A stretch of DNA of 64,000 bases from Siphonodentalium dalli (Eukaryota; Mollusca; Scaphopoda; Gadilida; Siphonodentaliidae): positions 115,361,195 through 115,425,194 of the forward strand of contig CP136065.1 of assembly GCA_032622095.1 (NCBI GenBank), written 5' to 3'. This document shows positions 1 through 64,000 of this stretch, piece after piece (positions within the stretch are counted from its first letter, which is position 1; the number at the start of each line of letters is the position of its first letter). The notes under the pieces were generated by a model. It did no database searches, was not told the DNA's origin, and saw only the letters and a list, made by a program, of their open reading frames with translations. A program made the position numbers and the translations under genes.

Positions 1-354
1 AGAAGAGATAGAAAAGCACGTGTGTAATAAAACTGCCGTTGTTCTCGCGATGGTCATTGTTACCAACTTTGTATTAAGTTTTCCCATAAAATACGTTTTT
101 CAAAGTAAATATTTTTACAAATTGCTATAATTTCGGCACCATGAGGTGACTTTTTACCCCTTCTCATCAACATTTTTGGCAATTTTTGTATGCATAAAAA
201 TGGAATAGAGTCTGACCCTTATTCAAATAAACGATTAAAAAATAGTCTTTTTATGAGAAAATGGTTTGGTGCATGCATATTTTATGCAAATAGCCGAAAT
301 ATGCATTTAAACGATATGCAATTAACTGAAATTGACTGTACAACAAAAAAAATG

Positions 355-720
355 GCAAAAAATCATCAAACTAATGGGCATAATTCAGGTAAGAAATATC
401 AGACGAAACTGGTTTTCAAACTCGTCCAAGATATTGTGGCAACCAACTAATAAACAAAAAATTATTGAAATCGGTTAATATTTGTTCGAGTTGTTGTGCT
501 CATGCCAAAAAATTGCGAGTAATCGTCAAACTAAGGGGCATAACTCAGGTAAGAAAAATCGGACAAAACTGGTTTTCAAACTCGTCCGAAATATTGTGGA
601 AACCAACTGGAAATAAAAAATTAATATTTGTTTGAGTTAGTGTACTTAGAACGGATTGGACAGACGCACGGACAGACGGTGCTGATTTCTATAGTCCCCC
701 GAAATTAATTTTCGGGGGAC
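355..720. repeat. Two degenerate units of the 161-bp repeat with a hairpin tail
   Basis: The segment AAACTCGTCC[GA]A[GA]ATATTGTGG occurs near 415 and again about 160 bp later. Each copy follows a GGGCATAACTCAGGTAAGAAA block, the same layout as the array at 1118-2295. The second unit runs into CGGACAGACGGACAGACGG-like sequence and the hairpin at 694-720, which looks like the end of an interspersed element. Confidence 0.6.
694..720. repeat. Perfect hairpin GTCCCCCGAAA-TTAA-TTTCGGGGGAC
   Basis: This is an essentially perfect palindrome just after a GACAGACGG tail. It is likely the terminal hairpin of an interspersed repeat. A fortuitous palindrome of this length and GC content in AT-rich DNA is improbable. 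Confidence 0.6.
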
Positions 721-1117
721 AAATAGACCATTCCAATGTATACTCTAATAACCGATTGTGAAAATTCATTCAGTAATGAAAGTGGCCATGACATGGTAGC
801 TCAACTTGGAGAGGGGATAATTTGGAAACTGTTAAGCATTGCAGTTAATGGGAGGATTGAGGATAAGGAAAGTTAAATTTGAAGTCATACAATAAAGGGA
901 TAGGATTGATGATGCAAATACAATGATCACAATCATGGCTGTTCAGTTTCAAAGAGATCCAACCGTCTCAGGTGAGCTAAAAACTATAATGATGGGAACC
1001 CATATATCAGTACCAAACTTTAACTCAACAAGGGGTACGCATCTAAGATGTTTTTTTGGCAGTCGAACCAAACTTCTGCAATAAGGTGCACAACTCCGGA
1101 AAAAAAAGTTGCAATAG
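721..1117. other. No gene seen; head-type repeat fragment near 777-850
   Basis: No coding signal was seen. GTAGCTCAACTTGGAGAGG followed by GGATAATTT near 795-825 belongs to a dispersed head sequence. The same head is found near 11320, 26330 and 50520, and at the last two it precedes tandem arrays. Confidence 0.4.
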
Positions 1118-2295
1118 ACCTATATACCAAATATCAATTGAGTTATCGCACTAACGGTGATAAAATTGTGATTAAAATAGACAAACTAAGACCCATAACT
1201 CCGGAAATAAATTCGGACAAACCAAGTTTTTGAACTCGTCCGAGATATTGTTGCAATAAACTCATATACCAAATATTGTTTAAATCGGTTAATATTTCAT
1301 TGAGTTATCGCGCTAACGGTGATAACATTGCTAAAAATAGACAAAACTAAGACCCATAACTCTGCGAAAAAAAATTCGGACAAACCTGGTTTTCGAACTC
1401 GTTCGAGATATTGTTGCAGGAGACTCATATACCAAATATTGTTGAAATCGGTTAATATCTCATTGAGTTATCGCGCTAACGGTGATAAAATTGTTAAAAA
1501 TAGACAAACTAAGACCCATAACTCTGCGAAAAAAATTCGGACAAACCTGATTTTCGAACTCGTCAGAGATATTGTTGCAGGAGACTCATATACCAAATAT
1601 TGTTGAAATCGGTTAATATTTCAGCAAGTTATCACGCTAACGGTGAGAAAATTGCTAAAAATAGACAAACTAAGACCCATAACTCTGCGAAAAAAATTCG
1701 GACAAAACTGATTTTCGAACTCGTCAGAGATATTGTTGCAGGAGACTCATATACCAAATATTGTTGAAATCGGTTAATATTTCATCCAGTTATCGCGCTA
1801 ACGGTGATAAAATTGCTAAAAATAGACATAACTCTGCGAAAAAAAATCTGACAAACCTGGTTTTCGAACTCGTCCGAGATATTGTTCCAGGAGACTCATA
1901 TACCAAATATTGTTGAAATCGGTTAATATTTCATCAAGTTATCGCGCTAACAGTGATAAAATTGCTAAAAATAGACAAACTAAGACCCATAACTCCGTGA
2001 AAAAAATTCGGACAAACCTGGTTTTCGTACTCGTCCGAGATATTGTTGCAGGAGACTCATATACCAAATATTGTTGAAGTCGGTTAATATTTCATCGAGA
2101 TATCGCGCTAACGGTGATAAAATTGCTAAAAATAGACAAACTAAAACCCATAACTCTGCGGAAAAAAATTCAGACAAACCTGATTTGCGAACACGTCCGA
2201 GATATTGTTGCAGGAGACTCATATACCAAATATTGTTGAAATCGGTTAATATTTCATCAAGTTATCGCGCTAACAGTGATAAAATTGCTAAAAAT
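1118..2295. repeat. Satellite-like tandem array, monomer about 161 bp
   Basis: The box GTTGAAATCGGTTAATATTT recurs at about 1278, 1441, 1602, 1763, 1912, 2073 and 2234. Spacing is 161 bp, with one 163 bp and one 149 bp unit where a CAAACTAAGACC block is deleted. Each monomer also carries a GTTATCGCGCTAACGGTGAT box and a GACAAACCTGGTTTTCGAAC box. Reading frames here only reflect the repeat. Bivalve satellites with monomers near 160 bp are known, but relatedness was not tested. Confidence 0.85.
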
Positions 2296-2668
2296 AACAT
2301 TTTCAATAGAAAATACATATTCCCTATAAGATACTTACACACTGAACTACATGGTATATTCATCTTTATTCACAAGAAAGGATTCTATGAGATCCGTTTA
2401 AAATTTATTATTTTGGTACGAAATAGCTTAAGTACCTTTTTGAATCATTATTTATAATATATGACGTAGCAGGTCAAGGTCATTTGTTCACTTGTTATGT
2501 ATATAAGCAAGTGGGGACACAGTCAAGATCTCTTTTTTTTTCATCCTCTTACAAGATTCGAGGGGTGTGACCGAGCAGCGGGGAGGGAAAATCCCAATTT
2601 GGGAGGGACCTGTGAGTTCAGTGTGTAAGTATCTTATAGGGAATATGTATTTTCTATTGAAAATGTTA
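2296..2668. mobile_element. Short foldback part of compound inverted-repeat element, copy 1
   Basis: About 52 bp at 2296-2350 (AACATTTTCAATAGAAAATA then TATTCCCTATAAGATACTTA, ending at the ACACTGAACTA box) is repeated inverted at 2613-2668. The interior 2345-2545 is the reverse complement of the far end of the adjoining long element (about 7645-7860). An inward-facing TATATAAG lies near 2500. No protein is encoded. Confidence 0.82.
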
Positions 2669-5600
2669 TATTCCCTTCAAAGATATGTTACACACTGAAC
2701 TACATGGTAGAATCAACTCATAGGAGGAGGCTGCGAGGAATGAGAAACTATTGTATTGTAGTTAAGAGTAATTAATTTGAACCTGCTGTGTAGCAACAAA
2801 TGGATCCAAAAGGTACCGATTTGCAAATTTTATTGATGGTACAAGGTAGAGTGGAGAAAGTGGAAGAATGAGCCCATTGGCTGAATCTCTGCACCTCCCC
2901 CCCCCCCCCTTTGGTTCTGAAGTCAGACAAACCTGTAATTGTGAAAACTCCCCAAGGTCATATGCAGGTACATGCATGTGCCACCTCCTCCCTGGAGTAA
3001 GCTGGTCATATGCAGAAAGCATAGACCACCCTGCTCCATGGTATGGGACTGAACGAACCAAGATATCCCAACGTTTCGACACCAGAGGAAGGAAATCTAT
3101 TGTTACCTGAATGGTCAATATGGATGCAAAACGAGGAAGTGGCAACTGTAAATACGATTAGAAACATACCACCAAGTCATGTATGGTGAAGAAAATCGAG
3201 AATTAAATAGCCACCGCATCATGATTGTAAGGTTTGCGACCTACTGGCAGTAACGCTGTCTAACTCGACCAACTGATAAAGGCGCAAAAGAAGTATTTTC
3301 GGACTGACCATCAAAAGGACAGTATTTTACTTCAGTGAATTAATACACCGGACAGAGGCCATATTCCGTCCGACAATGCCCATGATTGGTAGTTACTTTA
3401 AGTCTGGAAACTGGTAAAACAAATCCCAGGTAACTAAGTCCATGAAGAGCGTTATAGGACTTGGAAATTCCCAAAATGTTTTTTGGTATCGAAACAATCG
3501 AGAAGAAAAAGTTCGGAGAGTCCTGAGTTGTAACTACCTCCACAGCCTGTCAATCCAATAGACTATTATAGTGTATGCAGTTACACGTACACTTGATTCA
3601 AAGGAATACTTTGCAGTCTGCATGTAACACATTAGAAAATGTGTAGAAGGAGGAGACCCATCGTGATGGAACTACTTCAAACAGTCTGAAAGAAGGAACA
3701 GGCCATGGATGATTAAGGTCCCAAAAACAACCAGACTGTTGATAACAAGAAGATTGTGTCTGCTTGTTATTCACTGATTGTTCTTAACAGCCGAAGGGCC
3801 CGGGTCCATGAGCAGTTATTGTTTTTAGCCCACCGCAACGACCAAGGAGAAAACATATACTCGGTCGACATGAGGTCGAGGAGGTATGCCAGAGGTGTGA
3901 ACAGAAGGCAAAATTTACCGAAGACCAGTCACATGTGTGTATGGTCGGACGGTTGTCTGTTGCTCATACAGCGAGGACCCGGACCCTAGGTCCTCCCCGC
4001 GGGCAGAGACTCTCTGTCGCCAACAATGATTGTCTCATGTGCGCCGTTAGACGAATTGCCCGTCTGTTTGAGTAATGCAAGACAGCATGTCAAAAAAGGA
4101 GCACTGAGTACAATAATGCCCGATTCCAGAGGTGCCACGACTATTTATTTTGATAATCGACAATCGGTCAGCAACAATAGACTATAATCGATTAATCGTA
4201 CCGAACACCATCAGTGGAAGTATTCTGTAATATGGCTTATCGGCTTGGTGCTGGGTAACTACAATGTCACTGTTGTTTGAGGAATCGGCTCAGGACATGT
4301 TTACAGTAATGAAGTGCATCACAAACCACTTTTATTGACCAATGAACAGAATGTATTCTATACCTGCACAATTATCGGCCATGTTATGGTGATAATAGAA
4401 TTTGTGAGTTCATTAGAACAAACGTAAATATGAATTTCAGTGTCTGAATAGCCAAACATGCAAACCATATAAAAGTAGGAATGCATAATGAATGGCCGAT
4501 GGTTTGTATTTGATAATATCGAGGTTCATTCAGCATTCACTGCATGATACGCAATAGCCTATACAATTAACCTCTAAGGATACTTATTCAAGCACAGTGT
4601 ACTCAAATGACATCATGGAGAACATTGCTGATTAAAATGCCATAGGGTCCCTAGTGTCCAGAGAATTTCAATCAACTCCCATTGGTTCAATCAGATTCAA
4701 GGGCAAGTGCATTCAGCGCATTGAAGACAGTGACAGTCGGTATATATCAAAGATGTAGTTCCGCCTTACAAGTAGAAATATACAATGACATCGCCATAAT
4801 TTCAAAGCTGCAGGGCCGCCAATTTGTAGAATTAACAACAACATGAAGAGTAACCATGGCGCATCATCAAATGAACTGCAGACTGATTGCAACATAGGTT
4901 AGTAGTACTCCTGTTGACGGAATCTCATTGATATGCGATCACAGGTTGTTAACCCATCGGTTGTAGATTAAACTGTGTAAAACAAACATGGTATTCAATA
5001 ATACTGGACATGTCCTGATGTCAAATTAAATAATGCATATCAATCGACGATGTAAATGGTAATCGATGATTGGCTTTATCAACGGTTCATCGATTATACG
5101 ACTAATCGCGGCACCCCTACAAAGGACTCCTTCCAGCAGGGCATCAACGTGTGTTGTTGGCATGATGCAAGGCTCAAAGTGCTGAAATGCACCTGTTCAC
5201 ATGGAACAGGTTATTACCTACCGTACCGCCACCCCAGAAGATTGCGTGAGTTCAATTGTCTATATCGTAACCTGATAAGCTAACCCAAACTGTAAAGCCA
5301 TGATATTGAGCGAGAATAGATCTAATCCTGGTACTACAGGTAAAAAGCCCATTGGGATTGTCCTAAGACAGTAGAGTCAAAAGCTGATGAATGTTCTACG
5401 CACAGAGAAACGTGAGTCACAACTTGGTTCGCAGAAAAAAAGAGCCTATAACTGCAGAAAGCCAGGTTGACACTCGCAAGGAATCCAAGGCTTGGTGTTT
5501 CGCCCCATGGAACCGTAGTAAGGGCGAAAGATGATCTGTGTAAATTTATCACCAGAAAAATCGAACGGCCACCCATAAACAAAGGACAATGCTAATACTG

Positions 5601-7884
5601 ACAAGTGGAAAGGTAATAAGTTTGAGCCCTGGAAAAACCTCATGGTTGTAGAACAAATTGAGAGTTTGTTAAAAGTCTCTGCCCCGGCCGATGACTGTGC
5701 TATGTACACTGTTATGGACAGCCCCCGAGATTATCCGGCATCAGCCGGCGCGCTGTCTGGTGGCCCAATGCTCGGTCTCCCCTCGAACCTCCCAGGACCC
5801 AAATCGGAGGCGAGAAACTGCGTCTGCCACACCTCGATGCCTTGCAATTAACTCTAGTTCTTTTTTAGAGCCACAAGAAAAAACAGCAAGAGCTCTCCGA
5901 AAACCAAAGTGAGAATCAGGATTCGCATTGGATGGCAAGTAGCCCTGTTAATTAGAATTGTAATCTAAATGTGGGATCGGCAGATCCAAACCATGGATTT
6001 TGTTATCTTTAAATTAAAAAATTTAATAAACAGGGCTGCGTAAAGCCTGGGAAGAGACATCGAGGTATGATTAATGTTCAGACTGTTTCCCCCCCTAACT
6101 GGAGCCAGCTTAAACCTTAACGTGAAGCTGAATCATACCGTGCAGCCAGTAGGGCGGTGGCGACATACTTGGTCACGACACAAATCCAGATGCCTCACCA
6201 ACATGAGGACACTACACTTAATGTTTCTAAATGAACACAATCCGCATTGAACTACATGTTGAATGGGCAGATCAGTCAAATATACATAGAATGAAATGCC
6301 ACAGCCCCAGTGGCTACACTGGCGACAACTCACCTCCTGTCAAAGAGCAAGCATTTTACGGCCATGCAGAGTCCCGGGAAATGGTCTTAACAGCAATTCC
6401 ACCCGAGGGTAGACGCCAGGGAGCAACTTACTTTGGAAATTTTGATTATCCAATAAAGAGCCTCACATTGACATGATTGATGAAAGTATTTTGTTCTCAA
6501 TCTCAAAGTCACATAAAATTCATACAAAATTGCATGGTGATTATCCAAGTTTGGATGGCAAATTGTGACGTGATGCGATACCAGTTAAGTTGCTCCCTAG
6601 GGGGCTGACAGATCTTTGTACGTCCCACCTGCTTGTGAAAGGGAGATGGGAGGACGAAAACCTGAGGTAGGATCCAGCAGCAGCGGGCGAGCATGGTCGG
6701 ATCCGTGCATAGTGGAACCCACCCTCGGAACAGTATGGCGCCTTGCCGACAGTGACATTGGTGAAGTATGCGACGGGGCCCCTCAAGGTCTGCATGGAAC
6801 GAGGAATTTGATTAGCCTGAACCTGCTTGACAATGGGGTGACTGAAACCGAGGCCATACGAGGAAGAAAATCGCTTGTTTTATGACCAGTTATAAGGATC
6901 AGGAAAGTGACCTAAAAATATTCCAGGAAATTAGGTGACTGATGTGTCACATTATTACGTGTGAAATTGTGTCAGTGATCTGACAAAAAAGTTATTTTGT
7001 TGGCAAACAATCTCAATGTGCATTGTATTGTAAACGAATTCATAGTGAACTATGAGCCAAGCAAAACCACACAAGTGAGTTAATTCCTAGATAAACGAAA
7101 AAAGGACCCAAACCTGATCCCTAATTTTGCTACATATGTCAACATGAAACAGATGTGTGAGTGACAATTTAAGAATTTCGACGTAAACAAAACGAATGTT
7201 GTCACGTGGCAATTTCCTAACCGCAATGTTGTCTCACTGGTTGAATGATCTAATACTTACATTCTAAAACCACAAGAACAGAGATAACATAGCAACTGTG
7301 CTGTATAGGCATTCCCAAAGAGAGTTCAACACGTGAACGGCTGCATATATACAGACGAATTCAATTTCGAATTCAATTCGGAATACTAAACCACGTGCTC
7401 CGAAACCGGAAGTTGGGGAATTACCCACAATTCTCAACATAATAAAATAGTTTTAATTTTATTTTTTGTGTAAAATAAAACAAGTGAAATTGAAAGAAAT
7501 TATCACTCTGATATTATTTAATAATTATTGTGTCGTTTCCCAAAAATGAAACGATGTCACAACAAATTAAACAAATTGGAACGGAATTGTTAAATGAAGC
7601 CGACAATAATATGTGGTTTTCAATTTGCTCATAGCGTGTACTTCCCTTCGAGTCACAAGAAAAAAAGAGATCTTGACTGTGTCCCCACTTGCTTATATAC
7701 ATAACAAGTGAACAAATGACCTTGACCTGCTACGTCATATATTATAAATAATGATTCAAAAAGGTACTTAAGCTATTTCGTACCAAAATAATAAATTTTA
7801 AACGGATCTCATAGAATCCTTTCTTGTGAATAAAGATGAATATACCATGTAGTTCAGTGTGTAACGTATCTTTGAAGGGAATAT
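2669..7884. mobile_element. Long part of compound inverted-repeat element, copy 1 (non-coding)
   Basis: TATTCCCTTCAAAGATATGT then ACACACTGAACTACATGG begins at 2670. Its inverse ends at 7884. It abuts the short foldback directly. The combined 2296-7884 block is inserted inside one monomer of the 161-bp repeat, which resumes at 7885. A hAT-like element is nested within. Only short open frames are present, including a 127-codon frame on the minus strand at 2762-3145 with no recognisable domain. It is probably non-autonomous. The superfamily is unknown. Confidence 0.75.
4131..5118. mobile_element. hAT-like non-autonomous element nested in the long element
   Basis: The left end AGAGGTGCCACGACTATT and the inverse of the right end (AGGGGTGCCGCGATTAGTC) form short terminal inverted repeats. 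Subterminal ATCGATTAATCG boxes lie inside both ends. A terminus of the form AG.GGTGCC is typical of hAT elements. No clear 8-bp target duplication was seen, so the assignment is moderate. No transposase frame is present. Confidence 0.55.
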
Positions 7885-8240
7885 AGACAAACTAAGACGC
7901 ATAACTCCGGAAAAAAATTTCGGACAAACCTGGTTTTCGAACTCGTCCGAGATATTGTTGCAAGAGTCTCATATACCAAATATTATTGAAATTGGTTAAT
8001 ATTTGCGTGAGTTATCGTGCTATCGGTGAAAAACTTAACTAAAAACTCTTGTTAAAAAGTTCGGACGTGACCCATTTTATACAGGCAGTAAATAGTCATT
8101 GGGAGCAACTGCCATACCAAAAAATTTTTGAGTCCGTTCACAAATGTCAAAGTTATGAGGCATTCTTTAGGTCCGCCAGCCCGCCGCCCGTCCCTCGTCA
8201 AACCATAAGTCGAGTTTTTGAAAAACTCGACTAAAAACTC
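7885..8240. repeat. Resumed 161-bp unit and its tail with palindrome
   Basis: AGACAAACTAAGACGCATAA continues the monomer broken at 2295. A GACAAACCTGGTTTTCGAAC box, a degenerate GTTATCG box and a diverged tail follow. A perfect palindrome AGTCGAGTTTTT/AAAAACTCGACT lies near 8208-8233. The 61-codon frame here is repeat-derived. Confidence 0.65.
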
Positions 8241-8973
8241 AAATAGTTTGTCTTATGGAGAGGGTTAATGCTTTTGGAGTGAGTGGCTGATTCTTAAACT
8301 CATAACTCTGTCTATTAGAAACAATCCCATCAACAAAAGATGGTCCACACAAACTACAGAACCATTCATAGGGTAGATACTAATTCACTGAATGGAAGTG
8401 TTATAACTGTCTGAATGACCTATTTTGACTGCAAACAAATCCCTATACCAGTAGTTGTTTATATTAGTAGAGACTGATGGCTCCTGGGAATACATTTGAC
8501 ATTCAATTTTAAAATTAATTACAAAACAAAACCTCTCTGGCTATAGCTGTGCAATTGTTAATACTACACTGTCAGATAGGATAATTATCATCAACAGAGC
8601 ATACTGGTATGCTGACCTGTATTATTTTCACTGTAAGAGATAACATTCTAGCATATGTACATGGTGTATTGTATTGTGACTGTGAAATATTTAGAACAAG
8701 TGTTTGATAACAGGGATGCTATCAGCACCAATGGGGAAGGGTGATGAGCTTCTTTAATATTTGTATCCTTAATAATTCAATTTATAAAAAATATACATAT
8801 ATATTATTTAAATAATTAAAACAAAAATTTAATGTTTTTTTTTATTGAGCAAGGAGTGCAATCTAAATAATGTTTTATTCTGAGTTATGTCCCTGGCCCC
8901 GACCACATTTGACCCAGTGACCTGTAATAGCTCAACTTGACTTTGTTAAAAACGGATTAATGTTAAAACTCAC
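8241..8973. other. Intergenic/intronic DNA left of PPAN exon 7, no gene seen
   Basis: AT-rich with no splice-bounded frame in a plausible phase for PPAN. A segment near 8825-8875 (TTGAGCAAGGAGTGCAATCT) is shared in diverged form with about 55500-55540, so part of it is a dispersed repeat. Confidence 0.4.
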
Positions 8974-9117
8974 CCTTTCTTGGTTTTCATCTTCTTCAAA
9001 GCAGCTATCTCTTCTTGTGACTTCTCAACAAAAGAATGGTACATGACCTCGCCATCTCCTAAACCTTCCTCAATCTTCACCAGCTGTAAACACAATCTTG
9101 GTCCAATCTCAGTCAAC
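8974..9117 (-). CDS. PPAN: PPAN exon 7 (last exon found)
   Basis: The exon is 144 bp with acceptor AACTTTGCCCAG and donor GTGAGTTT. It encodes LTEIGPRLCLQLVKIEEG, the C-terminal Brix block (E.GPR..L.L.K), then a helix ending in KKMKTKK. It ends two bases into a codon, so at least one further exon is needed. That exon should encode a lysine- and acid-rich tail and was not found to the left. Confidence 0.93.
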
Positions 9118-12100
9118 CTGGGCAAAGTTTATTAATTTCTGTGACATGAAATCATGAATGAAATTACAATACTTTAAGAGAATATCTGAACAGTCTGAAA
9201 TGAATATTTTCAACGGATTTCAACCAATTTCTGCTGAAAACACATATTGTTAATTTTAATTTACCATAATTCTGAAATGGTTCCTTTCAAGCACTACGTT
9301 CCTTTTCAAGAACTACTAATTTTGTAAAGGTTAGTTCAAAGTTAAAAAAATGCATCATAAACTGCCATAACCACTGATGCGCATGGAATATATCCAACTA
9401 GAGATGGGCCTGTGCCAGGTGGGACTAAGGTATACCCCCCATATTAAAAAGGGGGATAAATTTTTTTTTTAAATGACCATAAATATAGGAATAAAAGCTT
9501 GGACAAATGCATACCCCTGTATTGAACATTTTCTAAGTCGAAAAAATGGGGATATTTCCACTTAAAAAGTAGGACAGACCTCATAATAGCAGGCGCACAG
9601 GTTCCCATTGTACTAAATATCTGTGCAAATTTTCCAAAAATTTGACCAAGAAATGTAGGAATAAAAGCTCAGACAAAGGTATACCCAGGTATTGAACATT
9701 TTCTAAGTTAAAAAAGGGGGATAACTCCACAAAGTGGGACAGACCTCATAATCGCAGGTACTAAATATATGTGCAAAGTTTTTAAAAAATTGACCAAACA
9801 ATGTAGGAATAAAAGCATGGACAAAATTTTGTCCATGAACAGATGTCTAAACGGACATCGGACAGACGGACGGACAAGCTGCTTCCAGTATACCCCCACC
9901 TACAACTCGTTGCAGGAGGTATAATAAAAGCTTTCTTCCACTTTGTTATTGACATGATTGATTTCTTTCATTTATAAAGTTTCTTAGGAAGTTGTAGTGT
10001 CAACAAAAGTTTACCTGAGTAACATACCCCCAAAGCACATTTTTTCGTAATTTGAAATTCAAGTGAAGTATGAAAGTGTATAACTTGCAGTGGCATTGTA
10101 TATCCATTTCTGTTAAAAATGTAATCACAATTAAAAAACAGCAATGCAAGATTATACCCCTGTACTACTTACAAGCACATTGTGGGCAGACATGGGATAT
10201 CCAAATATGGCAGCTCCCAAGAATTGTAAATAAATCATTTTGGTCAGCTGTATCCAGTGGCTATAAATGTGGTAAATTTTGGGACTTAATTTTTCAAAGG
10301 GCTAGTTTTTTGGTCATGACCTTCAACTCATTCTTTCTGATTGAGATTTTAGGATCTTCATAGGACCAGATTTAAGAGCAGTTTACAGGCTATATAATAT
10401 GTGATCAGTACCTGATTGCACTTTTTGATGATTTCTTGTTGCCATGAGTTGAGATGTACTGTGGTAGTATAACCTCATTCTCAGGCCCATCCATGTCAGC
10501 TTCACTCTCAGACAGGTTGCCTCCTCTGAAAAACAAAATATTCAAATACAGTAACTACTTACTTTGTTCTTATATATATTATACTAGCCGATTATTAAAC
10601 CCATTTGTTTTGTTTTCTTGTTTTTGTTTTGTTATTAAGTTATCATTTAACATAGTGAAATGTTATCATGTTGGATGATGGTTATCTTCTGATGTCTGCT
10701 TTTTTACTTTTAATTTGTTTGATGAGTTGAGAAGAAAAAAAAACAGTAAGCAAAAAGAACCATGTAAGACAAACACAATGCTCCAAAAGTCCACCCCTGC
10801 CAACAACTCAGTGCAACCTGCCATAAGTCTCTCTCTATGATTTGCCAAAGGCTAGTCCAAGAATGAAATTCGACAAGTTGCAAGGTTGTTGGAGGAGATG
10901 AACTCCTGTGACATACATGTATGTGGGCTTGTATACAGTACTTTTATATTTATGAGTAAGTTAGCCACTTCAAAATCAAACACTTTTGGTATTCTGTTTT
11001 TGAATAATAATAAATATTTAATTTGAATAATAATAAATATTTAATTTGATAAGGTTTATATAGAAAATGCAGGTAGATCATGATAATGCTTTTGGACCTG
11101 CCACAATTTTCTTTCTATAGATAATTTGGGCGGTAAAGTCTTTTTTCATGTTTGACTAAAAAATTTAAGTTCTAACAAACTGCTCAACTTTGTTCAAAAT
11201 AAACACTTTGAAAATGCATAATGTGAAACAAAGATTGTAAATCACTTCATCTCTACACCCTGACATAACAATCGGTGTTGAAAAGAATACAAAATATAAT
11301 TTTTCAACTGCCGCAGAATGAAAGTGTCAATGAGACTGTAGCTCAACATGGAGAGAGGGAATAATTTCATACATTAACTCTTTTGATGCCAAACACGCAT
11401 TTATGCGAATTGATGTACAATGCCAAACGCGTATTTATGCGAAATTGGAGGGTGTCCAAGATCTAGGATGTGTAATTCCGTGAAGACAGGCACACTTGGT
11501 TACATATTTATTTTCTATCGATGGAACTGATAACTGATGTAAGCGGACAATATTTTGATGAAACAGGGTCAAGGTCATTGTATTATGTGAAGTCAGTCGG
11601 TAGAGTCAGAGCCAGAATGATGTGCAATTATTTATACTTAGTGTAGTCCAGGCGCTTGGTGTAACAATTGTGCAAAAGGTGATACAAGCATGGAACATGG
11701 TATGTATGTTCCTCATGCACTACTGAACATTTTCAGATACCTCCCTTAGCAACGGTTGCTAGGCAACTACCCGGCATTGAAGAAATGCACATATGGCTGA
11801 TATTAAGATATTTTTAACCAATTGAACTCACTCATGTAGCATATCTAAGGTGAACACATCCATAATTTCTAAAAATATAGCACATGTGGATAGGGATATA
11901 CCCCAATATCAAAGAAATTCACGTACAACTGATATTATGACAGTGTAAGCATCAAATTGGTTGGGTTCTAATGTATGCTTGAGTGGTATTTATTGAAATA
12001 GAATAAAGGGATGATATCCAGATATGACTCTCAAGTTTATACTTGGTTATATACCAATGTTGATCTAGGGGAGCTGGGAGGGACTATGAATACAAAAATA

Positions 12101-15100
12101 ATGGAAAACAATTTCTAGGGTGGATAGTTTGAAGTCATACCAGTTCAAACAAGATTGTTTCTTTGGTTGTGGTATTACTCTGTATTCGGCTGTTGCTCTT
12201 CTGACAAAACAGAATTGTCTCGACTTTGAAAATTGCTTGGTAGACATATTGTATGGATAAATGCCTACAGGAGTTAGTGTCTGTGTGACCTTTTCAGTGG
12301 TCATAAGAAGATATGCCATGCCATGTGCTAATCAATTACTAACACCTGTTAGCGATATTGAAACAAAATACAAATAGCTACTGCATACAATATTTACATT
12401 AGCCATTTGTTCCACTGTAAGCCTGGATATATCTGAAATGCAGACATGCTGGTGCAAATTCAAGATGGCCACCATAACCATAAAACCCTTATGGTGGTCA
12501 AAAGTGACAAATTATGGCCAATAGAGGTCATGTATTATTCATGCCCGAACATGACAACAGAAAATTTAGCAGATGCGACAAATTAAATTAAACATCCCTG
12601 CCTAAATCCACATAAATTGGATCATATACATAATAGTGCTCTTCACCTGTGGTGATGAATATATACAATAATACAATAAAATTCAATGTAACAGACTAGT
12701 GGTTGCATTATTTTATCGCAGATATTTGCCTGTATATACCTGAATATACCCAAAATACTGGCATACAAGTATAAATCCAAGATGGCCACCAAGGTCATGT
12801 GACCTCCATATGGTGGCCCAACCATATGTTCACTCACCTGTGAAGGTTGAACAAAATATACCCAATAATACTAAAGATACACTACATTAACCATATACAC
12901 CCACAATCTATGTATACATCTACAGAATGCGTGGCACTGGGGCGACCATATCTGGTGCTGCGTGGCATCAAAAAAATTAAGGTCAACAGAGAGATTAGGT
13001 ATGCAGAAAGTCAAAATATTTAATACCAGAGGTCAATCAGAAAAATGTTGGTTATATTTAGTCAAGCAAAGAGTAAAATCCAAGATGACTGCATGTTTTT
13101 CATTGAAAATCGTTCAAATTTGATCTAGATATGATCCTAAACATGCCTGTATATTTTCAAAAACAATTTTCCAATAAATGCAGGTTGTAGGGAGTGCCGA
13201 TGGAAATTGAAATCCTGCAGCCGCATTTATTGGAGAAATATTTAGAAAATTTATATGCATGTTTAGGATCACCTCTAGGCTCTAGTTGGGAGCTATTGAA
13301 TTTGAACAACTTTTAATGAAAAACATGGCCACCAACGCATCTTGGATTTTACTCGAGCTATCATTTTTTTTTCCAGAAATTCGTTAAAAAACATGAGCCG
13401 ATGGATTTAAATTTAAAATCCACAATGGCTGCTGGCAGTCATGTTTTTTAATGAATTTCTAAAAAAAAAATAATCGAAGGCTCCCATTAAAGGTCACCCT
13501 GAAGATCCATATGAAGTTTTGGGATGATTGGATGAAGGATGTGGTCTGTTGGGTGAGCTGAAGGAAATTGTTGATGCACACATGGATGCCAAGCCATAGC
13601 AAAAGTTCAAAAACGATTTCATCAAGAGTGAGCTGAAAACGGTGATGAGAATTTAGTTATAGATATATTGAGCCCTAATGCATTTGACTTGAATGTTCAT
13701 AAAGAGAGGATTAATTAAAAGATGGTTATTCAAATTTTCTCATATACTATGTGCATAAAATCCATATTTCTGGACATCAATTTTGGCAGTTATTCGTTGA
13801 AGCAAGTGTACTCCAGGGCAAGACCTCTATACTGATTCCGTACAAATCTACCATATTTTTCAAGAGATGGCTACTAGGCATTGGCAATATATGTTAAGTT
13901 GTAGAATTAATATGTTACACACACGTAGTAAACTATAAATTATGCAGTCATACCTGTCAACAAATTCACTGATATCTTCATATTTACTAAGATCTGGTAA
14001 ATTTGGTTTTGAGAGTTTCTTCACAGCTCTACTCAATCCAGTGGGAACCACTCTTATGTTACTGCCAATGGATATATGAAGAAGTATAAAGCTAGCAATC
14101 TAAATGTTCAATGTGCCTTAAATAACATACAAACAAATAAAGATGTACAAATGTATTTAAAGAAGGTTGAATGGATGATGGTATTTGAAGACTGTTGGAT
14201 GTCTATGTTGCATTGCCTTTACTGCTGTGCCTACATGCATATCACTATATTTTCACATGTTAAAGATTTTACAAGTGAAAATAACCGATTGTATTTGGTT
14301 GAGTTATCGTACTGATGTTTTTAAAATTGCTAAAAATAATTGTGCATGTAAGTTATATTAAGTTAATTAACAGTTTTCCTGTTAATTGCTTGAATGATAT
14401 ACAGCAAATAAATAACAACTTAAATCTGTTAACTACTTTATTACAGAATGGTTCTCCCACTAAGATCCACGATTATACATTGGATTGGTCCACACTTCAT
14501 GTGTAGGGTTTCAGATACTTTAACTCTTTCATGACTGAAGCAGCACTGGTGCAGCATTAAAGATCCTGTGCCGGTGCATTCTCTTATATATTCGAGTCTC
14601 CCTATTGCATATATAAGACAATGCATTGGCACAGGGTTTTCGTAAAATTTCAGGAAGCTCCAGTTATGAAAGTGTTAAGCAAATGACAGGCAGATATAAT
14701 CTCTAAGGATTCATTTGTAGGAAAGTTCAGCTAATCAGTTCAACAGACAGCCTGGAGTTGAAAAAAACATGACTAACAACATTTATCAAACAATCAAGAC
14801 TCAACAATCCAGACAATCAAATCAGTGACTCAACATTTAATCTTCAAGTATCAGTATGAAGCAAGTGACTTAGTATCTTTGTCATGTAAAAGGAAAACAG
14901 AGAATGTTCTTCTGTTGCTACATTCTGCAGAGAAAACAGGATGTTTCTCATTTTAAGGCGATAACATTTTTCATTTCAATATGTCTTGCAGTGGCAAATA
15001 GGGTAATTAAAGTATTCAATATATTTAGCACAATACATTGAAACTACTCAATATATTTATGGCAAGTATGCATTAATTAGGTTTAATCTGAGGCTTGACT

Positions 15101-18100
15101 ATTATATACATTAAAACTCTCGAAAACGGACACTCTATAAACCGAATCCCTCTCCATACCGAAAAATTTGTCCAGTCCCGAATTCACCCAAGTGCATACT
15201 CACTAAAAATTACCTCTGTAACTGGAAAATCTCTATTCCGAACATTGAATAAGTGAACGAATAAATCAATTTTTAATTCCAAAATCCGAACACAAAAATC
15301 GACACCAACCAAATGCACATGCTGCAGATTTGACATACTTGATGCTGAGCTCTTATTGACTTTTGTGAAAAGTTTAAACCTCTGGTTTACATTAAACTCT
15401 TAGTGGTCGTTTTCGTGATGGCTCATTCATTGTGACAGGTTGAATAAAACTTATTGGTGACAATACATTGCTATCGTTTTATTTTAGTGAGTTTCATTAG
15501 TGTTTTGTTTGGACAGTGGTCATAAAATAAGAGTCCACCTCAGTGCGATGATTGATGTAAAAACATTGTGTCAGTGCTCTATTCTCCGCGAAGTCACCAT
15601 TGTTCACTCAATGTGTAAAATAAGCACAGTTATCTAATATGACACATGCTGTTATAATTCGGTTCAAAGCTTACGCCGAACAAAGACTGCTAATTAAATC
15701 TGGCAGTACGCATATTCAACATTACAAAACTATAATACATATGCTACATTAATATTGTCAGCAACATTTTCAAATCACCGTAAAATTTATCGTTGAATAA
15801 AGTTAAATTTCATAATGACATCAATACATTCCAATCGTAGTGTGATTTTATATAAACCGAACACCTCTCTAAACCGAACAGAAAAACCGGTCTGAGTGTG
15901 TTTGGTTTGGAGAGGTTTTACTTTAACCATCAACACTATATTGAGTAACATAAATTATTACTTACTAGTGTCTGAACTGTATCCTCTTGGTTTCTGGATC
16001 ATAGTCGAGCAGAAGACACCTTCTAATTTTGTTGAGTTTCACCTGATGATAAAGTAAACAAGAATAATGGCAGACTCAATGTGGTTATGGGCATAACCGC
16101 AACAAAGGTTTAGCAAACTCGGGATAAGTCCCAGTTGGCTGAATGTTTTACCATGTAAACCTGAGATATCCAAACATTATGAGAACAGTGGAAGGAATAT
16201 TAAGTTATGTTAACTATCGCAGGTCATTTGTTAAATTTATCTGAACATTCCTCAAGAGAACGAGCGTCGCACAGCGACCGCATTTATCCCGTCAGGTCGC
16301 TAAAACATGACAGCTAGAGAGACACGTTTGCAGTTGTTTACCAAAACTACGAATAGAACCAAAACAAGATCACGTGCCCGATTGGGTCAGTTGCTAAATA
16401 AAGATTTGATGGATCATGCGGATCGATACACAAATTCCATTGGTGGTATTAACATGCAGTATTATATGATCATTAATAAGATTTAATAAGTCAACATCTG
16501 CCTGGTAATTTATTCGCAATGTTACCAAAAACTCGCAGCAGCATCAGGGCAATATATAACCAGGGTGCTGATCGTTCTCAGTAAATCGGGAGAGCGGAAC
16601 TATATCGCCTGAGGCACGTGATCAAGTCGTGAGAGGGCCAAGGTCTTTTCGCAAGATTCGAAAATTGGGGAAAGTATGTATTTGTTTGAGCTCTCCGTTT
16701 TTATTTTTTATTTTGCCAGTCTCCACGATGGTTCGTGTGCTCGTTCTCGGCCATTCTTTCGTTAATCGTCTGGGGTGCCATTTATACGGAGGGCCGAGGT
16801 GCAGGAAATTCCCCAAATGGACAAATTTCGCCCGAAAGTTGAACATTAGCACTCATCGGCGAAATGATAATCGTTTGCGACACGTGTGCGTCCGGTTCCT
16901 GGGTCGTTCGGGGGCGACAGTACGGCAGTTAAGGGTCGACAGCGACGTAAAGAGTACTCTTGAGCGTTTCCGTCCTGATTTAGTGGTGTTACAGGTGGGG
17001 GCAAATGACCTTTGTTCCCTGGGTCCGGAAGTGGTCGCCTGCGAGATCGACGAATATGTGACCCACCTGCGGACGCATTATGGAGTTCCGGCCGTCTTTG
17101 TGAACCGCCTATTTATACGTAGTACTATTTCACGCCGATTCTCTTCCATCACATTAGACGTCCTTAACCAGCGGATACAGACCACAAACGTTATGCTGGG
17201 CGACTACTTCGAAGGCCGACCCGGTACTCTTCTCTGGCGCCAGACCCGACTCGAGAGGGCAGTCCGGTACTTCTTGGTGGACGGCGTCCATTTCAACCTT
17301 GGGGGGATGCAGAAGTATTACTGGGGCGTCCGTGGAGCATTGCTCTTTTTCCTCAACCACTACTAGTACTTGTATTAAACATTAACCTCGTTGTCACTGC
17401 TTATACATGTATCAATATTCTCGGGTCGTGGCAGGGGCTTTGCCCCTCCGTCACTCCTCCATGCCTTTTCGTCGTTTAGCATGGGGGTCACTTCCTTCCC
17501 TCCGTAACTCGTCGCAATTTATATTTCCACGCACCAATTCCCCTCGCTTCCCATAAGAATACGGGGTTCATACGTGTGCTTGTACCGGTATATCTTGAAA
17601 GTGCTTGATTAGGTTTTGGAATTTTCAAGCCCTTGAATGTCATTGAATTGTCTCTCAAACACACTAAGGTGCTGTACGTGCTTGATTTACGTGTTCAAAT
17701 GTTGACTTATTGCCACACGCTTGTTTCCTACGCATTATCAAGCTAGATATTTCCACAGCTATATTTCTTCTTTTTACTTAATCAATTTTATCAAGTTATC
17801 TATGGGACAATCATCTGTCCGGATCATATTTTCTTTCCACTGGTAGTAGTAATATCTTTTATTTACGTGACAAGTGCATGTTAAATTACAATTTTTTTTA
17901 GACATTTAGTTTACATGGCGCACCCGGCCCTAGTGGGCCTATCTGTCACCCTGAAAATAAGAGTTAATTAATTTTTGCATTGTACATCATTTAGTACATC
18001 ATATAAATATGAATGTTCAGTAATTGGATATATAAATATATGCACACTCTTGATTAAAGCTAGTATACCCTTGTATTTAATGCAATACATGTAATAGTAT

Positions 18101-21100
18101 GGATGGCATTATTGTTTTATTCTTCATTCAAACAAAGCATAAGATGTGCATCGGACCATTTTGTGAGAGCTGGATTCCCTCGCTCGTCTTAAATGCAAAT
18201 ATTTCTATAATCAGTAGTCTGGGAAGTGCTTAAAGTTATTCGAACCATTGCTTGAATTGAAAGTTTTTGAAAAGTACTTGATTTTGGTTTGACATTCATA
18301 GGGGGAACCTTGGAATAGTCCCAATGTTTTCGACACTGCCGCCATCCATTTCCCGACAGTTCTCAATTTGGGATTCCAGCGCCTTGCCGTCACTTTCATT
18401 ACGGTACTCACTAATTTCGCTGCCGAGGGAAGTCGATTATTGTGCGGACATGTCCATGGCTGAGTGTGGGTTTTCTTATCCATCCGCTGTTTCCGATCCG
18501 GCTTATGAAATTTTTGGAACCCGATCAAAAATTTGACGTGCGAGTGTCTTCCGTTACGAAATTTTCCTTTCGGCACGCGTCGTCTTCCACGGTTGTACAG
18601 GTCGAGCGCACTTTGTCGGGCTGTTCATCGGGCGGGTTCCGTGCGGGCTCTGGTCTCCGCCAGGATTTGTTCAATATGGCTTGGTTCCTTCGCATAGGCC
18701 AAGTCCGACGGGTTCCTATGCATAGGCTCGTCTTTCGTTCCTCAATGCTACATGCATGTATTTAGTCACCGGCATCCTTGGTCCACTCATTAATTTCGGC
18801 TTGGTCCCTACGCTTAGGCCATGTCCGACCGGTTTCCTACGCATAGGCCCGGGCTACTTGACTCTATATATGTTCCTAATGTTCCTAAATATGCCTAGCT
18901 TCCTACGCTTAGGGCTGGCTCGTCTTGTCTTCCTACGCCTAGGGCAAGACGCTATGTCACTATCTAATATTCGCCGATATATCGAGGCTTCAGTGAGCTT
19001 GCTTCCTCAGTTTTGGGCAGGCAGAGTTTCATTGTCGTCGGTGCGTTACGCGTAATCCATCGTTTATCCTTCTCGCTTGATTTCCTTCGCTAGGGCTAGC
19101 TTGCCGTTTTACCTTCCTTTGGTCAGTCGGTTGTCGCGCCGCCTTTCACTACTTAATAATATCGCCGGTTGCTCCTCCGTGTTAACATGATGGCCTTTGC
19201 GTTCTCTGCCTCGGGTTTCGTCGCGTCCTGTCTGTTGTCTGTATGTTTCTGTATGCCTGTTTTCCTACGCCTAGGGCAGGCACCATTCTGGTGTTTAACG
19301 ACGTCACGTAACCGAGGTTTAGAAGGAAGAGATATTTGAACTTGGCCGTTTGTATCTGTGTGGTTTTAACAACGGACCGTTAATTCATCATGCTACTTGA
19401 GATGTGCTCATTGTCTTCCCGTTACATGTCAATCTAATGACCTGGTATTTACATTTGTGGAGCACCGCGGCGCGTGGCCAACAATATTTATGTAGGATGC
19501 CGGTACCAGCGCAGGGCCATGTGTGAGCTTTCAGGTCGGCACAGTTTATTTTGCTCGTACTAGCGGTGTCGGTCCGTCCCGTGTCGTTCCACGGTCGATA
19601 TTTGGGGTTGGGCAACCCGATTTCCCCGATAGGCACATTTCCATATGGTATCTGGCGCGTAACCCTTTGCTTCATCTTCGCGACAGGTTCCCTCTGGCTG
19701 TTGGATTACAGATTCATCATTAAAGTTATGCCTGGGCGCGGTCGCCCTGCCACGAGACGCGCAACAGCGCAGCGTCGTACGGACACCAAACTCGTCCGGC
19801 CCGTCCAGCATCTGTCCGCCGATCAACAAGAGGTCGTAAAACTGGGCGTCAACCTGCAACACGACAAACTACCCGCAGAGCGCTGTCCATTTCTCCGCCT
19901 AGACGTTCCGGGTCCTCAAGCTGTTCACCCCCTCCCAAACGGGGCCGTAGACGTTCGCGACAACCATCTTCACCAGGTAGTGCGTCAGCCAGTGAGCGTA
20001 GCTCGCCCGCTCGTTCTGTGCCAGTTTCAGGCTCGTCAGACGTTTCTCGACAATCCATTAACACTTCCGTTAGTCCTGTTTGGGGTGCTTCTGCCACGTC
20101 GCTTGAGCGCGAGAGAGTTGCACCCCCGACGTCCGCCCAATTTCAGTCCATTTCGGTGCCATTGGGCACTTCCGTCCCCTCTACAGTGAAGGGTAAAATA
20201 TGGGGTGACGAATATGTCGACTTCGCAGGGCTGCTTCCGTCTGGCCCCAATCGTTCCGTCTCACAGACCCAGTGGGTTGACTCCCCGGTGGGGCAAATTT
20301 GATCCGCAGCGCCCCCTCCACCTCGCGCCATTTCCACCATTTATTTACTCAAGTGCCCTGTCGCAGCCATCGCATTGGTTAAGTATCAATCGAATATCCG
20401 CCACTTGGCGGCCGTTAAAGCGGATTGGATGGGCTATGATCGTTCTTTCCGGGAGCTGCGGCAACATAGTCCTGGGCTGTGGTGGGACTGTTGGCACTGG
20501 GAACTGTATATGCAGGCCCGCGAATTCAGGGAGCCCCCCCTAGCAGGCAGACCATATGCTGCGCGCCACCAGTCTAGCCCGGGGAGGGTTCCGGTCCCTG
20601 TGGGCTTCTGTCAGCGATTCCACGGTGGGCAATTCTGCTCGTTCGCGCGATGCAATTTCAAACATGGTTGTTTTAAGTGCGGGGGGCTCCATAGGGTGAC
20701 CCAATGTGCAATGGGGTCTCGTCCTCCGTATACTTCCTTTCTCCGCAAGGGCCCCGGAGGAGGGCCCCGCGCCGGTTCCCGACCAGCTCCGCGACACCAA
20801 TCAGCTCCCAACCCCCATCAACGTCGCTAGATTGGCGTCCATGCTTGAGGGTTACGACGACGCTCTAGCTCAATTTGTTATAAAGGGTTGTACATTCGGT
20901 TTTGATATTTGTTCTCAGTCGGGTCCAACGGGTACAATGGGCATTGGTAACCTTAAATCCGCTCTGGAAAATCCTGGCTTAGTGGCGGAAAAGTTAGACA
21001 AAGAGGTGCAAGCCGGACGGATGGCAGGCCCATTTGCGCAACCTCCTTTTCCGTATCTCGTGATCTCACCAATCGGCCTGGTGGAGAAGTCTATTTCGGG

Positions 21101-24100
21101 CACTTTTCGTATGATCCATCATCTCTCTTTTCCGCACGGATCTTCAGTTAATGATAGCATACCGGAAGCAGTTTCGTCGGTTTCTTATCAAACGATTCAA
21201 GATGCTATCTCCATCATCACTGATATTGGTCCTTCAGCATTCCTCGGAAAATTTGATATACGAAATTCCTTCAGACAACTCGCTGTTAGCCCGAGAAACT
21301 ACCCCCAGCTCGGCCTTCAATTTTCTGGCAAATTTTATTATGATAAATGCCTCCCGATGGGGGGCCGCTCTAGCTGCTTTATATTCGAACGGTTTAGCAC
21401 AGCTTTGTCATGGATTTTCCAGAGCGTTGGTGTCGGTAACGTGGTGCACGTGTTGGACGATTTCCTCGTGGTGGAGAACGATTTTCTAGCCTGTCAGCAT
21501 AGCCTGGAAACTGCTTTAGATATGTGCGAATTCTTGGGCGTCCCCATCGCAGGGGAGAAAACCGTATTACCAACGCAGACTATTACCTTTCTCGGCATCG
21601 AGTTAGACATACCTTCGAAATCTGCTCGCCTTCCTTCCGAGAAGCTAGTTAAGTGCGAAGGCTTGATCAACTATTTTCTCAGCCATCACAGCACTACACT
21701 TCGCGAATTACAGTCCCTAGTGGGCCTCCTTAGTTTTACATGTTCCGTCATAATACCCGGGCGTGCTTTTTTGCGTCGGCTGATTAATCTCACAATTGGC
21801 GTCAAAAAGCCGTATTACAAAATTCGTTTCACAACCACTGTCAAGGATGACCTGCGGATATGGCTCAGTTTTCTGCAGGCTTTTAACGGAAAATCGTTCT
21901 TCTTCACGGAACCCTGGGCGACTAATCAATCCCTCCATCTATGGACAGATGCCTCGGGAGCGCACGGATGCGGGGCTATTTTAGGGGTGGAATGGTTAAC
22001 GGTCCCTTGGCAGTCAGCTGAGAAATCTCTGAGTATCGCGATTCTGGAATTTTATCCCATTCTTTTGGCAGTCCGAATTTGGGGACCACAACTACAAAAT
22101 CGCAAAATTCTGTTTCATTCCGACAATCAGGCCGTCGTTAGCATTATCAACAGTCAAACAACACGGGACGTTAAGCTCCTGCAGCTCCTGAGGCAACTGG
22201 TTCTCGCTTGTTTAATTAATAATATACAGTTCAGGGCCGTGCACGTCCCCGGCACGGCCAACATTCCGGCTGATATGATTAGTTGATTTCAATTTCAGGC
22301 TTTTCGGCGGCTCTGCCCGGGCGCTCTGGTGGACCCTGTTCCGATCCCATCCGAGTTGACGTTGCAGAACTTAATAACACTGTGACCTTCTTAGTTCACC
22401 AAGGCCTAGCGCCTCGGACTCATGTCCAATATAATGGGGCACTCGCCGACTATATGTCATTTTGTCAGGCTATCGCCTCTCCGCCGTTCCCAGCTAGCAC
22501 CAATACAATTTCGCTCTTCATCGCCTCTCTATACCAGCGAGGCCTGGCTTATAAAACAATCCGCTCTCGTCTGTCCGCCATTACATATTTTAGTAAATTG
22601 AAAGAGCTACCCGATCCGGCGTCCAATTTTATGATTCAAAAAATGCTGGTGGGTACCAGACGCTTGCGCGGCTGCCCTGATCGCCGGAAACTGATCACGC
22701 CATCAATTCTCAGCAAACTCGTCCGGTCTCTGACCTCTGTCACGGACACAACTTACGCTAAACATTTGTACCAGGCTGCCTTCACTACCGCCTTCTTTGC
22801 TTTTGCACGCATCGGCGAACTCTGCCCAACCTCGGTCCGCGACCACAATTTGGTCTTACAAGTCAGCGACATTAGCATCTCTGCAAGGAACCACCGGATG
22901 TTCCTCACATTCCGACACTTTAAGCACAATGTCGGGGGTGTTCCTCATCGTATTCGCGTCGGGGCCGGCCGCACTCCTATTTGCCCCATCGATTCCATGC
23001 GGCAGTACTTGCGCTTCCGAGGCTCTCATCCTGGTCCCTTGTTTAGCTGGCCCGATGGCCGCCCTTTATTATATGGCACCTTCGTCACAGTGTTGCGGAC
23101 GTGCCTCACCTATTGCGCTTTAGACCACATCCTGATTAAGGCCCATAGTTTTCAGATTGGTGCGGCTTGCTGGGCGGCGGGGAGAGGATATTCGGATGCC
23201 CAGATACGGTTGATGGGTAGGTGGAAGTCAAATGCCTTTCTGTTATACATCCGGGGTTGATACTGGTCCCTCTTGGTTTCACTACGCTTGAGCGAGTGGA
23301 ATATCGCACCCACACTTTACATTCGTAAGTCACTTATTGAGTCTGCCCGTTGCTTGAGCGCGGTCAGCCTCGCTTGCCTATTCATCATTGTTATTATGTT
23401 ATTCCTTAATGGCTTTCTAATAAACTTTGCAACCAAATCTGGGCGCTCGTGCTTCCTTTGCCCGGGGGCAGGCTAGTCGTTCCCCGGGGTGACAGGCTCT
23501 GTAGCGCCTTGCTTGAGCGGGTGCGACCGGGGCTGTCATCCAGCTTTTCATCGCAACTTCAGATATCGTTTGACTGCGGTTTCACCGGGTGATAGCTACC
23601 CCTTACGGTCATTTGTCGTTCACTCCAATGGTGGCCCCTGCGGCACTTTGTTTGAGCAAGGGCTGCAGGGTACCGTCTCTCCGCGTAAACCATTAATTAA
23701 TTGTCATTTTGCCTATGTGGAACTCTTGGCCCTTCGCTTGAGCGAGGTCCAGTTTAGATTATTTGACCCACCTTCCAGCACTCACCCCCCCCCCCTTTTT
23801 TTGGCGGGATCGAAATGCCTGCGCAGCACGCAGTTCGATTTTGGCGCATTGGGGGCCAAAAAAGGAAGACGCGAAGCAAGAAATGGATAACTGGACAGTG
23901 AACATCCTACCAATAATCTTTTTGATTAATAATTCATTAAATAAAGGTAGTCAATCAGGCAGACCTGTCTTTGTTGTGTTACGACCCTGCGGGATAAAAC
24001 GAGCGTCGCACAGCGACCGCATTTATCCCGTCGGGTCGCTAAAACATGACAGCTAGAGAGACACGTTTGCAGTTGTTTACCAAAACTAAGAATAGAACCA

Positions 24101-27100
24101 AAACAAGATCACGTGCCCGATTGGGTCAGTTGCTAAATAAAGATTTGATGGATCATGCGGATCGATACACAAATTCCATTGGTGGTATTAACATGCAGTA
24201 TTATATGATCATTAATAAGATTTAATAAGTCAACATCTGCCTGGTAATTTATTCGCAATGTTACCAAAAACTCGCAGCAGCATCAGGGCAATATATAACC
24301 AGGGTGCTGATCGTTCTCAGTAAATCGGGAGAGCGGAACTATATCGCCTGAGGCACGTGATCAAGTCGTGAGAGGGCCAAGGTCTTTTCGCAAGATTCGA
24401 AAATTGGGGAAAGTATGTATTTGTTTGAAATTACCTCCCCCACCCTCCCCCTTTTTTGTTTGATTGGTTGTTTTGTGATCCTGCGGCATTCGCTTGGCAC
24501 TGACCAGCAGACATCACTAACCAGGGGGTCTAGTGTCTCGTTTCAGGTCTGGGTTCCCACGGACTCCGCTTGTTTGCTTGTGGCCATGGCGCATTGGGGG
24601 CCAAAAAAGGAAGACGCGAAGCAAGAAATGGATAACTGGACAGTGAACATCCTACCAATAATTTTACGACTACCTTTTTGATTAATAATTCATTAAATAA
24701 AGGTAGTCAATCAGGCAGACCTATCTTTGTTGTGTTACGACCCTGCGGGATAAAAATATTTATCAATGAGTATTTAGTCACCATTATTCATTTAACTTCA
24801 ACGCAATCCACATCAGCCATTTCATAATACAATTGCATAATGAGATTCTCTCTGGCACTCTGCCAAGGTGTGGCTATATTTGAATGTTTCTTTACTTGTA
24901 AAATTGCTATTAAATCAGGTGAATTCTAAGTAAAATTAAAAAGGCTGCAACTCGTGCAAATATAATTGGACCACACTTTCGAACTTAGCCTGTATTTTTT
25001 ATGAAAAACGCACATTCTAACTGTAATTCTGATCACATAATCCAAACTGGAGTTATGGGTCATAAACCAAAATGTTATGAAATCAGATAAATTCTAAGTC
25101 AAATAAGGACCATAACTCATGTAAAAATAATTGGACAGAACCCATATTCGAACTTGGCCTGTATTTTTGGCTGAGGAACCAAATATTTGCAGTATAATAT
25201 GTATTCCCTTTAAGATTTCTACCTAATAAGCTATATGGTATATCCCTCAAATGTTCTTGGTACACGAAGGGTGAAACAAAATTTGGTACAGATTATCGAT
25301 GGTAAGATATCGTACTATTATTTGTAAAATGTCACTTCGGGTGACATGCCTATATAAGCCTGTGTGAGAGGCGTATCTTCCTTTTTCATAATCCTGAGCT
25401 TGTGGGGTGGGTTGTTATTTAAAACTGGGAGGCACTCCAGTTTAGTGGGTAGTAATCTTATAGGGAATACAAATACTGTGACCTCTTCGGGCGTAATATT
25501 TTTTACTTCAGTAGACCATCGTAATTTTAGAATTATTATAATTATAGAAGTCATTCTGGTCTTGAGAGTATGAAAGTTTTCTTGCCAAAACGGATCCTAT
25601 TATTCGCAAGAGCCGTTATCATACAGCCTTTAAATAAGTGACATATTCTTAATGACTTTGATTCTTGAAAAATATATATACCTCAATAGTTTCCAAATTG
25701 TTATGTATATAGCAAGATAAATGCTCATAAATATGGAAGGATCGAAGCCTTTTGTTCACATGTTCGATCATCAAAGTGGCGAATGTGTTATAGTTTCAAA
25801 AGCATGGTTATCTTGTTTAGCATGAAGTTAGTTATCCATATCTGAGATCCAGGATGCTGGTTGTAACATACTCAGTGCTTAGCTTTTTTTTCAACAAAGT
25901 GTAGTAACTTATGGTTGTGCCATTTGTGAGTGGTTCCTTGGTTAGTTGTATATACAAGGTACATATAAATATACACAACTCTGAAGGTATCCGATTATCG
26001 TAAGCAAGTTTATTCTGAGAGAAATTGAGAATCTGCTCATGCACACACATCATGAAGCGATATCTATTATATATGTATCAGATTTATGAAGGCACGGACT
26101 CAGTATGAGTGTTCATTGCTACGAATGTGCTTGTGCAGCGAGTGCCAACAAATTCTCATTTCTTATTGAAATGGCCATGTATCGATCGGAATGACATATT
26201 GAGTTTTTCTGGACCGATTTTCGCCCATGTCAGGGTTAGAACCAGTGCCAACCTTGTCTATTCCAGACTGCGATGATCTTATCCATGACCTAAACAACTC
26301 GACTACATCGACATCCTTAAATAAAAATGTCAATGATACTGTAGCTCAACTTGTAGAAGGGATAATTTCGTGTGTTATAGTCAATGGAGTGCTAAGGAAT
26401 GTGGAAGTTAAAATGTCTAAGTAATACTAGATGTCGTCATGAAGATATACATGTATATGAAGTTTGGGATTCAGCAAGTGTATGTCAACCTCCGTTGCAA
26501 ATTTCATGAGGATAAGATGAACAGTACAAAGTATAGCCTGCGCTAATGGATTGAATTTGATTTTGCCGAATGACCCCAAAATGACTCCTTCCCATCTGCA
26601 TGTCAATGTCAAAACATCCATGACAAATTTTATAATTATCTGACCAAAGGTAAGGCCTGTAGCACGTACTAATGGATTTACATTGTTTAATACTGAAAAA
26701 CAAGATGGCAGACAGCAGCCATGTTTTTTGGAAAATTCAACCCAAAACATATCACTCCCATTCATGTCAATGTCAACATCCATGACAAATTTCATAAATA
26801 TCTGACCAAAGGTACGGCCTGTAACAGGTACTAATGGATTTACATTGTTTGATACTGAAAACCAAATGGCCGACAGCAACTATGTTTTTTGGCCAATGCA
26901 CCCGAAACATATCGTTCCCATCTATATGTCAACCTAGATGGCAAATTTCATGATGACCAGATGAACGGTACGGCCTGTAGCCATTGCTAATGAATGAATT
27001 TTGAAATCCAAGATGGCCGCTGGTAGCCATGTTATTTTGCCGAATGACCCCAAAATGACTTGATCTATCAACATGTCAACATCCATGACAAATTTCTTAA

Positions 27101-30100
27101 CGATCAGACCAAAGGTATGGCCTGTAGCCATGCTAATGGGTTTACATTGTAATACTGAAAACCTAGATGGCCATATTTGTTTACCAATTTACCCCAAAAC
27201 ATACTGTTCCCATGGAACATTTCATGATATAAAAAAAATGGTAAGGACTGTAGCCCGTGCTAATGGATAGATTTTGAAATCCAAGATGGCGACCATCTTT
27301 TTTTGCCGAATGTCCACAAAATGAATCGATCCCTTCTGCATGTCAATGTCTACAGCCATGGCAAATTTCAAGACAATGGATACCTGATCACATAATCATG
27401 AGTCCAGGAATACATCACACTGAGCCAACAACTCCACCCATCTTAAAGTAATCTATCTACACAGAATTAACTCCAAACATAGGGTGACATCATTGCTTTG
27501 TTTCTAAGCCATGTTAATATGGTGATGAAGCATTTTAAAAGCTGTTTTATGTGTTTGTACACGATTAATATGGGTTATTATATCCATGGTCTGTGTAAAT
27601 ATATACTGTTTAGAGTTTCATTACCTTTTAAATACTAATGTCATATCATTCAATCATATGATTCTTGTCATTAACGTTAAGGCAATCAATCCATTGATAA
27701 TCCATACCAAATGTTGTTTCACCCTTTGTGTACCAAAGACATAGGAGAGATATACCATATTTGGAATTCTTTGTGGGATCTAAACTGGATTTATCAATCG
27801 AAAACCAATATGTTAACATATGGACAGACGAACAGACTGATAACATGATACAACCAATTTTTCAGACCTGCGTATAAAAAGCAGGAGCAATGTAAGGTGT
27901 ATGTTAATATTACAATATGAACATCTGAAGCCAATAACAAAGTAAATATTATGCCTACATCTTAATTGCATACTCACATTATTGACATTTATGGGTAAAA
28001 ACATATTCTGGAACATTGTTGTCATCAACTTTAAATGCATTCCATCTCCGCTGAAATTGTTCATCACAAGTAAAGGATGACTCTCAAACTGCTTCTGCTC
28101 CATGTAGTATCGTTTTAGAGAGGATATCACATCACGCGCAAGGCAGAAATCTTCCACTCTGAATGTTAATGTAGGCCCTTTTGGAATCCTCATGATTTTT
28201 AAATTCACTGACTCGTCAGTCATTGAAGCCGCAATGAAATGTGTGACATTCAAAGGTCCTGCAATGCTAACAAAATCTTGAAGAGAGTTCTTTTTCCTTG
28301 CCTGAAATAATTAATGTATGTTTAACGTATAAATCTTCCTTTTAATCCTCAAACACACAGGTAAGGCTAACCCAGTTAATGAAGTAGTTTCATCAGTCAT
28401 ATCCTCACTAATATTATATTACCTTCTTAAAGCTGGATAATTTTCATATTTCTGCTAATTGGGCCCATTTAGGGTAGTATCGGAAGGGATTAATTGTTTG
28501 CCCCTGATTTTTGACCTTTTAAAGGGGCACTGTCCACTAAATCCAGCCATTGATGGGACCATCTCCTTTTATACCCAACAGAATATATGCAACAAATGAA
28601 AGAAGTTATGACCTCAGTCATAAATTAATTACCATGTTGTTTGCATCATGAGTGTATTTTGCACCAATCCATGGCTCAAATTCATTCATTTGTTGCATAT
28701 ATTCTGTTGAGTATAAATAAAAGGAGATGGTCCCGCAAAAGGAAATATTTAGTGAAAAGTCCCCCCTTTAATAACATGTGTTAGAGATTTGGACTATTGG
28801 TGGTTGTGCAGTCATTAATGTAACTCTGTTCTAGATAGAGAGGGAGAACAGCTGAATATGCCCCTTAGGAAATGTTCATTCAATATTTTCAACAAACTGA
28901 TACAGGGCTAGATTTAACTGGATTCGCATCACAATTTGCGATGCAATTTCCTATTTCTGCTAACCAATTTACAATGAAAAACATGTATTAGTAGGGAATT
29001 CTGTACAAAATCTACCCAGTGCTGCAAAATGCTATACAAATTTAAAAAATTGAATCCACCCCTGAACTGATATAGACCGTTTGTTGAACTTATTATCTGA
29101 ACATTTCCCACCAATGAATAGAAATCCTTCTGCACTTGTATTATCAGTTGTTTCTGTCTGTCGTCAGCTCATATTTCCTAAGGATGAACAATAGATCATT
29201 CCTATGTATGCTTTTATGACTGATAGGAGATTCTGTTCAGTAAAGAAAGGGTTTAACGTAATTTTATTCCAGATAAAGAGGGAGAACAGACAGACCACAT
29301 TTAAGAGATTTAAGTAATAAATTCTTTCATAGTGATTCATTCATAGGAATGTTTAGCTAATCTACATATATAAAGCCAAGTGTTTGTCTCTGTGTTTATC
29401 TGTGAGCGTTTAAAAATATATCACTCCCCGTGTCCGATTGTGCCCAAATTTTGACCGTATCCTGAGGCACATCTTAGAATACGACATGCACAATTTCCAA
29501 CCCATGTACGTATTGAGTACCATGCGGTTTTGAAAAATGAACATATCTTCCCTCAGATGAATCTATATATCTCCCAGTTGAATGGTGATATCCACTATTC
29601 AAAACATAATTTCGTAAAGCGTATCCGATTTTATCATACATAGTTGACATTTTTTGACGTTATGTCGTTCATTTGAAACATAATTATCAGCCATTAACGG
29701 TGGATAATGCATATATCAATAGAAAAATATATGTTTAATTAGCCATAAAATTGTCTAGCCTACAGAGCATTTTGCAAAAATACTAAAATGTGGGCACCCA
29801 GCATAATTTCGGGTGTCAAAGCCATGGATCAATCTTGCAATGAGATGTCACCAAACCAGATTTGGGATGCCAAAGATGCAGATGATATACTTCGCATTTT
29901 GATGGTTTCTGATTGAAAATATCCCCATTATCATTCGGACAGGCCGGCACATGGACCATCTTTAGGGTGAGGGTGCATTTGCAAGGGCAAACACGTGTAT
30001 GTTTGTGTTTTATGTGCTAATATCATATTAATAGTATAGGCTATCCTGTGTTATTTTATATAATAGGCCCGGATCTGTACAACAAATGGAAACATTAAAT

Positions 30101-33100
30101 CAGTGTAAATCATGAGTTAGCAGGGACATGGCTAGAGGGTCCCTGTAATAATAATTCTAGAACCGAACAAGCCGAAAACTAAATCTGTGAACAATACAAT
30201 TTGATAATCAACGTGTCGCTGAACATCCATAACAATTTTGGTTAGAATCATACACCAAACTCTAAAATGCATGCTCAGACGGAGTCCGCTGATAAGGTAA
30301 GATAAGATTCATTTTGGTTAAACATACATATCAATTACAGTATATGCAACCTATATGATAACATAGTAGAGTCTTATGTAAATATTATGGCCACTGCATG
30401 ATGTGGTCCTAGAGCTAAATTATAAAAGTTATAAATTATAGTGTAATTTACATGTGTTCATAACAATCATGACAGTATAAACATGTTTCACAGTGAAGTG
30501 TATATTACCAATAGCAGTATGTACGTTGTATATATAGTATGTATATACCCACAGGGTAATTCGATAACCAAAGACGATTCTGGGTTCCTACATGTAACTG
30601 TTAATTGCTTTGTGTCATAATTTCAATGATGTATTGGCGAGCTCATTGTGTATACGTTACACCATTCATATCAGAAAGCCAGCCACTACAACCCCATGCA
30701 CCAAAACCCCACCCAACCAATGTGCAATTACAAACGAATACCCCAGTCTGACGCCCCAACCAATATACACGTGCGTCCATACAGCAAAATACACTAGGGA
30801 AATCCACATGCACACACCCTATACCACAACAAACACACACCCACCCCATGTACACGTGTACAAGATTTCTGATCTATATTGTTTGCATGTGCCACAATTG
30901 TATTGTGTAATAATATTTATACTTTGTCATACCGAACATGTCCGGTGATTGGAGAATAAATTCTGAGTCTGATTTTGTTGATACGTGGTGTTGTAGCTTT
31001 GTAAGTCCATGCTGACCACATGTGTTACAAAGACACAATAATTTTAGAGGTGATAGGCCCATCGACATCCAGATGAGAAGGCACACAAGTGTGCCACACA
31101 TAATGCATTGTGATCATAGTGTGTGGATGTTTAGGGTTAAAATAGAATCGTCACAATATTATCTGTTGACTCTTGAAAAAGCCAGACATTGTATAATTGG
31201 TATCCATATGATATCTGTGAGTGTATTTGAGCAAAAAAGCTGGCGCTGCAGCCGGCTGTGACTTATAAGACATGCGCAGTAGGAAGCTACAGCGGCCAGG
31301 GAAATGAATGGCAACTATCACTAAACATTGTACTCCGACTCTGATAGGAGAATCTCTTATCGGGGAGATATTTTTTTAATACTGCTCCCTGGCGACACAT
31401 AATTTTCATTCCCATTTTGTTGGCATCAAACTAGATATTTTATATCTATGATATATTTATTGTTTGGTGAATAACTTATTTCGTAAAAATATATATAATT
31501 ATATCTTGTTTGCATATGCCGATTTAGAGAACGAGATATAATCACATATCATACTCTTTTAAATATTATATTTTTAAAAGTGTAATATATATTTCCTTAA
31601 AGAAAGCCTGAACACTGAACTATATGGATATATGTCCTGCTTTGCAAGCCACGGTAGGAAAGGGTTAACTTTTTTGTCGCCTCCGGACGATCATTGTCCT
31701 GCTGATTAGTCACGCGTGAACTGTCCCAACATACCCAGATGTACGCATGAGAATCGTCAGTTTTATTTCCGACTCAATCAGGAGATTGGCGAATTGCGGG
31801 CTTGGGAATGGCACCGCCATGGGAGGGCCCTATGATAGTTCAGTGTTCAGGCTTTCTTTAAGGAAATATATATTATACTTTTAAAAATATATAATATTTC
31901 CGCCAAAGGAAGCCTTCACACTGAACTATACGGATTAGAATGCAAGCCCAGGAGGAGGCACGAGCAATAAAGTTAATAGCCAAATTTTGAGGGAATGTAT
32001 TCTTCTAAAACAGATTGTACCAAAATATGAACTATTTAATGAATATGTTATGATTAGTTACGTGAAATAACTCATATAGTTAGAGTGCTATATTGCTCAA
32101 ATGTGTACCTCCCCCCTTGTTTTGGAAGAAACATCCCAGGAGGTGCCATCCAATTCATAGTTGCGGGCGAACCGAGCAAGGATAACTGAAGGAGAAACTC
32201 TCTCGTTCTTCTCTTTCTTTGTCGTCTTCTTCATTCTTCATCTGTCAGTTCTAAGGTCCCACCCGCCATGGGATGCAAGGGGACGAACTCACTCTCCGCC
32301 TTAGCGACAGAATGACCTGCACAGGAGGAGACCTACTCCGAAGATGGCGAGATAACCAACATTAAGAGTTAACTAACTGCTGTTCGCCAAAGCAAAAGGC
32401 AGATAACCTGATGCCCAATTTGTGGCACAGGGATCAAATTGAGAACCCATTAGGTCAGATCTGGAATAATCAGGTCTGAACCTCTGCCCAGAACATCATG
32501 TCACTTTCCCCCAAACATGCAGCAGAACGACCTAGGTGTGTGATAGGTAGGTTAGTGTGAAGCATGCAGCAAACTAGGGGAAGACCTGCTCTAAAAATGG
32601 CTCCCCTAGGAAGGAAATGAATGAAATTATCATCCTCCTAGTAAAGGACACACATCCCTTATAATGTTGCATTTTTACTTATTTAATTTTAATAGCCATG
32701 ATAGAGAGGAATCCCCCTACCTAAGTGGTCCTGTTTAAGGCATGTTTAAGGAAAATAGGACAAATCCAGCATAAACCGAAGTGCGCAGAGTTGGCAGCAT
32801 GGTTTCAGGCCCTTATGATCGAGCGTCTGGTGCCATGGGGATGGGATCCACTCGTACGGGGTGGTCCCTTGCCTGCGGGGAAAGGTCTGTAATGCTGGTC
32901 AATGAGCTTCCTCGAAAGCTAAGCTGGACAGCGCAAACGTCTTTGCCTGTTTTATTGTCTATGTGCCAGATAATCAAATTGATATGGGCAATAGAAGTAT
33001 GAAGAGCCATGTGATGGACTCTTGTCAGAAAGGCTATTGGCAGTGGTCGTGGGGCACGTGACAATATAAATGCTTTCCTCTAAATGGGCTTCATTCGTGT

Positions 33101-36100
33101 GTGAAGTCTATTCGCCATATCAACGGTACGAAAGGTCTGGACACGTATATATTTGAAAATTCATTTAGACTCCTGCTAGTCAATGAATACCTTCAAAACT
33201 CCTACCATGCCCTTTATGAACAATGCACGTTGTATTGGATGTACAGCACGTTATTGTACCAAGCTCACATTTGATATGGTTACTTGCCATAAATAATGTC
33301 TCCCCCCCCTCGTCGTCTTGGAATACCACTGCTAGTATATCGTTATTCATTGGGGACCGTCATCCAGGCATCTCAAATTTTGGCCACGGTCGCCAGTAAT
33401 GCTGCGAGAAACGTCGCGGCCACATAGGGAATCGAGCATTCCACAGCAGCAATTGACTGTGGGCCAGTTAACTGGAGGGGTCGACTCAAGTCACCACGAT
33501 TCTAAATCCTGTCAGGCTGAGATCATGAATAATTCCATTGCAAATAACACTTTCACATTACCATAATTGAATCAAGAAGGGGAAAGGATCGAAAGTATCT
33601 TCAAATATTTTTGTAGATAGTGAAACCATGATTAAACACCGTCAGAGTGACGACAAGATAGAACGCAAACCTGAGCGCCCATGATTTGTAATTTGGGTCC
33701 CAATTAGAGCCATATCCAGAATCGTAGTAACCCGACACCCTCTGTCTGTAAACCTGAACAGGAAGGATAGCAGTTATGTTTGTATTCCGGAAGGAAACAC
33801 CATTTAGTCAAGAAACAACCCAGCAAATTTGAAATGATGGGTTAATTTTGGATAAAAGTCGCAATAATAACTAAAATCTGGAATTGAAACAAGAGTGAAA
33901 TTGTCATCACGATTAATTTTAGACCGAATCCCACAGATCACCATTACTAGGCCATCACGAATATCATGCACCGAGAGCAAGATAAGCCCATCGGCTCAGA
34001 CCGGTTTGCGTAGAATCGCAGCTATTGTTCATCAGAGCAGAAACTACTAGATAGATATGAAAGCAACCTACATGGCTGAGAGTTATCAGTAGCTATGATG
34101 TCCGTGGGACAATGACATGTCATGTTTGCAATCATTAAATGCTAGCAGTTCTAAATTCGAGAGTGAAGTAGATGCGCTGTACGAGAATCGAATCATGAAC
34201 AGAATTCTGAACCTTGTCAGATATCAATCCCTGTCTGAAATTAATAATGACACTACCGATTCTTAGTACTACTACAGTCATTAAGTAACCAATTAACAAT
34301 GATTATTAAACATGAAACAGTTCCATTCTGATATTGATAAACTGTAGTCAACTTCAAGCGTCGACAAACACATCTGGATCATGGAGACATGTGTGACAGA
34401 ATTGAAACATAAAACACAAAGTATTATGTGAAAGCACGTTGTTCTGATGAGTAGCGAGGGAATTAATGAAAGAAAATTCCCCAAGATGAAACGCCATGGT
34501 ATAAGAACATTCGCACGAAATTAGGAGACTGCGGATAGCGAATCACATGGCAGTTACGGTCGGACCAATTCTAACCTACCTTAGAGGTTCTAGAATAAGG
34601 CCATATATGTATTTCGCACAATAAACGTAACCTTATGATAGATATCATCATTAGTAGCGAGGGAATGATTGAAAGAAAATTCCGCGAGTTGAAAAAACCA
34701 CGAGTAAAATAACACGAAATTAGGAGACTTCGGTTATTAATGCGAACCACGTGGCATTAACAGTCTGACCAAGTCTATCATACCTTATAGGGTCTATAAG
34801 AATTCCATATATGTATTGTTCACAACAATCGATGTGCATCGTATCATTGAAATGATGGTCGCGCTATGGCGAATTGGAATTTAGACGCAAATAAGTGATC
34901 GGCAGTTTGTCGAAAACACGGAACAATTGTATGTTTGAAGCGAAACGGCCATGAATTCGAAACCGATAATGATAAAAATGAACGCGGAGGCAACCAGAAA
35001 GAATTATTGTCTAGATAAACTGAATTTGTTGAGTTTGTAGGTGAAACTCCAAATTCAAAGACACCCTGATACTTATACTTGTTGTTGGCTCTGCGGTAGG
35101 AAAAAAACTGACGATTCTCATGCGTACATCCGGGTATGTTGGGACAGTTCACGCGTGACTAATCTGAGCAAGACAATGAGCGTCCGGAGGCGACCAAAAG
35201 GTTAACCCTTTCCTACCGTGGCTTGCAAAGCAGGACATATATCCATATAGTTCAGTGTGAAGGCTTCCTTTGGCGGAAATATCAGATTTATGGAGGCATG
35301 GAATTAGTACGAGTGTTAATTGCTTCAAATGTGCTTGCTGCAGGGAGCGAGACCATTGGTGAATTGATATCGCAACATAATGCCAACATTATGCCGGTAT
35401 AATATTATCCATCAGCCACATTCCAAGTTCGGAGTAGCGGTACAATAGTTAGTGACCACCAGCTGTGGCTGGCTGCAGCTTTCTGTAGCTTTCTACTGCG
35501 CATGCCTAGCCGGCTACAGCTGTAGCCTGTGTTGCTCAAATACACTCTGTATATTCAATAAGATGATTCGGTTTCATTGTCGTGTAACGGTCTACTCGAG
35601 TGGAACGAGTCATAAAGTCTGTAAAATAACATGATTACAACAAATCGTTGATACTTCATAGCGTTTCGTCCTGCATATGTGGTCTATATACAAACCCAAA
35701 GTATGTTAATACTAAACAAATATCCGGTTATCTGCATTCATATGAACGAGTCAGAACGACAGCATTCAAGTGCGTCTGATCAAGGCATCACGTTATCATT
35801 CATTCACCTATTTGAAATTGCAAATTTGAATGCTGAGATGGGTGTTCAACTAATTTCAATTAAATCCATTCATAATAAATATGAACACAATATTTTTCGA
35901 ACATGTTATGAATTCATATTTCAGATGACATTCGCTTTCTAATTGCAGATACACATAAAAAATACGCGAAAACTCATCAGAACTCCTTAGTGCTATGCAT
36001 ATTTACTGCACAGAAGATCCGCATTTAGTGACATCTTGGTCTGTGACTTTGACATCTATCTGGACAGACAGTTGTCCCTCCATATAGCGCATATTGAGAA

Positions 36101-39017
36101 TGACACTAATTTTTAAAAATCTGTTGAATCCTATGCTTCTTTGACAGATTCAGCAATATACCGGCATTTGTTTTGGCAGCGTGGAAGGCCAGGAACTATA
36201 CTAGTGGATGGATGTTCTCAAAAATTTGAGTGAGAAAAAGCAAAAATACTATTGAAAAAGTTCTCATCAAATTATTAAATGGTTTGATCTGGGAGAACTG
36301 ACCGGCAGCGGGTGGGTAAATACTCCTGCTTCATGTGGACGTACATATTCGTTGTCTGTTTTACGATGAGAAAGAAACACACATATTCCCATATCATAAT
36401 ATGTGAAAATGACTGGTTTGGTGATACCTTCGGGTTTGGCGATACCACGTACACGTGGGTGATTTCAGGCCAATCGGTACAAGAGAATAAAGCGTTTCCC
36501 AAAGGTTATCAAGATGAAATTTTTACTGATATAATGCGTTACCTTCTCTAAAGATGAATGTGGTTTCAGCGGCGTCAGTCATAAATTCCGGACAAATTCT
36601 GCGCACCGTTTGCCGGCTTTCTTTATATCATTATCAGCACTGATGGTATTTTTCTACATGTCATATTTGTCACCCATCAGTTTTTACCTAAGACGTCTTA
36701 AAGGGGCATATATGAGCAAAAAAGAGCATTCCTAATCCTTATCAGCTTGGAATATATGTAGGACAATTGGTACACAGTGGTCACATGGCCAGGGGAAAGT
36801 CATCGGATAGGCGCCTTCGACTTCAGATGACTGATAATCGCATGATAAAGAGAATTTATTATCAGCTCAGAAAATACAAGGGAAACTTGTGCACATACAT
36901 AACTTAAAGGCACTAATAATAAGCAATCAAGAGCATTTATTATCAGCTTAAACTAATTCTTCACAAGATGTTCATGCTTGTCACCTGTCATTTTTGATGG
37001 GCAATACTCTAGTATATATATATAAAATCCCTGATGCCAGTTTGTGTGGAAATTTTTGGAATGCTTTCTGGGAGAAACAAGCAAATGCCAATTTATTTTA
37101 ACTGAAAAATTTTGTGAAAAAGAAAATTTTATGGATCACATGTAAATGCTGTTTGGCCAACGACTCAAGTATGGAGTGACTATAAACTTGTGGATCTCAT
37201 ATCATGGCTAGGTTTGTAATATGTACATACTTTGAGGTGTGATGCTGTGTATGGTTCCATCATCTTCTTCAAATCAGCAACCAGAGCTTTTACATGTTTT
37301 CCTACAAGACCCCTGCTGAACACAAAAGAGTGTGGACACTTCTTGTATTCCTCTTCCTGTACAATAGCCTGCTGTTTCTTCAAAGTTTTTACACGCTTGC
37401 TCTGAAATTGAACCAACACAGGTTTAACATAGAGTCACTTGGCAACATTTAGGAGAAGGTTGGGGCATAGTGAGATAAAAATATTTTTGAGAGAATGCTA
37501 TCTCAAAATCTATCGAGAATCAATGGTATAATGACAAATATATACATAATTATGACCCTAAAATTGCCAAATGTTGGAACATGTCTATTTCGGCCAAATA
37601 ATGTCTTTTTGGGAATACTAGGTTAGTACGGGTCTGTTCTTGCCTTTGGTGAAGCAAATGAATCGATTGGTAAAATATTGGAAACCATGCAGTCATCACA
37701 ATCACGAATATATGCGACACTTGTAAATAATTGAAACATACATTTACTTATGTACATAATTGTGGGACACCTTGTTATGCGAAGTTGATATCCCAGATAC
37801 AGGTGATACAACTATTGTGTATATTGGGGTTTAAGGTTCCTCAATTCTCAACTGTACACACCTGAGATATAATATTGAGGTGACTTCACCAACTGATATA
37901 TAACACAAATTGAAGGACACTTACTAACATTAATAAAAACATGCAGTTTGCCATAACCGACATCAAGGTAGTATTGAAGCAATACAGAGATCAGGGACAC
38001 ATAATTTTACTTAGGCAAGCTGTAAATCCAGGGTTCTGGGATATCTATATATGTATATTCAGAAATGAAAGAGTTAACTAATGTAAACAATTCCACCATT
38101 TTTATCAAATAAAACCAATCACTTTGTTGTCCAGAGGAATCATGCTGTGTAGGACTGACCTAGAAACATTTGAATAGGCGAGATCGCACCCAGGATGATA
38201 CGCTGATTTGATTCAGCCGGTCTCAAAACAGGATAATCCAAACTCACAAGGGCCAGAATGATCTCAGTCTGTATTATCAGATATACACATCAAGTTCGCA
38301 TGTTTGAATGGGTGGATGGAACATTCTATGAAATAAGTTTTTTCTGTAAATTAATTCTCCTTGACAATTAGTTGGATAATTGTGAGTACAGTGGTGTGCA
38401 TTTTATAGTGGTTGCATGAATTTGCCGATTTTGCTAAACAAATTCCAAAAGAATGGACATCTGTGCATCATGACTAGGGTTGCCACGACTATGAGTTTTC
38501 AGAATTGACTAATCAAACGTTATAGTCGACGGTTAGTTGATTAACCATTCATATATGCAGCCTACATTACACCCAGGTAAACAAGTGATAAATGTGAAAT
38601 TGCAATGACTACTTTACATCCAGTCTGAAAACAGTTATAAACTCTAAGTCAGCAGGCTTGTCACTCTGAGGCCCCGCCAGTCATCAGCCACCTAAAGTCA
38701 AATTTGCTTGCCCGATAAACGCCCTCCTCATCGCTATTCCCGCGGACGAGAAATAAAAAAATTATCTGTCCATTCAATCAATGTTCCCTGTGAACATGCA
38801 TTGCAGTGTCAATTGAAAGAATGTGGAATTGTCGCATACTTATAGAAAACGGACTATAGTTAGTTTGCAGAGAATTCCATTGTGTATTGATTACATCACC
38901 TGACATACATATAGCACTTAGTTTATTTCACGGGCTTCGCTGTGTGCACACGCTGCTTGTTACTGTACTTTTAGTTTAGTTATTCAAAGTGAGTGAAGTG
39001 CATAGTATCGTGCAGAT

Positions 39018-39056
<39 letters not shown>

Positions 39057-42000
39057 ACATTTTGGCCTCTAGGTAGACAGTGCCAGCTATTTGAGCTTTT
39101 GTGGGGGTGTATAACCTGGATATTTTCAATAAAAAGTTACAAGAAATAATGAAGCGAATTAATAGTTTATATATGTTACCACGGAGAATGTAATGTATGT
39201 AGCACTGATAAGTGCAGACACAAGCTTGTTACTGATTAACTGTTTTTAAGTAACTTTGAACATTCCATGTCCCGCGAACTTTGTGACTTTGTCAATAATG
39301 GTGAACGTTCTACAATATGAAATTTGAAAAACCAAACATAGATGCAGTCTGATGTACGTCGTCCATTTTGGCTTTAATGATTGCTTATTTACTGATCCAT
39401 ATAGGAAAATAAATTCATAGTTAAACATAATTTATAAACAATGGCCAACCACGGACTGTGAGAACATGTCGCATATCAAATTCTTTGAAGATATGATGGC
39501 CAAGCGTCGGCTGTGACATCAAAGACAAAGGAAGCTGCATCAGAAGTGGCGAGAGAACAAGCTCTTGGGTGGTAAATTGTGCTACATATAGAAGTTGTGT
39601 TGTAAATATAGAAGGCCGAATACTTCTCTGCTCGGGAGGTCTAGATCTCTTGGTCACAGTTGTTAGATGGTTTGTGTGATCACAGAAGTCAAGCAAATGT
39701 CAAGCTCGGTTAGTCCTTAGATGGGTGACCAGCTTGGGATTCCGGGTGCTGCCAACTTTTGGTGCGACTCCCGCATTTTTCTCTCTCGTTCTGTTACACA
39801 TACACTGTTTAAACTTAAATTAAATTCCTTACATACACAACCATATACACACCCCCACCCCCAATGGGCGATTAGTCAAGGAAAGTAAATAACCGTCGAC
39901 TACCGCACCTGTCGAAGGTTAGTCAATTAATCAAATAACCGTGGCAAGCCTAGCAAGAAAATTCAGGACAAAATTAATTTGATGGGGAAGTGGTATGAAC
40001 TTTGAAGTTGCTTTGGAAATGGGCCAGCTCGTCCCAGGGCCAACTCGGTCCAGTCAACCTGATCCAGCTCGCCCCGGGCTGGCTCGGCCCAGGGGATAAT
40101 GTCTTATTTAAGTTGTTTTTCTTTGGTGTCTTTTTGCTTGCTTTCTCGCTCTCTCTCTCTCTCCTCCTCTTTCTCCCCCTCTCTCTCTTAGCCAAATGGT
40201 TGTCGGGAGATAGATTGGATAGTTGGGTTGTGATAATTTATTTATTTCGCGAATAACAAGAATAAAAAACATACGTAGCGTATCCATCTCCACCACGAAG
40301 TCTGTGATTGGGACGTCCGGGGTGACATCGGCGTCCCTGTCTCTACTGGCCTCGATGTATTATCCCACCGGCGGTCGGAGCTCGATTGATTATGATGTCA
40401 GATTTTATTTTTTTTAAAGAAATTAATATATTAATATATATTAACTAAGTTAACACAAATTTAATTCCCGGGCCAACTTGGCCATACAAGCTTGGCCAGC
40501 TCGCCCCAAAAACTGCCCGGACCGAATTGGCTGGGACAAGCTGGCCCGGATCCAGTTGCTTTACTGTATGGATTCAGAGTATTGATCAGAATAAAGAAAT
40601 ATAGATCTCTCGTGCACAGAATTTGAGTTTATCTGTTGCATGACTCTTGCCGTCTTGGTCCACTTTGACTAGTTGGAGTTGATCAGTCGATCGATAAGTA
40701 AAATTTCAGTCATTCATTCATTGCGGCCGCTACGTGCACAGTAAACATATAATCATCGAACAACGGGAAGCTAATATCATACTACAAAAGAAGAATCGAC
40801 TAATAGTCCTTCTTGTTCATCCCCAGTAGTTGGAGGGTGAAAATCCAATGTGGTTAAGCTCTGTCACTTTTGACATCGGAGAGTGAAAAACTCGAGGCCA
40901 TATCTGAGTATTAAAGTTGGCGAGGAAGGCAAAAAATCGAGATTAAACTCCAGAGAATAGCTTCAACACTCAGATAACCTGCAGTATAGGTCTAGCGCTT
41001 TCGGTAATGTTTAACTTCATCAGGACCGAGTTTTGCGTGTGATTTTTTGAGGATTTGCTTGCCTTTTATATTGTTTGTTGTGGGTCTCCAATTTAATCGG
41101 GTCAGTGTAGAAGGGTCAAGGGGTTGTGAGAAGGATGCTCGGAAGAGTGGGTAACAAATGTGGGTAAGTGGTTCATATTGGTGTTTAGCCTGTGTGGTGG
41201 TGGTGATTATACATTTCCAAAATTGCGGGGGGTAACAAGTGCGGGTATCTAGGGGAAAGTCATTGGTTCTCTCAAGTGGTTGATTCTGTGCACGAACCGG
41301 TATCTACACTGATTCGGTTTGAGCCGCAATGTCAGAGAAGTACATAGACATGAATGTCAAGCTCCCTGCCCTTACTGTCAAACAAACTTAACATGCCAGT
41401 ACAACATTAACCCCTTGAAGCACATCTATGATCATAACTCAGCACATATCAAACCGATCAACAGAATCAACCACTGGAGAGAACCAATCCCTATATACTA
41501 AGCACACGCAGGGAATACGCCACCCACAATGAGCGGATTTATAGCACATTACGGAACAGCCGGTGTTTTAGCAATAGCGACGAATCGACTAACAGCATGG
41601 TGTGTATATCTCATACACACAGTATTACATAGATCTGTTGTGATTTATCATTAAATACATTTATCTTCACAACACAGTACATGTAGCATTTGTCACTTCT
41701 CCCACCATGGTCCATTAAACCATCTTCCACAAAATATGCCAGAGGATCCAAGCAGAACGCCTTATCACCCAAACATCGTAAGGTATAGTATCCTTTTTGA
41801 TTGGTCTCCTCCCACCCACATTGCCCAACTAAGGCTGAATTGGTCATTGTCGCATGGTTTCAAGCAAAAAGACACCCAGGATCTCTCAAACCTGCAAAGA
41901 TACACCCCAGGATCTCAAATGCCCACAAAACAATGGGAACTTATATTAGTCATCTGCTATTTATTAATATTATTATACTACGTTAATTATTTGTTTGTGA

Positions 42001-45000
42001 ATGGAGTGAAATATCAACAGAATTTAAATGGGCATATATATAATGTCCGCTTTGAGTCTAACTGGCAGTGCAGTTCCGTATTAATAAATAGCAGACGACT
42101 GACTAAATTCCAGTTGTTTGGTGAGACTTTGATATGCGACAATGAGCAATTCAGCCCAACTAAGCACGTTGCCAACCACGACCTTCCGGTCTCTGTTTCC
42201 ACACCATTAAATTTCGTACCTTTAAACCTTGGAACAACAGAAACAGGTTACCCGCACGTCAAAAACTTACCAGCGCCAACAGATGGCTCATTTTACGGAT
42301 CTAAACCACTGTTACCCACATACCTAAAAAGGTATACACCCTACTCAAACAGACCACGTGGCACACACACACCCAACCGGCCAAATACCCCACAAACGAT
42401 GTTACCCGCACTCCCACTTCCGTGACTTCCCACTACAAATTCTAGATACCTGCACTTGTTACCTGCAATTTCGGAAATGCATAATCACCACCACATTGAT
42501 TACCCACAACAATTACCCGCATTTAGTGTACGTTCAGATGACCACAATACAATCGTAAGTGGAAATATTTCCGTCATAGAAGTAACCGGTAGTTCGACTG
42601 TGCATGCTCACGTGAAAATCGTAGGTAAAAAAATAATATCAAGCGTTGTTTTATTATAGATGCGAAATCTTGGCGTATCCTTGGTTACCTCCACTTGCGA
42701 CGTAATCGTGTGTGTGTGTACGTAAAAATCGTAGCTGGAAATGACCGTAGGGTAGTCAATCACATGCTTTAGGAACAACCTACGATATCATAATGCCCGA
42801 CGACATCGCAATCGTGTGAACAAACTATCCACGATCTCGTCGGGCCCGATTGCTCCACTTACGATTGAATCGTGTTCGTCTGAACGTACACTTAAAATGC
42901 TCCCCCACCACACAGGCTAAACACCGGAAACGGGCCAGCTCGCCCCAGGGCCCACTCGACCTGGGCCAGCTTGCCCCAGGCCAACTCGGTCCAAGGGATA
43001 ATGTCATATTTAAGTTGTTTTTCTTTGGTGCACTTGGCTTTTTGCTTGCTTTTTCTCGTCTCTCTCTCTCCCTCCCTCCCCATCTCTCTCAGGGTTGTCA
43101 GGAGATAGATTGGATAGTTGGGTAGTAGTGATAATTATTTATTTCGTTGATAACAAAATAAAAATATATATAAATATGTATTTTGTGAACAGCCAAACTA
43201 AACATATATGTCGGGTCAATATTATAGATGCACATGTATGTATATATATGTATAAATATATTTATAAATTAATGCGGACGCAGAGAGAGTCTAATGAAGA
43301 ATATAAAAAATTGTGGACAAGAATGCCATAAATTCTTGTGTTGACACATTAATTTTTGTTGCGGAAATTAATATTTTCACTTGCTTGATGATAGGTGCTT
43401 AACACCCACTCTTTGGTGATACTGTTTCCCACCGAGGTGCGACCTACGTTTTATGGGAGGAGTGAACATGCGGAGACGCAAAAACCATACTTATTTACAA
43501 CCATACTTATATGTCAGAACACCGGATCCCTAAACACCAATATGAACCACTCACCCACATTTGTTACCCACACTTCCGAGCATCCTTCTCATAACGCCTT
43601 GACCCTTCTACACTGACCAACCAAATTGGAGACACACAACAAACAGTATAAAAGGCAAGCAAAATCCTCAAAATATCATACACCAAACTCGGTCCTGATG
43701 AAGTTAAGGTTTAACCAAACCAGTCCAATATGGCCTCCAGGGATATGTTTTTCAAATTTTAAAATTGGTAGAAAAGTATCAAAAACGTCACAAAATTCAA
43801 AGAAAACAACAATCAATGTATCATATGTAGTTAACAACACTATACTGGTAGCAGATTAAAAAATATATGGCACATATTTACCAACCACTCTCTGGACTTG
43901 GTGCGCACGTACAGACAAAACAGTCAGCTAGTTTCCATAAAAGAAAGTACAACAGGATTCAGGAGAACTCCATAAGAAATCGCTTTGTTGAGAAATGCAC
44001 ATTTTATAGTAATAAAACGTATTTAATTTAAATTTTCCAAAGCCAGGGTATGTGTCGTGGCTCAACTACTAGTATACCAGGAAGCAAACAGCTGGATTTG
44101 ACTGTGACTGTAATTGTGCAAGGTCAGATTCCCTCAGCAAGCCAGCTTATATTTTAACATGGCCAGGCCTTGTCCAAATCCCAATCAGGATTAATCAAAA
44201 GATTACTCAATGAATTCCCACCAGCAAGTTTACAATGGATACAGTCATTACCAAATACTGCTGTGTGATATCTGGTTGTGTCATTTCAAAATTTGATCAC
44301 TCGCTTCAAAAACATGAGAATTAAATCATGTTTTGTGCTGTAATATATGGATTTCTCAACAAAGCGCTCTTGACAGAGAACTCCCCAAACATGATTCAGT
44401 TTTGTTTGTGGAAATTTCTCAACAACAGACCCTGTAAGTGTGCACAAAGTCAGATTTCAGTTCGGAAGAAAGTATCAAATATTTCCACAGGTCACAGGTA
44501 AAGTGTTATTTACTAAATATAATATAGGTATAGTTGTTTTTAGCTTCTCGTGTGAAGTTTGTGCCATTTTTTTCTCTATTAAAAAAATTACCCCAATTTG
44601 AACCAGAGTGCTTTGGTTGAGCCTTAAACATTAACTACGAATGGAACCGATCCCGGGAAAACAAGGATATCCTGGGAAAACAAGTATGGCCAACGCGGCA
44701 ACAAGTAAAATTTGTGTTTTCCGTGGCGGTGAAATTGAGTTTTCGCCGCCAAAGTCCGTTTATTAGGACAATGGAACGGTACGTATCACCTATCATTGAT
44801 TTTAACCCAGTGAACTGGTTATTGCGAAGGGTGCTGGCAGTGGTTAAATGTCTGTGCAAACGATACACGCTGCTGTAGTGGTGCCACCAACTGGATACCC
44901 TTGGCCAAAATACCGGCATTGTTGACAAAACATCCATCATTTTTTTCAAAAATATACACTTATCGTGGGTGCGATTGAGCGGATCCGAAGCCAACCATCC

Positions 45001-46703
45001 GAAGCCAAACATCTCCCAAGCATTTCCACAAAATTTCAGTGCAAATGTCCCACAAATAAGCATTTTATTGAGCATAACGTGAAGGTGGTGCAACTATTAT
45101 TTGACAACGCTGGTGACGAGGAAGTGCCAACGCGGAACACAAGATACGAATGTATTCAAATATGAATCATATGATGTTCGAAAATAGGTCTGTGCAGCTA
45201 TGTGGTACATATATCTCTATTGTTGTTGATATATATGCCGTAAGATGCAAATCAAGTATCATAGGATTATTCAGTTATGGAAATGTAGTCGTTTATATAG
45301 CTATGTGGTATATACAACACGTGTACACTTTGTCAATAACCCCTATATATGCGACCAAGTTAAATATGTTAACTACTTTTATATTTACAGAACGAGATCG
45401 AATAGTGCCGATATGTCCGATATGGATGGAGTCGCTCCACTTCAAGACATAGACGGGATAGATGTCGAGGGAATACTCATTGATCAAACCAATATTTACA
45501 GAACGAGATCGAATAGTGCCGATATGTCCGATATTGATGGAGTGACGGTTATTGGAGTCGCTCCACTTCAAGACATAGACGGGATAGATGTCGAGGGAAT
45601 ATTCCTTGATCAAACCATTCCGTTTGAGGATGAAGTTGTTATGACATCAACACCAAAGTCGTCAATAAAGTCAACCTCTGAGTCTGAGCCTGAGAGTGCG
45701 TTAACATGCGGCATATGTGAGAAATCATTCAAATCGGCGATTCGATTAAATCGACACACGAAAAAGCATTTGGGGAAAATGATGGCATGCGAGCATATCC
45801 ATATCGGCACGATTCGATCTCGTTCTGTAAAATAAAAGTAGCTAACATATTTAACTTGGTCGCATATATATAGGGGTTATTGACAAAGCGTACACGTGTT
45901 TGTATATACCACATAGCTATATAACTACTAGTAGTACTACATTTCCATAGCTGAATAATCCTATGATACTTGATTTGCATCTTACGGCATATACATCAAC
46001 AACAATAGTGATATATGTACCACATAGCTGCACAGACCTATTTTCGAACATCATATTTGAATACAGTCGTATCTTGTGTTCCGCGTTGGCACTTCCTCGT
46101 CACCCGCGTTGTCAAATAATCGTTGCACCACCTTCACGTTATGCTCAATAAAATGCTTATTTGTGGGACATTTGCACTGAAATTTTGTGGAAATGCTTGG
46201 GAGATGTTTGGCTTCAATCGCACCCACCGATAAGTGTATATTTTTGAAAAAAATGATGGATGTTTTGTCAACAATGCCGGTATTTTGGCCAAGGGTATCC
46301 AGTTGGTGGCACCACTACAGCAGCGTGTTTCGTTTGCTCAGACATTTAACCACTGCCAGCACCGTTCACAATAACCAGTTCACTGGGTTAAATCAATGAT
46401 ACTATTTGATAGGTGATACGTACCGTTCCATTGTCCTAACAAACGGACTTTGGCGGCGAAAACTCAATTTCACCGCCACGGAAAACACAAATTTTACTTG
46501 TTGCCGCGTTGGCCATCCTTCATTGGTTTCCCGGGATCGGTTCCTCCGTGTGAGACCTATTTGTCCTATACTGCATGTTATCTGAGTGTTTAACCTTTTC
46601 TCTGGAGTTTTATCTCGATTTTTTGCCTAATATCAGAATTTGTGAAACTACAGCGTTAGTCTAAAACAATCTAGACTAATAATACCTTCCTCTTTCCCTT
46701 CAT
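8974..46703 (-). CDS. PPAN: Peter Pan homologue (Brix-domain ribosome biogenesis factor), 7 exons, 3' end outside window
   Basis: Joining seven minus-strand exons gives about 319 codons that follow the known PPAN/SSF1 order: basic start, PHSFVFSRG, KKNSLQDFV, GPLNVTHF, GPTLTF, FRHY, IGPRLCLQL. The Brix domain spans roughly residue 20 to the exon 7 part. The family acts in the nucleolus in 27S pre-rRNA processing and large-subunit assembly. All six introns are GT-AG and every phase matches. Animal PPAN proteins run to roughly 450 residues or more with a charged, low-complexity C-terminus. That tail is missing, and no exon with that composition was found between 1 and 8973. The gene is unusually long for this family because its introns are filled with mobile elements. 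Identity rests on recalled family sequence, not on a search. Confidence 0.93.
9400..9930. repeat. Interspersed repeat with two internal units and GACGGAC tail
   Basis: A unit containing ATGTAGGAATAAAAGC and ATTGAACATTTTCTAAGT and a GGGACAGACCTCATAAT block recurs with about 165-bp spacing (near 9480-9600 and 9650-9770). It ends with CGGACAGACGGACGGACAAG and a GTATACCCCCACC terminus that mirrors the GTATACCCCCC near 9430. It lies in a PPAN intron. Confidence 0.6.
9931..10411. other. PPAN intron 6 sequence, nothing further seen
   Basis: A 97-codon plus-strand frame at 10070-10363 has no recognisable domain or splice context and is taken as chance. Confidence 0.4.
10412..10525 (-). CDS. PPAN: PPAN exon 6 (acidic linker)
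   Basis: The exon is 114 bp with acceptor TTTTGTTTTTCAG and donor GTACTGATC. The encoded stretch LSESEADMDGPENEV is acidic, then becomes basic and serine-rich (HGNKKSSKSAIR). This linker precedes the last Brix block in PPAN. Phase is continuous with exons 5 and 7. The donor differs slightly from consensus (GTACTG). Confidence 0.9.
11001..11046. repeat. Tandem duplication of 23 bp
   Basis: TGAATAATAATAAATATTTAATT occurs twice head to tail with no mismatch, so the duplication is recent. Confidence 0.85.
11320..12840. repeat. Dispersed repeats of the CAAGATGGCCACC family in PPAN intron 5
   Basis: The head motif GAAAGTGTCAATGAGACTGT is near 11320. ATTCAAGATGGCCACCATAA near 12462 and ATCCAAGATGGCCACCAAGG near 12777 sit in related units about 315 bp apart, each followed by a ATGGTGG box. 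They are diverged members of the arrays at 26.4 and 50.7 kb. No gene is seen apart from short chance frames. Confidence 0.5.
13075..13350. repeat. Imperfect inverted repeat, arms about 110 bp
   Basis: AAAATCCAAGATGACTGCAT followed by TTTTCATTGAAAA at the left is mirrored by TTTTAATGAAAAACATGGCC and CATCTTGGATTTTA at the right. GATCCTAAACATGC pairs with GCATGTTTAGGATC. It is probably a foldback arrangement of the same dispersed repeat. Confidence 0.7.
13357..13482. repeat. Second inverted repeat directly adjacent
   Basis: AGAAATTCGTTAAAAAACATGA near 13376 pairs with TCATGTTTTTTAATGAATTTCT near 13440. The loop contains AATCCACAATGGCTGC, again of the CAAGATGGC type. Confidence 0.7.
13954..14061 (-). 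CDS. PPAN: PPAN exon 5
   Basis: The exon is 108 bp. Its first base completes the Tyr codon of exon 4 (acceptor CCATTGGCAG), and it ends two bases into an Arg codon before GTATGACTG. It encodes NIRVVPTGLSRAVKKL followed by PNLPDLSKYEDISEFV, matching the I.VVP.G.SR..KKL...PN.S...DISE block of the family. Confidence 0.92.
14520..14678. mobile_element. piggyBac-type MITE, copy 1
   Basis: TTAACTCTTTCATGACTGAA opens the element, and TCCAGTTATGAAAGTGTTAA closes it in inverted orientation. Both ends lie at TTAA, the piggyBac target. The interior shares GCAGCATTAAAGATCCTGTG and ATTTCAGGAAGC with the copy at 56581-56800. Confidence 0.72.
15110..15924. mobile_element. pogo/Tigger-like non-autonomous element
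   Basis: The left end TTAAAACTCTCGAAAACGGACACT and the inverse of the right end (GTAAAACCTCTCCAAACCAAACAC) are imperfect terminal inverted repeats. Subterminal copies of TAAACCGAA and CTCTC[CT]A follow. AAAACCTCTC.AAA termini are typical of pogo/Tigger elements. No transposase frame remains. It lies in the intron between PPAN exons 4 and 5. Confidence 0.6.
15966..16042 (-). CDS. PPAN: PPAN exon 4
   Basis: The exon is 77 bp, entered in phase 0 and left after two bases of a Tyr codon. The acceptor is TTTATCATCAG and the donor GTAAGTAA. It encodes VKLNKIRRCLLLDYDPETKR followed by IQFRHY, the block that follows the GPTLTF exon in PPAN proteins. It lies only about 220 bp from the A1 end of the Ngaro-like element. 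Confidence 0.93.
16261..16689 (+). repeat. Ngaro split repeat A1
   Basis: 429 bp, matching 24000-24428 with two visible differences (GTCAGGTCGC versus GTCGGGTCGC near the start, and CTACGAAT versus CTAAGAAT). It starts exactly at the base that follows B1 in the B1-A2 junction. It probably holds the promoter for the genomic transcript. Confidence 0.93.
16728..17366 (+). CDS. SGNH-hydrolase-like protein of the Ngaro element
   Basis: 212 residues from ATG 16728, chosen because a longer upstream frame lies in repeat A1 and starts only at GTG. Block I is VLVLGHSFVNRL, with Ser10 as nucleophile and GHS in place of GDS. Block II is a GRSGATV segment near residue 59. Block III is VLQVGANDL with Asn93. 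Block V is DGVHFNLGG, giving Asp185 and His188. All four SGNH blocks are present, so the fold and catalytic residues look intact. Esterase/SGNH frames are known from some Ngaro and CR1 elements. Their role in transposition is not established. Here it lies upstream of gag, more than 2.3 kb away. Confidence 0.85.
   Translation: MVRVLVLGHSFVNRLGCHLYGGPRCRKFPKWTNFARKLNISTHRRNDNRLRHVCVRFLGRSGATVRQLRVDSDVKSTLERFRPDLVVLQVGANDLCSLGPEVVACEIDEYVTHLRTHYGVPAVFVNRLFIRSTISRRFSSITLDVLNQRIQTTNVMLGDYFEGRPGTLLWRQTRLERAVRYFLVDGVHFNLGGMQKYYWGVRGALLFFLNHY
17367..18675 (+). other. Non-coding part of the Ngaro element between hydrolase and hairpin cluster
   Basis: No convincing frame was seen. A perfect AGGGGCTTTGCCCCT hairpin sits near 17433-17447. 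Frames at 18211-18765 on both strands have no recognisable domains. Confidence 0.5.
18678..19282 (+). repeat. Cluster of eight hairpins with apex TTCCTACGCNTAGG upstream of gag
   Basis: Copies lie at 18678-18705, 18707-18732, 18798-18825, 18829-18852, 18893-18919, 18921-18951, 19083-19100 and 19254-19282. The apex CCTA-CGCN-TAGG folds on itself. Outside it the flanks differ between copies but pair within a copy: GGCTTGG/CCAAGTC, GACGGG/CTCGTC, CGTCTTG/CAAGACG, TGCCTG/CAGGCA. The copy at 19083 is degenerate. Paired but non-conserved stems suggest selection on structure, in RNA or single-stranded DNA. Confidence 0.72.
19728..20830 (+). pseudogene. gag-like gene of the Ngaro element, frameshifted
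   Basis: Coding signal is spread over two frames. An N-terminal MPGRGRPATRRATAQRR frame starts at ATG 19728. The Arg/Ser-rich stretch (RRSGSSSCSPPPKRGRR) and KIWGDEYVDFAGLLP are in the -1 frame and end at a stop at 20300-20302. The FIYSSALSQP segment is again in the first frame, then KYQSNIRHLAAVKADW to 20830 is in the other. The C-terminal Cys/His cluster (FCQRFHGGQFC...CNFKHGCFKCGGLHRVTQC) is the zinc-binding module usual in DIRS/Ngaro gag. At least two frameshifts are needed, so it is probably inactive unless sequencing errors explain them. Confidence 0.75.
20706..22286 (+). CDS. Reverse transcriptase-RNase H of the Ngaro element
   Basis: 526 codons with no internal stop. RT motifs are KFDIRNSFRQL (motif A), PMGGRSSCFIFERFS (motif B), HVLDDFLVV with the catalytic aspartates near residues 250-251, then FLGIELD. 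RNase H follows with LWTDASGAHGCGAIL, EFYPILLAV, FHSDNQAVV and HVPGTANIPADMIS, so all four acidic residues are present. The first in-frame ATG is around 20840, and the frame overlaps gag by about 125 bp in a different phase. It is therefore likely expressed by frameshift or reinitiation. The enzyme looks intact. Confidence 0.92.
   Translation: MQWGLVLRILPFSARAPEEGPAPVPDQLRDTNQLPTPINVARLASMLEGYDDALAQFVIKGCTFGFDICSQSGPTGTMGIGNLKSALENPGLVAEKLDKEVQAGRMAGPFAQPPFPYLVISPIGLVEKSISGTFRMIHHLSFPHGSSVNDSIPEAVSSVSYQTIQDAISIITDIGPSAFLGKFDIRNSFRQLAVSPRNYPQLGLQFSGKFYYDKCLPMGGRSSCFIFERFSTALSWIFQSVGVGNVVHVLDDFLVVENDFLACQHSLETALDMCEFLGVPIAGEKTVLPTQTITFLGIELDIPSKSARLPSEKLVKCEGLINYFLSHHSTTLRELQSLVGLLSFTCSVIIPGRAFLRRLINLTIGVKKPYYKIRFTTTVKDDLRIWLSFLQAFNGKSFFFTEPWATNQSLHLWTDASGAHGCGAILGVEWLTVPWQSAEKSLSIAILEFYPILLAVRIWGPQLQNRKILFHSDNQAVVSIINSQTTRDVKLLQLLRQLVLACLINNIQFRAVHVPGTANIPADMIS
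22283..23260 (+). CDS. Tyrosine recombinase of the Ngaro element, HxxR changed to HxxQ
   Basis: The frame starts at the RT stop (overlap of four bases, no ATG there) and runs 325 codons. A SAM-like N-terminal domain (VQYNGALADYMSFC, TIRSRLSAITYF) precedes the catalytic domain. Arg I is in FARIGEL (about residue 176). The second catalytic block reads HSFQIGAACWAA instead of the expected HSFRIGAA, so the arginine at about residue 291 is Gln (CAG, one transition from CGG). GRW and the Tyr nucleophile (LLYIRG, about residue 322) are present. Loss of this arginine usually abolishes strand cleavage, so the enzyme is probably dead. Confidence 0.88.
   Translation: MISISGFSAALPGRSGGPCSDPIRVDVAELNNTVTFLVHQGLAPRTHVQYNGALADYMSFCQAIASPPFPASTNTISLFIASLYQRGLAYKTIRSRLSAITYFSKLKELPDPASNFMIQKMLVGTRRLRGCPDRRKLITPSILSKLVRSLTSVTDTTYAKHLYQAAFTTAFFAFARIGELCPTSVRDHNLVLQVSDISISARNHRMFLTFRHFKHNVGGVPHRIRVGAGRTPICPIDSMRQYLRFRGSHPGPLFSWPDGRPLLYGTFVTVLRTCLTYCALDHILIKAHSFQIGAACWAAGRGYSDAQIRLMGRWKSNAFLLYIRG
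23278..23750 (+). repeat. Cluster of five hairpins with apex GCTTGAGC downstream of the recombinase
   Basis: Copies lie at 23278-23301, 23344-23366, 23504-23524, 23636-23670 and 23728-23750. The apex is NTTGCTTGAGCG or close to it. The stems differ yet pair: TTCACT/AGTGGAA, TGCCCG/CGGTCA, GCGCC/GGTGC, CCCTGC/GCAGGG, GGCCCT/AGGTCC. The fourth copy has a changed apex (TTTGTTTGAGCA) that still pairs partly. This is a second structured family, distinct in apex from the one upstream of gag. Confidence 0.72.
23842..23999 (+). repeat. Ngaro split repeat B1
   Basis: 158 bp from TGGCGCATTGGGGGCC to GGGATAAAA. It matches 24587-24755 apart from an 11-bp indel and a few substitutions. It joins A2 with no spacer. 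Confidence 0.9.
23982..24038 (+). promoter_or_regulatory. B1-A2 junction inverted repeat, probable recombinase crossover site
   Basis: CGACCCTGCGGGATAAA (23982-23998) is mirrored by TTTATCCCGTCGGGTCG (24022-24038) with three mismatches. A 23-bp spacer contains GTCGCACAGCGAC. Two arms around a short core is the usual shape of a tyrosine-recombinase site. The left element end keeps only the right arm and the right element end only the left arm, as expected if a circle opened here on integration. Confidence 0.75.
24000..24428 (+). repeat. Ngaro split repeat A2
   Basis: 429-bp copy of A1. A 158-bp unique spacer (24429-24586) separates it from B2. That spacer includes a short frame continuation with no domain. 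Confidence 0.93.
24587..24755 (+). repeat. Ngaro split repeat B2 (right end of element)
   Basis: 169 bp, ending in CCCTGCGGGATAAAA. It carries an extra TTTTACGACTA compared with B1. The intron resumes with ATATTTATC. Confidence 0.9.
24900..25185. repeat. Two units of the TTCGAACTTGGCCTGTATTTT repeat
   Basis: AATTCTAAGTCAAA, CATAACTC and TTCGAACTT[AG]GCCTGTATTTT recur about 170 bp apart. Related units occur at 55590-55830, where a GACGGACAGACG tail follows. It lies in the PPAN intron. Confidence 0.6.
25199..25473. mobile_element. Solitary short foldback related to the compound element
   Basis: GTATTCCCTTTAAGATTTCT then ACCTAATAAGCT at the left matches the inverse of the right end (GTATTCCCTATAAGATTACT then ACCCACTAAACT). 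Size and plan equal the short parts at 2296 and 31564, but no long partner follows. TGTCACTTCGGGTGACA and an inward TATATAAG lie inside. Confidence 0.65.
25474..26319. other. PPAN intron 3, no gene seen
   Basis: About 26075-26150 (TATCAGATTTATGAAGGCAC then GAGTGTT.ATTGCT) is shared with 35279-35345, the right flank of the second compound element. That identifies a dispersed repeat into which that element inserted. Confidence 0.45.
26320..27400. repeat. Tandem array of about 150-160-bp units, GCCGAATGACCCC family
   Basis: A head (GTCAATGATACTGTAGCTCA) precedes units containing AATTTCAT.A..ATCTGACC, AAGGTA.GGCCTGTAGC, CTAATGGATT and AAGATGGC. The ACAAATTTCAT box recurs near 26500, 26623, 26780, 26940 and 27086, with weaker copies after. 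It is the same family as the array at 50519-52330. The 150-codon frame on the minus strand here is repeat-derived. Confidence 0.75.
27978..28301 (-). CDS. PPAN: PPAN exon 3 (Brix domain core)
   Basis: The exon has 108 codons in phase 0/0, with acceptor AATTATTTCAG and donor GTGAGTATG. It carries KKNSLQDFVSIAGPLNVTHF, then LKIMRIPKGPTLTFRV with the Brix signature GPTLTF, then LLVMNNF and MTTMFQNMFLPINV. All of these are PPAN-specific blocks in the expected order. It is the longest and most diagnostic exon. The Ngaro-like element lies in the following intron, in opposite orientation. Confidence 0.95.
28519..28771. mobile_element. TTAA-flanked MITE
   Basis: TTAAAGGGGCACTGTCCACT at the left and, inverted at the right, TTAAAGGGGGGACTTTTCAC. 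Inside, GGGACCATCTCCTTTTAT and CAACAGAATATATGCAACAA are mirrored. Arms total about 100 bp. A TTAA target suggests piggyBac-type mobilisation. Confidence 0.7.
28830..29260. repeat. Diverged MITE-related segments
   Basis: GATAGAGAGGGAGAACAG near 28836 and again near 29273, TTATCTGAACATTTCCCA near 29093, and CAGTAAAGAAAGGGTTTAA near 29239 match parts of the element at 57566-57852. The segment is rearranged and boundaries are unclear. Confidence 0.45.
29361..30160 (+). mobile_element. Helitron-like non-autonomous element
   Basis: It starts TCTACATATATAAAGCCAAG then TGTTTGTCTCTGTGT, preceded by A. It ends with the hairpin CAGGGAC...GTCCCTG, about ten bases and CTAG. A TC 5' end and a hairpin just before CTRR are Helitron hallmarks. 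The base after CTAG is A rather than the expected T, and no Rep/helicase frame is present, so it would be a defective derivative. Confidence 0.58.
30161..31210. other. PPAN intron 2, no gene seen
   Basis: A 112-codon plus-strand frame at 30610-30948 arises from CA-rich sequence and has no recognisable domain. Confidence 0.4.
31564..31893. mobile_element. Short foldback part of compound element, copy 2
   Basis: TTTAAAAGTGTAATATATAT then TTCCTTAAAGAAAGCCTGAACACTGAACTA at the left, inverted at 31830-31893. The interior after the ACACTGAACTA box (TATGTCCTGCTTTGCAAGCC and on to GTACGCATGAGAATCGTCAG) is the inverse of 35090-35260, the far end of the long part. Confidence 0.82.
31894..35282. mobile_element. 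Long part of compound element, copy 2 (non-coding)
   Basis: It starts ATATTTCCGCCAAAGGAAGC then CTTCACACTGAACTA and ends with the inverse. Nearly 1.2 kb at its left matches copy 3 (61550 onward), minus an internal block of about 1.3 kb. No significant frame was found. It is probably an internally deleted derivative sitting in PPAN intron 2. Confidence 0.75.
35283..37230. other. PPAN intron 2, no gene seen
   Basis: The region holds the dispersed repeat shared with 26.1 kb, an inverted-repeat arm to about 35560, and diverged TTATTATCAGCTCAG boxes near 36640-36950. No coding signal was seen. Confidence 0.4.
37231..37401 (-). CDS. PPAN: PPAN exon 2 (start of Brix domain)
   Basis: The exon has 57 codons in phase 0/0, with acceptor TTCAATTTCAG and donor GTATGTAC. 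It encodes a basic segment (SKRVKTLKKQQ), then PHSFVFSRG and a helix ending MMEPYTASHLK. This is the conserved N-terminal part of PPAN, in which PHSFV.RG opens the Brix domain. A reading frame continues a little past both splice sites, but family alignment favours the boundaries given. Confidence 0.94.
39018..39054 (+). repeat. Homopolymer tract of 37 G
   Basis: This is an uninterrupted G run and a potential G-quadruplex on the plus strand, which is the template strand for PPAN transcription. The exact length in an assembly is unreliable. Confidence 0.8.
39678..39760 (+). pseudogene. 5S rRNA-like segment (3' two thirds)
   Basis: GATCACAGAAGTCAAGCAAA then GCTCGGTTAGTCCTTAGATG and GGTGACCAGCTTGGGATTCC, ending GGGTGCTG and a T run, follows animal 5S rRNA from about position 43 to the end. 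It keeps the GAAGC.AAGCA (A-box) and ATGGG.GACC..CTTGGGA (C-box) regions of the pol III internal promoter. The first 40 or so bases of 5S are not recognisable. It is a 5S pseudogene or the remains of a 5S-derived SINE. Confidence 0.75.
40018..40553. mobile_element. TIR element built of GGCCAGCTCG-type repeats
   Basis: The left end (TGGGCCAGCTCGTCCCAGGG then CCAACTCGGTCC) pairs with the inverse of the right end (CGGGCCAGCTTGTCCCAGCC then AATTCGGTCC). Several degenerate GGCCAGCTCGCCCC copies lie at both ends. The interior has a TC-rich tract near 40147-40190 and AGATAGATTGGATAGTTGGG. It has no coding capacity. Confidence 0.65.
41319..41501 (+). pseudogene. Short frame with Cys/His pattern, possible zinc-finger remnant
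   Basis: The 60-codon frame has HECQAPCPYCQTNLTCQYNI followed by PLKHIYDH, a C-x2-C...H-x3-H arrangement with slightly long spacing. It lies inside the large inverted-repeat element and could be a relic of its coding capacity. Evidence is weak. Confidence 0.25.
41736..42425 (+). other. 229-codon open frame, unrecognised
   Basis: No domain was recognised. The middle (about 41948-42103) is a small inverted repeat (AGTCATCTGCTATTTATTAA mirrored as TTAATAAATAGCAGACGACT), so part of the frame is probably an inserted MITE. The hydrophobic run LILVICYLLILLYYV comes from it. The C-terminal third is Pro/Thr-rich and lies over GTTACCCGCA repeats. It may be fortuitous. Confidence 0.3.
42247..42525 (+). 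repeat. Irregularly spaced GTTACCCGCA motif cluster
   Basis: GTTACCC[GA]CA or close variants occur near 42247, 42311, 42401, 42458, 42498 and 42512, with one more near 43562. Inverted forms lie near 41150 and 41229 (GGGTAACAA.TG.GGGTA) in the opposite arm. These are possible subterminal binding sites of the element at 40928. Confidence 0.45.
42917..43160. repeat. Second copy of the left half of the GGCCAGCTCG element
   Basis: GGGCCAGCTCGCCCCAGGGC, then GGGATAATGTC and AGTTGTTTTTCTTTGGTG, then TC-rich DNA and AGATAGATTGGATAGTTGGG parallel 40020-40235 in direct orientation. No right terminus was found nearby, so it is truncated. Confidence 0.65.
44641..46548. mobile_element. 1.9-kb near-palindromic element with arms of about 780 bp
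   Basis: GGAACCGATCCCGGGAAAAC at the left and its inverse ending GATCGGTTCC at the right bound arms that stay alignable to about 45425 and 45795. The arms differ by small indels. Left-arm frame 44635-45093 (minus) and right-arm frame 46187-46399 (plus) are mirror copies sharing KCIFLKKMMDVLSTMPVFWP. The arm length recalls Mutator-like or foldback elements. No target duplication was identified. Confidence 0.8.
45383..45835 (+). CDS. Zinc-finger reading frame in the loop of the palindrome
   Basis: The open frame, from a probable acceptor TTTATATTTACAG at 45391, reads RTRSNSADMSDMDGVAPL and DIDGIDVEGI. It repeats this block once, then continues through an acidic/Ser segment to CGICEKSFKSAIRLNRHTKK and H, a canonical C2H2 finger (C-x2-C-x12-H-x3-H). 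The frame runs out into the right arm. The internal duplication also copies the ATTTACAG acceptor-like sequence. It could be a host exon captured by the foldback or the element's own protein. Confidence 0.5.
   Translation: MYRTRSNSADMSDMDGVAPLQDIDGIDVEGILIDQTNIYRTRSNSADMSDIDGVTVIGVAPLQDIDGIDVEGIFLDQTIPFEDEVVMTSTPKSSIKSTSESEPESALTCGICEKSFKSAIRLNRHTKKHLGKMMACEHIHIGTIRSRSVK
46686..46703 (-). CDS. PPAN: PPAN exon 1 (start codon, six codons)
   Basis: On the minus strand the start codon at 46703-46701 is preceded by CAGCACC, a good animal translation-start context. It is followed by five basic or small residues (MKGKRK) and a GTATT donor. The exon ends in phase 0, exactly as exon 2 needs, and the lysine-rich start fits the family. 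The 5' UTR continues to the right for an unknown distance. The terminal inverted repeat of a mobile element ends only about 60 bp from the donor site. An exon of 18 coding bases cannot be proven by eye, but phase, context and composition all agree. Confidence 0.78.
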
Positions 46704-46956
46704 GGTGCTGGCTTCGCCTTTCACGAGCAAAACAAACACACGTGGTTTTGTTTTCAATCCAAGGGACGTAATATACGGTGTTAAACGTACTTAACAAAAA
46801 GCGTACCGGTGTAAAAGGATATCTCCCACCACCACCACTAAAAACAAATTTCACTCATTTGATATCGTGTGACCTTGAAATTGTCAGCAAAATGTTATTT
46901 TGAGATTTAATTAAATAATAGTTTTCTCAGATTTAAATTATTATTATTTTTTCAAG

Positions 46957-46988
<32 letters not shown>
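46957..46988 (+). repeat. Homopolymer tract of 32 C
   Basis: This is an uninterrupted C run, about 250 bp upstream of the PPAN start codon on the PPAN sense axis, where it reads as G. Assembly length is uncertain. Confidence 0.8.
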
Positions 46989-46989
46989 A

Positions 46990-47252
46990 CCTATAGCACC
47001 TACATGACAAAAAAAAATCATGGTTTTATCGCTTATTTTGCTTTATATAGTCATGAATTGCCGTGAAATAACTTCTTCCGAGAAAAAGTTGTTTGAATCA
47101 GGGTTTGGGGTGGATATCTTTCCCCCTACCCAGCACCTACATGACAAAAAAATACTCTTATGGTTTTATTGCTTATTTTGCTTTATATATATATAGTCAT
47201 GAAACGGCGATAAAATAACTTCTTCCGAGAAAAAGTTGTTTGAGTCAGGGGA
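46990..47252. repeat. Tandem duplication, unit about 140 bp
   Basis: AGCACCTACATGACAAAAAA, TTATTTTGCTTTATATA and AACTTCTTCCGAGAAAAAGT occur in the same order twice (from 46994 and from 47131). The duplication borders the C tract upstream of PPAN. Confidence 0.8.
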
Positions 47253-49537
47253 AGATGCAAACAGTCCAGGCCTGGATAAATTAAGTCTCAAAAAACATTT
47301 TTCTGGCCATTTAATGATCAAACAATCAAATTAATGTGTGAAAAAAAAAAAATTGTCACTTGAAAAAAAACATTTAATAAGAAAAAATAAGGTAATGGTG
47401 ATGCTTTTGTGGAGTTGCCCTGCTTGCCTTTATCGGGTTCATAGAAATGATTGTGGATGAAATCCTTAAACAATGAGGCATCCTGTATATATAGGCATTA
47501 TCGGTTTGGGATATTGTTCCAAAGTGAAATTGTATGATAATAGTTCCAAGGATGTGCTGAGGTCTTTTGCTCGGTGGACGGAGATCAAAGTATGTGCATG
47601 GGCTCGTGTAGGTCTAAGAGGAGCAAAGTCAGTGATGTTTATAGGATTATATCAGATTTTGTGCAAGAGTACGAAAGAGGAGAAATCTCTTCTGCTGCTA
47701 AGAGTAGGCCATTTGAGAATGTTTATAAAAGCATGATTGTGGGGCTCAATTGAATGGTTATTCTGATAATGACAGCCTTCTTGACAAAAAAAAAAAACCA
47801 CTGTCTCCTGACACAACTAACAATTGATTGTACAATAAATTTTACCAACATAGATATAGGGCCTAATACAGTCACTAGAAATGAACATTAAATGATACAA
47901 TTGAAAGATAGGCCTACATGTACACCCATATATGCATAATCCGAATTAACGCTCCCAAATTACTATTTCTTTGTCTTCGGGGGTATAAAAAATATTTAAT
48001 TTGAATCGAGGAACCCACCTATCAAAGCTCAGAGTGATCAGACATAAAAAAAATTAATTTGTTTTTTTCTCGAGATGTGTACTAGCTTAACTTATTTGTG
48101 GCTAGAAGTTGTCAAACCGACGGTCTCAGACAAAATTGCAGATAAAGATGGATAACACTGAAATCAAGTGATAATACGACCATATTTCATTGAACAACAT
48201 GTTGATAAATAACACGTTTTGGAAAATTTTATACCATAGTTGACAGTGGTTATATGTATTATTTTGTAGTAATTAATTGATTCTGACAACTATAAAGTGT
48301 TTTTTGAAGAAATGTTGTTGTTGTTGTAACTTGATGATATGGGGACTGTCTGAATGGATTGAGTACCTTTAATATCAAGGTAAATTACCCTGGTAGAATT
48401 ACTCTAGTAGAACCACCACATACATAGCATACTTATACATTCGGTAAAATCCTAATTGGTGAAATATATGGGTGCATGGGTCCATTTCACCAGAGTGAAA
48501 ATACATCGGTGGGTCTACATGTGTGCTATATAAATATGGTGATGATTCATTAGACAAATTTTACATGTTCCAATTATACAATGGTAAATGCCACAGTGTA
48601 TGTACCATGTCTTACCAAGGTTTTTGGTACCCGAGTGTGATTTTTTTTTTTATAAGGGTAGCCACATACTCTGAGTGTGACCAAAAATGATAATTTGGTG
48701 GTATGAAACTAAACATTTAAAACAAAATCTCTTCTTTCCAGTGACCAAACATGTAACAAGTCTTAAAGATGGTATATCTCTTCCAATAATAAGTTTTATA
48801 TAGTTTCCTGGGTATAAAATAATAAATATGATTCAGGAAACCCTTCTATCAATTAACTCATTTGGGACTTGATTCTTTTAGGAAAACATTACTCACAGAA
48901 GAGATTGCTTTTGTATCATTTTATAGCAATTTATGCGTTTATTTAATGTTGGGTCAGACCATTTGTCATGGCAGAATTCTCCCGAGTGACAACACAAAAT
49001 ATGTGATCATCCGTAGTCTATAAATCTTCCATAAATTTTGGGACCGATTTTGGGAACAAATTGCGACCAGTTTCCATGGCAACTGATTTTCAGTAAAATA
49101 TGCATTTGGGGGCTGTAATTTTGCTATGACGAGATGTTTGCAACATTTTGAATCAAATGTAAATAATTTCCAAAGTTATGGGATCCAGGAATATAATTAA
49201 ATTGCTCTCGCCTATAGTAGTGAACATCCATACCAAATTACATTGAGATCCAAGCACTACTGTTCAAGTTATAACATTAAGAGACATCAGACAAATGGAT
49301 GCACACACATGCACACAAGCATGGACAGATGGACAGGTGCAAAAAATATACCCCTTTTTAACAAAAGGGATATAATTAACTGAATTACCCTGCCTCTCAT
49401 CTCTGTAGAAGCTTTGAGGCTATTGGACTCAACCCTCTTTTCAAGAAACCACTTACAGATGGTTATACAGTCTTGGTCAATATAAATAACACAGGTAGGC
49501 CTGTATCAGAGTTTTCATTTCAACCACTAATATAACA
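47253..49537. other. Intergenic, no gene seen
   Basis: An 87-codon plus-strand frame at 47473-47736 has no recognisable domain. A transposon-type tail with GGACAGATGGACAGG and ATATACCCC lies near 49320-49365. Nothing else is supportable. Confidence 0.4.
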
Positions 49538-49712
49538 ATAACATGATTTTTGAGGGCGTTATGGTTTATTAACGGCCCGGCTGGAATGATTAACAGCCCA
49601 AGGGCCTATTAGCGGCCCGAGACGAAGTCGAGGGACGCTAATAGGCCCAAGGGCTGTTAATCATTCCAGAGGGCCGTTAATAAACCATAATGCCAGATGA
49701 AATCATGTTATT
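49538..49712. mobile_element. Foldback element, arms about 75 bp
   Basis: ATTAACGGCCCGGCTGGAAT then GATTAACAGCCCAAGGGCCT is mirrored by AGGCCCAAGGGCTGTTAATC and ATTCCAGAGGGCCGTTAAT. Pairing extends outward through AATAACATGATTT/AAATCATGTTATT. The loop is about 22 bp. Mismatches are few, so it is young or structurally maintained. Confidence 0.8.
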
Positions 49713-50102
49713 ACTATTATTACCACAGTTTTGGACATTTGACCCATTTGAGGATTCAGTGGAATAATGAAGTAGATTAAGAGAGAAATATTTTCAAGAA
49801 CATTTAAATTTGATATCATTTGACTTGTCAGCTGACACGGAGTCTCGAAAATAGGATAGGGAAAAAAACCAGCTTTGAAGACGAGTAACAAACAATGAGA
49901 GGTTGACAGCTAAAATTATTAATGCATACTTACGCTTGATACAATAATTTAATCATATATCGTGAATTCCAATCATAAAACCACTATAGTGTCGGGAAAA
50001 TCGGATACATCTTCCCATTATTTTCTTGAAATAAACACGCCAGATCGGAAGTTGAAGGGACGTAACTCGCGCTATAATAAACGAGATCTAGTTTCCGGGC
50101 GG

Positions 50103-50141
50103 CGGGCCGATAATGAACTAGGCTTCTCATTATCGGCCCGC
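50103..50141. repeat. GC-rich hairpin GCGGGCCGATAATGA/TCATTATCGGCCCGC
   Basis: A perfect 15-bp stem with a short loop. The GGGCCGATAAT style is reminiscent of the foldback 400 bp to the left, and both could be parts of one element. Confidence 0.7.
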
Positions 50142-50518
50142 GGCCCGCTGTTTTGGTAACAATACGCTATTTGGAACACCCCGAAAAACATTATCAATGG
50201 CCTAAAGAACGCCCTATAAAGTGGCAATAATGTAATTTGGCAGTTGACTGTTAGAATAAGAAAATTCAATTAATATGAGAATATAATTTATTTCTAGTCA
50301 ATCTTAAATCAAGAACTTAATCACTGGTACACAAATGCTCATTGGATAAAATCAGTGTTCATTTAACATAATAGTTGTATTGTTGTAAACGCTGATATAT
50401 TATACACTCATGCTAAACAATAATAATATTAATATTTAAAACAAAAACTAATTTGGCTTATTACTCGCAATAGTGATAACGAAACAAATAGATGACATTA
50501 TTTACAAAACACTAACAG

Positions 50519-52330
50519 TAAATGAAAGTGTCAATGACACTGTAGATCAACTTGGAAAGGGAATAATTTCATGTGTTAGTCAATGGAGCGATTAGGAATG
50601 TGGAAGTTGAAATGTCTAGAATACTAGATTATCAATATGAAGTGATATATATATATATATGCCAAAGTATTTATTCATGCAAAGAGTAAAATCCAAATTT
50701 TATGGCCGAATAACCCCATATATATATATAAATAAAGTGGCGGCTATGTTTTCCAATGAATTTCAAAAACATTTGATAACTTCCATCTAGTAGATCAATA
50801 TCAAGATCAATATGAAGTTTTGTGATGATCGTATGAGGGAAGTGGACTGTAGGGCGTGCCAAAGTATTTATTCATGCAAAGAGTAAAATCTAAATTTTAT
50901 GGCCGAATAACCCCAAAATGACTCATTCCCATCTACATGTCAATATTAACATCCATGACAAATTTCATGATGATCAGATGAAGTGTTCGGCCTGTAGCCT
51001 GCACTAATGGATTGAATTTTGAAATCCAAGATTGCCACTGGCTGCCATGTTTTTTTGCGCAATGACCCCAAAATGACTCGTTTCCCATCTACATGTCAAT
51101 GCCAACAGCCATGACAAATTTCATAATGATCCGACCAAAGGTACGACTTGAAGCCCGTGCCAAAGGATTTAGTTATGCAAAGAGTAAAACCCAAGATGGC
51201 TGCCAGCAGCTATGTTTTTTGCCGAATGACCCTAAAAAGACACATTCCCATCTATATGTCAATGTCAACAGCCATGACAAATTTCATGATGATCCAACCA
51301 AAGGTACGACCTGTAGCCTGTGCCAAAGGATTTAGTCATGCAAAGAATAAAATCCAAGATGGCTGTTGGCGGTGATGTTTTATGGCCGAATGACCCCAAA
51401 ATAACTCGTTCCCATCTACATGTCAATATTAACATCCAAGACAAATTTCATAATTATCAAACGAAATTTCCAGCCTGTAGCCTGTGCTAATGGATTTAAT
51501 TTTGAAATCAATGATGACCACTGGTGGCAATGTTGCCAAATGACCCCAAAATTACTCATTCCCATCTACATGTCAATATTAACATCCATGACAAATTTCA
51601 TGATGATCAGATGAAGTGTTCGGCCTGTAGCCTGTACTAATGAATTGAATTTTGAAATCCAAGATGGCCACTGGCTGCCATGTTTTTTTGCCCAATGACC
51701 CCAAAATGACTCGTTTCCCATCTACATGTCAATGCCAACAGCCATGACAAATTTCATAATGATCCGACCAAAGGTACGTCTTGAATCCCGTGCCAAAGGA
51801 TTTAGTCATGCAAAGAGTAAAACCCAAGATGGCTGCCAGCAGCTATGTTTTTTGCCGAATGACCCTAAAAAGACACGTTCCCATCTACATGTCAATGTAA
51901 AATTTCATAATGATCCGACAAAAGGTACGACTTTTTGCACGTGCTAAAGGATTTAGACATGCAATGAGTAAAATCCAAGATAGCTGCCAGCAGCCATATT
52001 TTGAGGCCGAATGACCCCAAAATGACTCGTTCCCTTCTACATGTCAATGTTAACATCCATGATAAATTTCATGATGAACAATACGACCTGTGGCCAGTGT
52101 TAACGGTTTGAATTTTGACATCCAAGATGGCCACTGGTGGCCATGTTTTTTAGCCGAATGACCCCAATATGACATCTGCATGTCAATGTCAACAGCTATG
52201 ACAAATTTTATAATGATCCGACCAAAGCTACGACCTGTAGCCCGTGCTAAAGGAAATAGTTGACGGACGCACACACGCGTACACGTACATCTGGATGACA
52301 GATACCAAGCCATGGCAATAGCTCAAACTG
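50519..52330. repeat. Tandem array of about 155-165-bp units, GCCGAATGACCCC family
   Basis: A head at 50519-50620 (GAAAGTGTCAATGACACTGT) precedes about ten units with ATGACAAATTTCAT, GATCCGACCAAAGGTACGAC, AAAGGATTTAGTCATGCAAA, AAGATGGCTGCCAGCAGC and GCCGAATGACCCCAAAATGA. It ends with GACGGACGCACACACG and CCATGGCAATAGCTC. Head, array and tail together look like a tandem-repeat-containing non-autonomous transposon. Frames of 60-90 codons here are repeat-derived. Confidence 0.78.
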
Positions 52331-53459
52331 TTCACACTAAAGTTGAGCTAAAAATTGTGTAATGATAATCCGATTCTAAAGTCTTCACCAATGAAACAAT
52401 CATTTTTCAAAAAAGAAAAGCTCATCTAAAATATCAACACACAGTTAAGTCTCCGGATCGGTAGTCGATATAGATGCATGACACAATTTTATTTTAGTTG
52501 ATATATCTATGTTTCAATTATAAATTTTGGTTTTCAGCATTATCCATCAAATTGACAAATTACCCATAAACAGAGACTTGACTCTACATAATCTATTTCA
52601 GTTGAACTTTCCAATGACGTATATGTATGATATTAATTTTTGATGAATCTCAAATTTGAAACTTGGTCCTTTAAAATATTTTAACTGACTGCATTATTTT
52701 CCTTGATAAGAAACAATTTAAAGATGGTCTATCTCTTCCCGACCACAATTACAACAACAACAACCTATTTCTATAAAACCCAATTAAAAGACTAAAATAA
52801 CTTTATCAGTAATAATAAAAGACAGACAAACTGAAGATTGGGTATAACAAAAATAATTTGTCTCCAAAGGCACAACAATAGAATGGTTTATTCCTGAAGT
52901 TGTAGAGCAAAATATCTGACATTTTGCCTTGGTGGAAAGTGCTTATAAGATAGAGTTCTCTATCTCTATCTAAGACCGCCTGTAGTTTCATGGCCGATCT
53001 GTTCTAAAATTAGCCCGTGAAAATGTCCCAATTAATTGTATGTCTTATACCATCAAATTCTAAATAAAATCAAATATATATTAATTGATAGAAGCATTTC
53101 CGGACAGGGGTCTTCAATTCATATTTATCATTTTAGACCCAGGAAACTATATAAAACTTGATATAGGAAGAGATAGACCATCTTTAAAGATAAAAATAAT
53201 AATTTGAGGAGTGAATCGATTAAGGAGGTGCCCCATTTGTGAATTTTCCAAAAATCGCAATTTCAAACTATCAATTTGAAGGGGAAAATTATTATCCTGT
53301 ATAACCAATATTATGAGGGTGAACAGGTGTTGCTATAGTACTATAGCATACATTGGTTTTTAAGGACAATGATTTTTTCCTTCAGATAGATAGTTTGAAA
53401 TTGAGATTTTGTTTAAATTCACGAAAGGCATGCCTCCTTAATGAAAGTTGAGTTTACAA
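52331..53459. other. Downstream of gene 2, no gene seen
   Basis: AT-rich. ATTTTCCTTGATAAG and GATGGTCTATCTCTTCC near 52700 resemble 48765-48785 and, inverted, 53165-53185, so dispersed repeats are present. No convincing polyadenylation site could be fixed. Confidence 0.35.
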
Positions 53460-53651
53460 TCATTCAAACACATTTCCTGAAACATTTTGGACACAAGAGG
53501 ACTGATTATCAATACATATTGTTTGAGTTGCTGAGGTGCTTCTGCAAAGTGGAAGCATTCCTGGTAATTCATCAGGTGTGACAACCATGGTATTCAGACA
53601 GATATGAAGTGGAAACTGGAAATCTTTACTGAGCACCATCACAGTGTCATC
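53460..53651 (-). CDS. Unrecognised gene, probable terminal exon (gene 2, exon c)
   Basis: The acceptor ACTGTTTTCAG opens a phase-0 frame of 63 codons and a TGA. It reads DDTVMVLSKDFQFPLHICLN, then TMVVTPDELPGMLPLCR, and ends ...NVSGNVFE. Phase matches exon b. The exon could instead use a donor before the stop (a GTATTG lies near 53520), so its being the last exon is uncertain. The function is unknown. Confidence 0.58.
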   Translation of the reverse strand, partial: DDTVMVLSKDFQFPLHICLNTMVVTPDELPGMLPLCRSTSATQTICIDNQSSCVQNVSGNVFE

Positions 53652-55590
53652 CTGAAAACAGTTGGAGACAGATGTCAGTTAAAGAGTGAACAAATTAATT
53701 TTCAAAAGACCAGAAAGGATACATATTTTCTGATTTCATTTTACTACATTGCATTTTTTATTTAAAAATATCAAATAGCGACCTGATACCATCACAAGGG
53801 TAATGATCGCCAGTTATAATGAGAGGCTGATCATGATCGGCAGATGTTTAACCCATACCTTGGCGATAGCGATTAGCTATAACTGATAATTTGTCAAAGA
53901 TATGATCACGGAATCCATATATCAGTACCCAACTTGAAATCAAAAGCTCAATTAATTTGTCTTAAAAAAGGGTTAAAGTATTTGGGGTGGGGGAGGAGTA
54001 GTTTTAAATCTCTTAACTCTGTCCCTATTCACCCAAGGACCTCTCACTGTGAGATCCAACGGTTTGGTGATTTCGGAGGATATGTTTAGGAGAGTAGGTT
54101 AACTCATTGGAAGCAAAAGTGATAAATCCCTATCTCTGCCACTTTTGACATGCCAGAAATTCTAAATTTATTCACTTCTAAAGAGAAATTATATTTTGTT
54201 GACAAGCCCGACTGCTTAGAACAACATACATGTAGGGGATTGCATCTCATATTTAAATGGTACTTTAATTACCCCCCCCCCCCTTCCCCCATTCTCCCCA
54301 GTTGTTATTTGTTTATCAAACATGGACAGATAAGATCAGATCTGACCTGTGTATTAAATAAGATTAAGTGTTGCATAACAAGGGTGTATGGTTTTCAAAA
54401 ATATATGTAGTTTATACAATACAAAAGTATTATCAATATAATGTTATACAGACATAATATGATGAGGATGCTAGCCCCTATGACCCCTAAATCGAAACAG
54501 ATTACCATAGTTCATATAAAAGAAAGTAAGTAGCCCTCAATTAAATGGTTTCACACATTACAATGTTTTACAAGTAGCTTGGACACTAAAAGCCACAACC
54601 TTCAATGTTAATTTTCTAAGCGCTTTGTGGCCCCTAAAATTCAATCAACCATATGAAAATAATAACAAATGGGAAAATAAGGTTCCTGGAAATATTAACA
54701 ACATCTACCATATTGAATTTCAAAACAAGGCATCACTTACAATAGTCATGTAGATTTATCTGCCTGTTACCCATTGCATAGATAAATCATATTGGCTATC
54801 AGCCATTATTTTAATTTCAAATTGAAAGCATGTGTCTGAAGGGTTAATATATCAGTCAATACCAAAATTGATAGAAGTGAATAGTGTGCACAGATAACCA
54901 ATAGATAAGAGATATGAGGAAGAGTCCATGTACATTATAGCATGTGTCTATGGGAACCTTGGAAAGTGTTAATTATTTTTGAAGAAGATTAATGGAATAT
55001 AGAAGACACTTATATACTGGTAGTTGAGGGGACCCTTATTTCACCCTGTAATGAAATTTCAAGAATAGGAGAAACAGGAGTCTTATGCTGCCATTAATCA
55101 ATTTGACAGATAGAATAAACAATTAGCCAGCCACCAGTGTTGTTTATCTTTGACTTCATCTAACAACCCACCAGAGCTCTGTATCATATGTCATCACTCA
55201 TTTCATAACAGATTTCACTTGGAATGACAACATCTATAAAATTTACTCTCATATACTCTGTATATTGGATGTTCACATGGTAATTTATTGATATCATTAT
55301 ATAAAAAAAAAATGATATACATTATTATATTACATGCAACTATTGCAATAAAATCTTCATAATTTCAAAACAGGATATCACACCTAATTAATTGTATAAA
55401 ACTAAAATAAATGTAAGTGTCAATAACAAATTGTTTTCCTATTATTTAAATTTTTTTGTTATTATTATAAAAGTTAGAAAAAAAAATTTAATTTTTTTTT
55501 TGGTTAAATTGAGCAAGGAGTTAAATCTAAAAAAATCTAATTTTGTTTTTTCGATTTAAAAAAAAAACTCCTTTATAATAAATCGGATCA
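53652..55590. other. Intron of gene 2, no gene seen
   Basis: A C-rich run (13 C with CCCCCATTCTCCCC after) sits near 54272-54300. An 86-codon plus-strand frame at 54150-54410 spans it and has no domain. The rest is AT-rich and unremarkable. Confidence 0.35.
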
Positions 55591-55930
55591 AACCCATATT
55601 CGATCTCGATCTGTATTTTGGGCTGAGAAACTTACATACAAAATTTTGTTCCAATCAAATAAAAGATGTTTGAGTTATGCAGCATGCTTGAATTCTAAGT
55701 CGAAAAAGGGCCATAACTCTGTAACAAAAACTTGAATCAAACCCAAATTCGAACTCGATCTGTATTTTGGGCTGAGAAACCCATAAACAAAATTTGGTTC
55801 TGATCGGATAGAAAATGTTTGAGTTATCGCATTACACGTAAAGTGTCTACAGACGGACAGACGAACAGACAGACAGGCAGACGGACGGATGAACGACGAG
55901 TGGGCAATCCAGACGTCGACACTATGTGTA
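55591..55930. repeat. Two repeat units followed by GACGGACAGACG tail
   Basis: CATATTCGATCTCGATCTGT and AAATTCGAACTCGATCTGTA lie about 149 bp apart, each followed by TTTTGGGCTGAGAAAC and GTTTGAGTTAT. Then comes GACGGACAGACGAACAGACA and a GGGTACTCAT end. It is in the same family as 24900-25185. Confidence 0.65.
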
Positions 55931-56198
55931 CCATACTATGGGTACTCATAAAAAGTGACTAAGTGTTAAGAAAATCAAGGGATACTACCCAAAGTCACTA
56001 ATATACTATGTCAAAATTTCTTTGTCTTTTAGGCTTATAATGAGAACTGCAAAGGTATTTGACACTTTTTGAGACTGGCAAGGAATATGTAAAATCAGAA
56101 TAAAACAAAACTGGCTTGAGAAATATTGAATCCTATAGGCACATGGAGAGAGAAAGCACCTGAGAGAGACAATCAATCACATTTATATATCAAGATAC

Positions 56199-56286
56199 CT
56201 CGTCTTTCCCCAATGATAGTTGCCGTATTCCTGTTGAGTTTTTGAGTCTGATGGAACCATTTTCATTTAGAATGTATACAGTCAGT
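56199..56286 (-). CDS. Unrecognised gene, internal exon (gene 2, exon b)
   Basis: The exon is 88 bp with acceptor TTCTATTCCAG and donor GTATCTT. It encodes LTVYILNENGSIRLKN, then STGIRQLSLGKDE, ending in phase 0. The alternating pattern around LTVYILNENGSIRL looks like beta-strand, as in propeller or immunoglobulin-like folds. That reading is weak inference and no family is assigned. Confidence 0.62.
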
Positions 56287-56580
56287 CTGGAATAGAAGCA
56301 TAACTACTCTTATCAATAAACAGGTAGACCCAATTAGAGTACACCTGAGATTGGTTACAGTTTGTACTAAATGTTGGTATTAACCATTTCATCACGGACG
56401 AACAAAGGCAAACCCATAGCAATAGATAAAACTTGAAGTTGACCCATAATCACCCATTAGCATTTTTGTAAAATATTCATTTTGTTTTGTATTGGGAATA
56501 AATATTGTTTGCACCAAGTTGAGCTAAAAACTGATAAAATATACATCTAATATACAGAATTTCCCACAAGATAGAGTTGC

Positions 56581-56800
56581 TTAACCCTTTCATGATGGGA
56601 GCTGTGCTGGGGCAGCATTAAAGATCCTGTGCCAGTGCATTCTCTTATTTATGCGAGTCTCCCATAGGGAGCCTCGTATAAATAAGACCAATGCATTATC
56701 TTATAAATGCGAGGCTCCCTAAGGGAGACTCGATATATAAGAGAATGCATTGGCAAAGGGATTCGCAAAATTTCAGGAAGCCCAGTCATGGAAGGGTTAA
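56581..56800. mobile_element. piggyBac-type MITE, copy 2
   Basis: TTAACCCTTTCATGATGGGA at the left and CCCAGTCATGGAAGGGTTAA at the right. The interior is rich in nested palindromes built from GCGAGTCTCCC/GGGAG.CTCG and ATTCTCTTAT/ATAAGAGAAT. CCCTTT termini at TTAA fit piggyBac. It is a longer relative of the copy at 14520-14678. Confidence 0.78.
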
Positions 56801-56940
56801 AGCTAATAGAAATTAGATTTCAAAGGTAAAAGGCTCTATGTTCGTAAATTATTTATATACAACAAATGCCAGATATGTTTTTATATATTTCCAAAATATT
56901 ATTCTTCACTGAACAGTAAGTTAGTTTGATGATTGTGTGT

Positions 56941-57264
56941 AGTGATATATAGTACAGTAGCATGTAGTATGTAAGCTAAAGTCATCTTGGGTGTAGTGAT
57001 ATATAGTACAGTAGCATGTAGTATGTAAGCTAAAGTCATCTTGGGTGTAGTGATATATAGTACAGTAGCATGTAGTATGTAAGCTAAAGTCATCTTGGGT
57101 GTAGTGATATATAGTACAGTAGCATGTGGTATGTAAGCTAAAGTAATCATGGGTGTAGTGATGTATAGTACAGTAGCATGTGGTATGTAAGCTAAAGTCA
57201 TCTTGGGTGTAGTGATATATAGTACAGTAGCATGTAGTATGTAAGCTAAAGTCATCATGGGTGT
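56941..57264. repeat. 54-bp minisatellite, six copies
   Basis: Units starting AGTGATATATAGTACAGTAG begin at 56941, 56995, 57049, 57103, 57157 and 57211 with few differences. Because 54 is divisible by three, the minus strand stays open for 142 codons as an 18-residue repeat. That frame is an artefact of the array. Confidence 0.95.
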
Positions 57265-57410
57265 AGTGGTAAAGTAAACTCCATGATTATTTATCAAGAT
57301 GTCTGATATTCGGGAGGGCAATTGCACTCCCAGACATATAGGAGGACATACATTTGCACCGTTGTAGTTTAGACATGATTCATTTCTTTACATGATCAAA
57401 AGTTTAATAC

Positions 57411-57494
57411 CTGTAGGAGATGTTACGGATTGCTTGTATACCAACAGCATATGGAGTTGGTTGCCTTGTACAATTTCTGCTCAACTTGATCACC
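57411..57494 (-). CDS. Unrecognised gene, internal exon (gene 2, exon a)
   Basis: The exon is 84 bp with acceptor TTTATTTGTAG and donor GTATTAAAC. The open frame reads VIKLSRNCTRQPTPYAVGIQ and then AIRNISYR, ending two bases into an Arg codon that the next exon completes. Matching phase and splice sites across three exons make a real gene likely. The family was not recognised, and upstream exons to the right were not located. Confidence 0.6.
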
Positions 57495-57565
57495 CTACAA
57501 ATAAATGAAGAACAATGTGAATCAACAATATGTTCAGTCCGCATGCACTAAACAAAACACATATA

Positions 57566-57852
57566 TTAACCCTTTGTTTACTATATGATTCTCTCATTCA
57601 GTGTTAATAATTTACATTGGAATGGCCTGATATTTTATCTGGAGACATGTACAGGAAATATAAGCAGATGACCAACATAAAAAGAGATAACACAAGTGCA
57701 GAAGAATTCCTATTCATTCGACTGATTCATTTTGGGAAATGTTTAGATAATTCGTTCAAAAGAAATGGCCTATTGTCATTTGTTGAACTACTTATCTGAA
57801 CATTTCCCAAGGAAACTACTTGTCAATGAGTTTTTAGTAAAGAAAGGGTTAA
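57566..57852. mobile_element. TTAA-flanked MITE with CCCTTTGTTTACT ends
   Basis: TTAACCCTTTGTTTACT at the left, AGTAAAGAAAGGGTTAA at the right. Inside, GGGAAATGTTTAGATAA pairs with TTATCTGAACATTTCCC. The ends are piggyBac-like. Segments of it recur at 28830-29260. The 60-codon frame inside is not credible as a gene. Confidence 0.72.
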
Positions 57853-58069
57853 GATTGCGCAGAAATTTATTATTTCAGCACTGATAGCCATGGAATTTGT
57901 TTTTAAAAAAAATCTTAAAAAGACTAATTAGTATTTATAGTTTTGAAAAGATGTCTAGAATATATCTATATTTGCGAATGTCCGTCACTGTCTGCTATAA
58001 AAATTATTATTATCCATCCCTTAACTAACACCATTTCCGATTGGGCAAAAGCCGCCACTTGATAGTCCT

Positions 58070-58145
58070 GGAAAAAGTCATATTGGACTCCCGAAAGTCA
58101 TATTGGACTCCCGACTGTACAATATGACTTTTCATATTGGACTCT
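58070..58145. repeat. Cluster of AGTCATATTGGACTC boxes in both orientations
   Basis: Two direct AAAGTCATATTGGACTCCC copies are followed by CAATATGACTTTT and TTCATATTGGACTCTG. The same box forms the core of the large foldback 340 bp away. Confidence 0.7.
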
Positions 58146-58408
58146 GTGATGTCACGAATTAACTCTATTACGTAATGAATGGGTGAAATTGTGATGCGCG
58201 CGCAACATTGATGGATTTTAGCAGACGTTTCACTTCCGCGTTGAGTTTTTTCTCACTTCCGTGTTTACTTTTCCAAATCATGCTTTCTGATGATCAATAT
58301 ATGGTACAGGCTTTTATAGAGAATTAAGTGCCGACAAATACCAAAAATAACCACAAAAGTTTTATTTCCAAAATTTGGATAAACATACAGATGGATAATA
58401 AAAATGTC

Positions 58409-58574
58409 ATTATACAATGTTGTGTACAGTATGAGTTTTTCTTGTACTCGTCCAGGTTGTGGTGAAAAGTCATATTGGACTCGACACTGGCGTGTCTCGT
58501 CCAATATGACTTTTCACCACAACCTGGACTCATACAAGAAAAACACATACTGTACACAACATTGTATAATAACT
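58409..58574. mobile_element. Foldback element, arms about 80 bp
   Basis: ATTATACAATGTTGTGTACA through CAGGTTGTGGTGAAAAGTCA and TATTGGACTCGACAC is mirrored almost perfectly by GTGTCTCGTCCAATATGACT to CATTGTATAATAA, with only a few loop bases. The open frames on the minus strand here are products of the palindrome. Confidence 0.85.
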
Positions 58575-58659
58575 TTATAACATGTGACCATCTTGAGGGC
58601 TTCAAATGGGTCTAACTAGGGAATTTTTTTATGAGAAAGATAATAGTGAGGGTTAAACA

Positions 58660-59480
58660 TTTCTAAAAGTGATGGTGTCGGAGTCAGGGATGGAAAATGG
58701 GAGGGGCACCAAAATTGATGAAAATTTTTGTCACCAATATGATCAAAATTTATATGTAGTCATCTCCAATATATAAGGATTCTGATTGTGTTATTTAACG
58801 ATACATAAGTGGTGTCATCTGAGGCAGAGATGGGGTTGGGGAGGGGTGTCAAAATTAATGTAAAAACTTGTTGGCGATTTCCACAAATTATTTATACTTA
58901 AATATATGCATTTCTATGATTTACCATGCATGTAATGGTGTAGTCCAAATTTTCTGAAGTAGTGGTGTCAGGGTCAAGGTTGGGGAGGGGCACAACAGTT
59001 GATAAAATATTATTTGTAGCTCATTTCACCAGACTTATATATACAGATAGGCATCTACTTTGTACAGAGAATCTGATGTTGGGACTCAAAGTTGCCAAAT
59101 AGGTTTGTCCATGATATAAGGATCCTAATAATATAGCAAAATTTTTTCTAAGTGGCGCTGTTTGGATCATGAATGGGGGTTGGAGGAGGGGACTCCAAGA
59201 TTGATAAATAAAAAAATTGCCCATTTTCCTACAAACTTAAGTGGGTATGTATATGCAGCTCCATGATATATAAGAAGAATATAATGGTGTGATTTACCAT
59301 CTTAAGCTGGTGCCTTCCCAGTCAGGAAAGGAGATCAGGGAGGAAGTGCTAAAATTGGTTTAAAAACTGTCACTGATTTCTTGAACTTATATATCTAGTC
59401 ATCTCCATAATACAAGGTAATAGTGTGGTATAAGAATTACTAAGTGATGCCGTCTGATTAAGGGATGGAGGCACCATAAA
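58660..59480. repeat. Degenerate tandem array, unit about 125-190 bp
   Basis: A block GGTGTC.G..TCA.GGATGG..GGGAGGGGCACCAAAATTGAT recurs near 58672, 58812, 58965, 59155, 59320 and 59450, each followed by ACTTATAT and CATCTCCA.TATA. Divergence is high. Confidence 0.6.
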
Positions 59481-59699
59481 GTTAAGGATACAGGTTAATC
59501 TTTGGCATCGATAAAAAATAAAGAAATATTCAGCCTATTCTTATGTATAGTTTTAACCAATAGAAAACAAAGCAAAAGTTGCAGTTACTTTCTAACCCAG
59601 AAACCCAGGCATCTCTGCTAGTTTACATTAAATGCAAATATGTGGCAACAAATCTTTTGAATTCCTAAGCTTGGAAGAACTGAGATTTCTAGTTCCACA

Positions 59700-61215
59700 T
59701 AGGCGAAGAAGAGGCAGATCATGATCATCAGATATTTAACCCATACCTTTGATCACACTGACTACAACAATCAAAACCGTTAATCTAGAACAGAATATAT
59801 AACTATTCAAAATGAGAGGCCAATATGCCTTCAACCAGGCTGACTCAACATCAGTGAATATACACATGTACAAATAATGTGGATATGGTTAGAAAGATAT
59901 ATTAGGGGGCTTCCCTCGTTAACTTGGATATGAACAAATATGAGAACAATCAGATACAGTATTGCTTTCGATAGCATGTGTTTCTGTCATGGTTAGAGAT
60001 AGGGTTAATATTTTCAAAATCAATCAATACCAAAACATATACAGATAAATAATCTGATTAAACTGGATGTGAATTATGAGAGCTCGGGTGAAAAATATTT
60101 TTTCTCAACAGCATCAGTTTGCCCTACCAGCATCATAGCAATTCAGCAGGACCCATCAACATCATAGAATATTAGCAGGACCACTTGACAAGGGGTGGAT
60201 AGTGGATACTTGATAGAATCAGATAGAAGCACAATGCTAGATATAACATATACTGTAAACATCTCTGGGGCAGCTAGCTTTAACCTGTCAGAGTTGATTA
60301 ATGGTCTTCACAATATATCTGAGAGTGTAACAGGTGTGCTTGTCCTAAATACTAAAGCTGATATTTTTATCTCTAAACACTGTGGTAGTCTGGATTAATT
60401 TATTGCAGACTACCCATAAAAGCAGAGGCATCCAAAGAAATTAAGTTTCATATTCTCAAAACATGACACCACCTCTAATTATATAAAAATATTTAACAGG
60501 ATACATTGAATGTTTATTAGTGTTTATGAACCTATCTCAAAGCAGAAGGGATAACTTAATATGTTTATCCCAGTTGAAACTATGCAGTCATATTTCAGAC
60601 AGGTATATTTGTATGCTTATTGCATAATGAACAGACAATTCAGATTGGGCAGCTGGCAATAATTGGATAGTAATTCGATAATAATTATTGATAGCATGTG
60701 TCTGTGATGGATAGAAAGTGTTAAATGTATAATAAACCAATCACCTGATCGATACCAAAAACTATACAGTGTGTTATCATAAACCTGCATATAAAAAATG
60801 AGTAATGTCCCAGGAATGTGTGGGAAGGGTTAATTCTATAACAAATTGATAATTTGTTCCAATGGTTCCAATTGAATAAAATTTATCTAATGGAGGTTTG
60901 GTATTCAAAACAGGACATGACTTCTGATAATAAATCACTTCAGAGTTATTGATATGATGGATGTGTCACTGGATGGATGGAAAGAGTTAATGTTTTCGAA
61001 ACTAATTAGTCGATCGATCACAAAATCTGTACAGGTGAAGAATATTCCACGATAAATGAGAGCTAGAAAATGAGTATGATCAGATGAAAAATATTTTAGC
61101 TATTGCATCCGATAGCATGTGTCAATGGGATGGATGGAAAGTGTTAATATTTTTAACTGATCGATACCAAAAAATATACAGGTGAGGGAGTGTGTCATCA
61201 TAAATCTGCACATAA
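59700..61215. repeat. Dispersed degenerate units with ATCGATACCAAAA and GATAGCATGTGT
   Basis: GATAGCATGTGT, GATGGATGGAAAGTGTTAAT and ATCGATACCAAAA..ATACAGGTGA recur in this order near 59970, 60690, 60960 and 61110. A related piece is near 54830. The 67-codon plus-strand frame at 60195-60398 has no recognisable domain. No host exon was identified. Confidence 0.5.
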
Positions 61216-61218
61216 AAT

Positions 61219-61549
61219 GATATTTTTAAAAATATAATATATATTTCCTTAAAAAAAGCCTGAACACTGAACTATATGGATATATGTCCTGCGTTTGTAA
61301 ACCATAGTAGAAAAGGGGTTAACTTTTTGTGGTCGCCTACGATCCCTCGCAGTCTTCAGTGGCTTGCTCGGATTAGTCACGCATGCGCAGTCCCAATATA
61401 ACCGATTGAAATCGCCAGTTTATTTTCAACTCAATCAGGAGATTGGCGAGTTGCGGGGTTGGGAATGGCACCGCCATGGGAGGGCCCTATGATAGTTCAG
61501 TGTTCAGGCTTTCTTTAAGGAAATATATATTATATTTTTTAAAATATCA
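61219..61549. mobile_element. Short foldback part of compound element, copy 3
   Basis: GATATTTTTAAAAATATAAT, ATATTTCCTTAAAAAAAGCC then TGAACACTGAACTA at the left and inverted at 61495-61549. It is highly similar to 31564-31893, including GGAATGGCACCGCCATGGGA near the right arm. Confidence 0.82.
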
Positions 61550-61728
61550 TATTTCCGCTAAAGGAAGCCGTTCACACTGAACTATATGGATTAGAATGCA
61601 AGCCCAGGAGGAGGCACGAGCAATAAAGTTAATAGCCAAATTTTGGAGGGAATGCACTCTTCTAAAACAGATTGTACCTAAATATGAACTCTTTAATGAA
61701 TCTGTTATGATTAGGTACGTGAAATAAC

Positions 61729-62031
61729 TCATATAATTAGAGTGCTATATTGCCCAAACATGTACCTCCCCCCCTTGTTTTTGGAAGCAACATCCCAGGT
61801 GGTGCCATTCAATTCAGAATTGCGAGTGAACCGAGCAATTCTCTGTTCTTCATCCGTCAGTTCTAAGAATCCAGCCGATTTGAGATGCGAGGAGACTAAC
61901 TCCCTCTCCGCCTTAGCGACATAACGACCTGCACTGGAGGAGGCCCACTCCAAAGATGGCAAGACAACCAACATTAAGAGTTTAACTAACTGCTGTTCAC
62001 CAATGCAAATGGCAGATAACCTGATGCCCAA
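61729..62031 (-). pseudogene. 100-codon frame in copy 3, possible protein remnant
   Basis: The stretch SAGFLELTDEEQRIARFTRN followed by SELNGTTWDVASKNKG has protein-like composition, and the frame is interrupted in copy 2 at the matching place. No family was recognised. It could be the relic of a protein encoded by the compound element, or chance. Confidence 0.3.
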
Positions 62032-62519
62032 TCTGTGGCACAGGTATCAAATGGAGAGCCCATTAGCCCAAATGGGTTATACAACTATAAGCGAGTCAAG
62101 CCATCGGATCAGAGGGAGCCCCCACCATCGCATGCTGCAGGTGGTCATGCTCAAGCTAATATCCTGGCCAAGCTGGAGGGTGGGGAGAGGTCATTTTTCT
62201 CCGATCCCTTCACGGAGGAGTGGCAGGCAAGGCCGTGTCGGTAATGCGAGCGTGACCAGGGGGACTCAGCGCTTTACCTCATGGGTACGGCCCCTGCCCT
62301 ACGCTTAAGCTGCCGAAGGCCATCCAGCCAGTGTCGATACGTACGCACGCGATTTTGGCAGCTTTAGCGCCCAGAACCGCTAGCGTCTGGTGGGGGCCAA
62401 ATGGCCTGGAGGTCCCAAGTACCCCGGCAGCTCCACCAGACGTATCCCCACGAATTGGTTGAACCGTCGAGACGTAACCGGAGGAGCGTGAACTGGTCCT
62501 GCCCTTAGAACAGTTATCA

Positions 62520-63010
62520 CATGTTCACATGTCCCTGAGGTACCTATGTATCACAATATACACATTGCGTATATATATATATATAAAATGATATAATATA
62601 TATATCCGGGGGATATATATATTAAGTTTTCCTCATGAGACCATGTCAGAAGGCCCTTCCAAAGCTGCGCCCATCAATCTAATGGGCGGAGCCAGATCAC
62701 AGCTCCCTGTCATGATCCAACGTATCACTAAATATAGATATACAACCCCACAGAGAACATGTCTCATGTCTCTGAGGTACCTATGTATCACAAGATATCA
62801 TTGCAGAAACCCGGTGACACAAATCTTTCGCATATATAGATATATAAAATGATATAATAGATATATCATGGTGATATATAAGTCATCATGAGATCATGTC
62901 AGAAGACCCTACTAAAGCTGCGCCCAACAATCCAATGGTCGGAGCCAGAGCAGAGATCCCTGGCACAATCCAATGTATCATTAAAGATATATATATAGCC
63001 CATCAGAGAA
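62520..63010. repeat. Tandem duplication of about 250 bp inside copy 3
   Basis: CTGAGGTACCTATGTATCAC, TATATAAAATGATATAATA, CATGAGA.CATGTCAGAAG and AAGCTGCGCCCA.CAATC occur in the same order twice, from about 62530 and 62776. Each has an AT-rich block and a GATATATC palindrome. Confidence 0.78.
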
Positions 63011-64000
63011 CATGGCCGAACACTGCAGGTGACCAGAGCATCCAATGAGAAAGCAAACCGCTACTCTCAGGTGCCAAAACAATAGTGTCGGTACGAGTAT
63101 TAATTTTGGAGAAATTTCCCAACAAGCACCATCCTTTTGGAATGGAGACAGACAGCAAAATGTGCAATCACAAGTATTATGTTCAGCCTAAATCCACACA
63201 CATTACTATTATTAGGCCATCACGACCACTAGGCACCTGAGAGCAGTCCGCGTTCCCAGCGGAATACCCACCGCGATCTGATTCTAAGAAATGAAGGTGC
63301 GCCTTCTACAACCGAAATCAGTTCAAATGATGTACAATGTAGTCAGATGATGAACACAGGTAAATTTTCACGGTCACCATACGAAATATTCAGGTCTGAG
63401 CCTCTGCCCCCCCAAACATGCAGCAGAACGACCTAGGTGTGTGATAGGTCAGTTAGTGTGTAGCATGCAGCAAACTAGGGGAAGACCCGCTCTAAAAATG
63501 GCTCCCCTAGGAAGGAAACGAATGAAATTATCATCCTCCTAGTAAAGGATACACATCACTTTATAATGTTGTTTTATTTTAATATGAAGAGCCAAGATAG
63601 AGAGGAACTCCCCCCACCCAAGTGATCCTGCTTATGGCATGTTTAAGGAAGAGAGGAAAAACCCAGCATAGACCAAAATGCGCAGTTGGCAGCATGGTTT
63701 CAGGCCCTTACGATCGGGCATCTGGTGCCATGGGGATGGGATTCCACTCGTACGGGGTGGTCCCCTGCCTGCGTCTTAGGAAAGGTCGGTAATGCTGGTC
63801 AATGAGCTTCCTCGAAAGCTTAGCTGGACAGCGCAAACGTCTTTGCCTGTTTTATTGTCTATGTGCCAGATAATCAAATTGATATGGGCAATAGAAGTAT
63901 GAAGAGCCATGCTGATGGCCTCTTGTCGGAAAGGCTATTGGCAGTGGTCGTGGGACACGTGACAATATAAATGCTTTCCATGTAAATATGCTTCATTCGT

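Follow-up and report, generated by a model that had tools for sequence, protein, structure and literature searches.

Two arrays of fixed-tip hairpins in a Ngaro-like retrotransposon: candidate recognition signals kept by gene-less relatives

Introduction

How a retrotransposon with a tyrosine recombinase (YR) chooses the RNA that it reverse transcribes is not addressed in the parts of the literature covered by our searches. The locus described here, in a window of 64,000 nucleotides (the whole stretch of DNA that was analysed) from Siphonodentalium dalli, raises this question: an earlier note had reported eight hairpins with a fixed apex upstream of gag in an element assigned to the Ngaro group, and had read the matched changes in their stems as a sign of selected structure. 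Literature searches on hairpins or packaging in Ngaro/DIRS elements, on non-autonomous Ngaro elements and on covarying retrotransposon hairpins returned no such arrays at the level of titles and abstract openings, and the terms hairpin, secondary structure, zinc and non-autonomous are absent from the main texts of PMC3783388 and PMC9210276. In the current study we ask whether these hairpins are selected structures, how widely they occur in a genome of 2.23 Gb (nine contigs), and what might read them.

Results

The element and its coding parts

The element at 16259-24755 fits a Ngaro-like retrotransposon, the identity given to it in the earlier note, since it combines direct repeats split in the Ngaro order (A1 ... 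B1 A2 B2) with an SGNH hydrolase, gag-like ORFs, a reverse transcriptase (RT) with RNase H and the N-terminal domain of a YR (Table 1). The match to PF00078 lies above the cut-off, that to PF17917 below its own, and that to PF13495 (N-terminal phage-integrase SAM) just above; no Pfam match was obtained for the catalytic domain of the YR ORF or, at E up to 0.01, for the gag-like region. The SGNH hydrolase ORF is the first ORF of the element and lies directly after A1, upstream of gag. Searching the genome with the RT returned at least 93 matches at 48-100% identity (91 of 2767 candidates scored), and the same RT found no relatives among viral contigs.

Table 1. Features of the element, in window positions, and hairpin classes of other Ngaro families, by place in the element
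Feature	Position	Strand	Basis or copies
Split repeat A1	16259-16689	+	99.5% over 431 bp to 23998-24428; 300-nt ungapped core
SGNH/GDSL hydrolase ORF	16572-17366	+	PF13472, E 6.8e-10
Type A hairpin 1	18678-18705	+	covariance models
Type A hairpin 2	18706-18733	+	weakest of the seven with independent model R3, E 0.0043
Type A hairpin 3	18798-18825	+	covariance models
Type A hairpin 4	18827-18854	+	covariance models
Type A hairpin 5	18893-18920	+	covariance models
Type A hairpin 6	18922-18950	+	covariance models
Possible decayed type A copy (stem and UU bulge, tip lost)	18996-19023	+	11.1 bits, not above chance
Degenerate type A copy (eighth site of the earlier note)	19074-19101	+	13.4 bits, not above chance
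Type A hairpin 7	19254-19282	+	covariance models
Gag-like region, two frames (19724-20302, 20303-20830)	19724-20830	+	ORFs; CCCH-like finger and knuckle in second frame
Weak type B hairpin inside gag	20092-20116	+	17.6 bits, E 0.014
RT and RNase H-like ORF	20700-22286	+	PF00078, E 2e-7; PF17917, E 0.0015
Tyrosine recombinase (YR) type ORF	22283-23260	+	PF13495, E 5.3e-6, N-terminal SAM-like domain only
Type B hairpin 1	23277-23301	+	covariance model R2 and fold
Type B hairpin 2	23343-23367	+	covariance model R2 and fold
Type B hairpin 3	23502-23526	+	covariance model R2 and fold
Type B hairpin 4	23641-23665	+	covariance model R2 and fold
Type B hairpin 5	23727-23751	+	covariance model R2 and fold
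Split repeat B1	23842-23999	+	92.9% to B2
Split repeat A2	23998-24428	+	99.5% over 431 bp to A1
Split repeat B2	24587-24755	+	92.9% to B1
Class C, CTAGC-RCTNTA-GCTAG	upstream of gag		L035, L075, also L081
Class D, G-bulge CTGAA-AAGWA-TTCAG	after YR		L034, L074; L078 by assay
Class E, CG-bulge NNC-AAGTA-GNN with AGC/GCT, AAC/GTT, GGC/GCC	after YR		L090, L104
Class F, loop TGCAGGGCT with GTCT/AGAC, ATCT/AGAT, GTTT/AAAC	after YR		L102
Class G, A-bulge GGC-AGGTG-GCC	after YR		L036, L076
Class H, GAC-AAGA-GTC	after YR		L084

Two hairpin types in two arrays

The usual type A hairpin, upstream of gag, has a CGCN loop on a CCUA/UAGG tip stem, below which two or three bases (mostly U) bulge on the 5' side and a lower stem, at most 7 bp long, varies in sequence. 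The sequence TTCCTACGCNTAGG occurs four times exactly and three times with one mismatch between 18685 and 19275, all seven on the plus strand, against a mean of 0.69 and a maximum of 5 in 100 shuffles of the window. Seven of the eight hairpins first reported are thus good copies, and the stem sequences named for them are present, but the eighth, at 19083, carries a deletion and its fold is unlike that of the other copies and no better than its own shuffles (z +0.58). Both this copy and a possible decayed one stand at chance level by score, since a minus-strand match outside the element, at 25151-25185 (14.6 bits), exceeds them.

A second array, absent from the earlier note, lies between the YR ORF and B1 and comprises five type B hairpins, in which a variable stem and a one-base bulge carry the tip YGC-UUGA-GCR. 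A further type B hairpin inside gag is weak in the window and strong in the families of L023 and L027; protein constraint may contribute to it, as the gag frame read there by hand gives similar residues in the window, L023 and L027.

Folding energy was rejected as a means of telling the hairpins from shuffles: single hairpins were unremarkable (z -2.14 to +0.58, eight pieces), the whole 651-nt hairpin region was no stabler than its shuffles (z +0.62), and the CCUA/UAGG tip is missing from the minimum-energy folds of two of the seven type A hairpins (18798 and 18922). The scan of 16000-25000 against the curated covariance models of Rfam (E up to 5) gave nothing at the hairpins and one sub-threshold match elsewhere.

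Stems change while pairing is kept

The evidence for structure is covariation and not folding energy. In a flank-swap test the 3' flanks were re-paired among hairpins and the pairing rescored, genomic sites being chosen by tip alone and near-identical flanks being dropped beforehand (from 180 to 41 sites for type A and from 80 to 47 for type B; in a first, smaller run from 129 to 22 and from 32 to 14). Pairing in the window's seven type A hairpins scored 40.5 of 49, whereas the possible flank orders averaged 29.5, and 2 of the 5040 orders, counting the true one, did as well; the 41 genomic type A sites scored 184.5 against 151.9 (sd 5.5), a value reached in 0 of 5000 swaps. For type B, the 29.5 of 35 scored by the window's five hairpins was the best of all 120 orders (1/120, real order included), and the 47 genomic sites reached 178.5 against 117.3 (sd 7.9; 0/5000). 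The view that matched stem changes mark selected structure, put forward for type A alone, is borne out by these tests: the hairpins are a real, selected, repeated structure that forms two arrays in a Ngaro-like element.

Covariance models gave a second line of evidence. Model R3, built from 13 hairpins of gene-less loci and containing no window-family sequence, found the seven type A hairpins at E 1.6e-8 to 0.0043 in the 64-kb window, its next match being a minus-strand site at E 0.22. Model R2 includes the five type B hairpins of the window that it lists, and the test for type B is therefore the flank swap. Pair counts on alignments A1, A2 and A4 of type A and B hairpins, and models R1 to R3, lean towards structure because these alignments were picked for good pairing.

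Strand and acting molecule

Every tip in the window lies on the coding strand (7 type A and 6 type B on plus, 0 on minus), a placement that suits RNA or one strand of the cDNA. The counts of G-U against A-C were 20:2 for type A and 8:4 for type B when uncorrected; with composition controlled, the G-U share was reached in 347 and 1664 of 5000 swaps, respectively. As distinct changes in homologous groups the counts were 13:9 and 7:1 (two wrong-strand groups included), and as single changes with the strand fixed 4:5 and 4:1.

These G-U counts do not decide for RNA, and the hairpins might act as single-stranded DNA, for example as folded sites for the tyrosine recombinase. Integron attC sites are folded single-strand sites read by a tyrosine recombinase; the element has an ORF for such an enzyme, and a strand-specific bulge would suit one cDNA strand. 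The arrays, however, are internal and not at the split repeats, and recombination among many internal copies would be expected to delete the middle of the element; we consider this reading very unlikely.

Gene-less relatives carry both hairpin types

Ten loci (L012-L021), found through the hairpin zone, have both hairpin zones; tblastn with the window's SGNH, gag, RT and YR proteins (E up to 1e-3) gave no matches in their 2-kb pieces or, for L012 and L013, in the neighbouring 6-10 kb. By blastn the ten loci matched only 18674-18973 of the window's element and, in three of them, also 23784-23971.

A complete gene-less element of approximately 7.8 kb with the Ngaro split-repeat plan was found at C1:176724500-176735500 (G000; L053, L052), its A1/A2 and B1/B2 repeats being 99.2% and 98.7% identical. 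It gave no matches to the four window proteins (E up to 0.01), and in the two pieces listed none of its ORFs exceeds 136 aa; it did give hairpin-zone matches, with at least three exact A tips among the matches listed. The hairpins were counted in a C4 copy, which is 96% identical to the C1 element and is without the A2-B2 end: it contains 11 sites with an A tip, allowing two mismatches, and four with a B tip, allowing one, of which one stands apart; the longest ORF of the searched piece encodes 152 aa. Copies of this family gave at least 87 matches (40 of 423 candidates scored). Its kinship with the window's hairpins, as judged from sequence, is in tip and architecture only, since blastn with the window aligned only the B-repeat zone of the gene-less element.

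At nearly the length of the autonomous element, the 7.8-kb element raises the point that element length itself may be under selection. Beside L018 and L019, at C6:31012522-31013097 and C6:28025174-28025749, lie adjacent units of ~198 bp, each of which matches one stretch of another element's hairpin zone; the size of a hairpin array can thus change by tandem duplication. Palindromic CCTACGCATAGG sites at L069, L070 and L072 (C1:271804713, C1:272306405, C4:124354243), three of four A-tip loci, were considered as type A arrays and set aside as probably a different palindromic repeat, their flanks being common to one another and not to the hairpin arrays.

The hairpins thus display two properties of a packaging signal, being a conserved structured element in cis and occurring in gene-less elements. 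We infer that the gene-less elements depend on a helper, and their possession of the hairpins makes binding by an element protein more likely.

Hairpins in other Ngaro families

Applied to 20 pieces from ten other Ngaro copies, model R3 found 19 sites (E up to 1), all of them in L023, L025 and L029, three copies of one family with RT identities to the window of 74, 74 and 63%, and none in the remaining 17 pieces. In that family the tip stem itself varies but stays paired, as CCGA/TCGG, CCAA/TTGG or CCTA/TAGG, around an ACGCNT that is largely constant, one site being of CGCGC type. In the same 20 pieces model R2 found type B hairpins in 8, all from families L023 and L027, while the remaining 12 gave none. 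The L027 site, TTCCTACGCTTGAGCGAGG, has TTCCTACGCTT and AGG in common with type A, whereby one common reader for both types is possible. Among 15 B-pattern sites in 14 further loci, several of which are near-copies, 12 score at least 5 of 7 pairs, two of these seven being fixed by the pattern; half of the 14 loci (7) have a match to gag, RT or YR.

The window's two non-coding regions and those of 28 other Ngaro copies (58 regions) were also scanned de novo for repeated hairpins: 15 exceeded all 20 shuffles, seven of them with at least four members, and the other 43 gave nothing above shuffles. In DNA outside the element the same assay returned clusters of at least three in 2 of 53 1-kb and 4 of 27 1.9-kb chunks, of which at least two are regularly spaced repeats; the assay picked up such repeats at ~1150-1950 (~160 nt) and 56955-57230 (~54 nt). 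In looser de novo scans run earlier, families outside types A and B could not be told apart from shuffles.

Since outside DNA also gives clusters, the generality of the arrays across Ngaro families, which we regard as likely, rests on inspected contexts and the swap test and not on the assay count. In the selected contexts inspected, some other families have different tips at the same two places (classes C to H, Table 1), a finding likewise absent from the earlier note. Swap tests of classes C to H (35 sites, from 64 before near-identical flanks were dropped) were not significant singly (624, 1276, 516, 873, 2525 and 307 of 5000), and the value for D to H pooled, 12 of 5000, is not independent, as the cores were chosen after inspection. 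In the 5' region of L105 (~82-820; a copy with RT at C3:15927559) lie fourteen CGTTCTGATGGTTAATTCCAGTACG-like units, often 38-50 nt apart and with matched changes in some, which may represent either tandem repetition or a further hairpin class.

That all this is an ordinary minisatellite, or functionless chance palindromes, we hold to be highly improbable. Tandem units of ~200 bp do occur in the hairpin zone of some gene-less copies, outside DNA yields clusters as described, and the reversed control of the A tip has 41 genome matches against 149 for the tip itself (100 of the 149 listed). However, Tandem Repeats Finder returned no arrays at 15000-26000, and the head-to-tail copies of a minisatellite are absent from the window's element; stems vary with pairing kept; and the type B 15-mer matches the genome 55 times, its reversed control 0 times. 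Between eight copies including the window's, tips and bulges differ in 3.8% and 3.1% of compared cells, against 4.6% for stems and 6.5% for spacers, raw figures from related copies that carry no significance value.

Discussion

Based on fixed tips, matched stem changes and the same hairpins in gene-less relatives, the hairpins probably serve as tags that let proteins of the element recognise its own RNA. In the specific form that we lean towards, with somewhat better than even confidence and from sequence comparison, they would be cis-acting recognition or packaging signals on the Ngaro genomic RNA, read by a protein that the element supplies, most likely Gag by means of a CCCH-like finger and a knuckle. 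Such a reader would sense the fixed tip together with the bulge on the 5' side and would require of the lower stem only that it pairs; multiple copies upstream of gag and after the YR would raise avidity and nucleate particle assembly, the RNA would be reverse transcribed inside the assembled particle, and gene-less elements that keep the tags would be mobilised in trans. We infer that the hairpins act as RNA, that Gag reads them and that packaging is the step they serve.

Gag is a plausible RNA binder in view of its CCCH-like finger, its knuckle and domain matches of low score. A CX6-10CX3-6CX3H finger followed by a knuckle is present in 7 of 11 gag stretches; CCCH-type Pfam matches were obtained for two of eight gags, both below cut-off, and the best solved-structure match of the finger is a CCCH chain (E 0.25). 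The knuckle of the window's gag, CX2CX3HX4C, is one residue shorter than the usual CX2CX4HX4C, and the usual Gag knuckle is tied to RNA packaging in the part of PMC6681497 available. The finger alone does not explain tip specificity, as it is also found in gags of families without type A or B hairpins, and two tip types in one element require either one reader for both or two readers.

The arrays could alternatively be cis signals of reverse transcription or circle formation, acting through RT binding or end annealing and not through packaging. Gene-less elements would keep such signals too, the arrays lie towards both element ends, and Ngaro reverse-transcription models use annealing of repeat portions (PMC6681497, in the part available). 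Type A, however, lies ~2 kb inside the element, away from the repeats, and five to seven copies would exceed the need for a single priming or transfer site, making this account unlikely.

Reading by a host RNA-binding protein, for transcript export, stability, translation or silencing, appears distinctly unlikely to us. CCCH proteins are common RNA binders, and an array upstream of gag would suit translation control, but both types are also present in gene-less elements, which have no gag to translate, and the second array sits after the YR, while tips that differ among families of one genome would fit separate readers better.

Recognition by the element's own Gag, if correct, could be extended to a family-specific RNA address code, in which each family would carry bulged arrays with its own tip in two fixed places for its own Gag, and gene-less parasites would keep the address. 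We offer this only tentatively, as family-specific tips rest on cores chosen post hoc. If true, the turnover of tips between families would be the record of an arms race within one genome. Such a code, if true, would also provide a first packaging-type signal for tyrosine-recombinase retrotransposons within the portions of the literature searched. With its fixed tip, a compact repeated hairpin can serve as bait for in vitro tests and can help to match gene-less elements with their helpers; it also allows related elements of a single genome to be compared in their recognition codes.

In its split direct repeats, RT/RNase H, YR and SGNH, the element resembles described Ngaro-like retrotransposons (PMC9210276, main text). 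The gene-less element recalls SIRE, the gene-less partner of VIPER, in its descent from a YR retrotransposon whose ends it retains, although SIRE, as far as the available part of PMC6681497 describes it, is ~435 bp and essentially two ends, whereas the element found here is 7.8 kb with hairpin arrays. The dispersed packaging signals of RNA viruses likewise place several stem-loops that share a recognition motif along one RNA (PMC6281560, of which the text available does not describe tyrosine-recombinase retrotransposons), whereas the hairpins here form two non-coding arrays. To judge from the available parts of PMC8951182 and PMC8780742, the packaging stem-loop of the yeast L-A totivirus is similar in its essential 5' bulge and fixed loop bases, and in being common to the helper and to satellites that use the helper's machinery; that stem-loop lies near the 3' end and is read by a domain of Gag-Pol, whereas the retrotransposon described here has two arrays that differ in tip type.
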